Shown: piece after piece, positions 1-50,281 of the stretch
Layout: the number at the start of each line of letters is the position of its first letter
How positions within the stretch are numbered: position 1 is the first letter of the stretch
From: Actinomycetes bacterium
GTDB lineage: Bacteria > Actinomycetota > Acidimicrobiia > Acidimicrobiales > Bog-793
Reading direction: 5' to 3'
Length of the DNA stretch: 50,281 nt
Assembly: GCA_021798275.1 (NCBI GenBank)
Contig: JAJZMK010000141.1
Location: forward strand, 1-50,281
Position numbers and translations under genes: made by a program
Notes under the pieces: model-generated
Told to the model about the DNA's origin: nothing
What the model saw: only the letters and a program-made list of their open reading frames with translations
Databases searched by the model: none

Positions 1-72
1 GTTAGACTGACAGCCTTTAGAGACCTGCTTAGAGACAAAGGAATTTCGGTTTCCGAACGAGAAGCACTTTGA
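1..72 (+). CDS. C-terminal end of an upstream gene (partial, unidentified)
   Basis: Frame 1 is open from the left edge to a TGA at 70-72 and would encode the last 23 residues of a protein, ending in SEREAL. The stop lies 57 bases before tsaB on the same strand. In many actinobacteria tsaE or alr sits here, so tsaE is a reasonable guess, but the fragment carries no diagnostic motif and a chance open frame of this length is possible. Confidence 0.35.
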   Translation, partial: VRLTAFRDLLRDKGISVSEREAL

Positions 73-129
73 AAAGCGGCTTTAACGGGTAAATATCATA
101 TAGCTTGGCGTGAATTGTTTTAGATAACT

Positions 130-1092
130 ATGGATCGATCAAATACTTACAAAAAGCCGGCCAAACTGCTGGCAATCGAAACTGCGACTTTTGAGGTCGC
201 CGCCGCTGTCGTATCCGGCGACGACCTGCTAGGATCGCTTTCTCATCAGACTGGCCAACGCCACGTGGAAGAACTATTTCCGATGATAGACGAGCTTTTG
301 GAAACCACCGGTTGTCCGGCAAGCGAACTGGATGGCATCGTTGTGGACATCGGCCCCGGACTCTTTACGGGACTTCGTGTGGGGATAGCGGCGGCTAAAG
401 TTATGGCTTACGGACTTTCCAAAGTGGTTATCCCTATTACCGGGACTGTGGTACTTGCCGAAGCTCTCAAACAAAAGATTTTTGCCGACCACCAAGCTAT
501 GCTCGCTGATGTGTCACAGACGGTTCTTATTATTACGGTTTTAGACGTAAGAAGGGGCGAAGTGGCTTTCGAAATGAGCTCTTCGGTACTACATAATTCC
601 ACTATCCAAAACGATCGATCAGAATATATAGACACGTCATTTACCAATAATGGCGACTGTATCACCGATCAAGAAGACTTTTTAAAAAGAGAACTCGCTA
701 CAGGCAACCTTCAGATAGCTACACCGGAGCTTTTTTCTCAATATTTAAAGAAAATAACCGGGCAAATTATTTCTTATCAAAACAATGTAGTTTCTCGTGA
801 TAAAGACACTAAGTCATATTCGAAGAATTGGAAAGTAGTTGTTGGCGGAAGCGGTATAGTCCGCTATCGCGATGTCATTGAGAGAGATTTCAAGGAGACA
901 TCTGATTTTGTCCGGGATCATCTGATTATCTGCGACGAGCCAAATGTGCCTCCGGTCGACGTCCTTGCTCAACTAGGTCATAAATCTTTTATACGCGGTG
1001 ATTATGTGCAGCCATCTCTTGTGAAACCGGTTTATCTCCGAGAGGCAGATGCTAAAGCCGGGGCTTGGAAAGGAGCGACGGCTAAGCCGTAA
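130..1092 (+). CDS. tsaB: tRNA threonylcarbamoyladenosine biosynthesis protein TsaB
   Basis: TsaB is the inactive ASKHA-fold partner of TsaD in the cytoplasmic complex that makes t6A at position 37 of ANN-decoding tRNAs. The N-terminus shows the family pattern LLAIETATFEVAAAVV, and the HVEELFPMIDELL and DIGPGLFTGLRVGIAAAK motifs follow at about residues 35-95. At 320 residues it is longer than the usual 220-240; the excess lies roughly between residues 140 and 230, a polar stretch rich in Asn, Ser and Lys with no recognisable motif. No Shine-Dalgarno is obvious before the ATG. It is followed by rimI and tsaD, the classic actinobacterial neighbours. Confidence 0.92.
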   Translation: MDRSNTYKKPAKLLAIETATFEVAAAVVSGDDLLGSLSHQTGQRHVEELFPMIDELLETTGCPASELDGIVVDIGPGLFTGLRVGIAAAKVMAYGLSKVVIPITGTVVLAEALKQKIFADHQAMLADVSQTVLIITVLDVRRGEVAFEMSSSVLHNSTIQNDRSEYIDTSFTNNGDCITDQEDFLKRELATGNLQIATPELFSQYLKKITGQIISYQNNVVSRDKDTKSYSKNWKVVVGGSGIVRYRDVIERDFKETSDFVRDHLIICDEPNVPPVDVLAQLGHKSFIRGDYVQPSLVKPVYLREADAKAGAWKGATAKP

Positions 1093-1215
1093 GGTGTCTG
1101 TCCGTATTGCTAGACAGAAATACCTTCCTACCCAAACGACTCTTTTGGTAAATATGCAAAGATATAGAGATATGTATTTCAGCGTGTCTGTCTTTGAATA
1201 TGCTAGAAATAGAGA

Positions 1216-1842
1216 GTGGATTTTTTAAAATCTATTAAAATAAGCCATACTCCTACACAACCTGTCGCGGGAGAAAACTATCAGGTGTCGATCCTCAAAA
1301 TGAGGAAGTCCGATATCAAACAAGTGCTTGTCATCGAACAGACAGTTTTCCCCCGACCCTGGTCGGCCGCACTTTATGAGAGCGAACTTGAACAGCCCGA
1401 TACCCGTTGCTACTATGTGGCCAAAGTCGGTAGATCTGTCATAGGCTATATAGGATATATGGTTGTCTTGGATGAGTCGCACATCACCACTTTGGCGGTG
1501 GATCAGAAATGGCACCGAAACGGTCTTGGAATGCTCCTTTTATTCCAGGTGGCAAAAGACGCCGAGCGTTTAAATTTAAAAGCCATGACATTGGAAGTCA
1601 GGACCGCCAATATAGCAGCTCAGCAACTTTACTTTAAATTCGGATTTTTGCCCATTGGGGTAAGGAAAAATTATTACGCCGAAATCAACGAAGACGCCAT
1701 CGTGATGTGGGCAGACTCAATTCAGTCCGAGGAGTATCGGGTTAGGTTGGAAGATATCATGAAATGCCTGGAAGAAAAAGCAAATTTGCGTTTTGGACTG
1801 GAGTCAAAAGCGGTGATAACGCTCAATAGTATAGATCAATAA
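1216..1842 (+). CDS. rimI: Ribosomal-protein-alanine N-acetyltransferase RimI
   Basis: A GNAT-family acetyltransferase expected to transfer acetyl from acetyl-CoA to the N-terminus of ribosomal protein S18. Visible are the motif-A-like acetyl-CoA loop around HITTLAVDQKWHRNGLGMLL (residues about 93-112) and the typical EVRTANIAAQQLYFKFGF followed by GVRKNYYAEINEDAIVMW, the RimI C-terminal signature. The first about 25 residues and the last about 35 lie outside the GNAT core. GTG at 1216 is the first start in frame; the purine-rich AGAGA just before it is a poor ribosome site, so the exact start is uncertain. It lies between tsaB and tsaD, the usual actinobacterial order. Confidence 0.9.
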   Translation: MDFLKSIKISHTPTQPVAGENYQVSILKMRKSDIKQVLVIEQTVFPRPWSAALYESELEQPDTRCYYVAKVGRSVIGYIGYMVVLDESHITTLAVDQKWHRNGLGMLLLFQVAKDAERLNLKAMTLEVRTANIAAQQLYFKFGFLPIGVRKNYYAEINEDAIVMWADSIQSEEYRVRLEDIMKCLEEKANLRFGLESKAVITLNSIDQ

Positions 1843-1899
1843 CATAGAATAGAGAGCTCCGGAAATATTTCTGACGTTTAAGGATTTGGTACAAAAAAC

Positions 1900-2916
1900 A
1901 TGAACAGAATTTTGGGCATAGAAACCTCTTGTGACGAAACGGCGGCGGCTGTTGTCGAAGGAGGCAACCGGATTTTGTCCTCTATAGTTTCAAGTCAAGT
2001 ACTGTTACACGCCGACTTTGGCGGCGTCGTTCCGGAGATAGCCTCCCGCTCTCACTTGGAAGCCATTACCTACGTCATCGATGAAGCTCTTACAAAAGCC
2101 GGTCTGGCTAAAAACGGGGACGGTATAGACGCGATAGCCGTCACCAATGGGCCCGGTCTGATAGGTGCCCTCATGGTAGGTCTGGCGGCGGCAAAGGCTT
2201 TGTCGCTGGCCTGGGATAAGCCGTTCGTGGCCGTCAATCATCTCGAGGGTCATTTGTATGCATCGCTATTGGAGGATGCCAACATCGAGATGCCGGCAAT
2301 AGTGGAACTGGTCTCCGGTGGGCATACTCTTTTGATCCTTATGTCGGCTCCTGGTCAATATCAGATTCTGGGTTCGACCGTGGACGATGCAGCCGGGGAA
2401 GCTTTTGACAAGGTAGCGCGTTTCTTGCATCTCGGCTACCCCGGTGGCCCCGCCATCGAGAAGATCGCCGCCGAGGGTAACGATAAGTCTGTTCAATTTC
2501 CGCGTCCTATGCTCGGTCAGGGACTGGATATGTCATTTAGCGGCTTAAAAACGGCCGTTGTGAATTTTGCCAAGAAAAATCCGACCTTTCCGGTTGCAGA
2601 TATTGCGGCATCTTTTCAGCGTTGTGTGGCGGACGTATTGGTGAGTAAAGCGGTAGCGGCATTGGAGTTGACGGGGGCAAAAAGTATCTGTTTGGCAGGA
2701 GGTGTCGGGGCCAATACTTTATTGAGAGAGGAACTGAAAAAAGCTGCCTCGCATTTACATATAAAGTGTTATCTGCCGTCAAAATCCATGTGTACCGATA
2801 ACGCGGCAATGATAGCGGCGGCCGGTTATTACCGGTTGCAAGCCGGTCCTCCGAGCTTACTTAACGTAAGCGCCGTTGCCAATTTGTCTCTATCTGGGAC
2901 TTTCGAGGGTAACTAA
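1900..2916 (+). CDS. tsaD: tRNA N6-adenosine threonylcarbamoyltransferase TsaD
   Basis: The catalytic subunit that moves the threonylcarbamoyl group from TC-AMP to A37 of tRNA. The protein is 338 residues, the normal family length. It opens with ILGIETSCDETAAAVV and carries the metal-binding HLEGH motif at about residues 113-117, GGHTLL at about 140, the DDAAGEAFDKVAR segment, LAGGVGANTLLREEL and a C-terminal CTDNAAMIAAAG with the conserved metal-ligand Asp. It is separated from rimI by 57 bases and is followed by a strong inverted repeat, so it probably ends the tsaB-rimI-tsaD transcription unit. Confidence 0.97.
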   Translation: MNRILGIETSCDETAAAVVEGGNRILSSIVSSQVLLHADFGGVVPEIASRSHLEAITYVIDEALTKAGLAKNGDGIDAIAVTNGPGLIGALMVGLAAAKALSLAWDKPFVAVNHLEGHLYASLLEDANIEMPAIVELVSGGHTLLILMSAPGQYQILGSTVDDAAGEAFDKVARFLHLGYPGGPAIEKIAAEGNDKSVQFPRPMLGQGLDMSFSGLKTAVVNFAKKNPTFPVADIAASFQRCVADVLVSKAVAALELTGAKSICLAGGVGANTLLREELKKAASHLHIKCYLPSKSMCTDNAAMIAAAGYYRLQAGPPSLLNVSAVANLSLSGTFEGN

Positions 2917-2935
2917 ATACGTCGAGCAATCTCTA

Positions 2936-2969
2936 CAAAGAAGACGGGCTGTAAATACCGTCTTCTTTG
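2936..2969 (+). terminator. Terminator-like hairpin after tsaD
   Basis: A perfect 12-bp inverted repeat, CAAAGAAGACGG (2936-2947) and CCGTCTTCTTTG (2958-2969), with a 10-nt loop starts 19 bases after the tsaD stop. The 3' arm is T-rich but no clean U-tract follows, so it is either a weak intrinsic terminator or an mRNA 3'-end hairpin. Confidence 0.6.
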
Positions 2970-3052
2970 GAGTATTTGATTGGTGATAGTATTTTGGGCT
3001 CCCATCTTTGGACACGATAGTATTTCTTATCAGGAATCAGCTATTTTGGATT

Positions 3053-3103
3053 TACTATATCAGGATAACCTGATATAGTAAATCAGGTTATCCTGATATA
3101 GTA
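3053..3103. promoter_or_regulatory. Double palindromic operator upstream of the Nramp gene
   Basis: A 28-bp palindrome TACTATATCAGG-ATAA-CCTGATATAGTA occupies 3053-3080. Its 22-bp portion at 3053-3074 is repeated as a perfect reverse complement at 3082-3103 after a 7-base spacer. Each arm contains a core, TCAGGATAACCTGA or TCAGGTTATCCTGA, that resembles the TTAGGTTAACCTAA-type boxes of DtxR/IdeR/MntR/TroR metalloregulators. The array ends 18 bases before the TTG start of the metal transporter, a position suited to repression. No regulator gene is next to it. It could alternatively fold as an RNA hairpin; the operator reading is inference. Confidence 0.6.
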
Positions 3104-3121
3104 TTTGCCTAGGAGAGTAGT

Positions 3122-4417
3122 TTGGAAAATTCGCTACCGGCACCATGCGCCATACAAGACGCGCCTCATGACGCAAGTGAAGATTTACCGATGGGCCGCA
3201 GGCGTTTTTCCAAAATAGCTTTTCTCGCAATCTGGGGACCGGGATTGATTGTCATGCTGGCCGATACCGATATAGGCAGTCTTGTCACCGCTGCGCAGTC
3301 GGGAGCCGAACTCGGTTATAAAATGATCTTACCTAATCTAATTTTAATCCCCATTTTATATGTGGTCCAGGAGATGACAATACGACTCGGTATCGTTACC
3401 GGTAAAGGTCACGGAGCTTTGATTCGCGAGTACTTCGGGAAATGGTGGGGCCTTTTATCGGCAGGCACTCTGTTTGCCACATCGATCGGAGCGTTGCTCA
3501 CTGAATTTGCCGGAGTGGCCGGCGTCGGTGAAATATTTAATATATCTCCCAGAATAACCGTTCCTGTAGCGGCGGCTTTTTTGATCGGTATCGCCCTGAC
3601 GGGTAGCTATCGTCGGGTGGAGAGGATAGGAGTGGCTCTTGGCCTTGCCGAACTTGTTTTCATTCCCGCTGTGTTGATGTCACATCCAAACACCCATGAA
3701 ATATTGACCGCTCTCAGCCAGGTGTCGGTACACAATCATTCTTATATGATTCTCCTTGCCGCCAACATAGGTGCCGTTATCATGCCCTGGATGATATTTT
3801 ATCAGCAGGGAGCGGTAATAGATAAGAAGCTTTCCGTAAAGCAAATAAGGAACGAGAGACGAGACACCGCTTTCGGGGCTTTTCTGACACAGCTGATCGC
3901 TGTTGCCGTCGTCATTGTCTTTGCCGCCACTGTAGGTATGCATGGGGTTTCTTCTTCTCTGACAACCGTGGGAAGTCTGGAGCATGGTCTGCAGCCTTAT
4001 TTGGGGGCTACGGCTGCAAAGATCATATTGGCCACTGCTTTGACAGGCGGGGCCCTAGTGGCCGCCCTGGTGGCTTCTTTGGCCGGAGCTTGGGGATTAT
4101 CCGAGGTCTTTGGGTGGAAGCACACCTTGAATGAAAAACCCAATAAGGGAAATATCAGGTTTTACGGTGTCTATACACTGATACATGTAGTCGGAGCTTT
4201 TATTGTCTTGGCAAATCTTGACTTGGTCGCATTGGTGATCAACGTGGAGGTCATGAACGCCCTATTGTTGCCGATTGTGATAGGGTTTCTCCTCCTCCTC
4301 GAAGCAAAAGCAATTCCCGCGCAATACAGAATGAAAGGCACTTACCGCGTTGTGGTCATTACTTTATGTCTTGTAGTGGTAGGCTTTGGTCTCTATACAA
4401 TCCCAACCGTTATTTAG
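3122..4417 (+). CDS. Nramp-family divalent metal transporter (divergent subgroup)
   Basis: An integral membrane protein of 431 residues with about 11 hydrophobic segments of the Nramp/SLC11 fold, expected to move a divalent cation such as Mn2+, Fe2+ or Mg2+ across the inner membrane with or without protons. TM1 reads GPGLIVMLADTDIGSLVTAA, so the canonical DPGN metal-binding motif is replaced by DTDIG; TM6 reads MPWMIFYQQGAVID where classic Nramps have MPH. These changes place it in a divergent subgroup whose substrate cannot be told from sequence. TTG is taken as the start because AGGAG at 3111-3115 precedes it at 6 bases. The double palindrome just upstream suggests metal-dependent repression. 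Confidence 0.85.
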   Translation: MENSLPAPCAIQDAPHDASEDLPMGRRRFSKIAFLAIWGPGLIVMLADTDIGSLVTAAQSGAELGYKMILPNLILIPILYVVQEMTIRLGIVTGKGHGALIREYFGKWWGLLSAGTLFATSIGALLTEFAGVAGVGEIFNISPRITVPVAAAFLIGIALTGSYRRVERIGVALGLAELVFIPAVLMSHPNTHEILTALSQVSVHNHSYMILLAANIGAVIMPWMIFYQQGAVIDKKLSVKQIRNERRDTAFGAFLTQLIAVAVVIVFAATVGMHGVSSSLTTVGSLEHGLQPYLGATAAKIILATALTGGALVAALVASLAGAWGLSEVFGWKHTLNEKPNKGNIRFYGVYTLIHVVGAFIVLANLDLVALVINVEVMNALLLPIVIGFLLLLEAKAIPAQYRMKGTYRVVVITLCLVVVGFGLYTIPTVI

Positions 4418-4437
4418 AAGTTAGGCAGATTATAAAG

Positions 4438-4483
4438 CCATCTTTGCAGAGATGGGACGATACAATTCTTGTGGCATGAGAAT
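4438..4483. terminator. Two small hairpins between convergent genes
   Basis: CCATCT-TTGCAG-AGATGG (4438-4455) and AATTCT-N9-AGAATT (about 4463-4483) lie between the stop codons of the Nramp gene and the minus-strand reductase. Each has only a 6-bp stem and no U-tract is attached, so a terminator role is a weak inference from their convergent position. Confidence 0.3.
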
Positions 4484-4487
4484 TACG

Positions 4488-5774
4488 TTATTCAGGTATA
4501 TTTTTTGATAATTTAGCTGCAACTTTTAGAATTGTTTCGGCTATACCTATATCATCTTCTGACATTAAATTAGACATTATTTTTAATAAAATAGTCATTA
4601 CGGTTTTGGAATACATTCCGGTTGAAATAAGTATCCGTAAAACTTCAGGGTTACCCATGAGTCTTAAAAATAAGCGCGCCACTTTGTAATAGGAGCCGTA
4701 ATGCATATCCAGCATGTCGTTGTAACCGTATAAGAGAGCGGGGTTATCGCCGGCAAAAGCTTCACTGATCGCGGCGGCTGCTAAACGTCCGGACTCATAT
4801 CCATATGCTATTCCTTCGCCGTTGAACGGGTTGATAAGTCCTCCGGCATCGCCGACGACAAGGTATCTTTGCCCTACCAAATGGCTACTTGACATTCCCA
4901 TCGGCAATTTCCCTCCGGTCGGTTCGCCGATGCGGCTTTCCGGTGACAGACCCCAGGAAGACGGAGCTTGCCTGGTAAAAGTGTTGAGTAAATTCGTGGT
5001 ATTGACTTCTTTCCATTTGGCCATGGTAGAAACCAAACCTATACCGACATTTACTCGTCCGTCACCCAGGGGGAAAATCCAGCCGTAACCGGGCAACAGA
5101 AGATTATTTTCGTCGCGTATATCGAGCTGAGATTCGATATAGGGATCATGGCTTCGCGGGGAAGAATAGTAGCCGCGGATAGCCAATCCAAAAGGAAGCT
5201 GTCTGTTCCTTTTGACCTGCAGCGAACGGCCTATTCGGGCGTTAGCCCCTTCGGCTATTATGAGGTAGCGGGCCGTTATCTCCGATACGGTGTCTCGTTG
5301 TTTATCTTTGACCAGTATTTTGACATGATCCTCTTTCGGCTCAGCGGCTATGGCTTCGCAGGCCTGCCATACCTTTGCGCCGGTCTTTTCCGTATTAGCC
5401 AAGACAAGTTCATCCAAGTCGTAACGCGTAATAACGTATCCGTGCTCCGGTAAGCCGGGTACTTTCGGCCAATCCATAGTCAGTTCTTTGCCAAAGGCGC
5501 GCGTTCTCAAGCCAAAGTATTTGTGGGCAAAAGATAGGGGTTCGGTCATTCCCATATCAAAGAGCTGGCGTAGGGAGCGGGGCGTAAGTCCGTCGCCACA
5601 GGTTTTTTCTCGCGGAAAGGTCTTTTTCTCGACAAGTAAAGTATCGTAACCGTTTGAGGCCAGCCAAAAAGCGGCGGAAGCCCCGGAAGGCCCTCCCCCT
5701 ATTACCAATACGTCGCAAGCGAGATTGGTCGGCCTCTCCGGCAGGAGCAGAACGTCATTGTTAGCAATTTCCAC
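4488..5774 (-). CDS. Geranylgeranyl reductase family FAD-dependent oxidoreductase (MenJ-like)
   Basis: A 428-residue flavoprotein of the geranylgeranyl reductase family. The N-terminal dinucleotide fold is clear (VLVIGGGPSGASAAFWLA, about residues 24-41), followed by EKTCGDGLTPRSL and the FAD-contacting GDAGGLINPFNGEGIAYG near residue 310. Relatives saturate prenyl chains of menaquinone (MenJ of mycobacteria) or of archaeal lipids. Divergence from the complex I operon makes a role in tuning the menaquinone pool attractive, but the substrate is inferred. The start is GTG; no Shine-Dalgarno is seen, but TAATAT on the minus strand (5781-5786) sits exactly 6 bases upstream, which would fit a leaderless transcript. 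Confidence 0.85.
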   Translation of the reverse strand: MEIANNDVLLLPERPTNLACDVLVIGGGPSGASAAFWLASNGYDTLLVEKKTFPREKTCGDGLTPRSLRQLFDMGMTEPLSFAHKYFGLRTRAFGKELTMDWPKVPGLPEHGYVITRYDLDELVLANTEKTGAKVWQACEAIAAEPKEDHVKILVKDKQRDTVSEITARYLIIAEGANARIGRSLQVKRNRQLPFGLAIRGYYSSPRSHDPYIESQLDIRDENNLLLPGYGWIFPLGDGRVNVGIGLVSTMAKWKEVNTTNLLNTFTRQAPSSWGLSPESRIGEPTGGKLPMGMSSSHLVGQRYLVVGDAGGLINPFNGEGIAYGYESGRLAAAAISEAFAGDNPALLYGYNDMLDMHYGSYYKVARLFLRLMGNPEVLRILISTGMYSKTVMTILLKIMSNLMSEDDIGIAETILKVAAKLSKNIPE

Positions 5775-6025
5775 AAAGAAATATTACAGCTTATCGACGT
5801 CTGATTCAGTCGTGATATGTCGGATTGACGTAGTTATATCTGTTTAACGCATAAGACGGTTATTTCGTTGCTTCTTATGAATATCCTTTGTCCTGCAATG
5901 GTCTTTTCCCCTGTATTCAATGGTTTAGACCCGATGAGAGAGAAGTAAAAAGCTGTTTTGGGATCAAGAGTCGGAGCAATTTCCCGAGTATTTTAGAATT
6001 TTTTCTAAATAATGCAGTTTTCAGT

Positions 6026-6054
6026 TTGGCATATGGCTGGATTCGTGATAAAAA
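6026..6054 (+). promoter_or_regulatory. Putative nuo operon promoter
   Basis: TTGGCA (6026-6031) and TAAAAA (6049-6054) are separated by 17 bases and end 9 bases before the nuoA ATG. No Shine-Dalgarno is visible before that ATG, so transcription from this site would yield a nearly or fully leaderless nuo mRNA, as is common in actinobacteria. The hexamers match the consensus only in part. The whole divergent interval 5775-6063 holds no convincing gene. Confidence 0.35.
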
Positions 6055-6063
6055 TTATTAGCA

Positions 6064-6522
6064 ATGGGAAGTCTTGACAGTTACCTACCGATATTTTTAT
6101 TGGCCGTTCTGGCTATAGCTTTTGCCGCCTTGTCACTGCTGGCGTCAAAGTTATTGGCACCGCAGAGGCCTACCGTTGCCAAAGAAGCACCTTATGAATG
6201 TGGAATAGTCCCGACTTATGAACCTCCGCAACGTTTTCCGGTGCGTTTTTACCTCGTCGCCATGGTATTTGTTATTTTCGACGTAGAGGTTATTTTTCTG
6301 TTTCCGTTCGCCGTAATATACAATCAATTAGGAAGATTTGGCCTAATCGAGATTATAGTCTTTGCCATAGCAGTCTTTTTCGCTTTCATCTATTTGCTGG
6401 CCAGCGGAGCTTTAGACTGGGGACCGGTAAAGATGATCAAACCGAGTACATATGCCAAAGAGCTGCGTACCACACAAGGGACTGTCAAGAGGTACGGGTC
6501 CGATACAAACCGCGCCGCATAA
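6064..6522 (+). CDS. nuoA: NADH-quinone oxidoreductase subunit A
   Basis: A small membrane-arm subunit of complex I with three predicted transmembrane segments (about residues 7-27, 66-88 and 94-115). The conserved loop reads PYECGIVPTYEPPQRFPVRFYL, containing the family ECG and the RF/R-FY pattern, followed by FVIFDVEVIFLFPFAV with the buried acidic residues of TM2. It has a roughly 35-residue polar C-terminal tail that most homologues lack. It opens the 14-gene nuo operon, 185 bases before nuoB, the widest gap in the operon. Confidence 0.96.
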   Translation: MGSLDSYLPIFLLAVLAIAFAALSLLASKLLAPQRPTVAKEAPYECGIVPTYEPPQRFPVRFYLVAMVFVIFDVEVIFLFPFAVIYNQLGRFGLIEIIVFAIAVFFAFIYLLASGALDWGPVKMIKPSTYAKELRTTQGTVKRYGSDTNRAA

Positions 6523-6707
6523 TACCAAGACGTATTTTTATCCTTGCGGTATGGGTATTTTAGATAGTGCAATTTACGGCCGCTACTTTGACAGATAAAT
6601 TGCCTCGGTTTTTTATATGGAAGACGTCTTTTGGGTAAGCTATGAAAGGCTTGACCGGAAATTATGCGCAAATAGGAAAGGGATGATGGAATGTTGAGGA
6701 GGTCAGA

Positions 6708-7292
6708 GTGTCTTCTTGGAAAGGTCTAGAGTCTTTAAGCCACAATTTTCTCACCGGTACGCTGGAGGAATTTGTTAAGTGGTCGCGCAAGTCAAGTATG
6801 TGGCCGGCGACGTTCGGGTTAGCGTGCTGTGCTATAGAAATGATGGCAGCCGGTGCGGCTGATTTTGACTTGGCCAGATTCGGTATGGAAGTCTTTCGAC
6901 CGTCTCCCCGCCAATCTGACCTGATGATAGTGGCCGGCAGGCTTTCTCAAAAAATGGCTCCCGTCTTGCGCCAGGTATACGATCAGATGGTCGAGCCAAA
7001 ATGGGTGATTTCCATGGGCGTATGCGCATCAACGGGCGGCATGTTCAATAACTATGCCATAGTACAGGGAGTAGATGAAATAGTACCCGTCGATGTCTAT
7101 GCTCCCGGGTGTCCTCCCGCTCCGGAAACGCTTATCCATGCCATATTAACCTTGCATGAAAAAGTAATGTCCGGTGAAATTACCAGAAGAAGGCAGCAAC
7201 AAAACGGCGGTGCCGGTATAGATCTGTCGGCTGAAACACCGGGATGGGTAAAACCTCAGGCCAATCCGGTTAGAATCGGGACTCCAAAATAG
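6708..7292 (+). CDS. nuoB: NADH-quinone oxidoreductase subunit B (cluster N2)
   Basis: The peripheral-arm subunit that holds the terminal [4Fe-4S] cluster N2 and delivers electrons to the quinone. The ligands are visible as the tandem cysteines in [14 protein letters not shown], a third in [15 protein letters not shown] and a fourth in [14 protein letters not shown]. The R-P-S-P-R-Q-S-D-L segment near residue 65 is also typical. The GTG start is supported by GAGGAGG placed just upstream. The gene overlaps nuoC by one base. About 25 residues at the C-terminus extend past the usual end. Confidence 0.97.
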
Positions 7293-7825
7293 TGACCGTA
7301 GAAGATCAGAACATCGAAGACAGGCCGGCAGAAAACGATATCGTAGCATCTTTGCCTATCAAAGGTCTTATATATACAGAATCTGCGGGCACGGTAACAT
7401 TTTTCCCGTCACAGTCCCAATATCTTGAATTGACAAACGCTCTCAAGGGAGCGTCTTTTGTGACCTGTTCCGATTTATGTGCGGTTGACTATCTACGTCA
7501 TTTGGAAAGACCGCTTCCAAGCGGTGTATCCCCCGAACGTTTTGAAGTCGTAGTTCAGTTGCTTTCACTTTCCAGAAAGCAAAGGGTTAGGATTAGGTTA
7601 CAGATACCGGAAGAAAATCCGCATGCTCCCAGTCTGTTTTATATATACCCGGGAGCAGAGAATATGGAAAGGGAAGCTTTTGACTTGATGGGTATAGTGT
7701 TTGACGAGCATCCCGATATGACCAGAATCTTGATGCCCCACGATTGGGAGGGTCATCCTCTGCGCAAAGACTACTCCGTAGGTAGAGTGCCGGTACAGTT
7801 CAAAGAAGCACCGGGGCCGAGATGA
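7292..7825 (+). CDS. nuoC: NADH-quinone oxidoreductase subunit C (30 kDa)
   Basis: A soluble peripheral-arm subunit that packs against NuoD near the quinone site and binds no cofactor. The signature YPGAENMEREAFDLMGIVFDEHPDMTRILMP and HDWEGHPLRKDY near residues 115-162 identify the 30-kDa family. The N-terminal 25 residues are variable. It begins with GTG overlapping the nuoB stop by one base, implying translational coupling, and lies 72 bases ahead of nuoD. Confidence 0.95.
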   Translation: MTVEDQNIEDRPAENDIVASLPIKGLIYTESAGTVTFFPSQSQYLELTNALKGASFVTCSDLCAVDYLRHLERPLPSGVSPERFEVVVQLLSLSRKQRVRIRLQIPEENPHAPSLFYIYPGAENMEREAFDLMGIVFDEHPDMTRILMPHDWEGHPLRKDYSVGRVPVQFKEAPGPR

Positions 7826-7897
7826 CGGGCATTTGTTCCGGCTTGATGTTGATCCGCAGGCCCACAACGGCCGCAGGATTGTAAAGGAGATAAATCG

Positions 7898-9403
7898 TTG
7901 TCGAAAGGCGATCGCGAAAATGATCTTGAATTGAACCCATTTTCCTCACCAGACGGTGAAAATGAGACGGATGTAGACGAATTTCTTCCGAATACGGAAG
8001 AAGCTGACGATTATGTGGATGTAAGCGAAGAAGATGATCCAGATGAGGACGAGACCGATTTACTTTATGCCGCTTTAGACATCGAATCGGAAACCGACGA
8101 GGGTGACCAGGAATTAGACTTTTCTTCGGCCACATCTCCGGTCGAGCTTTTAATTGAGCAAGGTGCCGTTCTTCGTTTGCCGGAAGACGCTGCTTTGGAT
8201 GCTCTCGATCCCGATGAATCCGAAGCAAGTTTCGGTGAAGACGAAACGATGATTATTAACCTGGGTCCTCAGCACCCTTCCACACACGGAGTTCTTCGTG
8301 TCATGCTTGAATTAGAGGGTGAAACCGTCCTCAGGTCAAAACCGGTTATCGGCTACCTCCACACCGGCATGGAAAAGACCGCCGAGGAATTGACATACGT
8401 ACAGGGAGCTACCAATGTCACAAGGATGGATTACCTCTCTCCTTTGAATAACGAACTTGTCTGGTCTTTGGCCGTGGAAAGTCTTTTAGATGTGGAAATG
8501 CCTCCGCGGGCTACTTGGATCAGAATGCTGATGTCGGAGTTAAACCGCATATCTTCCCATGTAATGTGGGCAGCCACCAACGGGATGGATCTGGCCTCTA
8601 CCACCATGATGATTTTTGGTTTCAGGGAAAGAGAAATGGTACTGTCCTTCTTTGAAAAAACCACCGGACTTAGAATGAATCATAACTACATCAGACCCGG
8701 TGGGGTTGCCGCTGATTTGCCGGACGGTTGGGAAGACGACGTCGAGGTGATCATAGATACCATTTCTTCCAGGCTCGACGACTATGACGAGCTACTGACG
8801 GGCCAGCCCATATTTCGTCAGCGTACGGAAGGAGTCGGCGTGATGAGCGCCGATCTGGCGTTGGCTCTTTCGGCCACCGGACCAGTTTTGAGAGCGGCCG
8901 GCGTTCCCTGGGATCTCCGCAAAGACATGCCTTACCTCGCTTATGAGGACGTGGATTTTGACGTGGTTGTCGGAACGGTCGGCGATACTTTTGATCGCTA
9001 TGCCGTCAGGTTAAACGAAATAAGGGAATCCATCAAGATAGTCAGACAAATCTTGGAAAAAATGCCATCAGGTGACTATAGGGTGCAGGATGCCAAAATT
9101 ACCCCTCCGCCCAGACAGCGTATAGATCAATCTATGGAAGCCCTGATACATCACTTTAAACTTTTCACGAGAGGGTTTGAGACACTTGTAGGTGAGAGCT
9201 ACGTCGCCATAGAGTCCCCCCGCGGCGAGCTCGGTTGTTACCTGGTTTCCGACGGTTCCAATAAGCCTTACAGAATGCATATCAGGGGACCGAGTTTTGT
9301 AAATCTGCAAAGCGTACCCGCTCTTTTGCGCGGAAGCCTGCTGGCAGATACCATAGCAATTCTATCCTCCGTGGATCCCGTGCTGGGCGAAGTTGATAGG
9401 TGA
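7898..9403 (+). CDS. nuoD: NADH-quinone oxidoreductase subunit D with long acidic N-terminal extension
   Basis: The 49-kDa subunit, which forms the quinone-binding cavity with NuoB. The conserved fold starts near residue 117 with MIINLGPQHPSTHGVLRVML and continues through GYLHTGMEKTAEELTY, NYIRPGGVAADLP and a C-terminal GSLLADTIAILSSVDPVLGEVDR, ending normally. Ahead of it lies an extension of about 116 residues that contains roughly 44 Asp/Glu and only three Lys/Arg. The TTG start is supported by AAGGAG at 7884-7889 with 8-base spacing, so the extension appears to be translated. An internal ATG at 8249 (residue 118) would give a standard-length protein and is the alternative start. It overlaps nuoE by 4 bases. 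Confidence 0.95.
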   Translation: MSKGDRENDLELNPFSSPDGENETDVDEFLPNTEEADDYVDVSEEDDPDEDETDLLYAALDIESETDEGDQELDFSSATSPVELLIEQGAVLRLPEDAALDALDPDESEASFGEDETMIINLGPQHPSTHGVLRVMLELEGETVLRSKPVIGYLHTGMEKTAEELTYVQGATNVTRMDYLSPLNNELVWSLAVESLLDVEMPPRATWIRMLMSELNRISSHVMWAATNGMDLASTTMMIFGFREREMVLSFFEKTTGLRMNHNYIRPGGVAADLPDGWEDDVEVIIDTISSRLDDYDELLTGQPIFRQRTEGVGVMSADLALALSATGPVLRAAGVPWDLRKDMPYLAYEDVDFDVVVGTVGDTFDRYAVRLNEIRESIKIVRQILEKMPSGDYRVQDAKITPPPRQRIDQSMEALIHHFKLFTRGFETLVGESYVAIESPRGELGCYLVSDGSNKPYRMHIRGPSFVNLQSVPALLRGSLLADTIAILSSVDPVLGEVDR

Positions 9404-10074
9404 CGGTGCGTTCAAATATGACTGAAAAAGATAATTATTTAGCTAAAATCCTCGAGAGGAAACAGCCGAGTGATGATGGGGGATTCTCAGAAGAAGGCTT
9501 AGAAAGAGCCAAGGCTCTTATTTCGTTATACCCAAAAAAGCGTTCCGCCCTGATACCCCTGTGTCATCTGGCTCAAGGCGAGCACGGCTGGCTTACGGAA
9601 CGCTCCATGGAAGAGATAGCCGAGCTTCTCGAGATTTCCGTCGCAGAAGTGAGCGGAACGGCAAGTTTCTACGACATGCTCCATCTTGAGCCGGTGGGAA
9701 ACTATGTTATTTCTGTCTGTACCAACATAGCCTGTATGTTGGGCGGTGCTTATGAACTCCTCGAGAGCATAGAAGAGCGACTGGGAATAAGCGTGGGACA
9801 GACGACTTTGGATATGCAATTTACTTTGGAAGAAGCTGAATGTCTGGGGGCATGCGATACCGCACCTTGTCTACAGGTTAACAGCAGATTTTTTGGCAAC
9901 CTGGACGCAGTCGCCTTTGACAAACTGGTAACGGATCTGGCTTCCGGGGCTCTTGCCGGCGTCGTCCCTCCTCACGGAGTACTTTCCAGGGTGCAGAGAG
10001 TCTTTTCCCTTATGTCCGGCGAACAGGGAGAGGCTGCCGCTTCGAATACCGATGAGACATTGGGGCAAAAATAA
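9400..10074 (+). CDS. nuoE: NADH-quinone oxidoreductase subunit E (24 kDa)
   Basis: The thioredoxin-like subunit that carries [2Fe-2S] cluster N1a beside the FMN site. The four ligands are visible in SVCTNIACMLGG (C-x4-C) and EAECLGACDTAPC (C-x3-C is the cluster pair). The helical N-terminus (ALIPLCHLAQGEHGWLT) is typical. The GTG start overlaps the nuoD stop by 4 bases. The C-terminal about 40 residues are low in conservation. Confidence 0.95.
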   Translation: MTVRSNMTEKDNYLAKILERKQPSDDGGFSEEGLERAKALISLYPKKRSALIPLCHLAQGEHGWLTERSMEEIAELLEISVAEVSGTASFYDMLHLEPVGNYVISVCTNIACMLGGAYELLESIEERLGISVGQTTLDMQFTLEEAECLGACDTAPCLQVNSRFFGNLDAVAFDKLVTDLASGALAGVVPPHGVLSRVQRVFSLMSGEQGEAAASNTDETLGQK

Positions 10075-10075
10075 T

Positions 10076-11407
10076 ATGTTTAATCCGACGGATCCTATAG
10101 TTACAAAAAGAATGTCTTTTGAAGACTCTTATACTTTGAGTAGATTTCTGGCAACCGGTGGCTATGAAGGTCTGAAAAAAGCACTCTCGATGTCAAGAGA
10201 GCAAGTACAAGAAGAGGTCATGAAAGCCAGCCTGTTAGGTCGTGGGGGAGCGGGATTCCCGGCCGGACGCAAATGGTCCATGCTGAGAAAAGCTCCGACT
10301 TCTTATCTCGTTGTCAACGGTGACGAGAGCGAACCGGCTACCTTTAAAGATCATCTGCTGATAGAAAAGGATCCGCACCAACTTATCGAAGGAACCATCA
10401 TCGCCGCTTATGCTCTCGGTGTCACACAAGCTTTTATCTTCGTCAGAGGAGAATTTGCCCTGGGTTTTGAGAGATTGACTGCAGCTTGTAACGAAGCTTA
10501 CGCTCACAACGCGGTGGGGAAAAATATATTTGGTTCCGATTTTTCTGTCGACTTGGTCATACATCCAGGCGCCGGAGCCTATATATGCGGGGAAGAGACT
10601 TCTCTGATCGAGTCTCTGGAGGGCAAGCGTGGCTACCCGAGAATCAAGCCTCCGTATTTCCCGGCTGTCATGGGTCTTTATAATGAACCTACCGTCGTCA
10701 ACAACGTGGAGACAATGTCAAACCTGCCTTGGATCCTGCAGCACGGAGGCGACGCTTTTGCCGCTTTAGGGCAGGGTTCATCCACCGGAACCAGGCTGTT
10801 CGCTCTTTCCGGGCGGGTAAAGCGTCCGGGTTGGTATGAGTTGGAAATGTCAAAAACGACATTCAGGGATTTAATCTACGACAAAAACCTAGGTCAAGGG
10901 ATCATAGGTGATAAAAAAATAAAGGCTTTTATACCCGGCGGAGTTTCCGCTCCCTGGTTTTTTGAAGAGCACCTGGATATGGGTCTCGATCAAGACGCGG
11001 TGGCCAAGGCCGGCTCCATGCTCGGCTCCGGCTCCGTAGTGGTCATGGATGAAACGACATGTGTTGTGCGGGCATCTTGGCGGATCACAAAATTTTTCCA
11101 CAGGGAGTCATGCGGTCAATGTACTCCATGTAGGGAGGGATCCGGATGGCTGGAAAAGATTTTGCGAAGGATCGAAGAAGGTTCGGGGAGAATCGAAGAC
11201 CTGGATCTTTTGATGGATGTCTGCGATTCCATAGCACCGGGTGTCAGCTGGCCCCCCCAGCAGACGACCATTTGCGTATTGGGACCTTCCATTCCAAGTT
11301 CCATAGCGTCAGCGATCAGAAATTGCAGGGATGAATTTTTAGAACATATCAAATTAGGGCATTGTCCGTTTGAAAAAGATCATATTTTGGCCGGAGCTCA
11401 CTCATGA
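10076..11407 (+). CDS. nuoF: NADH-quinone oxidoreductase subunit F (NADH/FMN subunit)
   Basis: The 51-kDa subunit that binds NADH, FMN and [4Fe-4S] cluster N3 and starts electron entry. The glycine-rich FMN/NADH loop is GRGGAGFPAGRKW, followed by NGDESEPATFKDHLL and GAYICGEETSLIESLEG. The N3 ligands appear in ESCGQCTPCREGSGW plus a later Cys in QQTTICVLG. The open frame extends upstream to 9953 inside nuoE, but ATG at 10076, two bases after the nuoE stop, gives the normal 443 residues and is chosen. The stop overlaps nuoG by 4 bases. Confidence 0.96.
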   Translation: MFNPTDPIVTKRMSFEDSYTLSRFLATGGYEGLKKALSMSREQVQEEVMKASLLGRGGAGFPAGRKWSMLRKAPTSYLVVNGDESEPATFKDHLLIEKDPHQLIEGTIIAAYALGVTQAFIFVRGEFALGFERLTAACNEAYAHNAVGKNIFGSDFSVDLVIHPGAGAYICGEETSLIESLEGKRGYPRIKPPYFPAVMGLYNEPTVVNNVETMSNLPWILQHGGDAFAALGQGSSTGTRLFALSGRVKRPGWYELEMSKTTFRDLIYDKNLGQGIIGDKKIKAFIPGGVSAPWFFEEHLDMGLDQDAVAKAGSMLGSGSVVVMDETTCVVRASWRITKFFHRESCGQCTPCREGSGWLEKILRRIEEGSGRIEDLDLLMDVCDSIAPGVSWPPQQTTICVLGPSIPSSIASAIRNCRDEFLEHIKLGHCPFEKDHILAGAHS

Positions 11408-14259
11408 CAGATACCGTTAAAAACGATTCACACGACATCGCCGGTGCCGAAGCGCAACCCGACAGCGATACAGTCAGCTTGATTATAGACGGCAGGCAGG
11501 TAACGGCACATAAAGACGAGCTGTTGATTGAAGCCGCTGAGAGACACGGGATTTTTATACCCAGGTTCTGTTACCACCCGCACATGGATCCGGTGGGGAT
11601 GTGCAGGATGTGTCTGGTGGAGGTTTCCAGTCCCAGAGGTTTCAGTCTGCAGCCCTCCTGTTATTTGAAAGTTCAGGAGAATATGGAAGTAAAGACCTCT
11701 TCTGAAAAAGCCAAGAGGGCTCAAGAGGGCGTATTGGAGTTGCTTCTTATCAATCACCCACTTGATTGTCCCGTCTGCGACAAGGGTGGTGAGTGTCCTC
11801 TGCAAGATCAGGATATGTCACACGGCCCGGGGGAGTCGCGCTTTATAGAAGAGAAGAGACATTTTGACAAACCGGTTGAAATCGGGCCTCTAACGTACCT
11901 GGACAGGGAGAGATGTATACAGTGTGCCCGCTGTACGAGGTTTGCCGCGGAAATAGCAGGCGATCCGCAAATCGATTTTGCCGGACGCGGTGATCAGACG
12001 ATAGTGGCCACTTCTCCGACTCAACCGTTTGACTCTTATTTCAGCGGTAACACTGTTCAGATATGTCCGGTCGGAGCTTTGACATCCAAAGCTTATCGTT
12101 TTAAATCACGCCCTTGGGATCTGGAACAGGCAGAGACGACATGTATGTTATGCTCGGTTGGCTGCCGTCAAGCCGCTCAGTCATCGGCCGGTGCTTTGGT
12201 TCGCTATCTGGGGATAGACGACGTCAACGTCAACCAAAGTTGGCTGTGTGATAAAGGCCGCTATAGCTTTGAGGCTTTGCAAAACGGTCGCATCCTTGCG
12301 CCTCTTGCCAGGCACCAAGGCCGGTTGGAGCCGGTGCGATGGGCCGACGCCTTGGCCGATGTCACCGCCGGAATACGTTCGGCGCTATCTAAAGGCGGCA
12401 ACGACCAAATAGCTGTTATCGGTGGTTCCAAATTTGTCAACGAAGACGCTTATCTATGGGCTAGGCTGGCAAAAGGCGTGCTTGGTAGTGAGCTGGTAGA
12501 CGCTTCGATGGGAGATGACTTTAATGCCGAGTTGGCTCTCGCTCTACCTAGGGCCACCATCAATGAAACCGTCAACGCCAAAACCGTCGTTTTGGTATCG
12601 GCTGACCCGAAAGAAGAACTACCGGTTTTATATCTCAGACTGTATCCACAGTTGGCAAAAGGGAAAATTAATTTAATAGAAATCACCCCGACGAGAACCT
12701 CCCTTTCTTCCTTGGCCAAAGCCCGCATAGACGTCAGGCCAGGGGAACTCTTTTCGGTTATAGATGACCTCCTCGATACTACAAAAGATACAGCCGGTAC
12801 AATCAAGGACGCTTTGCAGCTGCAAAATGTGCGTGAAATGTTGACCTTATCCGACACAGGGTCGCAAGAAGACCGAGGACAAGGTGTGGTATTTGTCATT
12901 GGCAGAAGCAATTTGGCTGAATCCCCTGTTTATTTGGAAGAGTCGGTAAAGTTGATCGCCGCTAAAATGGCGAAAGCTAAATTTTTGCCGGCTCTCAGGC
13001 GAGGTAATATTTTCGGTGCTTTGGATATGGGGCTTGCTCCAAATCTTTTGCCGGGTAGAGTCAATAAAGACTACGGAGATATCGTCAGGAGAAAATGGGG
13101 AACATTGCCGGAGGCAAATTCCCACGGAACGACGGAAATCTTATCCAGATGCGCAAAAGGTGAGGTCTCCGTACTGATTTTATTGGCATCTGATCCGCTG
13201 TCTGATTTTTTTGATCAAAGTCTGGTTGAAAAAGCTTTTGAAAACACCCCTTTCATAGTGGCTTTGGCCAGTCATGAAGACCCCTCGGCTATGAGGGCCG
13301 ACGTAGTTCTCCCGATCTGTCATCTGGGGGAGATGAACGGCACGGTTACCAACATAGAGGGCAGAGTTTCCACGGTGAACCAGAAAGTGATGCCCCCGGC
13401 CCTTGCCAGGCAACCTTGGATTATAGCCTCAGACATAGCCAGGCTTTTAGACGAACCGTTTGGGCTTTCCTCCCTTGAAGAAATATCTTCGGAAATATCA
13501 GAGATCGCTTTGGCTTATAAAGGGGTATCTCTTTCGTCTCTCAGGGCTTCTTCGAGGCGTGACGGAGTCGTAGTGCCCCTAGGTGTCACAGGTGTATCCA
13601 TTAAAGGCTCTAAAAGAACGACGGCACTTCTTGACCCGATAGCGACGCCGGGAATAGCCTCGGCGGAAGAGCAGGGCGCACCTATGAAATCCGGCTATAT
13701 CCCGGAAAGCTTTATAACTGCCGGCGAGACCGATGAGGCGGGCCGCACTTCTTTGAAGGAGAGAAGCCTGGTTTCTATAGACACCCTTACTTTGAAGGGT
13801 AAGCAGGATATGGGGCTTGGAGTGATGCCGGAACCAAAATCCGATAAACACACTTTGAGACTGGTCCTGAAGAGAGACCTCTACGACATGAGTACAACGG
13901 TCCTAAATTCTCCGACCATGACGCCTCTCGTAGACGAGCAAGAAATTTCACTTTCCAAGGCTGACGCGGAGCGCTTTAGTCTTACGGAAGGATCTTTGGC
14001 CAAAATAGCCGCCAATGATCAACAGATAGTTGCCAAAGTTAAAATAGACTCTTTGCTAAGAGCCGGTGTGGCGGTTTTGAAGGCAAATAAGGAGATTGTT
14101 GGTAGCTATGATGCTGCTTTGACGAAAAGTGAAGATGACAAAGCTACAGAAGATAGCGGTGATCAGATCACGACAAGAGCGGAATTATTGATAGACGCGT
14201 TCGGCCTTGTTACGGAAGTAAGTATCGAGCCCCATGATAGTGCAAAGGAGTCAAGATAA
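11404..14259 (+). CDS. nuoG: NADH-quinone oxidoreductase subunit G
   Basis: The 75-kDa subunit (951 residues) that passes electrons from NuoF toward NuoI. The N-terminal [2Fe-2S] domain has CYHPHMDPVGMCRMC, followed by the N4/N5 region (HPLDCPVCDKGGECPLQDQD and CIQCARCTRF with a later ICPVGAL), then CMLCSVGC, the start of the molybdopterin-oxidoreductase-like domain and a candidate N7-type ligand set. The C-terminal part resembles a molybdopterin enzyme without the cofactor. ATG overlaps the nuoF stop (ATGA) and the gene ends one base into nuoH. Confidence 0.95.
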   Translation: MTDTVKNDSHDIAGAEAQPDSDTVSLIIDGRQVTAHKDELLIEAAERHGIFIPRFCYHPHMDPVGMCRMCLVEVSSPRGFSLQPSCYLKVQENMEVKTSSEKAKRAQEGVLELLLINHPLDCPVCDKGGECPLQDQDMSHGPGESRFIEEKRHFDKPVEIGPLTYLDRERCIQCARCTRFAAEIAGDPQIDFAGRGDQTIVATSPTQPFDSYFSGNTVQICPVGALTSKAYRFKSRPWDLEQAETTCMLCSVGCRQAAQSSAGALVRYLGIDDVNVNQSWLCDKGRYSFEALQNGRILAPLARHQGRLEPVRWADALADVTAGIRSALSKGGNDQIAVIGGSKFVNEDAYLWARLAKGVLGSELVDASMGDDFNAELALALPRATINETVNAKTVVLVSADPKEELPVLYLRLYPQLAKGKINLIEITPTRTSLSSLAKARIDVRPGELFSVIDDLLDTTKDTAGTIKDALQLQNVREMLTLSDTGSQEDRGQGVVFVIGRSNLAESPVYLEESVKLIAAKMAKAKFLPALRRGNIFGALDMGLAPNLLPGRVNKDYGDIVRRKWGTLPEANSHGTTEILSRCAKGEVSVLILLASDPLSDFFDQSLVEKAFENTPFIVALASHEDPSAMRADVVLPICHLGEMNGTVTNIEGRVSTVNQKVMPPALARQPWIIASDIARLLDEPFGLSSLEEISSEISEIALAYKGVSLSSLRASSRRDGVVVPLGVTGVSIKGSKRTTALLDPIATPGIASAEEQGAPMKSGYIPESFITAGETDEAGRTSLKERSLVSIDTLTLKGKQDMGLGVMPEPKSDKHTLRLVLKRDLYDMSTTVLNSPTMTPLVDEQEISLSKADAERFSLTEGSLAKIAANDQQIVAKVKIDSLLRAGVAVLKANKEIVGSYDAALTKSEDDKATEDSGDQITTRAELLIDAFGLVTEVSIEPHDSAKESR

Positions 14260-15515
14260 TGCCTGTATTAGGTGTAGCCGATTTGGGTGATCCGCTTTTT
14301 GCACACGGTTTTGGTCTGGCTGTCTTTGTTGTGATCTTGGTGAAAGTTCTGGTAGCTTTTGCCGCCCTTTTGGTCTCGGTGATGCTGATGATCTGGTTTG
14401 AACGAAAAGTCATATCGGACATGCAGAACCGTATCGGACCGAACAGAGCGGGACCTTTTGGCTTACTGCAGACTTTGGCGGACGGAACAAAATTGTTTTT
14501 CAAAGAAGATCTCCTTCCCACAAGGGCGGATAAATTTGTTTTTAGGCTGGCTCCACTATTGGCACTTGTTCCGGCATTCTTGATGTTCGCCATAGTGCCG
14601 GTCGGCGGGGTCGTCACAATAGCTAATCACGTTGTGGAATTGCAGGTAGCCGATCCGCCGATCGGAATTTTATTCATGCTACTCGTTTCCTCGATAGGCG
14701 TATACGGTACCATGTTGGCCGGTTGGGCTTCGGGATCAAAGTATCCCCTGCTGGGATCGATAAGGGCTTCGGCCCAGATGATCTCTTATGAGGCGGCGAT
14801 GGGTCTTTCCGTCATAGTGATTATCCTGCAATCACATGCCTTGTCGACACGGGCCATCGTAGAGAGTCAGGCCACCCATTTTTGGCAATGGAATGTCTTG
14901 AGGCTCGGTATAGTTCCCTTTATTATATTTTTCATAGCGTCAACGGCGGAGCTTAACAGACCTCCATTCGACTTGGCCGAAGGTGAATCGGAACTCGGAG
15001 GAGGATTCCATACCGAGTATTCATCTATCCGCTTCGCACTGTTTTTCCTGGCTGAATTTATGAATACCATCACCATGTCAGCCATTGTCGTTACTCTCTT
15101 TTTCGGAGGTCCGGACGGTCCCGGTTTCCATTTCGTGCCCTGGCTGTGGCCCATACTTTGGTTCCTGGGTAAAACAGCGGTCTTCTGCTATATCCAAGTG
15201 TGGATTAGGGCCTCATTGCCCAGAATGCGTTATGACCAACTGATGAATTTAGGTTGGAAACAACTGATACCGTTGTCTCTGGCCTGGCTTTTAATTGTGG
15301 CTGCAATGATGTACAGCGTAGCCTGGGGATTTGGGGTCATAGCCGGTTCCGTCGTGGCTTTTATACTGATCCATCAATCCGTTAAGGTATCGGCATATCG
15401 GCGTAGGGAAGCAGAAAAGTTGCTTCCAAGGGGGAGGGTGACGGCTATTTCCGGTGCCGGAGATACTTTGTATCGCCAAAATCAAGCTGTTGCCCCCCAA
15501 GAGACGAAGGGTTGA
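14259..15515 (+). CDS. nuoH: NADH-quinone oxidoreductase subunit H
   Basis: The membrane subunit that forms the roof of the quinone tunnel and links redox to proton transfer. It has about eight hydrophobic helices in 418 residues. Conserved motifs are WFERKVISDMQNRIGPNRAG, LADGTKLFFKED, GSIRASAQMISYEAAMGL and the acidic loop ELNRPPFDLAEGESELGGGF with HTEYSSI. The hydrophilic last 40 residues are extra. Stop-start overlap (TAATG) couples it to nuoG and 3 bases separate it from nuoI. Confidence 0.96.
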   Translation: MPVLGVADLGDPLFAHGFGLAVFVVILVKVLVAFAALLVSVMLMIWFERKVISDMQNRIGPNRAGPFGLLQTLADGTKLFFKEDLLPTRADKFVFRLAPLLALVPAFLMFAIVPVGGVVTIANHVVELQVADPPIGILFMLLVSSIGVYGTMLAGWASGSKYPLLGSIRASAQMISYEAAMGLSVIVIILQSHALSTRAIVESQATHFWQWNVLRLGIVPFIIFFIASTAELNRPPFDLAEGESELGGGFHTEYSSIRFALFFLAEFMNTITMSAIVVTLFFGGPDGPGFHFVPWLWPILWFLGKTAVFCYIQVWIRASLPRMRYDQLMNLGWKQLIPLSLAWLLIVAAMMYSVAWGFGVIAGSVVAFILIHQSVKVSAYRRREAEKLLPRGRVTAISGAGDTLYRQNQAVAPQETKG

Positions 15516-15518
15516 TCC

Positions 15519-16211
15519 ATGGGCGTATCTGACGCAGTTCATTTTTTCGGAGGCTTCAAACAAACCATAAAGCAGGTTTTGGAACCGAGGGTCACAACTC
15601 AGTACCCCAAAGAGAAAGCTCCTAAACCGCCGCGTTTGCACGGAAGGCATGTTCTTAACCGCTATGAAGACGGACTGGAGAAATGTATCGGCTGTGAACT
15701 TTGCGCAGCCGTGTGTCCGGCCGATTGTATTTATGTACGCGGTGCCGATAACGACATAGAGGACCCCACGTCTCCCGGGGAACGCTATGGGTATGTCTAT
15801 GAAATAAATTATTTGCGTTGTATCCACTGTGATCTTTGTGTGGAAGCCTGCCCAACGGAGGCCATTACCGAAACCAAAATGTTTGAATTTTCCTTTACCT
15901 CGCGCGCTGACGCCATTTATACCAAAACCGAATTGGTGGTGGATGACGACGGAAATCCGCAGAAAATGCCATGGGAAGACTGGCGAGAAGGCGACGAATT
16001 GCATACTTCCGGATGGATGCGCGCCACTTCGCCGTCCGGAGACGCCGAGACGGAAGGGAAAGTGCAGTGGTCTGCTGAATTGGGATACGGATTTCGCCAT
16101 CCGGAGGCAGGCCAAACGGAAAACAGAAATGACGCTTTGACAGGTAACATTTCCGTGAGGGAAGTGGAAAAGAACAAAGTGTCGGTCAAACTTGGTGGAA
16201 AGGTGCGTTGA
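15519..16211 (+). CDS. nuoI: NADH-quinone oxidoreductase subunit I (2x[4Fe-4S])
   Basis: The ferredoxin-like TYKY subunit that holds clusters N6a and N6b. Two ligand sets are visible, [18 protein letters not shown] and [16 protein letters not shown], about 40 residues apart. At 230 residues it is longer than average; the added part is a charged C-terminal tail of about 70 residues after [16 protein letters not shown]. It precedes nuoJ with the stop overlapping the nuoJ ATG by one base. Confidence 0.96.
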
Positions 16212-16975
16212 TGCCGACAGCTCTATTGGCGGCGGTAACCGTTGCCACTCATCCGACCATCCCAGATATAGCTACCTTCGTAGTCGCCGCTTTGATTGTA
16301 GTCGGCGGTGCGGTCGGCGTTATTTTCAATAGAAATCCCGTACACGCAGCTCTGATGCTGGTGGCCACGCTGTTTGGTGTGGCGGTTCTCTTCGTGGAGC
16401 AGAATGCTCAATTCCTGGCCGCCGTACAGGTGATTGTCTATACGGGAGCAATTGTTGTCTTGATCTTGTTCGTAATCATGCTCCTTGGTGTGGATAAAGA
16501 AGAAGTGGTAATAAGCGATACGTTCAAAGGTCAACAGTTCTACGCGGTTTTCATGGGTCTTTTGATACTGGCAGAGGTGCTTTTGTTCGCCAAGAGTAAT
16601 TCTTGGGTTACCGGTGCCAAATCAACCACCAAAGCCCTGTCTAAAAATACATCCAACGTTACCCAATTGGGGCAGTCTTTGTTCACTACTTATCTCGTTC
16701 CTTTTGAAGCGACCTCCGCTCTACTGATAGTGGCCATTATTGGGGCCGTCGTCTTGGCTAGGCGCCCGAGAAAAAAAGGATTGTCCGGACCAAGCGATAG
16801 TGAAATAAGCATCTTTTCTACTGACGGGACAGATGACGGGGTTCTCGGGGGTTCAGGCCAAGTATTTACCGACCAGGCACAAACGACGGAAGAAGCAACC
16901 GGTCTTGATGACGCTGGTGTAAACGATGGAGAGACAAAAAAAGATGAGGAAGAGAAATTGGAGGTAGGTCAATGA
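16211..16975 (+). CDS. nuoJ: NADH-quinone oxidoreductase subunit J
   Basis: A five-helix membrane-arm subunit; its TM3 contains the pi-bulge region of complex I (YTGAIVVLILFVIMLLG is visible at about residues 77-93). The membrane part ends near residue 180 at VARR-like basic residues, after which about 70 polar, acidic residues (rich in Asp, Glu, Gly, Thr) follow that standard NuoJ proteins lack. The frame opens at TTG 16208, but ATG at 16211 overlapping the nuoI stop is preferred. Confidence 0.94.
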   Translation: MPTALLAAVTVATHPTIPDIATFVVAALIVVGGAVGVIFNRNPVHAALMLVATLFGVAVLFVEQNAQFLAAVQVIVYTGAIVVLILFVIMLLGVDKEEVVISDTFKGQQFYAVFMGLLILAEVLLFAKSNSWVTGAKSTTKALSKNTSNVTQLGQSLFTTYLVPFEATSALLIVAIIGAVVLARRPRKKGLSGPSDSEISIFSTDGTDDGVLGGSGQVFTDQAQTTEEATGLDDAGVNDGETKKDEEEKLEVGQ

Positions 16976-17277
16976 GTATAGCGCCGGCTTGGTATCTAAC
17001 CTTGGCCGCCATCTTGTTTAGTCTGGGTGTTATAGGACTTCTTGTGAGGCGTAACGTCTTGGTGATGTTGATGTGTGTGGAGCTGATGCTCAACGCGGCG
17101 AATTTGACTTTTGTCACTTATTCCAGGGCATTAAACGACATATCCGGGCAGATAGCCGTATTTTTTGTACTGGTCGTAGCGGCGGCGGAAGTCGTGGTCG
17201 GACTTGGCATCATAGTGGCGATTTTCAGGAGAAAAGCAGGGGCTACCGCAGACGATATCCACCTGCTGAAAGGTTAG
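16972..17277 (+). CDS. nuoK: NADH-quinone oxidoreductase subunit K
   Basis: A 101-residue, three-helix membrane subunit homologous to MrpC. The conserved membrane glutamates are in LMCVELMLNAANL (TM2) and in the TM3 stretch VVAAAEVVVGLGIIVAIFRR. Length and ending (DDIHLLKG) are standard. It overlaps nuoJ by 4 bases (ATGA) and precedes nuoL by 9 bases. Confidence 0.96.
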   Translation: MSIAPAWYLTLAAILFSLGVIGLLVRRNVLVMLMCVELMLNAANLTFVTYSRALNDISGQIAVFFVLVVAAAEVVVGLGIIVAIFRRKAGATADDIHLLKG

Positions 17278-17286
17278 GAAAGGTAT

Positions 17287-19188
17287 ATGCTGGATCTGAT
17301 TTTTCTTGTTCCTCTCTTCCCGCTGATCGGCTTTGCCATTCTGGCTGTCTTCGGTAAAAAGTTAGGTAACCCGCTGGCCGGTTGGCTGGCAGGCACCATG
17401 GTGTTCGGGAGCTTTGTAGTCGGGGTGTTGGTATTTGCCTCTCTTTTTCAGAGACAACCCAATAACAGGTCATATACACAACATTGGTTCACCTGGCTCG
17501 ATGTGGGACGTCTACATATAGGTGTGGGAGCCCTTGTGGATCCGTTGTCTATGACAATGGTCGCTTTCATCACCGGTGTCTCAACTCTTATTCACTTTTA
17601 TTCGATAGGCTATATGGAACATGACAGGGACTTTTCGAAGTTCTTTATATACCTGAACCTTTTCGTATTCTCCATGTTGATGCTGGTATTGGGTGACAAT
17701 ATGCTCATTACTTTCTTGGGTTGGGAAGGGGTAGGCGTCTGTTCTTATTTCCTCATCGCTTTCTGGTTCTCAAGACCCACGGCTGCCAGTGCCGGTAAAA
17801 AAGCAATGATTTATAACAGAATCGGTGACGGTGGTTTTTTGCTGGCCATATTCCTGGTTTTTTCCAGAACGGGAAGCATAAATTACCATGTGGTATTTTC
17901 CCGTCTGAACGAGATTTCTCCTACCGATATGATCGCCGTGGGACTCCTGCTATTTTTAGCTGCCGCAGGTAAGTCAGCCCAGACTCCTCTTTTCCCCTGG
18001 TTGGCAGACGCCATGGAAGGTCCGACACCCGTCTCGGCGCTTATCCACGCCGCCACCATGGTGACAGCCGGAGTATATCTGATGTGTAGGGTCAATCCTA
18101 TTTTGCACGCCGCTCCCGACGCCGCTCATGTAGTGGCATGGGTGGGCGGTGCCACGGCTTTCATCGGTGCCACAAGTGCCTGCGCCCAACAAGACATCAA
18201 GAAAATATTGGCCTATTCCACCGTGTCGCAATTGGGTTTTATGTTTATGGCAGCCGGTGTCGGCGCATACGTGGCGGCGATCTTTTTGATGCTCACCCAT
18301 GCTTTCTATAAAGCACTACTCTTCCTTGGGGCAGGTTCTGTCATCCATGCCATGGATGATGAGCAGGACGTGAAAAAGATGGGCGGGTTGGCAAAAGTTA
18401 TGCCACTCACGGCCGCAACATTTTTCATAGCTTGGTTGTCTATAGCCGGGGTACCGCCTTTTAGTGGTTTTTGGTCAAAAGGCGATGTCTTGCAAAATTC
18501 TTGGGCTCTCTCACCCGGTCTGTGGGCTCTCGGAGTGATTTCAGCTTTACTGACCGCTTATTATATGGGCAGAGAGTACTCCCTTGTATTCCTGGGTAAA
18601 GCACGCTGGGAAAAGGGCGGAGAAGCCTCTTCGAAAGAAAAATCTCCCCATCCGCATGACCCAAGACTTATCATGAAACTTCCCCTAGTGGTGTTGGCAA
18701 TCGCCGCTGCCCTAGGTGGCTTTATCAACTTGCCGTTCCACCCCAACTTTGTCTTTTTGGAGAGGTGGCTTGCCCCCGTGGTCGGAGCGTCTCTCTTGAA
18801 TCATAATTTTTCCGTTGCAGACGAATGGCTTTTTGCAATAGTGGATGCCATTATCGCTATTACCGGTGTGGTGGTTGCCTGGTCGCTTTGGAAGTCCCGC
18901 TATGACAGAGAGAACTTAGAGCCAGGTTTTCTCCAAAGAGCATGGGGTCTGGACAACGCTATCGACAAAGTATTTGCCGGAACTTCCGATAAATTAGCCG
19001 GCTTCTTTACGATGTCAATAGATACCGGCATCATCGATGCCACCGTCAATTTGATAGGAAAGTTTGCAAACGGTTCAGGCAGGCTGCTTAGAAAAGCACA
19101 AACGGGTTATGTACGCATGTACGCCATGTTCTTTGCTGCGGCCTCCATCGCATTATTGGCTTATTTGATGACCAGGGTGGCCTCATGA
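17287..19188 (+). CDS. nuoL: NADH-quinone oxidoreductase subunit L (antiporter-like)
   Basis: The distal antiporter-like proton-pumping subunit with the long lateral helix. Family motifs are GVGALVDPLSMTM, GWEGVGVCSYFLIAFWF with the conserved TM5 Glu, GKSAQTPLFPWLADAMEGPTPVSALIHAATMV (Lys and His of the channel) and DIKKILAYSTVSQLGFM. After residue 440 come the lateral amphipathic helix and a last membrane helix (YAMFFAAASIALLAYLM). The length of 633 residues is normal. It overlaps nuoM by 4 bases. Confidence 0.97.
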   Translation: MLDLIFLVPLFPLIGFAILAVFGKKLGNPLAGWLAGTMVFGSFVVGVLVFASLFQRQPNNRSYTQHWFTWLDVGRLHIGVGALVDPLSMTMVAFITGVSTLIHFYSIGYMEHDRDFSKFFIYLNLFVFSMLMLVLGDNMLITFLGWEGVGVCSYFLIAFWFSRPTAASAGKKAMIYNRIGDGGFLLAIFLVFSRTGSINYHVVFSRLNEISPTDMIAVGLLLFLAAAGKSAQTPLFPWLADAMEGPTPVSALIHAATMVTAGVYLMCRVNPILHAAPDAAHVVAWVGGATAFIGATSACAQQDIKKILAYSTVSQLGFMFMAAGVGAYVAAIFLMLTHAFYKALLFLGAGSVIHAMDDEQDVKKMGGLAKVMPLTAATFFIAWLSIAGVPPFSGFWSKGDVLQNSWALSPGLWALGVISALLTAYYMGREYSLVFLGKARWEKGGEASSKEKSPHPHDPRLIMKLPLVVLAIAAALGGFINLPFHPNFVFLERWLAPVVGASLLNHNFSVADEWLFAIVDAIIAITGVVVAWSLWKSRYDRENLEPGFLQRAWGLDNAIDKVFAGTSDKLAGFFTMSIDTGIIDATVNLIGKFANGSGRLLRKAQTGYVRMYAMFFAAASIALLAYLMTRVAS

Positions 19189-20924
19189 TTTCTTTTCCTT
19201 ATCTGACTACGTTATTGCTGATCCCAATCGGGGCCGCTCTCGCCTTGCTTTTTGTACCCGGTAAGTACAAGAAGCTCATTCACACGTTTGCCGTAACGGC
19301 TTCGGTGGTGATTTTTGGTTTTTCCGCTTTTATTTTAGATGAATTCAAGACCGGTGTATCCGGTTATCAAATGGTCACGACCCATTCATGGTTCGGTTCC
19401 TTAGGGATCAATTACAGCTTAGGTATAGACGGGATTTCGCTTTTCCTGGTCATGATGACGACCTTACTGTTTCCCATTGCTTTGGCGGGAGCTAACGAGA
19501 AACGCAATACAAAGACTTTTGCTATCTGGACTTTGCTTCTAGAGGCGGCCTGTATCGGAAGTTTCTTGTCAATAGACTTACTGCTGTTCTTCATTTTCTT
19601 TGAAGCGACTTTGGTCCCGGTATATTTCCTGATGGTGGAATTCGGTTATGAGAAGCGTGGTTATGCTGCCGTCAAGTTTTTTATCTATACTTTCACAGGC
19701 TCAGCTTTTTTGCTCGTAGCTATTTTGTCATTGGCTTTTATCCACCAGTCTCAGACCCACGTCTTGACTTTCAGCGTTATTCAACTCGAGCACACGCATC
19801 TCACTTCTGTCGCCGGGGTTTTGCTGTTTTTAGGTTTTACGGCCGCTTTTGCCGTCAAAGCACCGATATTTCCTTTTCACAGCTGGTCGCCGGATGCATA
19901 TTCCCAATCTCCCACCTCCGGCTCGATACTTTTGGCCGGAGTTATGGCCAAATTGGGAAGTTATGGGATCATTCGTTTTGACCTCGGTCTCTTCCCCCAT
20001 ACGGTTGTTCTGCTGGCGCCGTTATTCATGACTCTTGGGGTAATAGGTATTATCTACGGAGGGATTGTAGCGGCCAAACAGAGAAATCTAAAGAGACTTG
20101 TAGCTTTTTCCTCCTTGGCTCACCTTGGGTTTATTGTTATGGGGGCTTTTGCCCTTTCCGATCAATCCGTCACTGGCGCCGTCATACAGATGCTAAATCA
20201 CGGTATCTATACGGCAGCACTTTTCCTTTTGATAGCCATGATCTATAGGCGCAAAGGAACCATGTCTCTAGATGAGATAAGAGGTATGCAAAAGTCGGCT
20301 CCGATACTTGCCGCCGTTTTCATTTTAATGGTAATGGCATCTATCGGTGTGCCGGGCTTGAACGGCTTTGTGGGTGAATTTCTTATTCTGATGGGAACTT
20401 TTATTACCCACAGGTGGTGGGCTGTCGTGGGCGTGCTGGGAGTTGTAGTAGCCGCTGTCTATATGCTGTGGGCATATCAACAGGCATTTCACGGACCCGA
20501 AAAAGGCGAATATCTAAAGAATGCACCAAGAGATCTGACTCTAAAAGAGGGTCTCGTCCTGGCTCCCTTAGTCATCCTGGTTGTTTTACTCGGAGTTTAT
20601 CCAAAACCGTTTCTGAATCGTATTACGCCATCCGTTGATAAGTTGATTATTCACGTGGAAAACAAATCACAACTAAAGTTGCCGGGAAACGCCAAACCGA
20701 TTGCTTTTCGTTACGACAAAAAGAGTGCCATCAACGACAAGACACTGCTAAGTAATTCCGATTCTAAGGTAGGTAATGCTTCTAAGGCTGTTCTGACCGG
20801 GATTGTTATGCCCATATCTTCCTGTATCACGGGAAATAAAGTAGCTACCGGCAGAGCTTCGCAGACCGGGTATTACGTCTGGTCCGTGGGAAAATCTTTT
20901 TGTCGCCAGGGAGTATCAAAGTGA
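19185..20924 (+). CDS. nuoM: NADH-quinone oxidoreductase subunit M (antiporter-like)
   Basis: An antiporter-like proton-pumping subunit. Motifs include SLGIDGISLFLVMMTTLLFP, FFEATLVPVYFLM with the TM5 Glu, KAPIFPFHSWSPDAYSQSPT and NLKRLVAFSSLAHLGF. The membrane part ends near residue 490; about 85 further residues form a polar tail with a few Cys (SCITGN and SFCRQG) that standard NuoM lacks and for which no domain is recognised. It ends 97 bases before nuoN. Confidence 0.95.
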   Translation: MISFPYLTTLLLIPIGAALALLFVPGKYKKLIHTFAVTASVVIFGFSAFILDEFKTGVSGYQMVTTHSWFGSLGINYSLGIDGISLFLVMMTTLLFPIALAGANEKRNTKTFAIWTLLLEAACIGSFLSIDLLLFFIFFEATLVPVYFLMVEFGYEKRGYAAVKFFIYTFTGSAFLLVAILSLAFIHQSQTHVLTFSVIQLEHTHLTSVAGVLLFLGFTAAFAVKAPIFPFHSWSPDAYSQSPTSGSILLAGVMAKLGSYGIIRFDLGLFPHTVVLLAPLFMTLGVIGIIYGGIVAAKQRNLKRLVAFSSLAHLGFIVMGAFALSDQSVTGAVIQMLNHGIYTAALFLLIAMIYRRKGTMSLDEIRGMQKSAPILAAVFILMVMASIGVPGLNGFVGEFLILMGTFITHRWWAVVGVLGVVVAAVYMLWAYQQAFHGPEKGEYLKNAPRDLTLKEGLVLAPLVILVVLLGVYPKPFLNRITPSVDKLIIHVENKSQLKLPGNAKPIAFRYDKKSAINDKTLLSNSDSKVGNASKAVLTGIVMPISSCITGNKVATGRASQTGYYVWSVGKSFCRQGVSK

Positions 20925-21021
20925 GTGAGCAAAGTATTTTCCAGCCGGCGCAGGATATGAATAGTTCGATTTTTCCCAAGGCTTGTGCCGATTCAGATCA
21001 ATGTATTTTCGGAGGTAAACC

Positions 21022-22692
21022 ATGGAATTAGGCGCTTTGGCGACACACATGCTACAGCTGCCGCATGTGAATTATACGGCTATCATGCCGGAGCTAATTT
21101 TACTTGGCGGAATGTTGCTGCTGCTTCTTGTGTCCGCTCTTTTCAAAAAGGGGCTTCCGACCGAGTTCTATGCCAGTTCCACCGTGGCTATCGGAATCGC
21201 TTCTCTTATCGCTTCGCTTGTCTTGTATCACGACGTGGAGGCTCATTCTGCCTTCAATGCAATAGGACATGCCATAGATATTGACGGATTTTCGGTACTT
21301 TTCCTTACCCTTGTCTCATGTATAGTCATAGTTTACGCATTCCTATCGGTGGCTTATTTGCAGCGGGAGCAAACAGGTGGAGTCGAGTACTATGCTCTCG
21401 CTCTTATTTCCTGTTCCGGTGCCATGTTTATGGCATCGGCTAATGACTTGATCTTGATTTTTATCGGTCTGGAAATTCTTTCCATACCACTCTATGTGAT
21501 GGCAGGCATGGATCAGCTGAGGGAAGCTTCCGGCGAGGCCGCTATGAAGTACTTTATCCTAGGGGCTTTTTCCTCGGCTATCTTTTTATACGGCATAGCC
21601 TTGACTTACGGGGCAACCGGGTCTGTCAATCTGGCTGAGATAAGTGCTTTTTTGGCCAAGAACGTCATTTTGGGAAACGGTGTCTTACTGGCCGGCATGG
21701 GGCTCTTGCTGATAGGCTTCTTCTTTAAGATAGCCGCCGTTCCGTTTCACTTTTGGACCCCCGATGTCTATCAGGGCTCTCCGACAATTGCTACGGGTTT
21801 TATGGCCGCAATTGCCAAAGCCGGAGCTTTTGCTGCTTTTATCAGGGTATTCATGGCAAGTTTCCCATCGCTGGCCTCAGATTGGCAACCGATACTTTGG
21901 GTGGTTGTTTTGCTGACCACTCTCTTGGGAGCAACCGTGGCTTTAGTGCAAAAAGATATCAAGCGTATGCTGGCCTACTCTTCTATCAATCACGCCGGGT
22001 TCATCCTCCTCGGCCTCCAGGCTGCCTCTCAAAAAGGGATAGGAGCCAGTCTTTACTATGTATTCGTCTATTCTTTCCTAGTGCTTGGGACATTTGCGAT
22101 AGTGGCTATATCGGGAGCAAAAGGCGACGCTCTACATGATATAGACGATCTGCAGGGGTATGCAAAGCGGCATCCGTTCCTGGCAACATCTCTGGCTATT
22201 TTCCTACTTGCACAAGCCGGTGCTCCTTTTACAACCGGATTTTTGGCAAAACTGCAAGTTGTAACCGCGGCAGTCGAAGCCCACAGTTATGCTTTGGCCG
22301 TGATCGCCATGATCAGTGCGGCAATAGCGACAGGTTTTTATTTGCGGCTGGTTTACAAGATGTTCGGTGCCGAAAGTTCAGAAGCCGCTTTTGAGACTCC
22401 TTCTCAATTGCAGCAAACGGCTGATTCTGTAGAGGTAGGCACTTCTTTTTCCGGGATCGAATCAGATACCGGTTCTGCTCCGGCTTTGGCTACGCTCCAA
22501 GGTGGCGTGGCTCTTGCCACTTTGGAGAGCGAGGAATCTGAAGTTTACGGGCTATCGCCACTTGGCAAACTTGGAGTATCTCCTTGGTTGGCAACGGGCT
22601 TGGCTCTCTGTCTGGGAGTCACTATCGTATTTGGTTTTTGGCCGCAACCACTTGTAGATTTTGCCAACCATGCCACACTGCTATTCAACTGA
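21022..22692 (+). CDS. nuoN: NADH-quinone oxidoreductase subunit N (antiporter-like)
   Basis: The third antiporter-like subunit and the last gene of the operon. Motifs are FIGLEILSIPLYVMAGM with the TM5 Glu, FKIAAVPFHFWTPDVYQGSP and DIKRMLAYSSINHAGFILLG. Between about residues 450 and 510 a polar insertion rich in Ser, Glu and Thr interrupts the last membrane helices; this seems specific to the lineage. GGAGG at 21011-21015 precedes the ATG. Its 3' end faces yajQ across 184 bases without a clear terminator. Confidence 0.95.
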   Translation: MELGALATHMLQLPHVNYTAIMPELILLGGMLLLLLVSALFKKGLPTEFYASSTVAIGIASLIASLVLYHDVEAHSAFNAIGHAIDIDGFSVLFLTLVSCIVIVYAFLSVAYLQREQTGGVEYYALALISCSGAMFMASANDLILIFIGLEILSIPLYVMAGMDQLREASGEAAMKYFILGAFSSAIFLYGIALTYGATGSVNLAEISAFLAKNVILGNGVLLAGMGLLLIGFFFKIAAVPFHFWTPDVYQGSPTIATGFMAAIAKAGAFAAFIRVFMASFPSLASDWQPILWVVVLLTTLLGATVALVQKDIKRMLAYSSINHAGFILLGLQAASQKGIGASLYYVFVYSFLVLGTFAIVAISGAKGDALHDIDDLQGYAKRHPFLATSLAIFLLAQAGAPFTTGFLAKLQVVTAAVEAHSYALAVIAMISAAIATGFYLRLVYKMFGAESSEAAFETPSQLQQTADSVEVGTSFSGIESDTGSAPALATLQGGVALATLESEESEVYGLSPLGKLGVSPWLATGLALCLGVTIVFGFWPQPLVDFANHATLLFN

Positions 22693-22876
22693 TATCAAAA
22701 CCTTTTATCTACCAACTAAAGAGTGATACATAATATCTAAGCTATAACCACCTTTGGAACTCTGACCTTGAGGCTTTGACCGTAAGTTTAGAGTAGTTGT
22801 TTTGGTGTTATAAAATGGTCGATATAGGCGGACAGATCAGTTCTAGATCCGCTCCAGAAGCAAAGGCTCGGATATT

Positions 22877-23368
22877 TCAATCTCTAAAGTTGGCAAACTG
22901 TAAAGGCAATTCAAAGTCGGAGGCTTTCAACGCACTTATAACCTGTTGGAGTGTATCGCGTTTTTTGGAAGTGACTCTGACCTGGTTGCCTTGTATTGAA
23001 GAACTTACATCTTTGATTTGCAAGTCCTTGATCATTTTGTTCAGTTTCTTGCCCTTTTCTTGGTCTATGCCGGAGACGAGGTTGACCATCTGGCGCAAAG
23101 TACCTTTGGAAGCCTCCTCCTCTTTTTTGTAATCGAGTACCTTCAGGGAAACGTTACGTTTGATCAGTTTTTCTTCCAATACCTGCCTGAGCGCCCGCAG
23201 GCGGTCTTCGGTGGGCGCATGCAGTTCTATGGCGTCATCTCCTACGAGCACTACCGTTGATTCGGTACCTTTGAAGTCAAATCGCGTACTAACTTCACGC
23301 GACGCTTGGTCAACGGCATTTTTTACCTCTTGCATATCTATTTCGGAAGTTATATCAAAACTTGGCAT
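22877..23368 (-). CDS. yajQ: YajQ family nucleotide-binding protein
   Basis: A 163-residue cytoplasmic protein of the YajQ/UPF0234 family, two RNP-like ferredoxin folds. Some members bind c-di-GMP and act as effectors that control transcription. The N-terminus MPSFDITSEIDMQEVKNAVD, the RFDFKGT segment, LVGDDAIELHAPTEDRLRAL, and the end VRVTSKKRDTLQQVI are classic. No Shine-Dalgarno is seen upstream. The presence of a GGDEF-EAL protein in the same window makes a c-di-GMP effector role plausible, but that is inference. Confidence 0.93.
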   Translation of the reverse strand: MPSFDITSEIDMQEVKNAVDQASREVSTRFDFKGTESTVVLVGDDAIELHAPTEDRLRALRQVLEEKLIKRNVSLKVLDYKKEEEASKGTLRQMVNLVSGIDQEKGKKLNKMIKDLQIKDVSSSIQGNQVRVTSKKRDTLQQVISALKASDFELPLQFANFRD

Positions 23369-23553
23369 ATATAAAAACTATCTCTTAAAGTAAGTGACAG
23401 TTGGTTATCGGAGGAAATAAAGAAACTTTTGTTCGCCAGAGGGGATCTGTGATCCTATTGGGGCCATGGTCTAATCCCGTATAGAGCAAACTGTTACAGA
23501 CGGTAGTCTTCCTTGGTGGTGCCATAGGGAGCGACGACGGCTCTTTTTAAAAC

Positions 23554-23580
23554 CGACAAAATTTTGAGTAAATTTTGTCG
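23554..23580. repeat. Inverted repeat upstream of tRNA-Tyr
   Basis: CGACAAAATTT (23554-23564) pairs perfectly with AAATTTTGTCG (23570-23580) around a 5-base loop, ending 33 bases before the tRNA. It has no U-tract on the plus strand; on the minus strand it is followed by a GTTTT stretch. It could be an operator, a processing signal or a terminator for minus-strand transcripts. Confidence 0.4.
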
Positions 23581-23613
23581 ATCGGGTTCCAAAAATACAC
23601 TAAGGTATTTGAC

Positions 23614-23697
23614 GGGTCGGTACCCAAGTGGCCAAAGGGAGCAGACTGTAAATCTGTCGGGAAACCTTCGAAGGTTCGAATCCTTCCCGGCCCACCA
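23614..23697 (+). tRNA. tRNA-Tyr (anticodon GTA)
   Basis: Class II tRNA with encoded CCA. The acceptor stem is GGGTCGG (23614-23620) against CCGGCCC (23687-23693), with A at 23694 as discriminator and CCA at 23695-23697. The anticodon stem GCAGA/TCTGT encloses CTGTAAA, anticodon GTA at 23648-23650. The long variable arm (GGGAAACC region) and T-arm GAAGG-TTCGAAT-CCTTC are present. The D-arm begins TACCCAAGTGGCC. Confidence 0.97.
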
Positions 23698-23972
23698 CAT
23701 AAATAATGTCAACGATATGGCGTCTTGTCCGGTTTTGATAGCCGTCGACCAGGCGCCAGTCTCTTATTATCATTTGAGGTCGACAACCCGTCTCTCGATA
23801 TTTCGAGACTTCCCGTGCGAGGCTAAAGAACCCGGCGGACATACCTGATAGATTTAGGCTGATTTACTCAGGGTCTTCAAGAGGGTCTCCAACTATCCTT
23901 ATAGCTTCATAATGCGTATTCTTTTCAGATAACGGCTTTTTCGACAATTCTTCTTTTTTCTCTGATTAGCAC
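23698..23972. other. Gene-free stretch between tRNA-Tyr and the mer-type promoter
   Basis: No convincing gene on either strand. A 6-bp hairpin TCTCGA-TATT-TCGAGA lies near 23792-23807 and a T-rich tract (TTCTTCTTTTTTCTCTG) around 23948-23965 precedes the operator. Nothing else is recognised. Confidence 0.5.
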
Positions 23973-24004
23973 TTGACATTCCAGTTAACTGGAATATCTA
24001 TCAT
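23973..24004 (+). promoter_or_regulatory. MerR-family-type promoter/operator of the mercury operon
   Basis: A -35 TTGACA (23973-23978) is followed by an 18-bp perfect palindrome ATTCCAGTTAACTGGAAT (23978-23995) and a -10 candidate TATCAT (23999-24004), leaving an unusually long spacer of about 20 bases. A dyad inside an over-long spacer is the hallmark of promoters activated by MerR-family regulators through DNA distortion. Downstream genes are of mercury-resistance type, which fits. No merR-like gene is found in the window, so the regulator must be encoded elsewhere. Confidence 0.7.
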
Positions 24005-24033
24005 TATCTTAGGAATCTTACGAGAGGATCTAA

Positions 24034-24294
24034 ATGAATATAATGTTACCAACCAAATCCTGTTTGAGTTTTGGCACCGTAGTGGAACGATTCAACGAAG
24101 TCATTAAAGTCGGAGGCCGTAATAGGGAATTTAGGAAAATAGTATTCCTAAATTTTAAAAGAGTGTCAGAACTAACGTTCCGTACTTTGTTTTTTATCAC
24201 ACGTGAAGCTTTAGCCACTGTCAACTTTTTTTGCCAGGGCCAGAGGGAGTTATTTGGGTTTGTTAACCCTATGATAGGTGGGGACCATGACTGA
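24034..24294 (+). CDS. Hypothetical protein, first ORF of the mercury operon
   Basis: An 86-residue basic protein with Cys at positions 10 and 67 and no recognisable domain; it does not resemble MerR, MerT or MerP. Support for a real gene: it lies directly behind the MerR-type promoter, GAGAGG (24022-24027) precedes its ATG at 6 bases, and its stop overlaps the merA start by 8 bases. Against: the opposite strand is open over the same stretch and the composition is unremarkable, so a non-coding leader is possible. Confidence 0.42.
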   Translation: MNIMLPTKSCLSFGTVVERFNEVIKVGGRNREFRKIVFLNFKRVSELTFRTLFFITREALATVNFFCQGQRELFGFVNPMIGGDHD

Positions 24295-25693
24295 AACAAG
24301 ACATTATGACCTTGCCATTCTGGGCTCAGGTAGTGCGGCGTTTGCTACGGCAATCGAAGCCAGAAGAAAAGAAGCGTCTGTCGTAATGATCGAGCGCGGC
24401 ACGGTTGGCGGTACCTGTGTCAATTTCGGCTGTATTCCTTCCAAAGCTTTGCTTGCTGCGGCGGAGGCTCGCCATATAGCACTCGATCAGCGTTTCCCAG
24501 GTATTACTACCGGTGGGGAAGGAGTGAATATGGCAGAGCTTATCGCCGGAAAGGATGCCATAGTAAATTTACTTAGGCGTGAAAAGTATGAGGAACTGGC
24601 CACTCTGTATGGATTCGATATCCTAAACGGTCATGCTCGGTTTGTCTCAGGACCGGCAGTTGATGTGAACGGAGAGCGCATAGAGGCAACGCACTATGTT
24701 GTCGCCACCGGTGCTTCGCCTTGGGTGCCGCCCATTCCCGGTCTTAGTGAGTCGGGGTATCTTACCTCGACGACAGCAATGGAACTGAGCAGTGTCCCCC
24801 GTTCGCTCATAGTCATAGGTGGCAATGCCATCGGTCTGGAACAGGGGCAACTTTTTGCGCGTCTCGGTTCGACCGTTACTATAGTTGAAGTATTACAGCG
24901 GATAGCTCCTTTTGAAGAGCCAGAAATTTCCGAGGCTCTCACAGCTATTTTTGCATCGGAGAATATAACGGTTCGTTCGGGATCAAGCATTGAAAAGGTA
25001 GCACGTGACGAAGAAGGTGTAGTGGTCTTGCTTAATTCCACCTCCGGTCATGAGGAGCTGAGAGCGGAAACGGTGCTTGTCGCTACAGGTCGGCGTCCCA
25101 ACACGGCCGGTCTCGATCTCGATATGGTTGGCGTTGAAGTTGGCCCTAGGGGTGAGATCCTTGTCAGCGAAGAGCTCCGTACGACCAACCCTCGCATTTT
25201 CGCTGCCGGTGATGTCACAGGTCATAAGCAGTTCGTTTATGTGGCGGGAAAGCATGGCAATGTCGTTGCCGACAATGCCATTGGTGGGGAGCATCGTCGT
25301 ATCGACTACCGTACTCTTCCTCGTGTGACCTTTACTTCACCGGCCGTAGCATCGGTAGGGATGACCGATGAGGAGGCAAATCAAGTCGGGCTAGCATGCG
25401 AGTGTCGCGTTCTCCCACTTACGCAGGTTCCGCGAGCAATAGTCAATAGAGACACCAGAGGTGTTGTCAAGATTGTCGCAGAACGGGGGTCGGGTCGCTT
25501 GCTCGGTATACATATGCTTGCAGACGGGGCAGGAGACGCAATTTTGGCCGCTGTGTATGCACTGGAAGCAGGGTTTTCCGTTGAGCGACTAGCTGATATC
25601 TGGACGCCGTATCTTACCATGGCCGAAGCTATCAAGCTTACCGCTCAGTCGTTTACCCGTGATGTCACGACCTTGTCGTGTTGTGCGTCATGA
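24287..25693 (+). CDS. merA: Mercury(II) reductase MerA (core form, no NmerA domain)
   Basis: A cytoplasmic FAD-dependent disulfide oxidoreductase expected to reduce Hg(II) to Hg(0) with NADPH. It shows the FAD loop AILGSGSAAFATAIEA, the redox-active GGTCVNFGCIPSK (C44 and C49), a second dinucleotide fold at SLIVIGGNAIGLEQGQLF, and the FAD-binding TTNPRIFAAGDVTG. The C-terminus YLTMAEAIKLTAQSF and LSCCAS carries the vicinal cysteines (C465, C466) that hand Hg(II) to the active site and distinguish MerA from dihydrolipoamide dehydrogenase. The N-terminal HMA domain is absent. ATG at 24287 behind AGGTGGGG is preferred to GTG at 24278. The stop overlaps the next gene. Confidence 0.93.
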   Translation: MTETRHYDLAILGSGSAAFATAIEARRKEASVVMIERGTVGGTCVNFGCIPSKALLAAAEARHIALDQRFPGITTGGEGVNMAELIAGKDAIVNLLRREKYEELATLYGFDILNGHARFVSGPAVDVNGERIEATHYVVATGASPWVPPIPGLSESGYLTSTTAMELSSVPRSLIVIGGNAIGLEQGQLFARLGSTVTIVEVLQRIAPFEEPEISEALTAIFASENITVRSGSSIEKVARDEEGVVVLLNSTSGHEELRAETVLVATGRRPNTAGLDLDMVGVEVGPRGEILVSEELRTTNPRIFAAGDVTGHKQFVYVAGKHGNVVADNAIGGEHRRIDYRTLPRVTFTSPAVASVGMTDEEANQVGLACECRVLPLTQVPRAIVNRDTRGVVKIVAERGSGRLLGIHMLADGAGDAILAAVYALEAGFSVERLADIWTPYLTMAEAIKLTAQSFTRDVTTLSCCAS

Positions 25694-25986
25694 AACACTC
25701 GACGCTTCATACAATGTCGGACAATACTGAAAACGACTTTCGGAGATCCGGTTGGATAGTAGAGATTCTGGCAATTCCGATGTTAATGTGTTGCGGACTC
25801 CCGACCATAGTCGCCGTACCGGCGACAGCAAGTGTATTGATCAAAGGTGTGCTTACAGGGGTAGCCGTAGTCGTGATCGGCACGGTATTTGTGGTATTGA
25901 TTAGCCGACATATTCGTCACAATCTGATTGTTGTGTTTCCCCTATTCATGAAATACCGTCATCCGAGTAAAAGGAGTTGGTCATAA
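25690..25986 (+). CDS. Small membrane protein with vicinal Cys pair (putative mercury transporter)
   Basis: A 98-residue protein with two adjacent hydrophobic segments (about residues 23-50 and 53-72). The first contains MLMCCGLPTIVAV with C34-C35. A Cys-Cys pair within the first membrane helix is the key feature of MerT, MerF, MerC and MerE Hg(II) importers, and the size resembles MerE/MerF, but overall similarity to any of them is not evident by eye. ATG at 25690 overlaps the merA stop (ATGA), so translation is coupled. It likely passes Hg(II) inward to MerA; this is inference from motif and position. Confidence 0.7.
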   Translation: MKHSTLHTMSDNTENDFRRSGWIVEILAIPMLMCCGLPTIVAVPATASVLIKGVLTGVAVVVIGTVFVVLISRHIRHNLIVVFPLFMKYRHPSKRSWS

Positions 25987-25989
25987 GCT

Positions 25990-26646
25990 ATGACGGACAA
26001 AATGGCTTCCTCCGTCTCGACTGCATACGAGGTTAGTGATGCTCTAATTTCGGATGTGCCGCTTGCGCCAGTATCGTCGATGGCACTTTTGAGATTCGTT
26101 ACACGAGATCGTGTCAATCAAACAGTTTTTCTAATTACCACTCTGGGCGTTATGTTACTCTATAGCCTTTTGCTCCCTTTTGAATATACTCAAAGATTTT
26201 CATTTGCCAATTGGCATTATCTTGACGTCCAACTTATCGCTTGGGCCGTAGTACTTAGCATAGGTATGGCATCTGTGATTGTGTTGCAGATTTATTCCAT
26301 GCGACAGATCGTAGCCTCCAAGACTCTTACCGGTGCGGTGGGTGGTCTTGCCTTCATTGGTAGCGTCATGCCAAGCTTGCTATGTTGCACTCCAATTATC
26401 CCAACAGTACTTGCCTTTGTTGGTTTTTCAACTGTCAGTGTTTACGGGACAACGGGTACTCTCCAACATTTCTTTGCAACAAATCAGACTGAATTTTTTG
26501 TTGGCAGCCTATTTATTATGGTGCTCACGGCATATTGGAGTATTAGGCGGGTTAAAAAATCCGCTTGTCTTGCCGGCAACTGTTATGTAAAAGAGCTCAC
26601 AAGTTCTAGCGATGATGTATTCCCCGACACAAGGGAGTTACAATAA
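25990..26646 (+). CDS. Membrane protein with CCTPIIP motif (MerT/MerF-like transporter)
   Basis: A 218-residue protein with about four transmembrane segments (about 45-63, 79-103, 114-147 and 168-186). The third contains SLLCCTPIIPTVLAF (C132-C133), close to the CCxxP pattern of MerF/MerT first helices. A second pair, CLAGNC (C193, C198), sits just after the last helix where it could pass metal to a cytosolic acceptor. The first 45 residues are hydrophilic. It starts 3 bases after the preceding gene and ends with TAATG overlap into the redoxin gene. A Hg(II) or related soft-metal transport role is inferred. Confidence 0.7.
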   Translation: MTDKMASSVSTAYEVSDALISDVPLAPVSSMALLRFVTRDRVNQTVFLITTLGVMLLYSLLLPFEYTQRFSFANWHYLDVQLIAWAVVLSIGMASVIVLQIYSMRQIVASKTLTGAVGGLAFIGSVMPSLLCCTPIIPTVLAFVGFSTVSVYGTTGTLQHFFATNQTEFFVGSLFIMVLTAYWSIRRVKKSACLAGNCYVKELTSSSDDVFPDTRELQ

Positions 26647-27293
26647 TGGCAGATCAAAGTGCTACCGGTAGGCGTTCCGTGAGCGGACGTAACAGCAAAA
26701 GACGAACTAGACAAGCAAGAAAAAGACGTCGCTTGCTGGTGCCTATCATTACCGTAATTATCGTAGTTATCTTTGGGACGGTTCTCGGGCTCCATTTAAG
26801 TTCTACGGCAACACAATCAAACTCCAACACTAAAATGGGCTCAACCAAGGCCGTTGGTCTCCGGGCTCCGGCTGGGATCCTGACAACGATTTCCGGTCGA
26901 CAACTAAACGTAGCCTCGCTTAGGGGAAAGCCGACATTGCTATGGTTTGTCTCTACGTGGTGCTCTTCATGCCAAGCAGGCACTCAAACTATGGCTCAGA
27001 ATATCTCACGGCTTCAAGCCGACGGCGTTCGAGTGGTGGAAGTAGAGTTGTATCAGGATCTAGGACAGTCAGGACCAAGTATCACTTCATTCGGGAAGCA
27101 GTTGGCCGGTGCTCATTATGGCGATCCGGACTGGATCTTTGCCACGTCTTCTTTTGTACTAACTCGGACCTATGATCCGGCAAGTTACCTCGACATTTAC
27201 TATCTCATCAATGCTAAAGGAAAGATCGTCTATGTGAACGGTTCACCGTCTGCGACCATGCCCGACATTTTGAGGGAAGCATCGACTCTTTAG
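26646..27293 (+). CDS. Membrane-anchored thioredoxin-like (redoxin/TlpA-type) protein
   Basis: A 215-residue protein: a very basic N-terminus (Arg/Lys-rich, residues 9-29), one membrane helix (about 30-50), a linker, and an extracytoplasmic thioredoxin fold from about residue 70. The active-site-like CSSC (C106, C109) lies in WFVSTWCSSCQAG; later YLINAKGKIVYVNGS matches the beta-hairpin end of TlpA/redoxin folds. GGGAG at 26632-26636 supports the ATG. As last gene of the mercury operon it may bind or relay Hg(II) outside the membrane in place of MerP, or keep transporter cysteines reduced. Role is inferred. Confidence 0.8.
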   Translation: MADQSATGRRSVSGRNSKRRTRQARKRRRLLVPIITVIIVVIFGTVLGLHLSSTATQSNSNTKMGSTKAVGLRAPAGILTTISGRQLNVASLRGKPTLLWFVSTWCSSCQAGTQTMAQNISRLQADGVRVVEVELYQDLGQSGPSITSFGKQLAGAHYGDPDWIFATSSFVLTRTYDPASYLDIYYLINAKGKIVYVNGSPSATMPDILREASTL

Positions 27294-27891
27294 GGCTGAT
27301 ATCGATATATGTCAGTATTTCGAAGGCATCGACTTGTCATATCTGCAATAGCATAGAAAGTCGAGATGAGATGAAGATCTTGGAATAAGTGAAAATCAGA
27401 TAATTCGCCCGCCATACTTTCAGATACCGATACCGGAGCGAGAAGCATCGTAACGCAGAGACAATTGGTGAAATACGCTCAGGCGGACGCCACGATGAGT
27501 TTGCAGGTTTTATAAAGATTCGGACAAAAAGCTTACGAAAAGGTAAGGAGTCAGATTGATAAGCGGACTTTTATGCCGGATGTGACTTCGGTTGGTAAAG
27601 CTTGTCAATGTGGCGGTTGAAAAAGCTGAAGAGGTTGGCAGACATTCTTCACCGTAGTCTAGGTGGAGGTCTTGGGTCTGATAAAGACGATGCGACAATT
27701 GGTAAGCTAGGTAACCAAAGAGATGGGTCTTGAATGTAAATCTCGCTAAATAACGTTATGACCTGCCCGTAAAGCTTTCGTTGTTTCACTTTGGGAGATT
27801 GGTCGCGGTGATATAATGAAAGGGATATTTTCGCCGCAGCTTCTTCAATTGGCTTTATCCGCTTAAATCGTTTAGCATATATGGGACATAT
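27294..27891. other. Gene-free stretch before the ccm cluster
   Basis: About 600 bases without a gene I can support. Short open frames exist on both strands but lack recognisable motifs or good starts. Right after the redoxin stop, CTGATAT and ATATGTCAG form a bulged hairpin (about 27296-27315). Promoters for the ccm cluster probably lie near the right end, but none is clear. Confidence 0.5.
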
Positions 27892-28674
27892 ATGGATTGT
27901 GTAATTGATTTTCAGAATGCTGTTTTTGTAGCTGACGGGTTTCCGGTAATTGCAGGTGTGGATATGCGCGTAATGGGCGGCGAGGTTATTCACTTGCGCG
28001 GAGCTAACGGAGCGGGAAAGACAAGTCTACTTCGTGCTCTTGTGGGTTTAATCCAGATTAAATCCGGACGGGCGATAGTTTTAGGCCATGATTTGGCAGA
28101 CGACAGGTTCTCAGTCAGAAAAGATGTCGGATTGCTCGGGCACCGTACTTTTTTATATGATGATCTGACGGTTTTGGATAATTTGCGTTTTGTGCAGAAG
28201 ATTGCCCGCCAACCCAAAACATCCTTGGAGCGTTCACTCGATAAAGTGCATATAACATCAAGACTTCTATCTACCAGGGTTTCCCAATTGTCTACCGGGC
28301 AACGTAAAAAAACAGCATTGGCCGCGTTGCTGATCAGGGATTACAAGATGTGGTTGTTGGATGAACCGCATGCCGGTCTTGATGAAAGCGGCAGGATTTT
28401 GGTCGACCAACTTATTTTAGATTTTCAAAGCACAAAAGGTACCGTGATTATAGCTTCCCATGAATTGGACCGCGCTATGTCAATAAGTACCAGGAGCATG
28501 GTAATATCTGGGGGAAGTATCCCAGCAGGAGTTACCAGGGATGAAGCAAAAATTGTTCTTGCCGCCCCTGTCGATGAAGTTGATTGCAGATATGACATCT
28601 TGACAGCGGATACGGATAGCTATCCGCTGTCAAGTAACAAATCCGACAGAGGCGGCAGTGTCGATGTGGCGTGA
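27892..28674 (+). CDS. ccmA: Heme exporter ATP-binding protein CcmA
   Basis: The ABC ATPase of the CcmABCD complex of System I cytochrome c maturation, which releases holo-CcmE. Walker A is GANGAGKTSLL (about residues 37-47), the signature is QLSTGQRKKTALAALL, Walker B is MWLLDEPHAGLD and the switch His lies in IIASHELD. The GQRK/R signature and DEPxxGLD spacing are CcmA-like. About 50 residues past the ABC fold are poorly conserved. It overlaps ccmB by 17 bases. Confidence 0.88.
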   Translation: MDCVIDFQNAVFVADGFPVIAGVDMRVMGGEVIHLRGANGAGKTSLLRALVGLIQIKSGRAIVLGHDLADDRFSVRKDVGLLGHRTFLYDDLTVLDNLRFVQKIARQPKTSLERSLDKVHITSRLLSTRVSQLSTGQRKKTALAALLIRDYKMWLLDEPHAGLDESGRILVDQLILDFQSTKGTVIIASHELDRAMSISTRSMVISGGSIPAGVTRDEAKIVLAAPVDEVDCRYDILTADTDSYPLSSNKSDRGGSVDVA

Positions 28675-29371
28675 CGCTTTTTTGATTATGCAAAAAGACC
28701 TGAATATTGAATTGAAGTCAAAAGTTGTCTTCAACCAAGTCATCCCTTTCGGGCTCGTTGTTATCCTCTTGTTCGGCCTGGCGATCGGAAAGTTTGATTC
28801 TTCATCTCTGTCAACGGTCGGAGGTAATTTATCCGACGCCGGATTATTAAAAGATGCTTCGGCGGGGTTGTTCTGGATGGCGGTAACGCTGTCCGCCGTC
28901 ATAGGGGTCCAGCGGAGTTTTGCCATAGAAACCCAGGACCAGGCCCGAGATGCTTTGCGTCTTTCCGCTCTCGATCCGGCAGGTATTTTTTTGGGTAAGG
29001 CAGGTGCTTTGCTGGTGGAATTGGCTGTTCTGGAGTCAGTACTGGCGCTGTGTGCAATTTTTCTATTCGGAATGCAAATAGCTGTATTTTGGCTTTTCCT
29101 TGCAGCCTCATGTCTGGCAACGATCGCTTTGTCCGCTGTCGGAGTCATATACGGAGCTTTGGCCAGCGGTGCAAGAACCAGAGAAACTCTACTACCTTTA
29201 CTTTTCTTTCCGGTTATTGCTCCGGTCCTCTTGTCGGCAACAAAGGCATGCGAAGCCGCCATAGTGGGACAACCTTCTTCGGGTATGATTTGGATCGAAG
29301 TATTGGCCGTCTTTTCGCTTTGTTACATTGCCCTCGGGGTGGCGGCTTTTGGCTCGCTGTTGGAAGAATAG
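28658..29371 (+). CDS. ccmB: Heme exporter permease CcmB
   Basis: A six-helix membrane protein of 237 residues that pairs with CcmA. The N-terminus MWRDAFLIMQKDLNIELKSK and the loop ERSFAIE-like QRSFAIETQDQARDALRLSA are typical CcmB features, as is LLLFPVIAP-like LLFFPVIAPVLLSA in the fifth helix. GTG at 28658 follows GAGG at 5-base spacing and overlaps ccmA; an in-frame ATG lies two codons downstream. Confidence 0.9.
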   Translation: MSMWRDAFLIMQKDLNIELKSKVVFNQVIPFGLVVILLFGLAIGKFDSSSLSTVGGNLSDAGLLKDASAGLFWMAVTLSAVIGVQRSFAIETQDQARDALRLSALDPAGIFLGKAGALLVELAVLESVLALCAIFLFGMQIAVFWLFLAASCLATIALSAVGVIYGALASGARTRETLLPLLFFPVIAPVLLSATKACEAAIVGQPSSGMIWIEVLAVFSLCYIALGVAAFGSLLEE

Positions 29372-29422
29372 ACCGGTAAAGATGTCGAGAGCAACACAAT
29401 TTTTATCAAAAGGACAATTATT

Positions 29423-30361
29423 ATGAGTGAGGAAAATAGGATGACAGCGGTATCGCTCAGAGAAAAGCGAGCGCAAAAGGCGACAACTGTCGTAGGGATC
29501 CTGGCAGCGATCTCTCTTGTCGCCACCGTTTGGCTCGGACTTTTTATAACCCCTCCCGATGAGTTTATGGGCAATTTGGTAAGACTTCTCTATATCCATC
29601 CGCCGATTGCTTGGGTCATGTTTATAGCATACGGAGTTTCATTTTTGTCAACGTTACTGTATCTGTGGCCAAGGACCAGAGACTTACGTTTTGACCGCTT
29701 GGCCGGAGCCTCTAGCGAGGTCGGAGTGCTATTTACCGGCCTTACCTTGATTTCCGGCTCTATTTGGGGCCGTCCGACTTGGGGAACATGGTGGACCTGG
29801 GATCCTCTTTTGACAACAACGGCTCTTTTATTTGTCATGTATCTCGGATATTTAGCCCTCAGACAATTGCCCGGCGATCCCGATGTTCGGGCTAAGCGTT
29901 CGGCTGTAGGCGGATTGATCGCCTTTATAGACGTTCCGATAGTGTATTTTTCCGTTCTTTGGTGGAAAAGCTTACATCAAGCCCCCACCGTATTGGACCC
30001 CACGACCGGTAAAACGTATATCCACGGTTCGATGGCCTATACTCTTTTACTCGGGTTTGTGGCTTTTACATTACTGTTTATCTACCTATTGGCAAAGAGA
30101 TATAGATTAGCGGGGCTAAAAGATGTTTATGAGAGACTTTCCCTACAGGAAGCTATTGAGGAACGCAAGCTTGAAGCTACAGCCGGGCAATCGGCATATG
30201 AAAATGCGGTTTCAGCTTACGGGCCAAAAGATGAGCTTGTGGGGCAAAACTCATTTTTGGAAAAAGCCGGGTCGGAAAGCGAGATACCTCTGTATCCAAG
30301 CCATAGCTCCCAAAATAACCTTTCAATAAGAGCTCAAAATATCAGGGGAGAGATAATTTAG
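29423..30361 (+). CDS. ccmC: Heme exporter / cytochrome c biogenesis protein CcmC
   Basis: A six-helix heme-handling protein that attaches heme to CcmE. The tryptophan-rich heme-binding motif is WGTWWTWDPLLTT (about residues 120-132), with flanking His in YIHPPIAWVMF (about 54) and SLHQAPT (about 185). The last 80 residues are a hydrophilic extension beyond the CcmC core. AAGGA 8 bases upstream supports the ATG. The stop abuts the ccmD ATG. Confidence 0.92.
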   Translation: MSEENRMTAVSLREKRAQKATTVVGILAAISLVATVWLGLFITPPDEFMGNLVRLLYIHPPIAWVMFIAYGVSFLSTLLYLWPRTRDLRFDRLAGASSEVGVLFTGLTLISGSIWGRPTWGTWWTWDPLLTTTALLFVMYLGYLALRQLPGDPDVRAKRSAVGGLIAFIDVPIVYFSVLWWKSLHQAPTVLDPTTGKTYIHGSMAYTLLLGFVAFTLLFIYLLAKRYRLAGLKDVYERLSLQEAIEERKLEATAGQSAYENAVSAYGPKDELVGQNSFLEKAGSESEIPLYPSHSSQNNLSIRAQNIRGEII

Positions 30362-30508
30362 ATGAACGGTTATGTGGAAGCAGGCTACATATCAGTTTTC
30401 TCGATATTAGCAATATATGGAGTGTCTTTGGTTGTACGTATAAAAAAAATTCGTACCCAGGTATTCGCTTTTAAGAAAAGGCAATCCGGAGACGATATAG
30501 CTAGGTGA
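30362..30508 (+). CDS. ccmD: Small CcmD-like heme exporter subunit
   Basis: A 48-residue protein with one membrane helix (about residues 9-26) followed by a basic tail. It begins MNGYVEAGYISVFSILAIYG, resembling the Y-V-x-x-x-Y start of CcmD, and its ATG follows the ccmC stop directly. CcmD stabilises the CcmABC-CcmE complex. Identification rests on size, topology and position between ccmC and ccmE, since the family is poorly conserved. Confidence 0.72.
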   Translation: MNGYVEAGYISVFSILAIYGVSLVVRIKKIRTQVFAFKKRQSGDDIAR

Positions 30509-30633
30509 AAGTACGATCACTGTTCTGGCGGGGAAAAATTATGCAACAGATTCTTCTATCCTGGCGGTAAAATTAGCAGTATATATGTAATATATTTTGG
30601 AAAAATAATTTTGAAATTAAGTGATATATAAAG

Positions 30634-31095
30634 ATGTCTTTGAAAAAAAAGCAACAAAAGCGTAGATATGTTTTTGTCGGATTGGTGTTTGCCGGGGCAA
30701 TATCCTTTTTACTTTACAAAGCTGCTACGTCGGCATTTGTGTACTTTGAAACCGCTCAACAGGCTTTAGCCGAAAGATCTACGTTGACAGATAAGACTTT
30801 TCAAATAGAGGGAGCCGTATTGCCGTGTTCGGTAGAGAACTTGGGAAATGCCAATTATAATTTCATCATCTATTCCGGTAAAGCAAGAGTGAAGATAGAG
30901 AACCACGGTGTGCCGCCACAATTGTTTAAACCGAACGTGGATGTGGTTTTGCAGGGCCATTTTATAGGTTCCACCGATGTATTTTCATCGGATCAGATAT
31001 TGATTAAACATTCCAATAAATATATAGCGGCTCATCCGAATCGCCTCAAGCCCGGTACCGCAGCGCTTACTTGTCAGAGGAAAGCGCAGCTTTGA
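30634..31095 (+). CDS. ccmE: Cytochrome c maturation heme chaperone CcmE
   Basis: A 153-residue membrane-anchored periplasmic heme chaperone. After a basic start comes one helix (about 11-29), then the OB-fold beta domain. The covalent heme-binding His is H126 in LIKHSNKY, matching the H-x-x-x-Y signature, with Y130 as partner; a second His follows in AAHP. It is not the Cys-type variant. The gap of 125 bases after ccmD holds no other gene. Confidence 0.92.
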   Translation: MSLKKKQQKRRYVFVGLVFAGAISFLLYKAATSAFVYFETAQQALAERSTLTDKTFQIEGAVLPCSVENLGNANYNFIIYSGKARVKIENHGVPPQLFKPNVDVVLQGHFIGSTDVFSSDQILIKHSNKYIAAHPNRLKPGTAALTCQRKAQL

Positions 31096-31198
31096 CCATT
31101 TACAATTATCACTTCTTCCAAGTACCCGTAGTGAGGACGCAAATTTTTAGTAAGCACTTTGATATCGGACCGCTTCGGGAAAGACTGACGGATTGCCC

Positions 31199-33175
31199 AT
31201 GACGGCTTATATAGGTCACATAAGTTTAATATTGGCGTTTGCAAGTGCCGTTATCGCCGTATTGGCCATTGTTGTCGGCATGATAAAAAACAACCCGCGC
31301 CTTGTCAGGGTGGGTCATTTGCAACCATACTTAATGCTGCTGCTTACTCTAGTTGCAGTCGGGGCCATGGAGCAAGCTTTAATCTCGCATAACTTTTCAA
31401 TAGCTTATGTGGCCGATAACAATTCCAAGCAGACTCCGTTACTTTATTCCATCACCGGTCTTTGGTCCGCCCTACAGGGTTCAATTTTGCTGTGGGTACT
31501 GGTCCTTGTCGCGTATATATCGATAGTGTCTTTCTTGTTTAGAAAGAAAATATCAGACAGTGTCATCAGGGTATCGTTACTTATATCTTTACTTGTGGCA
31601 ATCTTTTTTCTGGCCCTGGTAGTTTGGCCGGCCAACCCTTTTGTCTCGGTTATCGGGAGACCACCTCTTGATGGCACGGGTCCAAACCCATTGCTCCAGG
31701 ACAATATTTTGGTGGCCGTCCATCCGGTATTTCTGTATATAGGTTTTGTCGGTTTTACCATCCCGTTTGCGTTTGCCATGGCATCTCTCATTACAAAAAG
31801 AGTGGGCGAAGGATGGCTGCTGGAAACCAGGCGTTTTACTTTAGTAGCCTGGGGAGCTTTGAGCTTAGGTATTGTCTTAGGCGCCTGGTGGTCATATCAA
31901 ACCCTTGGTTGGGGAGGATTTTGGGGATGGGACCCGGTAGAGAATTCGGCTCTGCTTCCCTGGTTGACCGGAACAGCATACCTACACTCGGCCATGGCTC
32001 AAGACAGACGCGGTCTTCTCAGGGTCTGGAATCTTTCCTTATTGATCGCCACATTTTCGTTGACGATACTTGGAACTTTCCTGACCCGTTCCGGCGTGAT
32101 CGTCTCTGTCCATGCATTTTCCGATTCCAATCTCGGTCCGGTTTTGCTGGCATTTTTTGCCTTTGTGGTGGGATCGGGTATTTTTCTGATTGCCTGGAGA
32201 GGTGAAGTCCTTTCCACACCGGGATCAATAGACGCTCCTTTGTCGCGCGAGGGAGCGTTCTTGTTGAATAACTTACTTTTTGCCGCTTTTGCTTTGGTGG
32301 TACTGGTAGGTACTTTGCTTCCTCTCTTTGTGCAAGCACTAAACGGTCGTTCATTAAGTATAGGAGCCCCATTTTTTGACGCTTTTACAACCCCGATAGG
32401 TCTGACGCTTCTTTTTTTGATGGCCATAGCCCCGGCTCTGCCTTGGAGAAAGTCAAATATGACCACGCTGAGGTCCAGACTCCTGGTGCCCGTATGGGCA
32501 TCCTTAGCAGTGCTTCTAGTATGCGTCGTCGCCGGGGTCAGAGGATTTACACCCCTTCTTACGTTTACCCTTGGTGCATTTGCCGGTTCTTCTGCTTTAC
32601 GGCAAATAATTTTGGCCACCGTCTCGGCTAAGCGACATAAGTTGCCTTTATATCGGGGAATACTCGGCAGAACAAACGGAGGAATGCTTGTACATCTCGG
32701 TGTCGTTGTGATTGCGGTAGCTCTGGCCGGTGCAACTTCGTTTGCCCACAGGACACAGCTCAGTATAGAAAAAGGCCAAACCGTTGTTTTTGATCAACAT
32801 TCTTTTACTTTTCTCGGGTGGCAGAAAATCCTTACTCCCAGCGAAAACGGAGTACAAGGCTTGGTAAGAATAGACGGCGGCGGAGTTTTTAAACCCGGCG
32901 TGGCTTCCTTTGACGGCAATCAACAGGGGACCGGCACTCCGTCCATAGATTCTTCCGTCGTAGATGACGTTTATTTGTCCCTGGCATCCGGCCCGGCTAG
33001 TTTGCCGTCCAATCAACCTCTGGTGGTTGAAGTTTACGTACAACCTCTTGTGATGTGGATGTGGGTAGGGGGTGGGATGATCTTTTTCGGTGCCATTTTG
33101 TCTGCCATCCCCGGGAAGCGAAGGAAGCCGACCCAGCCGGCTTCGCTGTATTTCCCCGAGTTGGCAAGCGGTTGA
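31199..33175 (+). CDS. ccmF: Cytochrome c heme lyase subunit CcmF
   Basis: A large membrane protein (about 658 residues, roughly 15 helices) that takes heme from holo-CcmE and ligates it to apocytochrome c with CcmH and CcmI. The WWD heme motif is WGGFWGWDPVENSALLPWL (about residues 240-258) and ARTGPNPLLQ-like GTGPNPLLQDN precedes a VHPVFLYIGF His motif, all canonical. A soluble periplasmic domain lies near residues 520-610 before the last helix. ATG at 31199 is preferred over TTG at 31193. Confidence 0.95.
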   Translation: MTAYIGHISLILAFASAVIAVLAIVVGMIKNNPRLVRVGHLQPYLMLLLTLVAVGAMEQALISHNFSIAYVADNNSKQTPLLYSITGLWSALQGSILLWVLVLVAYISIVSFLFRKKISDSVIRVSLLISLLVAIFFLALVVWPANPFVSVIGRPPLDGTGPNPLLQDNILVAVHPVFLYIGFVGFTIPFAFAMASLITKRVGEGWLLETRRFTLVAWGALSLGIVLGAWWSYQTLGWGGFWGWDPVENSALLPWLTGTAYLHSAMAQDRRGLLRVWNLSLLIATFSLTILGTFLTRSGVIVSVHAFSDSNLGPVLLAFFAFVVGSGIFLIAWRGEVLSTPGSIDAPLSREGAFLLNNLLFAAFALVVLVGTLLPLFVQALNGRSLSIGAPFFDAFTTPIGLTLLFLMAIAPALPWRKSNMTTLRSRLLVPVWASLAVLLVCVVAGVRGFTPLLTFTLGAFAGSSALRQIILATVSAKRHKLPLYRGILGRTNGGMLVHLGVVVIAVALAGATSFAHRTQLSIEKGQTVVFDQHSFTFLGWQKILTPSENGVQGLVRIDGGGVFKPGVASFDGNQQGTGTPSIDSSVVDDVYLSLASGPASLPSNQPLVVEVYVQPLVMWMWVGGGMIFFGAILSAIPGKRRKPTQPASLYFPELASG

Positions 33176-33406
33176 AAGCGATGAGTTTGTCTCTGCCTAC
33201 CGATACCGGAGCCTTTTGTTATCATCATCTGAGGGTCAGATTTGATTTTGAAGTAGGTAAGCCTGTTACATCATTGCCAAAGCCATGATGTCGTAGATTT
33301 CCCTTCTTATCCGGGTTCTAAAACCTCTTACCGGTTGTTTTAGGAAATATAAATGTTGTAATTTAGACATAGACGTTTTGAAGATGGGCGCTAAATAAAT
33401 ACAGCC

Positions 33407-33970
33407 ATGACATATAGGAAACATATCAAAACATTTGCTTTTATAACCGCTCTTTTGGCGGCCGCTTTGGTTGCGGTTCTGGCCACAAGGAGTCCCGCTT
33501 CGGTAACGGGTAAGGTCGTGTCCGATTTGGGTGGTAAGACGGCTCCCAATATCAAGGGAGCTGACATAGCAAGCGACAAACAAATTTCACTCGACTCCAT
33601 GCTGCAAAGTCATAAATATGTGCTTATTGATTTTTTTGCATCCTGGTGTACCACCTGCCAGCAGGATATGGCCCAACTTGAAGCTTTTCAATTCCACAAT
33701 TCCAAGAAAGTATCTATATTGGGTGTAGACATCGATGACAGCGCAGCTAACGGGATCGCCTTTCTTCGCTCTTACGGGGCGAAATGGCCGGCTATCGAGG
33801 ATAGTAACGGGCCTGACAGTATCGCCGTTACTTACGGAGTGGCATCTCCTCCGGAGATGTTTCTTATTGCCCCGGATAGAAAAGTAGTGGCTTATTTCGT
33901 GGGCGGGGCAACGGAGAACCAGCTTAACGCTGCTCTTGATGATTTACAAAAAGCCAACTTGAAAAATTAG
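33407..33970 (+). CDS. ccmG: Thioredoxin-like thiol:disulfide reductase (CcmG/ResA type)
   Basis: A 187-residue protein with an N-terminal membrane anchor (about 9-27) and a thioredoxin fold outside. The active site is C81-T-T-C84 in FFASWCTTCQQDM; the acidic insert near VDIDDSAANG and the cis-Pro region VASPPEMFLI are typical of CcmG/DsbE/ResA. It would reduce the CxxCH cysteines of apocytochrome c before heme attachment. It lies 231 bases after ccmF; no clear Shine-Dalgarno is seen. Confidence 0.88.
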   Translation: MTYRKHIKTFAFITALLAAALVAVLATRSPASVTGKVVSDLGGKTAPNIKGADIASDKQISLDSMLQSHKYVLIDFFASWCTTCQQDMAQLEAFQFHNSKKVSILGVDIDDSAANGIAFLRSYGAKWPAIEDSNGPDSIAVTYGVASPPEMFLIAPDRKVVAYFVGGATENQLNAALDDLQKANLKN

Positions 33971-33979
33971 GATTTTCGG

Positions 33980-34507
33980 ATGTATGACAAACCTCATATA
34001 TCCGGGGTAGACGACAGACGAGAAACAAATAGAACAAATAGGTTGACAATTGAGATGAGCAAACACATCAATATTTCCCCGGTAAAGACATTTTACCGTT
34101 CGCCGACGGGATTTTTGCTTCCCGTTATTTTGCTTGCCGTACTTCTTGTAATAGGTAGTTTTCATCCGTCTCAACCGACAAAGTCTCAACGCATCAACTC
34201 GTTGGATAATATAATTAAATGTCCCGTCTGTGCCGATATATCCATTGCTCAGTCCGACGCCCAGATAGCCGGGCAACTGCGTTCTTCGGTTAGGAAATGG
34301 GTGGATGAAGGTAAGACGAATTCTTGGATAGAATCAGCGGTCGTGGCCAAGTTTGGGTCAAACGAGATATTGGATCCGCAGAATAATTTAATTTTTATTA
34401 TTCCGGCAGCGGTCATAATTGCCGCTCTACTCATCCTCTTTACTTATTACATACGGCGCTTTAGGTCTTATAAAAATCTTTCTTTAGAGGAAGAAGCTCT
34501 CACGTGA
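33980..34507 (+). CDS. ccmH: Cytochrome c maturation protein CcmH (CycL type)
   Basis: A 175-residue membrane protein with two helices (about 45-61 and 134-155) and, between them, the three-helix thiol-oxidoreductase domain. The redox motif is KCPVCADISIAQSDAQIAG, corresponding to the family LRCxxCQ signature. It handles apocytochrome c thiols with CcmG and CcmF. The N-terminus before the first helix is unusually long; an internal ATG at 34055 would remove 25 residues and may be the true start. Confidence 0.92.
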   Translation: MYDKPHISGVDDRRETNRTNRLTIEMSKHINISPVKTFYRSPTGFLLPVILLAVLLVIGSFHPSQPTKSQRINSLDNIIKCPVCADISIAQSDAQIAGQLRSSVRKWVDEGKTNSWIESAVVAKFGSNEILDPQNNLIFIIPAAVIIAALLILFTYYIRRFRSYKNLSLEEEALT

Positions 34508-34601
34508 TCTGGAAAAGATGTTGTGGAAGTCTGCTTCCTGTGAGAGAGTCTGAAAATATTGATTTGGGCTTCCCGTTGGCTCTATACATACGAAGGAATA
34601 T

Positions 34602-35531
34602 ATGTCTAGATCTCCTGGTGTAAAAGAGAGAAAAAAAGACACGAGAGATGCTTTGGTCAAGACTCTGTATGTCGATCTTGATCGCCTGGAGAGGGAAAAG
34701 CGATATTTGGATATGTCTCTCTTGGATTTAGAAGCTGAGCATGATGCGGGCGATCTAAACGAAGACGACTACGTGTTATTAAATGCCGATTATCGCTCCA
34801 GGTCAAATCGCTTATCGCTCCAGGTTAGGAAATTGCTGGAGCAAATAGAAGATCTCAGTGATCAGAAAAGCATATCCACTGATGAAAAGAAAAGCAGTAA
34901 CTCTTCGCCGGACGACTTTGATATCAGACGGACGCGGAGCAATATCAAACGTTTTCTCGGCAAAAGAACGACGAGAAGATACTTAGCAATAGCTCTGATC
35001 CTCTCTTTTGTGACAGCTCTGTCGGCGACGGCTTATTCCCTGGCCGATAATAGGCTTCCCGGTCAATTTGCCACCGGTTCCGTCAGTTTGACAAAACAGG
35101 CTTTGATCCGTCAGCAATTACTCCAGGCGCAGGTATTGGGTTCAGAGGGACGACTTCAGTCTGCCGTACAACTGTATGGGGAAGTCCTATCTGAATCGGG
35201 GAGAAATGTGACAGCTTTAGCTTATCAAGGTTGGTTGATCAGACTGATCGGAAAGACTAGTGGTTCGAGGAAATTGCTTATCACAGGCGACAGAGAGATA
35301 GCTAAAGCCGTTTTATATTCTCCCCAATACGCCAATGCTCATGCTTTCTACGCCATAGCCCTTCTTCAGGATTTTGCCGATACAAAAGGCGCCGTCTTGC
35401 AGTTGAACGACTTTTTACAAGATCAACCCAGCAGACAATTCCTCTCAGTCTTGGGTAAACAGATCGCCGATACATATCTCAAATTACATCTGACTGTTCC
35501 AAATAAACTCAAACAATTCGCCAGGCGATAA
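34602..35531 (+). CDS. ccmI: CcmI-like TPR protein of cytochrome c maturation
   Basis: A 309-residue protein with a cytosolic coiled-coil part (about residues 15-90; DLDRLEREKRYLDMSLLDLE, EAEHDAGDLNEDDY), a membrane helix (about 129-147) and an extracytoplasmic TPR-like helical domain (about 165-300; AQVLGSEGRLQSAVQLYGEVL). This matches CcmI, the apocytochrome c chaperone that feeds the CcmFH lyase, although the N-terminal part is longer than usual. GAAGGAA precedes the ATG. Its stop is only 4 bases from the stop of the convergent desulfurase gene. Confidence 0.8.
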   Translation: MSRSPGVKERKKDTRDALVKTLYVDLDRLEREKRYLDMSLLDLEAEHDAGDLNEDDYVLLNADYRSRSNRLSLQVRKLLEQIEDLSDQKSISTDEKKSSNSSPDDFDIRRTRSNIKRFLGKRTTRRYLAIALILSFVTALSATAYSLADNRLPGQFATGSVSLTKQALIRQQLLQAQVLGSEGRLQSAVQLYGEVLSESGRNVTALAYQGWLIRLIGKTSGSRKLLITGDREIAKAVLYSPQYANAHAFYAIALLQDFADTKGAVLQLNDFLQDQPSRQFLSVLGKQIADTYLKLHLTVPNKLKQFARR

Positions 35532-35535
35532 CCAG

Positions 35536-36708
35536 TCACGGTCTCCGATATTTATCGAGAGCTTGAGTCAGACAAAAAATAAAGTAATCTACATCTTCTT
35601 TTGAAGTGGTATCACCGAAGGAAATTCGCAACGACTGATCCCCGGAAAATCCCATGGACTCCAAAACCGCCGAGGGCTCTATCGCTTCAGCGGCACAGGC
35701 TGATCCGGAGTGGACGGCAATAGAGCGTCTGTCCAGTTCCCTCAAGATTGCTTCTCCGTTTACTCCTGGGGTTTTAAAGCAGATGATATGTTGAAGTTTA
35801 CTATCTTGAGCTCCGTAAACTTCCATGCCCGGTAGTAAATTAAGTTGTCTTAATGTATGAGAGTGCAATTTAGTAAAATGTTTTTCCCGTTTCTCGATTA
35901 AAATGGGGTCGGAGAGTTTTTCGCAGGCGGCAGCGAAACCGGCTATGGATAAAATATTTTCAAAACCCGCTCTCTTGCCGCGCTCCTGTGCTCCGCCAAG
36001 CAAAATTGGTTCTATTCTTTTATTTCTTTTCAATATAAGCGCCCCTGCCCCCGGTGGGCCACCCAATTTATGACTTGAGACGGATAAGAAATCTGCCCCG
36101 AGTTCTGCAAAATCTATCGGCAAATAGCCGGCTGCCATACAGGCGTCAAAATGAATAAAAACCCCGTATCTCTCACACAGGGCCGCTGCCTCTTTATAGG
36201 GCTGTATCGTTCCGACCTCGTGGTTGGCGATTTGGCAATGGACAAGTACAGGTTTTTGATCGCCGTCAAGCAGCTCTTTGAGATGAGCAAGGTCTATTTG
36301 CCCATATGGTGTGATGTTGATATTTACCACGTAGCCGTTTTGTCGGGCGGACTTCTTAACGGCTTGATGTTCTGCCTCGGACAGAGCACTGCTGTAATCT
36401 GTGCCGCCCTGCCGCCCACCTACGAGCCTCGCCCCTCTTGCAGCCATATTGATGGCCTCAGTCCCAGACGATGTAAAGATCACTTCGTTCGGCTTGGAGT
36501 TGAGAAAGAGAGCGACCTTTTCTCTCGCCGTCTCGATTTCCTCTCTGGAGATCAGAGCCTCTTGGTAGTTTCTTCCCGGGTCATAAAAAGTGTTTTTCTC
36601 GAGTAAGTCATGTATTTTATCGGCAGCTGCTTTACTGATCGGGCAGGAGGACGCGTAATCAAGGTAGAGTCTTTTAGATACACGGGGTGGGCTCGCTTCG
36701 CTCATCAT
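35536..36708 (-). CDS. Cysteine desulfurase (IscS/NifS family)
   Basis: A PLP enzyme that takes sulfur from cysteine for Fe-S clusters or tRNA thiolation. It shows LYLDYASSCPI at the start (the usual LD-x-A/N-AT is here YASSCP), VIFTSSGTEAINMA, the HCQIANHEVGTIQP substrate-site His/Asn, FHFDACMAAGYLPID, the PLP lysine in SVSSHKLGGPPGAGAL, and the catalytic cysteine in HSGSACAAEAIEPS. Length 390 is normal. Two ATGs in tandem follow AAGGAA; the second, at 36705, has the better spacing. It lies 86 bases downstream of the SufR-like regulator on the same strand. Confidence 0.93.
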   Translation of the reverse strand: MMSEASPPRVSKRLYLDYASSCPISKAAADKIHDLLEKNTFYDPGRNYQEALISREEIETAREKVALFLNSKPNEVIFTSSGTEAINMAARGARLVGGRQGGTDYSSALSEAEHQAVKKSARQNGYVVNINITPYGQIDLAHLKELLDGDQKPVLVHCQIANHEVGTIQPYKEAAALCERYGVFIHFDACMAAGYLPIDFAELGADFLSVSSHKLGGPPGAGALILKRNKRIEPILLGGAQERGKRAGFENILSIAGFAAACEKLSDPILIEKREKHFTKLHSHTLRQLNLLPGMEVYGAQDSKLQHIICFKTPGVNGEAILRELDRRSIAVHSGSACAAEAIEPSAVLESMGFSGDQSLRISFGDTTSKEDVDYFIFCLTQALDKYRRP

Positions 36709-36794
36709 TTCCTTGATCTAATTTTAGTTTTCAAGCCAGCCAATTTTTAATGTAGCTATCACCGTTTTTAGTCCCCGTGTTGACATATAAGTTT

Positions 36795-37631
36795 TTATGA
36801 GGTTTTTCCACAGGCCAAAGTAGAGCAGGATACGTCACCTCTGGCTTTTGAGGACATGGTAACCGGAGATGTGAGCTGTCCGCATAGTCCCGTCAGCATG
36901 CCTTCTACCAGAGCCTTGTCGATAGCGCATAATGCCGGTGTTTCAGCCGCCAGGGTGCCGAAAGGACACACATCCCTTATAATCTGTGTTCCGTTCCGAT
37001 CTTCTTTGGTGTGGGCGGAAAATCCAAGGGCGGTCAATGCATCAGCTATGGTGACCATCGCCGAGCGCAAAGAGCGCAGAGAATCTCCGACAGACATGTT
37101 GGCGGTTAGAGATTTGCCGTATTCAAGACCGACTTCGCGGGCGATAGATTCCACCACTTCGTTTTGGGTATAGTCTACGAGTTTTTTGAGCAACATCAAA
37201 AGAAGAGTATCTGGTTTATGGATAAACGCAGTTTGGTTGAGATTATGGGATTTTTTGTAAAGCTTTGACGGCCGTCCAGCTCCCGGAGCGTTGTGCTGTA
37301 GCGTAACCTCAAGGTATCCTCCGGCAAGTAGCTTTTCAAGATGATGTCTGGCGACGTTTGGATGCAGGTGAAAGACTTTGGCAACTTCCGCAGCCGTTTT
37401 CCCATCAGCGGCACTGATATATAGGTAGATTTCTCTTCGCGTTTGGTCTCCGAAAGCGGCAGTTATGGCTGAAACCGTGGCGGAGAAATCATCTAAGCCT
37501 TCGCGACTGTCACTTAAATCAAGTTCAACCCCTCCCAGATTGCGTAAGGGAGCTATGGGGGATTTTCTATTACTTATCATAGGCGAAAGATCATTTAAGT
37601 TTTCACGCGGTTTTAGATCTAAGTGCTCCAT
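36795..37631 (-). CDS. SufR-like Fe-S cluster-sensing transcriptional regulator
   Basis: A 278-residue regulator. A winged helix-turn-helix occupies about residues 55-125 (TRREIYLYISAADGKTAAEV, NVARHHLEKLLAGGYLEV, then GRPSKLYKKS, a wing motif of this family). The C-terminal domain has C222-x12-C235-x14-C250 plus C269 and C274, close to the C-x12-C-x13-C-x14-C cluster-binding spacing of SufR. SufR represses suf genes when it carries a [4Fe-4S] cluster. Neighbours, a cysteine desulfurase on the same strand and a divergent Mrp Fe-S carrier, support an Fe-S homeostasis role. The 47 N-terminal residues are extra. Confidence 0.82.
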   Translation of the reverse strand: MEHLDLKPRENLNDLSPMISNRKSPIAPLRNLGGVELDLSDSREGLDDFSATVSAITAAFGDQTRREIYLYISAADGKTAAEVAKVFHLHPNVARHHLEKLLAGGYLEVTLQHNAPGAGRPSKLYKKSHNLNQTAFIHKPDTLLLMLLKKLVDYTQNEVVESIAREVGLEYGKSLTANMSVGDSLRSLRSAMVTIADALTALGFSAHTKEDRNGTQIIRDVCPFGTLAAETPALCAIDKALVEGMLTGLCGQLTSPVTMSSKARGDVSCSTLACGKTS

Positions 37632-37757
37632 ATCAATAAGACTAGCGATTTTTTGGAGGCAAAGTGGCAGATAACGATCTCTATCGTGTCTTGAAGTAAA
37701 AGTAGCTAGCCATTCATTTTATGTATACATATATGAGATTTGTAGCGGTGCTTCTAA

Positions 37758-37785
37758 TCTATAAAATCTTTTTGTCTATAAAATC
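37758..37785. repeat. Short direct repeat in the sufR-like/mrp divergent region
   Basis: TCTATAAAATC occurs at 37758-37768 and again at 37775-37785, a 17-base period. A 10-bp palindrome ATGTATACAT lies at 37721-37730. Both could serve regulators or overlap promoter elements of the divergent genes; no function is shown. Confidence 0.35.
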
Positions 37786-37872
37786 CCTGTTGCAAGACGA
37801 AGTAGGTAACTTGTTTATGAAAAACCAGATACCGGTTCGAAAATACGCCTGTTGAAGGTTTTGAGATAGGAT

Positions 37873-37891
37873 GAAAACGAAAATCATTTTC
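37873..37891. promoter_or_regulatory. Fur-box-like sequence upstream of mrp
   Basis: GAAAACGAAAATCATTTTC matches the 19-bp Fur consensus GATAATGATAATCATTATC at 15 of 19 positions when aligned by eye. It ends 4 bases before the AAGGAAGG ribosome site of mrp (37895-37902), so a bound repressor would block expression. Iron control of an Fe-S carrier gene is plausible, but the site is unverified and the mismatches are in the AT-rich positions. Confidence 0.5.
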
Positions 37892-37907
37892 TCTAAGGAA
37901 GGTAGCG

Positions 37908-38990
37908 ATGGAAAATACAGACAGAGTCCCAGCTGAGATGGGAAATATCACAGATCCGCTTACGAAGAAGAAACTCTCTGCTTTGGGATATATTCATGCC
38001 TCAAGTGACGGTAGCGACAATCTGTCCGGTTGGGAATTGCACCTCCCTGTTTTGCAATACCCCTATCTGGAAGAGTTGATAGCAGATATCAAAAAAATAT
38101 TAAATCAACCAGAGCTTGAGATCGGGATAAAAGAGATGAACGAGGAGGAGATAAAAACTTTTGTCGAGACATTGAAAGCAGATAATCTTTCGCTAATCGG
38201 ATCCGATAAAGGTTCCATGACTCAAGTTGTAGCCGTGGCATCCGGTAAAGGAGGGGTAGGTAAGTCTTCCGTGACGGTGAACTTGGCTATTTCTTTGGCC
38301 AGAGCAGGCAAAAGTGTTGCGATTTTGGATGCCGATATATACGGTTTTTCCATACCTAGAATGCTCGGCGTTACTAAAAGTCCGATCGTCGTAGGCGGCC
38401 TTGTCATACCACCGGTCAGTTACGATGTCAGATGTATATCCATGGGGTTTTTTGTGGAAGAAGACGTAGCTATAGCCTGGCGAGGGCCTATGTTGCACAA
38501 AACGCTGGAGCAATTTGTCACGGAAGTCTATTTCGGTTCCCCTGATTACCTTTTGATCGACATGCCTCCCGGAACCGGAGACGTGGCTCTATCTATGAGT
38601 CAGCACCTTGGCAGCATGGAAGTTGTTATAGTCACCACCCCACAGCTATCGGCTCAAAAAGTGGCTCAAAGAGCCGGTGCGTTGGCGGAGCAATTGAAAC
38701 TACCTATCAAAGGTGTTATCGAAAACATGTCTTACTTTACCGCTGATGACGGCAAAAGATACGAGATATTCGGCTCCGGAGGAGGAAAGGACTTGGCGGA
38801 GAAATTTGATGTACCGCTGCTCGGCCAAATCCCGATCGTAATAAGTTCGGAGATGGGCTTAGACGAAGGATATCCGATGTCCGCCTGTCGCCCCGACTCT
38901 GAAGTCGCCGCCATTTACAAAGACATTGCCGCCGCTCTGATCACGATGAGGCCGAGGAAAATATATAAAAGTGAGCTGAAGGTAAACTGA
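37908..38990 (+). CDS. mrp: Mrp/ApbC family Fe-S cluster carrier ATPase
   Basis: A P-loop NTPase of 360 residues that carries or delivers [4Fe-4S] clusters. The deviant Walker A is ASGKGGVGKSSVTVNLA (about residues 109-125), followed by ILDADIYGFSIPRML and LIDMPPGTGDVALS. The first about 90 residues look like a diverged MIP18/DUF59 domain. The CxxC that bacterial Mrp proteins often have after ENMSYF is missing here (ENMSYFTADDGKRYEIFGSG), as I recall for other actinobacterial Mrp proteins. AAGGAAGG supports the ATG. It is divergent from the SufR-like gene, 276 bases away. Confidence 0.92.
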   Translation: MENTDRVPAEMGNITDPLTKKKLSALGYIHASSDGSDNLSGWELHLPVLQYPYLEELIADIKKILNQPELEIGIKEMNEEEIKTFVETLKADNLSLIGSDKGSMTQVVAVASGKGGVGKSSVTVNLAISLARAGKSVAILDADIYGFSIPRMLGVTKSPIVVGGLVIPPVSYDVRCISMGFFVEEDVAIAWRGPMLHKTLEQFVTEVYFGSPDYLLIDMPPGTGDVALSMSQHLGSMEVVIVTTPQLSAQKVAQRAGALAEQLKLPIKGVIENMSYFTADDGKRYEIFGSGGGKDLAEKFDVPLLGQIPIVISSEMGLDEGYPMSACRPDSEVAAIYKDIAAALITMRPRKIYKSELKVN

Positions 38991-39063
38991 TAGATAAAGA
39001 TGCTAAGTGATACAAAACGCGCTAAAAGTGGCAGAAATTAAAGATAAAGTTATATAAGGGGAT

Positions 39064-39106
39064 CCAATCGCAACTAATTGTCCTAAATGACGTTAGGGAT
39101 AATTGG
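39064..39106. repeat. Imperfect inverted repeat ahead of the GGDEF-EAL gene
   Basis: CTAATTGTCCTAA (39074-39086) and TTAGGGATAATTGG (39093-39106) form an imperfect dyad, with CCAAT at 39064-39068 matching the outer ATTGG. It ends about 22 bases before the AGGAGG ribosome site and may be an operator; no regulator is assigned. Confidence 0.3.
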
Positions 39107-39141
39107 CCATATTTCTATATAGGAGATAGGAGGTGGTTTAG

Positions 39142-42100
39142 ATGCGCGGTAAATCAATCGGTATCTTATCTCCTCTGTTGGCGGGATCTTTTTTTGGCGG
39201 GATACTTTCCGGCGTATCATCAGCTGCACTGCTGGCCAGAAGAGATCTGATAGCTTTCCAGACACTGGACGGTTCCGTCGAGACCTATTTCGGAGGTAAC
39301 CCTTCTTTCGACGATCATGTGGGGTGGTCCAGGGTCGACGGTTTTATAGTCGTTATCAACGCCGTTGACGAAGTCTATTTACAGTCTATTTTAGACAGCG
39401 GTCGACCCGTCGTGTTGGTAAGTACGGAATCAGATGTCGTAACCTGTCCTTCCGTACAGGCCGATAACGCCGGAGGAGTTTATCAAGCGGTGACTCACCT
39501 CATCGAGCACGGGCATAGCAAAATTGCTTTCGCCGGCTGGATGGGCCAAATTGACATTAGAGAGCGGTTTGAGGGCTACAAAAAAGCCCTTTTTGACCAC
39601 AACATTGCCTTCAGGGAAGATCTTTTTTACGATACCGGTGACAACATAGAGTCAGGCGGAGAAGAAGCCGCAAAGAGCATGCTGCAAGCGGGGCTGCCTT
39701 CCACGGCTGTTATTTGCGGAAATGACTATAACGCCGTAGGAATGATGAGGGTCTTGCGGGCAGCAGGGAAAAAACTTCCCGAAGATCAAGCCATTATAGG
39801 GTTTGACGATACCGATATAGCGGGAGTTTTAGACCCTCCGCTCACCAGTGTCAGCCAGCGGTTTGATCTGATCGGGAAAAGAGCCGTTGAGATTATCTTG
39901 TCGATGCTGGACTCCAAAAAAGTCGATCCTATTACCTACAGAGTGCCGACAGAACTAATTGTTAGGGCTTCCTGTGGGTGTTCTCCGAGGGCGCTACGTT
40001 TGCGGAATGAATCTTTCTATGAATTGCCGGAGAATTCCGAGACGGAACCCAACCAATATCTGAGAGATAAATTATCAGAAATACTCCAGGTCACGGAAGC
40101 AGATTATCGCCGTGAAATGTTGGGCGAGGTCGTAGCGGAAATAGCATCCGCTCTTGGCAAGTATACTTCGCATGAATCACCAAGGCTAACAGGTACTCAA
40201 TTGGCAGACTCCATTGCCAAATTGCATCCCGACTGGGAAGCGGTGGTGCCTACCGCTGAATCAATACGACATTATCTGACCCTTTTTATAAAAAATTCCA
40301 ATTTAGGCGACAATTTTTTACCACCGACAAAGCAGAGCGAGATGGTCGCCGAACTCGTGATAGCGCTGTCATATATTGTCATAACGGAAATGAGTGAAAT
40401 AGCTAATGATCTACAGGTGACACTCAGAAACGAGTATTTCATCAGTATGGATTTACTGCGCAGTCACGAGATCGATCCGCGTTCTCTCGGCTGGCTGGTG
40501 AGAACCTCTACCGGTACGGGTCTGCTTGGTCTATGGCCAGATACCGTCAATGAGAAAAATGTACAGAGTTTAGCCAGAAAAAAACCGGATGTAAAAACCA
40601 GAAGGGGAGAGCAGTCGCGTTCGATTCTGGAACTTACAAGTTCATATACGGGGAGCCTGTATCCGGATTTACCTCACCCAAAGCGAGTAGCAATTGAGGA
40701 ATTCCCTCCCATCAATTTAATCAAGCGTGCAAAACTTGACCAAAACGAAATAACTTTTGTCCTCCCGGTCAGGACAAGCACAAGAGATTTCGGGTTTTTA
40801 TCGGTCGTGGGGCCGGTGGAGACCATTACCGTTACGGGCCGAGACGTCTATTTCCAGTGGGCCGCACTCCTTGGTGTAGCTCTTGAGCATGAAGAAATGC
40901 TGGAGTCACTACGAAGGCAACGAGAAGACCTTTCCCGTCTTTATGACCGTGAAAAAAGCCTGGTGGAGGAAATTAAAAAAAGTGAAGAGAGATATGCATT
41001 GGCTGCCAGTGCCGCCAATGACGGTCTTTGGGACTGGGATATCTCAAGCGGTGTAATTTACTATTCCGATCGATGGAAAGAGATGCTCGGTTACAAAGAT
41101 CAGGAAATAGGACAAGATCTTGACGGTTGGATTAATTTAGTCCATGAAGACGATATAGGAACTCTGCGCGAGAAATTGGATCTATGTCTTTCAGGTAGTG
41201 CGGCTTCGATCGAATATGAGCACAGAATATTGAATGCTTACGGACAGTACAGATGGGTATTGTGTAGGGCATTGGCGGTACCCGGCGGAGGCCAACCGGC
41301 GGCGAGACTGGTAGGTTCCTTTACCGATATTACCCTACAAAAGGAATTGGAGGCGCAATTACGCCACGATGCGCTTTATGACAGCCTAACCGGTCTTCCC
41401 AACAGGGTCCATTTTTTGAATGTGCTTTCCGAGGCTATTGAAGATGCCAAAGAAGAAGCGGCACTTGGATTTGCCGTTCTGTTTTTGGATTTGGATGGCT
41501 TCAAACTGGTCAATGACAGTTTGGGTCATTATTTTGGAGACCTGTTATTAAAAGAAGCTTCAGCGAGGATTTTATCTCAGTTGAGGAAAGTGGATATGGC
41601 GGCCCGCCTCGGTGGCGACGAATTCGTGATTTTGCTCAGAGAAGTCAATGACGAAGAGGACGTTACCTCATTTGTTAAGCGACTGCAGGAGTTTATTGCC
41701 TTTCCTTACGAACTGGAAAATAAAACCGTAGTGGTGACGGCGACCGTTGGGATAGCTCCCAGTCCGAACGGCTATAAATCGGCCGAAGACATGCTGAGAG
41801 ACGCCGATATAGCTATGTATCAAGCTAAATACCAAGACAAGGGTTCGCTGGCTACTTTTAATCAATCCATGAGGGAAGATGTACTAGCCAGGTTACAGAT
41901 GGATACAGATTTACGGATGGCGCTGCAAAATAATGAGATTGTCAATTACTACCAACCTGTATTTGATATGCGTTCGCATCAGATAATAGCTTTGGAATCT
42001 TTGGCCCGCTGGCATCACCAAGGAAAAGGTATAGAATTGCCGGACACTTTCCTACCTGTTTCGATTGACTCCGGTTTTGTCATCGCCATGGGTTCTCAGT

Positions 42101-42714
42101 TGCGTAAAGAAGCCATAGAGCATTTCTGCAGGTGGCAGGATGGAAATATTTTATCTCCAGATGTGAAATTATCGTTCAATATTTCAGGCAGAGAATTCTG
42201 GCACAAAGGCTTTGTGGAAGAAATGACTAGGCTTGTTGATGAATTGCACTGCGAGCGACTGTTGTCTTTGGAAGTTATCGAAAGTGTATTAATGCGCAAT
42301 TACTCAGAAGCTTCGTATATTTTAGAGCGGCTTTCTGATTTAGGTATAGAGATTATCATTGACGATTTTGGTGTCGGGTATTCTTCTCTCGAAATGTTGA
42401 ATAAATTGCCGATTCAGGCATTGAAGATAGATCGCTCGTTTATTAGGTCCATGGGCGAGAAGAATAATAATATGCAACTGATCAGAGCAGTTATAGCTCT
42501 TGGCGAAGAAATGAATTGGAAAGTTATAGCTGAAGGCGTGGAAACAGATATCCAAGAGCACAGGCTATTGGAGTTGGGGTGTCATTTCGGACAGGGATTT
42601 CGCTTCGCCAACCCTCTTGGGGAAAATGAATTCGAAGCCTTCCTTGCCGGAGATTTGTCTAAAATGAATTTCGGTGAGCTAACCAAAGAACCATCTATTG
42701 AAAACCCGCATTAA
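39142..42714 (+). CDS. LacI-type sensor / GAF-like / PAS / GGDEF / EAL cyclic-di-GMP protein
   Basis: A 1190-residue protein without signal peptide or membrane helix. Residues about 5-285 form a LacI/PBP-I-like ligand domain (QADNAGGVYQAVTHLIEHGH, FAGWMGQIDIRERFEGYKKA, IIGFDDTDIAGVLDPPLTSV) with no DNA-binding helix-turn-helix. A helical region of unknown type (about 300-465), a GAF-like region (about 470-600) and a coiled coil follow, then PAS (about 619-735). GGDEF is intact (RLGGDEF near 821) with an RxxD inhibition site (RKVD). The EAL domain (about 923-1163) has ESLARW, FNISG, LEVIES, DDFGVG, LKID and AEGVE, so the catalytic residues are kept although Ala of EAL is Ser. AGGAGG precedes the ATG. 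Confidence 0.92.
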   Translation: MRGKSIGILSPLLAGSFFGGILSGVSSAALLARRDLIAFQTLDGSVETYFGGNPSFDDHVGWSRVDGFIVVINAVDEVYLQSILDSGRPVVLVSTESDVVTCPSVQADNAGGVYQAVTHLIEHGHSKIAFAGWMGQIDIRERFEGYKKALFDHNIAFREDLFYDTGDNIESGGEEAAKSMLQAGLPSTAVICGNDYNAVGMMRVLRAAGKKLPEDQAIIGFDDTDIAGVLDPPLTSVSQRFDLIGKRAVEIILSMLDSKKVDPITYRVPTELIVRASCGCSPRALRLRNESFYELPENSETEPNQYLRDKLSEILQVTEADYRREMLGEVVAEIASALGKYTSHESPRLTGTQLADSIAKLHPDWEAVVPTAESIRHYLTLFIKNSNLGDNFLPPTKQSEMVAELVIALSYIVITEMSEIANDLQVTLRNEYFISMDLLRSHEIDPRSLGWLVRTSTGTGLLGLWPDTVNEKNVQSLARKKPDVKTRRGEQSRSILELTSSYTGSLYPDLPHPKRVAIEEFPPINLIKRAKLDQNEITFVLPVRTSTRDFGFLSVVGPVETITVTGRDVYFQWAALLGVALEHEEMLESLRRQREDLSRLYDREKSLVEEIKKSEERYALAASAANDGLWDWDISSGVIYYSDRWKEMLGYKDQEIGQDLDGWINLVHEDDIGTLREKLDLCLSGSAASIEYEHRILNAYGQYRWVLCRALAVPGGGQPAARLVGSFTDITLQKELEAQLRHDALYDSLTGLPNRVHFLNVLSEAIEDAKEEAALGFAVLFLDLDGFKLVNDSLGHYFGDLLLKEASARILSQLRKVDMAARLGGDEFVILLREVNDEEDVTSFVKRLQEFIAFPYELENKTVVVTATVGIAPSPNGYKSAEDMLRDADIAMYQAKYQDKGSLATFNQSMREDVLARLQMDTDLRMALQNNEIVNYYQPVFDMRSHQIIALESLARWHHQGKGIELPDTFLPVSIDSGFVIAMGSQLRKEAIEHFCRWQDGNILSPDVKLSFNISGREFWHKGFVEEMTRLVDELHCERLLSLEVIESVLMRNYSEASYILERLSDLGIEIIIDDFGVGYSSLEMLNKLPIQALKIDRSFIRSMGEKNNNMQLIRAVIALGEEMNWKVIAEGVETDIQEHRLLELGCHFGQGFRFANPLGENEFEAFLAGDLSKMNFGELTKEPSIENPH

Positions 42715-43051
42715 TACATCAAAACCGGTGCGGTATAAGGTGCCGATTTTTCTGTATTTCTATGAGCTACCCCGGGCATCTGGAAAATTTGATAGAAGGT
42801 AAGACCATCTTGTCTTTGTCATGTCTGGGTAGGGATAGTAGTAGGGACAGAGCGTCTTTATCTTGATGATGCCAGTCTTGATTTAGAAAATGCTGAAAAC
42901 GGAAATATAAGTATCTGGGTGTATTGATATTTTATATATCAGGATCGGAAAAGACGGACTTTGCTCAGGGCGAGTTCTCTGGTAATCTCTATTACACCTT
43001 CGGTATATATTACTTATATAAAAAGAGACAGATATGTAATGAGGGAAGAGA
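42715..43051. other. Intergenic stretch before the dGTPase-like gene
   Basis: About 340 bases without a supported gene. A T-rich run (GATTTTTCTGTATTTCT) near 42748-42764 follows the GGDEF-EAL gene and may serve in termination, but no stable stem precedes it. ATATATCAGGAT near 42935 resembles part of the operator before the Nramp gene; the match is short and may be chance. Confidence 0.45.
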
Positions 43052-44182
43052 ATGCTACCAAGAGATGAGCGGAATGGAAGTGCCGTCAAGTGCCAGGAGA
43101 TTGTGCCTAGATCAAGTTGCGAGATCATAACCAGGGATAGGAAGGTGCCTAACCCGTATATATCGACGCTTTGCGGCAATAAGGTCCAAAGTGATACTTT
43201 CACCACTCGTTATCTACACAATATGGCCGCAAAAGAAGAGGGAAGTGGAGATAGGCAAGAGCCAGAAGCATCTGATGAGTATCTCACTTGTTTCGAAGTG
43301 GACAAAGATCGTATCTTGTCAAGCTCGGCTTTTCGCAGACTGGCCAGGAAGACGCAAGTTTTTGCTTTCCCCGAAGATCATCTCAGAAACCGGCTTACCC
43401 ACGCTGTGGAGGTATCTCAAATAGCATCGCGCATTTCAAAAGCAACAGGTCTGAATGCCAATTTAGCAGAAGCTATAGCTCTGGGTCACGATATAGGGCA
43501 TGGTCCGGGAGGTCATGCGGCCGAAGAAGCTTTTGCAAAATTTATTCCCGACTATTTCCGTCACGGACCTTTTGGTGCCGATGTGGTTTTGGCTCCGATG
43601 AATTTGTGTAGCCAGACCTTGGACGGTATCAGAAATCACAGCTGGTCTATGCCTCTTCCGGCGACTGCTGAAGCTCTTGTCGTATCCTTTGCCGACAGGA
43701 TCGCTTACTGTACGCACGACTTGGAAGATGCCTTGAGCATCAAGTTGATCGACAAAGCCATGTTGCCATCAGATGTTATCTTCGTATTGGGAGAGGATAA
43801 AAAAACACAAGTCAATACTTTGATTGCTGAAATAATTTATTGCTTTAAAAATTTCTCAGTTATCGGTATGAGAAAAGAATACGGCGAAGCTTTACTGGCT
43901 TTTAGGGAATTTAATTTCGAGTTTATATACAAATCCTCTGAAGTCGAAAAAGCAAACGAGATGTTCATCAATCTAAACAGTCAACTGGTGGAATTTTATA
44001 TTGACAATCCTCTACTGCTTCCCTCTTCTGTTGTCTGGAAACAAGAGGGAGGAAAAGACCTTGTCAAAAGAGCTATCTGCTATGTGGCGAGTATGACAGA
44101 TGACTATGCTCTGCAGCTTGGACGGGAGTTTTTGGGATTCAATCGCTTTATCCCTTACTCAATCAACGCTACATGTCATTGA
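43052..44182 (+). CDS. dgt: dGTP triphosphohydrolase-like HD-domain protein
   Basis: A 376-residue HD-superfamily protein expected to split dGTP or another dNTP into nucleoside and triphosphate. The conserved opening is DKDRILSSSAFRRLARKTQVF (residues 85-104), followed by the metal ligands H117 in RLTHAVEVSQIA, H146-D147 in ALGHDIGHGPGGHAAEEA and the distal Asp in SFADRIAYCTHDLEDAL. The first 80 residues are poorly conserved. GAGGGAAGAG just upstream supports the ATG. It stands alone, 187 bases from the next gene. Confidence 0.88.
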   Translation: MLPRDERNGSAVKCQEIVPRSSCEIITRDRKVPNPYISTLCGNKVQSDTFTTRYLHNMAAKEEGSGDRQEPEASDEYLTCFEVDKDRILSSSAFRRLARKTQVFAFPEDHLRNRLTHAVEVSQIASRISKATGLNANLAEAIALGHDIGHGPGGHAAEEAFAKFIPDYFRHGPFGADVVLAPMNLCSQTLDGIRNHSWSMPLPATAEALVVSFADRIAYCTHDLEDALSIKLIDKAMLPSDVIFVLGEDKKTQVNTLIAEIIYCFKNFSVIGMRKEYGEALLAFREFNFEFIYKSSEVEKANEMFINLNSQLVEFYIDNPLLLPSSVVWKQEGGKDLVKRAICYVASMTDDYALQLGREFLGFNRFIPYSINATCH

Positions 44183-44369
44183 CAACAAGGTTTGAGGCCT
44201 TTCTTTTGGCTTTTGTCGGCTTGGGGTAAAAAATATTCTATGCTGTTTTAGCTATGTGCTGATAGAAGTTTTACCGGAGGCCCCTTCCAGGGTCGTCAAT
44301 TGGACAAAATCATTTATAGCCTCTATAGTTTAAAGCGGAAAATATTTTTAGTCTCGACTGGTGAAGAGC

Positions 44370-44795
44370 ATGACAATTGCTGAACAATCTATCAAGAGCA
44401 ACAATCAAAGTAATTTGTATAACGAGGACTCTTCTAAAGCAGATTTTTTGATTTGCAGGTTACTTTGCGTTTCTGCGACTAAAGAGAGTCCGGTCAAATC
44501 CACACGTAAAGCCCAGAGTATGTTCAGTAAAGCGATGCTGATATCGGCCACAAGATGTCTTCTTAGTTATATTATCCTGCCTTTTGTTATGCCCGTGATT
44601 GGCCTGTCTGCCAGTTTGGGACCCGCTATAGGAATTCCACTGTCTTTGGTAGCTTTAATTTTCGATATCATAGGCATACGCCGTTTCTTCCAGGCCGGAC
44701 ATAAGTCAAGGTGGGTATTTTTCTGGATCTATCTTGCGGTTATCGGATTAGTTTTGGCGTTACTCGGTATAAATATTTATGACCTTGTTCACTAG
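44370..44795 (+). CDS. Conserved actinobacterial membrane protein
   Basis: A protein of 141 residues with a polar N-terminus of about 50 residues and three hydrophobic segments (about 62-80, 84-102 and 116-136). The block AMLISATRCLLSYIILPFVMP, split by GLSASLGPAIGIPLSL and IRRFFQAGHKSRW, is a pattern I recall from unnamed membrane proteins of actinobacteria, of unknown function. ATG at 44370 behind GGTGAAG is preferred to GTG at 44361. It lies 38 bases upstream of cofC on the same strand. Confidence 0.75.
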   Translation: MTIAEQSIKSNNQSNLYNEDSSKADFLICRLLCVSATKESPVKSTRKAQSMFSKAMLISATRCLLSYIILPFVMPVIGLSASLGPAIGIPLSLVALIFDIIGIRRFFQAGHKSRWVFFWIYLAVIGLVLALLGINIYDLVH

Positions 44796-44833
44796 CCGCA
44801 GATATGCCAGATAGCGGCAGGTTGCAACGCTAA

Positions 44834-45460
44834 ATGTCAGATTGCGCCCTTTTGATTCCGGTTAAGTCGTTTCAACTTGCCAAGCAGAGGTTATCTGGGT
44901 ATTTCGATTCACGACAAAGGCTGTGCCTATCCTTAGCACTTACACAAAGAGTTGTACTGTCTACGAAGGAACTCACCACTTTTGTGGTCTGTGACGACAT
45001 TACTGTGAAAGATTGGGCTACTTCGTTGGATGTAGCGGCTATAACGCAAGATCACGGAGGTCTTTGCGGACAGATTTTTGCCGCGATAAAAGAAGTATAT
45101 AAGATGGGATACAAAGAAGCCATCATCGTACACTCGGATTTGCCTAAAATCAAAGACCTTTCTGGCTACTCGCGAGAAAATGGGATAGTGATAATTCCCG
45201 ACAGGCGAGGATTCGGCACCAATTTACTGAAAGTTCCCACCGATACTCTTTTTGAATTCCATTATGGAGAGAATTCACTTTCTTGTCACATCAAGGAAGC
45301 TATGCGACATAAAATTGACTACAGGGTATTTTTGGATCCTGATTTAGCTTTTGATATAGATTTGCCTGAAGATTTAAGCTTTTTAGGGCTTGACGAAGTA
45401 AACAAACTACTGCTCGAAGGTAAAACGATCGCACAAGACATGGGCATATTGGGAGAATAA
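44834..45460 (+). CDS. cofC: 2-phospho-L-lactate/phosphoenolpyruvate guanylyltransferase (CofC/FbiD)
   Basis: A nucleotidyltransferase that joins GTP with phosphoenolpyruvate or phospholactate in coenzyme F420 synthesis. The protein starts with LLIPVKSFQLAKQRLSGYF (the IPVK-AKSRL nucleotide loop), has VHSDLPKI with the metal Asp, IIPDRRGFGTNLL, and FHYGENSLSCHIKEA, ending with DIDLPEDL, all family signatures. At 208 residues it has normal length. The stop overlaps the ATG of the deacetylase gene by one base, so the two are probably co-translated. F420 use supports an actinobacterial host. Confidence 0.9.
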   Translation: MSDCALLIPVKSFQLAKQRLSGYFDSRQRLCLSLALTQRVVLSTKELTTFVVCDDITVKDWATSLDVAAITQDHGGLCGQIFAAIKEVYKMGYKEAIIVHSDLPKIKDLSGYSRENGIVIIPDRRGFGTNLLKVPTDTLFEFHYGENSLSCHIKEAMRHKIDYRVFLDPDLAFDIDLPEDLSFLGLDEVNKLLLEGKTIAQDMGILGE

Positions 45461-46215
45461 TGACACAAAATATAGATGTACCGGAAGTTGCGCTGGCCAT
45501 AGGGGCACACCCCGATGATATTGATTTTCATTGTAGTGCTACTTTAGCTAAGTGGGCAGCTAGAGGATGTGAGGTGCATTACTTGGTCATGACGGATGGT
45601 TCCAAAGGCACTTGGGATTCTCATGAAAATCGCGAAAACCTAATTGCGCTCCGTCGCTTTGAGCAAAGAGAAGCTTACATGATAGTAACTGGCAGTGATA
45701 TGGTTATTGCGGAGCAAAGAACACACTTTTTACCTTATGTCGACGGGGAACTGGAAATAACCAACAAAGAAATATCTGCGGTATGTGCGATAATTCGCCA
45801 AATACAACCTCAAGTGATACTTGCGCATGATCCATGGAAAAGGTACAGGCTACATCCCGATCATAGGAAAACCGGCTTTATCGTAACAGATGCCATTGTA
45901 GCGGCGCGGGATCCTCTCTTTTACCCCGAACAAAAATGGCCGCATTTTAGGCCGAAACTACTGATGCTATTTGAAGCTGATGAAATTGATCATGGTGAAG
46001 ATATAAGTCAATACGAAGAGATCAAAATCAGTGCTCTGTTGAAGCATAAAAGTCAATTGTTGTCGACTATGGGTATTGATATTTCGGCGACAGAAGATGT
46101 TTATAGAGAGAAATTGTCTGCGTTTGAAACTGACATAGAGAACAAGCACATAAGAGCCGGAGAGGTGTTCAATCTGACAAAAGCAGAATCCTATAAGTTG
46201 ATGACAAATTTATAA
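45460..46215 (+). CDS. PIG-L / LmbE family deacetylase
   Basis: A zinc-dependent N-acetylglucosaminyl-type deacetylase of 251 residues. The catalytic AHPDD lies at residues 16-20 and the second zinc motif RLHPDHRKTG has H132 and H135; VMTDGSKGTWD matches the conserved T-x-G strand. Relatives include MshB (mycothiol synthesis) and Mca, but the substrate here is not evident. It is coupled to cofC by a one-base overlap and ends ahead of a bidirectional terminator. Confidence 0.88.
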   Translation: MTQNIDVPEVALAIGAHPDDIDFHCSATLAKWAARGCEVHYLVMTDGSKGTWDSHENRENLIALRRFEQREAYMIVTGSDMVIAEQRTHFLPYVDGELEITNKEISAVCAIIRQIQPQVILAHDPWKRYRLHPDHRKTGFIVTDAIVAARDPLFYPEQKWPHFRPKLLMLFEADEIDHGEDISQYEEIKISALLKHKSQLLSTMGIDISATEDVYREKLSAFETDIENKHIRAGEVFNLTKAESYKLMTNL

Positions 46216-46330
46216 GTAGTAGATAGGGTTACCATACAAAGCAAATAGCTCATGTCGATGATAATTTAAAGTCATCAGCGAGTTTGACTGACAAGTACTC
46301 AGGTACACGAACTTTACAACTGACTTATCA

Positions 46331-46372
46331 AAGATAAAAAGACAGGCAATGTCTTGCCTGTCTTTTTATCTT
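46331..46372. terminator. Bidirectional terminator between the deacetylase and HU genes
   Basis: A perfect 19-bp inverted repeat (46331-46349 with 46354-46372; core AAAAAGACAGGCAA / TTGCCTGTCTTTTT) with a 4-base TGTC loop. The A-tract on one side and T-tract on the other give a U-run in both directions, fitting the convergent genes that flank it. Confidence 0.92.
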
Positions 46373-46380
46373 CCTCGGCA

Positions 46381-46956
46381 CTATTTCTTTTTGGCCACAG
46401 CCTTTTTAGCCGGAGCTTTAGCCACCGTTACTTTCTTAGCCGGAGCTTTGGCTGCCATAGCCTTTTTAGCCGGAGCTTTAGCCACCGTTACTTTCTTAGC
46501 CGGAGCTTTGGCTGCCACAGCCTTTTTAGCCGGAGCTTTAGCCACCGTTACTTTCTTAGCCGGAGCTTTGGCTGCCGTTTGGATTTTGGCAACGGAGGAT
46601 ACGGGGCTGACACGTTTGGCAGCTATGACGGAGCGTATTGTCATAGCGTCCTCCACTCTTTTCGGCTTATTTAGAGCCGAACGGGCATTTATATTTTCCT
46701 TTAAACGCGCACTGGGAGTGAACCCAATACCTTTGGAGGCTTTTATTTTTACAGCGGCACCAGTTTGGGGATTACGTCCCTGTCTGGCTTTTCTTTCGCG
46801 AATTTTAAATGTACCAAACCCTGTAATCCTGATTGTATCACCGGATTTCAAGCCGGTAACTATGCGGTAGATAAGGGCATCTAAAGCTAATTCTACATGG
46901 GGGCGTGTAAGACCTGTATCGGAACTTACAACCTCTATCAATTCACTTCTGTTCAA
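46381..46956 (-). CDS. hup: HU-family DNA-binding protein with Lys/Ala/Pro repeat tail (HupB-like)
   Basis: Residues 1-90 form an HU fold (MNRSELIEVVSSDTGLTRPH, the TGFGTFKIRERKARQGRNPQ arm, KIKASKGIGFTPSARLKE). Residues about 91-191 are a basic tail with repeats of KAPAKKVTV and KAPAKKAVAA, similar to the H1-like tails of actinobacterial HupB, expected to bind DNA without sequence specificity and compact the nucleoid. The start codon is TTG; GGGAGG 8 bases upstream on the minus strand decides it. The tail is encoded by near-identical 60-bp tandem repeats. Confidence 0.94.
   Translation of the reverse strand: MNRSELIEVVSSDTGLTRPHVELALDALIYRIVTGLKSGDTIRITGFGTFKIRERKARQGRNPQTGAAVKIKASKGIGFTPSARLKENINARSALNKPKRVEDAMTIRSVIAAKRVSPVSSVAKIQTAAKAPAKKVTVAKAPAKKAVAAKAPAKKVTVAKAPAKKAMAAKAPAKKVTVAKAPAKKAVAKKK
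46397..46576 (-). repeat. Three tandem 60-bp repeats in the hup tail
   Basis: Three head-to-tail copies of a 60-bp unit, each made of two related 30-bp halves, encode the KAPAKK repeats. Bases 46401-46440, 46461-46500 and 46521-46560 are identical; one base differs between copies at 46458 (T) and 46518 (C), changing Met to Val. The near identity suggests recent duplication or frequent slippage. Confidence 0.93.
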
Positions 46957-47176
46957 TTGTATCCTCCCGGTTTTCGGTATTGCTTACAAAATACAAGGCG
47001 ATTTTTAACTAAATTGCAAGTATTAAAGTCTTAAATTTATAAAAATTAATGTTTCCTTATCTAAAATCATTTATCAGCCTTGACAAATGCGACTTTACAC
47101 TATTTTTATACTGCAAGAATAAAAAAAATAATATTTTCGGTAATAAATAAGTAAAATTTCTTGACAATATAGCCAC

Positions 47177-48814
47177 ATGGCATATGGTCAAAGCCTTGAA
47201 ACGAAGAAATTATCTGAAATTAGGGCGGCAAATCAACTTTGCGGAGGTGGCATATATTTAGGTAAAGGCAATAACGGTTTTATTTTTTCCCCAAAAGAAT
47301 GCGGTGTTTTAGCACTGGGACCACCGCGTTCCGGGAAAACAACATCACTGGTTATTCCAAACGTTTTGATAGCCAATTCCGCGGTGATTGTGACATCAAC
47401 CAAGAGAGATGTTGCAGACCAAACATATGAGTCAAGGAAAAAAGTAGGACCGTGTTATATATTTGATCCGTCACGCGAGCTAACTATGAAAAGTGATATA
47501 GAGCCGATAGGATGGTCACCGTTAGACAATTCCGCTAAATTTGACAATTCTCTTCTTACTGCGCGGTCGATGGTTGGAGCAGCCCGACCTGATGGAAATA
47601 GGGGAGAGTCGCAACACTGGACGCAAAAGGCCACCGAATTACTGGCAACTTTACTGCATGCCGCTTCAATAGGGGATATTCCTTTTAGTGAGTTTGTCAG
47701 TTGGATCAATAGACATGAAGGCAATATGGCAGCAAAGATCCTAGCTTCCTCTGAAGATGCCTCGGAGGTTGCTTTGGATGTGTTGAGCGGTATATTAAAT
47801 ACAGATTTTCGTGAGCAGAGCGGTATTTGGTCGACAGCATCTTCTGTCTTTGCATGCTATCAGAACAGCACAGCTATTTCGGCTGCCGAATTGCCACGTC
47901 CAAATCACCTCTCCTTATTGGAAAAAAAAGCTACTATATATGTGATTGCAACCGGTGAAACCCAGCAATTGCTGGCTCCTGTTATTGCCGGTTTTATATC
48001 TGACTTCAGACGGACGGCTTATTTAAACCATATGGGTAAAAGAGATCTTCCTAGATCACAGAGATACGACAAAAGAGAAAGCTCTCCGCAATTATTGCTT
48101 GCTTTAGATGAGTTGGCTAACATAGCACCACTGTATGATTTACCGGAAATAATTGCCGAAGGAGGGAGTCAAGGAGTATTGACCCTGGCCTGTTTGCAGG
48201 ACTTATCTCAAGCCAGAAGGAGATGGCCAACTATTGCCGATGGATTTTTTACCCTTTTTTACACTAAATTTATTTTGCCAGGCTTGGGCGACAGGCAGAC
48301 ACTTGAAAACATTTCTCTCTTATGTGGAGATAGAGATGAAATTGTATATTCAAAAACAACTCATAGAAAGGGTTCCAGAGAAAAGCAAGATTCACGGACA
48401 GCTTCTTTGAGAAGAGTACGTAGGTTGCCGGTGGATGAAGTCAGTCGCGGAAAAGACGGCAAGGCCCTGGTACTTATGGGTAATTCTGTAGGTGAAGTGA
48501 ATTTGACCCCCTCTTATGAATTGCAAACTTCGCCGCCTTCCCGTGGCTCCTTTACTAAAGTATGTTCCCACCAGACAATAGATAGTGATAATCATATCTA
48601 TGATCATCAAGATCTAGAGACAAAGAGACCTATGGAAAACTTATCGTCAAAGAGTCATAGTTGGCCAGATAAGTTATTTATAAGAACAGGTAAGAAAATA
48701 ACTTTTCCGTCAAGTAAGGAAAAGCAGTCGAAAAGAACCGCCGATAATTTATCTCATCGATATCAAGATAACACTGTTTACCGGGAGAGATCAGGTGAAA
48801 TTCGTAGTCTATAA
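47177..48814 (+). CDS. VirD4/TraG-like type IV coupling ATPase (no N-terminal membrane anchor)
   Basis: A 545-residue ATPase of the TraG/VirD4 group that couples DNA or protein substrates to a type IV secretion channel. Walker A is LGPPRSGKTTS (about residues 48-57), followed by VIVTSTKRDVADQT, FDPSRE and GWSPLD. Walker B is LLLALDELANIAP (about 305-317), then EGGSQGVLTLACLQDLSQAR. It lacks the two N-terminal membrane helices usual for coupling proteins, and its last 130 residues are hydrophilic and low-complexity. No Shine-Dalgarno is seen. The gene is AT-richer than the rest of the window, suggesting a mobile-element origin. Confidence 0.88.
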   Translation: MAYGQSLETKKLSEIRAANQLCGGGIYLGKGNNGFIFSPKECGVLALGPPRSGKTTSLVIPNVLIANSAVIVTSTKRDVADQTYESRKKVGPCYIFDPSRELTMKSDIEPIGWSPLDNSAKFDNSLLTARSMVGAARPDGNRGESQHWTQKATELLATLLHAASIGDIPFSEFVSWINRHEGNMAAKILASSEDASEVALDVLSGILNTDFREQSGIWSTASSVFACYQNSTAISAAELPRPNHLSLLEKKATIYVIATGETQQLLAPVIAGFISDFRRTAYLNHMGKRDLPRSQRYDKRESSPQLLLALDELANIAPLYDLPEIIAEGGSQGVLTLACLQDLSQARRRWPTIADGFFTLFYTKFILPGLGDRQTLENISLLCGDRDEIVYSKTTHRKGSREKQDSRTASLRRVRRLPVDEVSRGKDGKALVLMGNSVGEVNLTPSYELQTSPPSRGSFTKVCSHQTIDSDNHIYDHQDLETKRPMENLSSKSHSWPDKLFIRTGKKITFPSSKEKQSKRTADNLSHRYQDNTVYRERSGEIRSL

Positions 48815-50281
48815 TCAGCGATGTCATATATCTTTTGGTGTGGCAAAGATATTTCGTCGCTGTTTTCGCGTCCGGTAAGGATTTTTTTACCAGGATTTCT
48901 TGGGTCAATGCCTTTTCCCTGAGAGAGCTTTGTGTCTGTACGATGGGCGGGTAAATATCCTATTGTAGTATCCGCTCTCGCCTCCTCGGGGGACAATTTA
49001 TTCCCATACTCTCTAGTTGTATGCGGTATCTTGAGAAAAGATTCGTGATAATTAAAGTATTTTTTGTTCTTTGAAAGTAATGTTTGTTCCAGTTCCTGAC
49101 TTCTTGAGCTCAAGTCGTCAATGTATTTTCCAAGCTCTGCTGCCGGCATAAATTTTGGTTTTACAATAATAGTTTTTCGATCAGAGATTTCCCTGTTTAT
49201 GATAACTTCTGGACAAAACCCTATTGTCAGAATGCAGGCCGGCTTACTATTTTGTAGATCTTCATAGCCGTATTTTCCGCGAAGATTATTACTCTTATGG
49301 CGCTGGTCTGAAGGAAGTACATTGTTTGGAAAAGATTGCGAAGCCTTAGCGACCAGATCTGTTTTTTTTAATTGGTCCCGCGTCAAGATAAGTAAGTTAT
49401 CCAGACTAAGAGGCCCTTTTATTATGCTTTTGGTAACAAAATTCCATTCTTCTTTCTGTGAGATTAAATAACCGGTGCTATTTTTGGTATCTGCTTTATT
49501 TGCCGTAGATCTACTTATAAAGTGATGATACGAGGTATTTCCTTTTAGAAAAAGGTATTTATTACAATCGGGTAAATCGGTTATCGGATATATTTTCCTG
49601 AGTTGATGCTCCAGAGCTGTAATGTCCAATGAATTGTCTACGGCTAGGATAACCCGGGTATACAATGTTTGTAGTTTTCTTATATGTCGAGTGAGTTCAG
49701 AAAAGAAATTTTCTCTTTCTTCCACCACTATTACCTTGTCATTTTGCGACAGTATTTCGACAGAACGTTTAGGCTCACCGATGAGGCTATTTCCAGAAGA
49801 AGTATGGTCAGGCGATATAGGGGCTATTTTATCTTGCCGATGTTTTATATCGGTTGTGGCAAAGTTCTCTGTTATCAGATTTTCTTTTACCGGCAAAGGC
49901 TTGTCAAGTTTGACGTATTGATTTGTCGGTAAATCTAACTCATATTCTCTGCTCTGCTTTTTCGGAAGATCTTTTTGTGCTGTTGTCTTTTGGGGGAGAA
50001 TCGTCATCAGGTTTATTTTTTCTGCAAAAGAAATTTTCTCAGAAATTTTTTGATTATTCAAAAGAGCTTTTAGGAGTATAGGTTTAGATGTAGCTGATAG
50101 TTCACAAATAACATCTTTTCCGGATGCAATAGAATTGATACAAGAATAAACCTGCTCATTGAATTCTATTTGTAACTTTTCAAATTTACGCTCACTATTA
50201 GGTAAGCAAACTTTTGCCTCTAAGCCCTTGTGTAAACCAGGGCGAGAATCAGTTCTTATATATCTACTTAATATCTCTAAC
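48778..50281 (-). CDS. Large hypothetical protein, N-terminus beyond the window
   Basis: A minus-strand frame open from a stop at 48778-48780 to the right edge, giving at least 500 residues; the first in-frame start codon inside is TTG at 50061, but the frame stays open for 73 more codons, so the gene is probably cut by the window. The product is polar, rich in Lys, Ser, Asn and Ile, with no membrane helix and no motif I recognise. A central segment (TLYTRVILAVDNSLDITALE) looks like a buried strand and helix. Its 3' end overlaps the coupling-protein gene tail-to-tail by 37 bases. Confidence 0.6.
   Translation of the reverse strand, partial: LEILSRYIRTDSRPGLHKGLEAKVCLPNSERKFEKLQIEFNEQVYSCINSIASGKDVICELSATSKPILLKALLNNQKISEKISFAEKINLMTILPQKTTAQKDLPKKQSREYELDLPTNQYVKLDKPLPVKENLITENFATTDIKHRQDKIAPISPDHTSSGNSLIGEPKRSVEILSQNDKVIVVEERENFFSELTRHIRKLQTLYTRVILAVDNSLDITALEHQLRKIYPITDLPDCNKYLFLKGNTSYHHFISRSTANKADTKNSTGYLISQKEEWNFVTKSIIKGPLSLDNLLILTRDQLKKTDLVAKASQSFPNNVLPSDQRHKSNNLRGKYGYEDLQNSKPACILTIGFCPEVIINREISDRKTIIVKPKFMPAAELGKYIDDLSSRSQELEQTLLSKNKKYFNYHESFLKIPHTTREYGNKLSPEEARADTTIGYLPAHRTDTKLSQGKGIDPRNPGKKILTGRENSDEISLPHQKIYDIADYRLRISPDLSR

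Follow-up and report, generated by a model that had tools for sequence, protein, structure and literature searches.

How does Hg(II) reach mercuric reductase (MerA) in cells that seem to lack both MerT and MerP? The question is raised by one locus in the window, that is, the whole 50,281-nucleotide stretch of DNA from an Actinomycetes bacterium of the order Acidimicrobiales that was analysed here. The first-pass annotation had read this locus as a mercury-type operon of five tightly spaced ORFs, which encode, in place of MerT/MerP, two unfamiliar Cys-Cys membrane proteins and an anchored redoxin.

Layout of the operon and its promoter

As read from the ORFs, merA, the gene of a 98-aa CC protein, the gene of a 218-aa protein (CC218) and the gene of a membrane-anchored redoxin form a single close-packed unit downstream of a MerR-type promoter. 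The features are as follows:

23972..24004, + strand: MerR-type promoter/operator, read directly, with TTGACA, the perfect palindrome ATTCCAGTTAACTGGAAT, a 20-bp spacer and TATCAT
24034..24294, + strand: 86-aa ORF overlapping the merA start; probably a leader or chance ORF
24287..25693, + strand: merA, mercuric reductase without N-terminal HMA domain, C-terminal CCAS
25690..25986, + strand: 98-aa CCGLP protein with two TMs, a short MerT/MerE/MerF-type transporter by sequence
25990..26646, + strand: CC218, 218 aa, probable four-TM protein with CC132-133 in TM3 and C193 and C198 after TM4
26383..26388, + strand: CC132-133 codons of the CCxPxxP motif (CCTPIIP), invariant in 23/23 homologues
26646..27293, + strand: redoxin with membrane anchor, ResA/TlpA-like in fold, containing WCSSC and, in the place of cis-proline, Asp183
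26961..26972, + strand: CSSC codons (residues 106-109); every linked redoxin that spans this site has CxxC
27192..27194, + strand: codon of Asp183, with which the strand that carries cis-Pro in thioredoxins begins (model strand E183-188)

The merA and 98-aa genes share an ATGA overlap (25690-25693), a gap of 3 bp precedes CC218 with its start at 25990, and CC218 and the redoxin gene are joined through a TAATG overlap at 26646. These overlaps, as well as the CCGLP, CCTPIIP, distal Cys pair (C193..C198) and CSSC motifs, were thus correctly recognized in the first-pass annotation. The proposed MerR-type promoter was also confirmed. In the sequence CTTGACATTCCAGTTAACTGGAAT (23972-23995), TTGACA is overlapped by an 18-bp perfect palindrome, and TATCAT follows after 20 bp. 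The single other occurrence of this operator in the genome, a copy with one mismatch on contig C7, adjoins a MerR-family gene, while the reversed pattern, used as control, had zero matches in the genome. A MerR-type regulator encoded elsewhere would be the candidate to control the operon. Other loci did not contain the operator motif, and scans for sigma-70 promoters and terminators revealed no excess over shuffles. The 86-aa ORF matches no Pfam or NCBIfam family and is probably not a gene, so that four of the five tightly spaced ORFs are supported as genes.

MerA is identified by score: its match to TIGR02053 (579.5 bits, 5.6e-174) exceeds the equivalog cut-off of 454.45 bits. Its translation contains the active site CVNFGC, conforming to the CVNxGC pattern, and the terminal CCAS Cys pair.

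The 98-aa protein and CC218

The 98-aa protein has two TMs with the Cys pair in the first one and a basic tail, features that it has in common with MerE, MerF and a short Mycobacterium marinum pMM23 protein annotated as MerT. With the latter it falls into a shared alignment, in which CC is invariant in 18 sequences, and comparison with MerT by hhalign yielded 67%. However, it remains under every curated cut-off (for MerE, a weak match of 0.0028 and 17.6 bits versus 80 bits), and the protein in the window is devoid of the C-terminal Cys found in its relatives. Judged by sequence, it resembles a known kind of protein, that is, the short two-TM CCGxP proteins represented by the short actinobacterial Mer transporters. 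Consequently, only one of the two membrane proteins is unfamiliar: placement of the accessory proteins within known mer families applies to the 98-aa protein, but not to CC218.

Among 23 CC218 homologues, the vicinal Cys pair is strictly conserved (23/23), C193 is present in 21 and the second C-terminal Cys (C198) in 14. Going by charges only, the C-terminal pair would be located on the cytoplasmic side. The four-helix architecture claimed previously is visible in the model and in the alignment, but TM4 is under the hydropathy threshold used and the predicted structure is poor (pLDDT 57); four TM helices are therefore likely rather than proved. A fold search with this low-confidence model returned no match. 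None of the 23 proteins matched the Pfam Mer families, including MerT (PF02411) and MerC (PF03203), or DsbD/CcdA (PF02683). On these sequence comparisons, CC218 is a new, undescribed family outside every Mer family tested.

Three more specific assignments were rejected. Profile similarity of CC218 to MerT is weak and driven by Cys residues: the hhalign value of 58% drops to 24% without insert columns, and the score of 27.8 barely exceeds the shuffle maximum of 26.1 and declines to 20.6 when Cys is masked, which argues against true homology. The MerH protein of M. marinum pMM23, also encoded in an actinobacterial mer operon, has the four TMs that are probable for CC218, but it matches Pfam MerC (8.3e-14), which CC218 does not, and hhalign gave 0.2% for the pair. 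A CcdA-like identity, prompted by the CxxPxxP motif, was discarded because profile comparison reached 2.5% and most carriers also possess CcdA.

The anchored redoxin and recurrence of the pair

The AlphaFold2 model of the redoxin has a core pLDDT of about 90 and ResA as top Foldseek match (3.4e-10), and the single N-terminal TM is preceded by 29 residues, 10 of which are K/R. Fold, membrane anchor and WCxxC are common to this protein and the ResA/TlpA/CcmG redoxins. ResA/TlpA-like proteins normally move electrons. The operon redoxin differs from them in that it is encoded with merA rather than with cytochrome genes and carries an invariant Asp in place of cis-Pro: Asp183 is aligned to the ResA cis-Pro by phmmer/hmmsearch, and the 36 linked redoxins that extend over this position all have Asp there, as does the best PDB sequence match, the Aeropyrum pernix thioredoxin-like protein 3ha9. 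The Foldseek matches also include the Sco copper chaperones, a precedent for the redoxin fold as metal carrier, although these use CxxxC plus a His ligand and deliver copper to cytochrome oxidase. The cis-Pro residue is reported as a possible barrier to the binding of metals by CxxC, and human Trx1 in which it was replaced admitted an Fe-S cluster (PMC2757866, PMC6210436). The GMxCxxC HMA domain of MerP is absent from the redoxin, which has the thioredoxin fold instead, and the locus contains no HMA ORF. Redoxins encoded on plasmids of diderms have signal-peptide-like starts, in agreement with the expectation for a periplasmic MerP counterpart.

Recurrence in several lineages, named beforehand as a test, was indeed observed. 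Of 27 loci from actinobacteria, acidophile plasmids and haloarchaeal plasmids, 26 have CC218 and the redoxin side by side. The locus also includes merA in 20 cases, and the pair lies beside merA in actinobacteria, Acidithiobacillus, Acidiphilium and Halorussus, i.e. in bacteria and archaea. Seven loci do not adjoin merA. Carrier genomes in which merA and CC218 are apart encode merA at another site. Among 148 genomes of the order, CC218 is present in 12, MerA in 22 and both in 11 (Fisher p = 6e-10). The genome scan for CC218 found at least 6 loci, a lower bound owing to the strict pattern applied. Distances of CC218 co-vary with those of the redoxin (r = 0.90, n = 18) and of MerA (r = 0.81, n = 12). 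MerT was detected in none of 15 carrier genomes and stand-alone MerP in none of the redoxin-bearing loci, whereas the sole CC218 locus without redoxin (Glaciecola pGLAAG01) carries merT, merP and merC. Replacement of MerP by a redoxin, as put forward in the first-pass annotation, is supported in part by two findings that it did not anticipate, namely this separation of redoxin and MerP in the loci compared and the loss of cis-proline; a role of the redoxin in Hg(II) handling is putative. The IMG/VR viral contigs contained zero CC218-type loci, and our literature search found no account of a mer operon with a redoxin or TlpA. In two genomes (G134, G557), merA is adjoined by a TlpA-type redoxin, but CC218 is absent.

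Cytochrome c maturation genes are located directly downstream of the operon in the window (27892 onward). A same-genus genome has the stretch from tRNA-Tyr to ccmA without the operon, which suggests that the operon was inserted next to the ccm genes; on the basis of this synteny, the operon was rejected as part of the ccm cluster.

Proposed import of Hg(II) and its alternatives

The reading that we favour, and hold to be about evenly poised, is a mer operon with alternative Hg(II) import, in which the redoxin replaces MerP and CC218 acts like MerT without belonging to its family. The broader proposal, to which we lean a little less than evenly, is a second, independently built import route common to bacteria and archaea, in which loss of cis-proline turned the redoxin CxxC into a metal site serving the MerP role, with a novel family of Hg(II) carriers as its partner. 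In the favoured model, the cell would make MerA and, in the membrane or outside the cytoplasm, three thiol proteins. Anchored on the outer side, the redoxin may bind Hg(II) in the fashion of MerP through its CxxC, which no longer faces cis-proline. CC218 would take over the ion at its vicinal Cys residues in TM3 and relay it to its second Cys pair, at the TM4 end that faces the cytoplasm, and from there to MerA; the 98-aa CCGxP protein would provide a second, MerE/MerF-like importer. Hg(II) binding, topology, direction of transfer and handover to MerA are all putative. The predicted two-pair Cys layout would be that of MerT, and canonical mer operons likewise combine, in linkage with merA, an extracytoplasmic thiol protein with an inner-membrane protein bearing TM and cytoplasmic Cys pairs. 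However, MerT has three TMs and CC218 probably four, without a PF02411 match, and the extracytoplasmic partner is of the thioredoxin fold rather than an HMA domain. Several points speak against this reading: the 98-aa protein could import alone, the second cytoplasmic Cys of CC218 is incompletely conserved (14/23), its similarity to MerT is weak and Cys-based, its model is poor, seven loci lie away from merA, ResA/TlpA-like proteins normally move electrons, and TlpA-type redoxins occur beside merA without CC218.

The main rival is thiol repair. The redoxin would be a ResA/TlpA-like reductase and CC218 a small CcdA/DsbD-like electron passage, and together they would maintain thiols outside the cytoplasm, those of the 98-aa importer among them, in the reduced state or free Hg(II) from them. 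We consider this possible, but unlikely. ResA is the top fold match of the redoxin, the CxxPxxP spacing of CC218 is like that of CcdA (SPCxLPxxP), and no DsbD/CcdA turned up in the genomes G000, G502, G537 and G571. However, the completeness of G000 is only 86% and other genomes of its genus encode CcdA, which accompanies CC218 in 11 of 15 carrier genomes. Moreover, a thiol reductase would not usually have lost cis-Pro throughout, as these redoxins have; CC218 contains a single Cys-Pro motif where CcdA/DsbD have two, and a comparison of its profile with CcdA gave no match (hhalign 2.5%).

Efflux or cell-surface sequestration, in which Hg(II) or Hg-thiolates would leave the cell through CC218 and be trapped outside by the redoxin, appears improbable: the small CC proteins are called importers by analogy only, but the link to cytoplasmic MerA calls for import, and the C-terminal Cys pair of CC218 parallels that of MerT and MerC. 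Service of the pair in another process, such as cytochrome c maturation or general thiol stress, with merA as incidental neighbour, is slightly more doubtful still; the downstream ccm genes and the seven loci apart from merA would fit, but the statistical association with MerA, recurrence beside merA in two domains and the apparent insertion at ccm argue against it. An ordinary mer operon, with CC218 as very diverged MerT/MerC and the redoxin as passenger, is equally hard to credit, since the weak, Cys-driven likeness of the C-terminal half of CC218 to MerT (hhalign 24-58%) is opposed by two extra N-terminal TMs, the lack of any Pfam Mer match in 23 homologues and a redoxin that is adjacent in 26/27 loci and co-varies with CC218.

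The proteins listed in surveys of mer operons are MerT, P, C, E, F, G and H (PMC3466566). The CC218/redoxin pair is not counted there; in the order surveyed it is carried by half of the genomes that have MerA, and it is also found on acidophile and haloarchaeal plasmids. If true, Hg(II) import by this pair would explain how MerA is supplied where MerT and MerP are absent, would represent a natural example of a redoxin made metal carrier by replacement of one residue, and may supply new components for the uptake and biosensing of mercury.

Operon layout and candidate regulator

The actinobacterial genome carrying the operon (G000; 2.09 Mb, 86% complete) has the following mer features in the window:

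23972–24004, MerR-type promoter upstream of merA
24287–25693, merA, first supported gene after the promoter
25690–25986, gene for the 98-aa CCGLP membrane protein
25990–26646, gene for CC218, a 218-aa probable four-TM protein with Cys-Cys pair
26646–27293, gene for a membrane-anchored thioredoxin-like protein with CSSC (redoxin)

The junctions (in order ATGA, a 3-bp gap and TAATG) bear out the tightly spaced unit behind a MerR-type promoter described in the first-pass annotation, but its small ORF, an 86-aa frame before merA without any family match, is best omitted. Between both promoter hexamers lies the palindrome ATTCCAGTTAACTGGAAT; their spacer measures 20 bp, a length typical of MerR-controlled promoters. 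A whole-genome pattern search of G000 revealed one further copy (1 mismatch), directly preceding a gene for a 133-aa MerR-family protein. Three cysteines of this protein are positioned, as read from its sequence, like those of the family's metal sensors, suggesting that it senses a metal, and in genomes G571 and G606 merA is divergent to MerR genes ending in a similar C-x6-C. The unlinked 133-aa MerR is thus probably the operon regulator. The promoter at the second operator points away from the MerR gene, toward an apparent small thioredoxin-like gene that is apparently broken by a frameshift (locus L085, contig C7 of G000, 1221–1935).

CC218 and MerA are both absent from two same-genus genomes, and in G621, which is one of these two, other ORFs fill the stretch from tRNA-Tyr to ccmA. 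Thus, the operon is at a variable site and the downstream ccm cluster is probably a bystander. These cytochrome c maturation genes (27892–34507, ccmA onward) start 600 bp past the mer redoxin and include a CcmG-like redoxin at 33407; CcdA was not found in G000 at its present completeness, and genus mates have one.

Recurrence of CC218 and redoxin at merA

Homologues of CC218 occur at 27 loci (18 actinobacterial; 7 proteobacterial, from Acidithiobacillus, Acidiphilium, acid-site MAGs and Glaciecola; 2 haloarchaeal), corresponding to about 24 independent cases, since some are near-duplicates (the Halorussus plasmids as a pair, L023 with L058, and a MAG represented by two contigs). The redoxin adjoins CC218 in 26 of the 27, and merA, including a fragment in genome G577, shares the locus in 20. 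The association therefore recurs in several lineages. The order merA-small CC-CC218-redoxin holds in actinobacteria, whereas proteobacteria have merA-redoxin-CC218 and in Halorussus the unit ArsR-small CC-redoxin/DUF3105-CC218 runs divergently from merA. Constant gene content with changing order speaks for a functional tie rather than a single inherited block. The Halorussus redoxin (L024, 6242–7870) is fused to its DUF3105 domain and has an upstream twin-arginine-like stretch and Cys-rich finger-like segments; on the Acidithiobacillus plasmid (L023, 6536–7129), the gene 3' of CC218 encodes a 197-aa protein that is rich in Met and begins with a signal-like stretch.

Among 148 genomes of the order, 12 carry CC218, 22 have MerA above the cut-off and 11 have both (Fisher p = 6e-10, ignoring relatedness, though the 12 carriers span 11 genera); the twelfth carrier is G577 with its merA fragment. 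Where CC218 is unlinked to merA, the genome has merA elsewhere. Across the wider phylum CC218 is uncommon, with 2 carriers among 396 genomes sampled. Pairwise distances of CC218 correlate with those of the redoxin (r = 0.90, 18 loci; 0.82 within actinobacteria) and of MerA (r = 0.81, n = 12), part of which is shared ancestry.

MerT was detected in 0 of 15 CC218 carrier genomes tested, and a stand-alone MerP-like ORF in none of the redoxin-bearing loci. The sole CC218 locus without redoxin, on Glaciecola pGLAAG01, has merT, merP and merC, which in this one case fits the replacement of MerP by the redoxin. There, a Tn3-type transposon region (L056, 5067–6483) holds merR, T, P, C and A; after merA come another merR and the genes for a 131-aa membrane protein and the CC218 homologue.

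Membrane proteins, redoxin and a possible Hg(II) route

Both Cys-Cys membrane proteins had initially appeared unfamiliar, which remains true of CC218 only. The 98-aa protein (two TMs, Cys pair in the first) can be aligned to 17 further small proteins of the CCGxP type, among them a Mycobacterium marinum pMM23 protein annotated MerT; it scores far under the cut-off for curated MerE and reaches 67% with MerT in profile comparison, and we call it a short Mer transporter of known kind. By contrast, 0 of 23 CC218 family members (the others 19–56% identical to the window protein) match MerT, MerC, MerE, MerF or DsbD in Pfam. All 23 keep CC132-133 and almost every member has the CCxPxxP motif; 21 have a Cys where TM4 ends, and in 14 a second one follows. 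Charges suggest that both termini are inside, which would place the TM3 pair within the membrane and the terminal pair at the cytoplasmic side. Profile comparison finds the C-terminal half to resemble MerT through cysteines alone, hence a likeness of layout rather than established homology.

The AlphaFold2 model of the redoxin has a confident thioredoxin fold (core pLDDT ~90), with ResA as the closest solved fold. Both this fold and what ResA-like proteins usually do argue for the main rival explanation, namely that the redoxin/CC218 pair serves thiol reduction, which we consider rather unlikely. CxxC is kept in all linked redoxins covering the site, but at the cis-proline position (first residue of strand 183–188 in the window protein), where ResA has Pro in alignments, all 36 linked redoxins covering it, some of them near-duplicates, have Asp. 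The same Asp is found in Aeropyrum pernix 3ha9, a thioredoxin-like protein of unknown role and possible archaeal relative with solved structure. Cis-proline may keep metals from binding to CxxC (PMC2757866). In human Trx1, P75S/T/A suffices to admit an Fe-S cluster, with exceptions noted and Asp absent from the replacements cited (PMC6210436); cis-proline loss is therefore a pointer to, not proof of, metal binding by the redoxin.

Many actinobacteria have a tandem redoxin pair, the second, not in the window, having Asp at this position too and a motif resembling GGCASC (L018, 8300–8947; likewise L019, L021, L047, L050, L051, L053, L054, L055). In genome G134 (L022, 2748–5983), merA is accompanied by a small CC protein and a pair of redoxins, and CC218 is missing; by alignment, one redoxin has Asp at the cis-proline site and the other Ser or Glu.

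In plasmid records, the redoxin is labelled 'redoxin family' and CC218 'hypothetical'. In the open-access literature, the mer surveys PMC3466566 and PMC8261052 do not mention the redoxin; an earlier account elsewhere is possible.

Transport is favoured by the lost cis-proline, the absence of MerP beside the redoxin and a Cys layout like that of MerT. In the best-supported reading, to which we give an even chance, Hg(II) would be captured by the redoxin, handed over to CC218 and passed from there to MerA.
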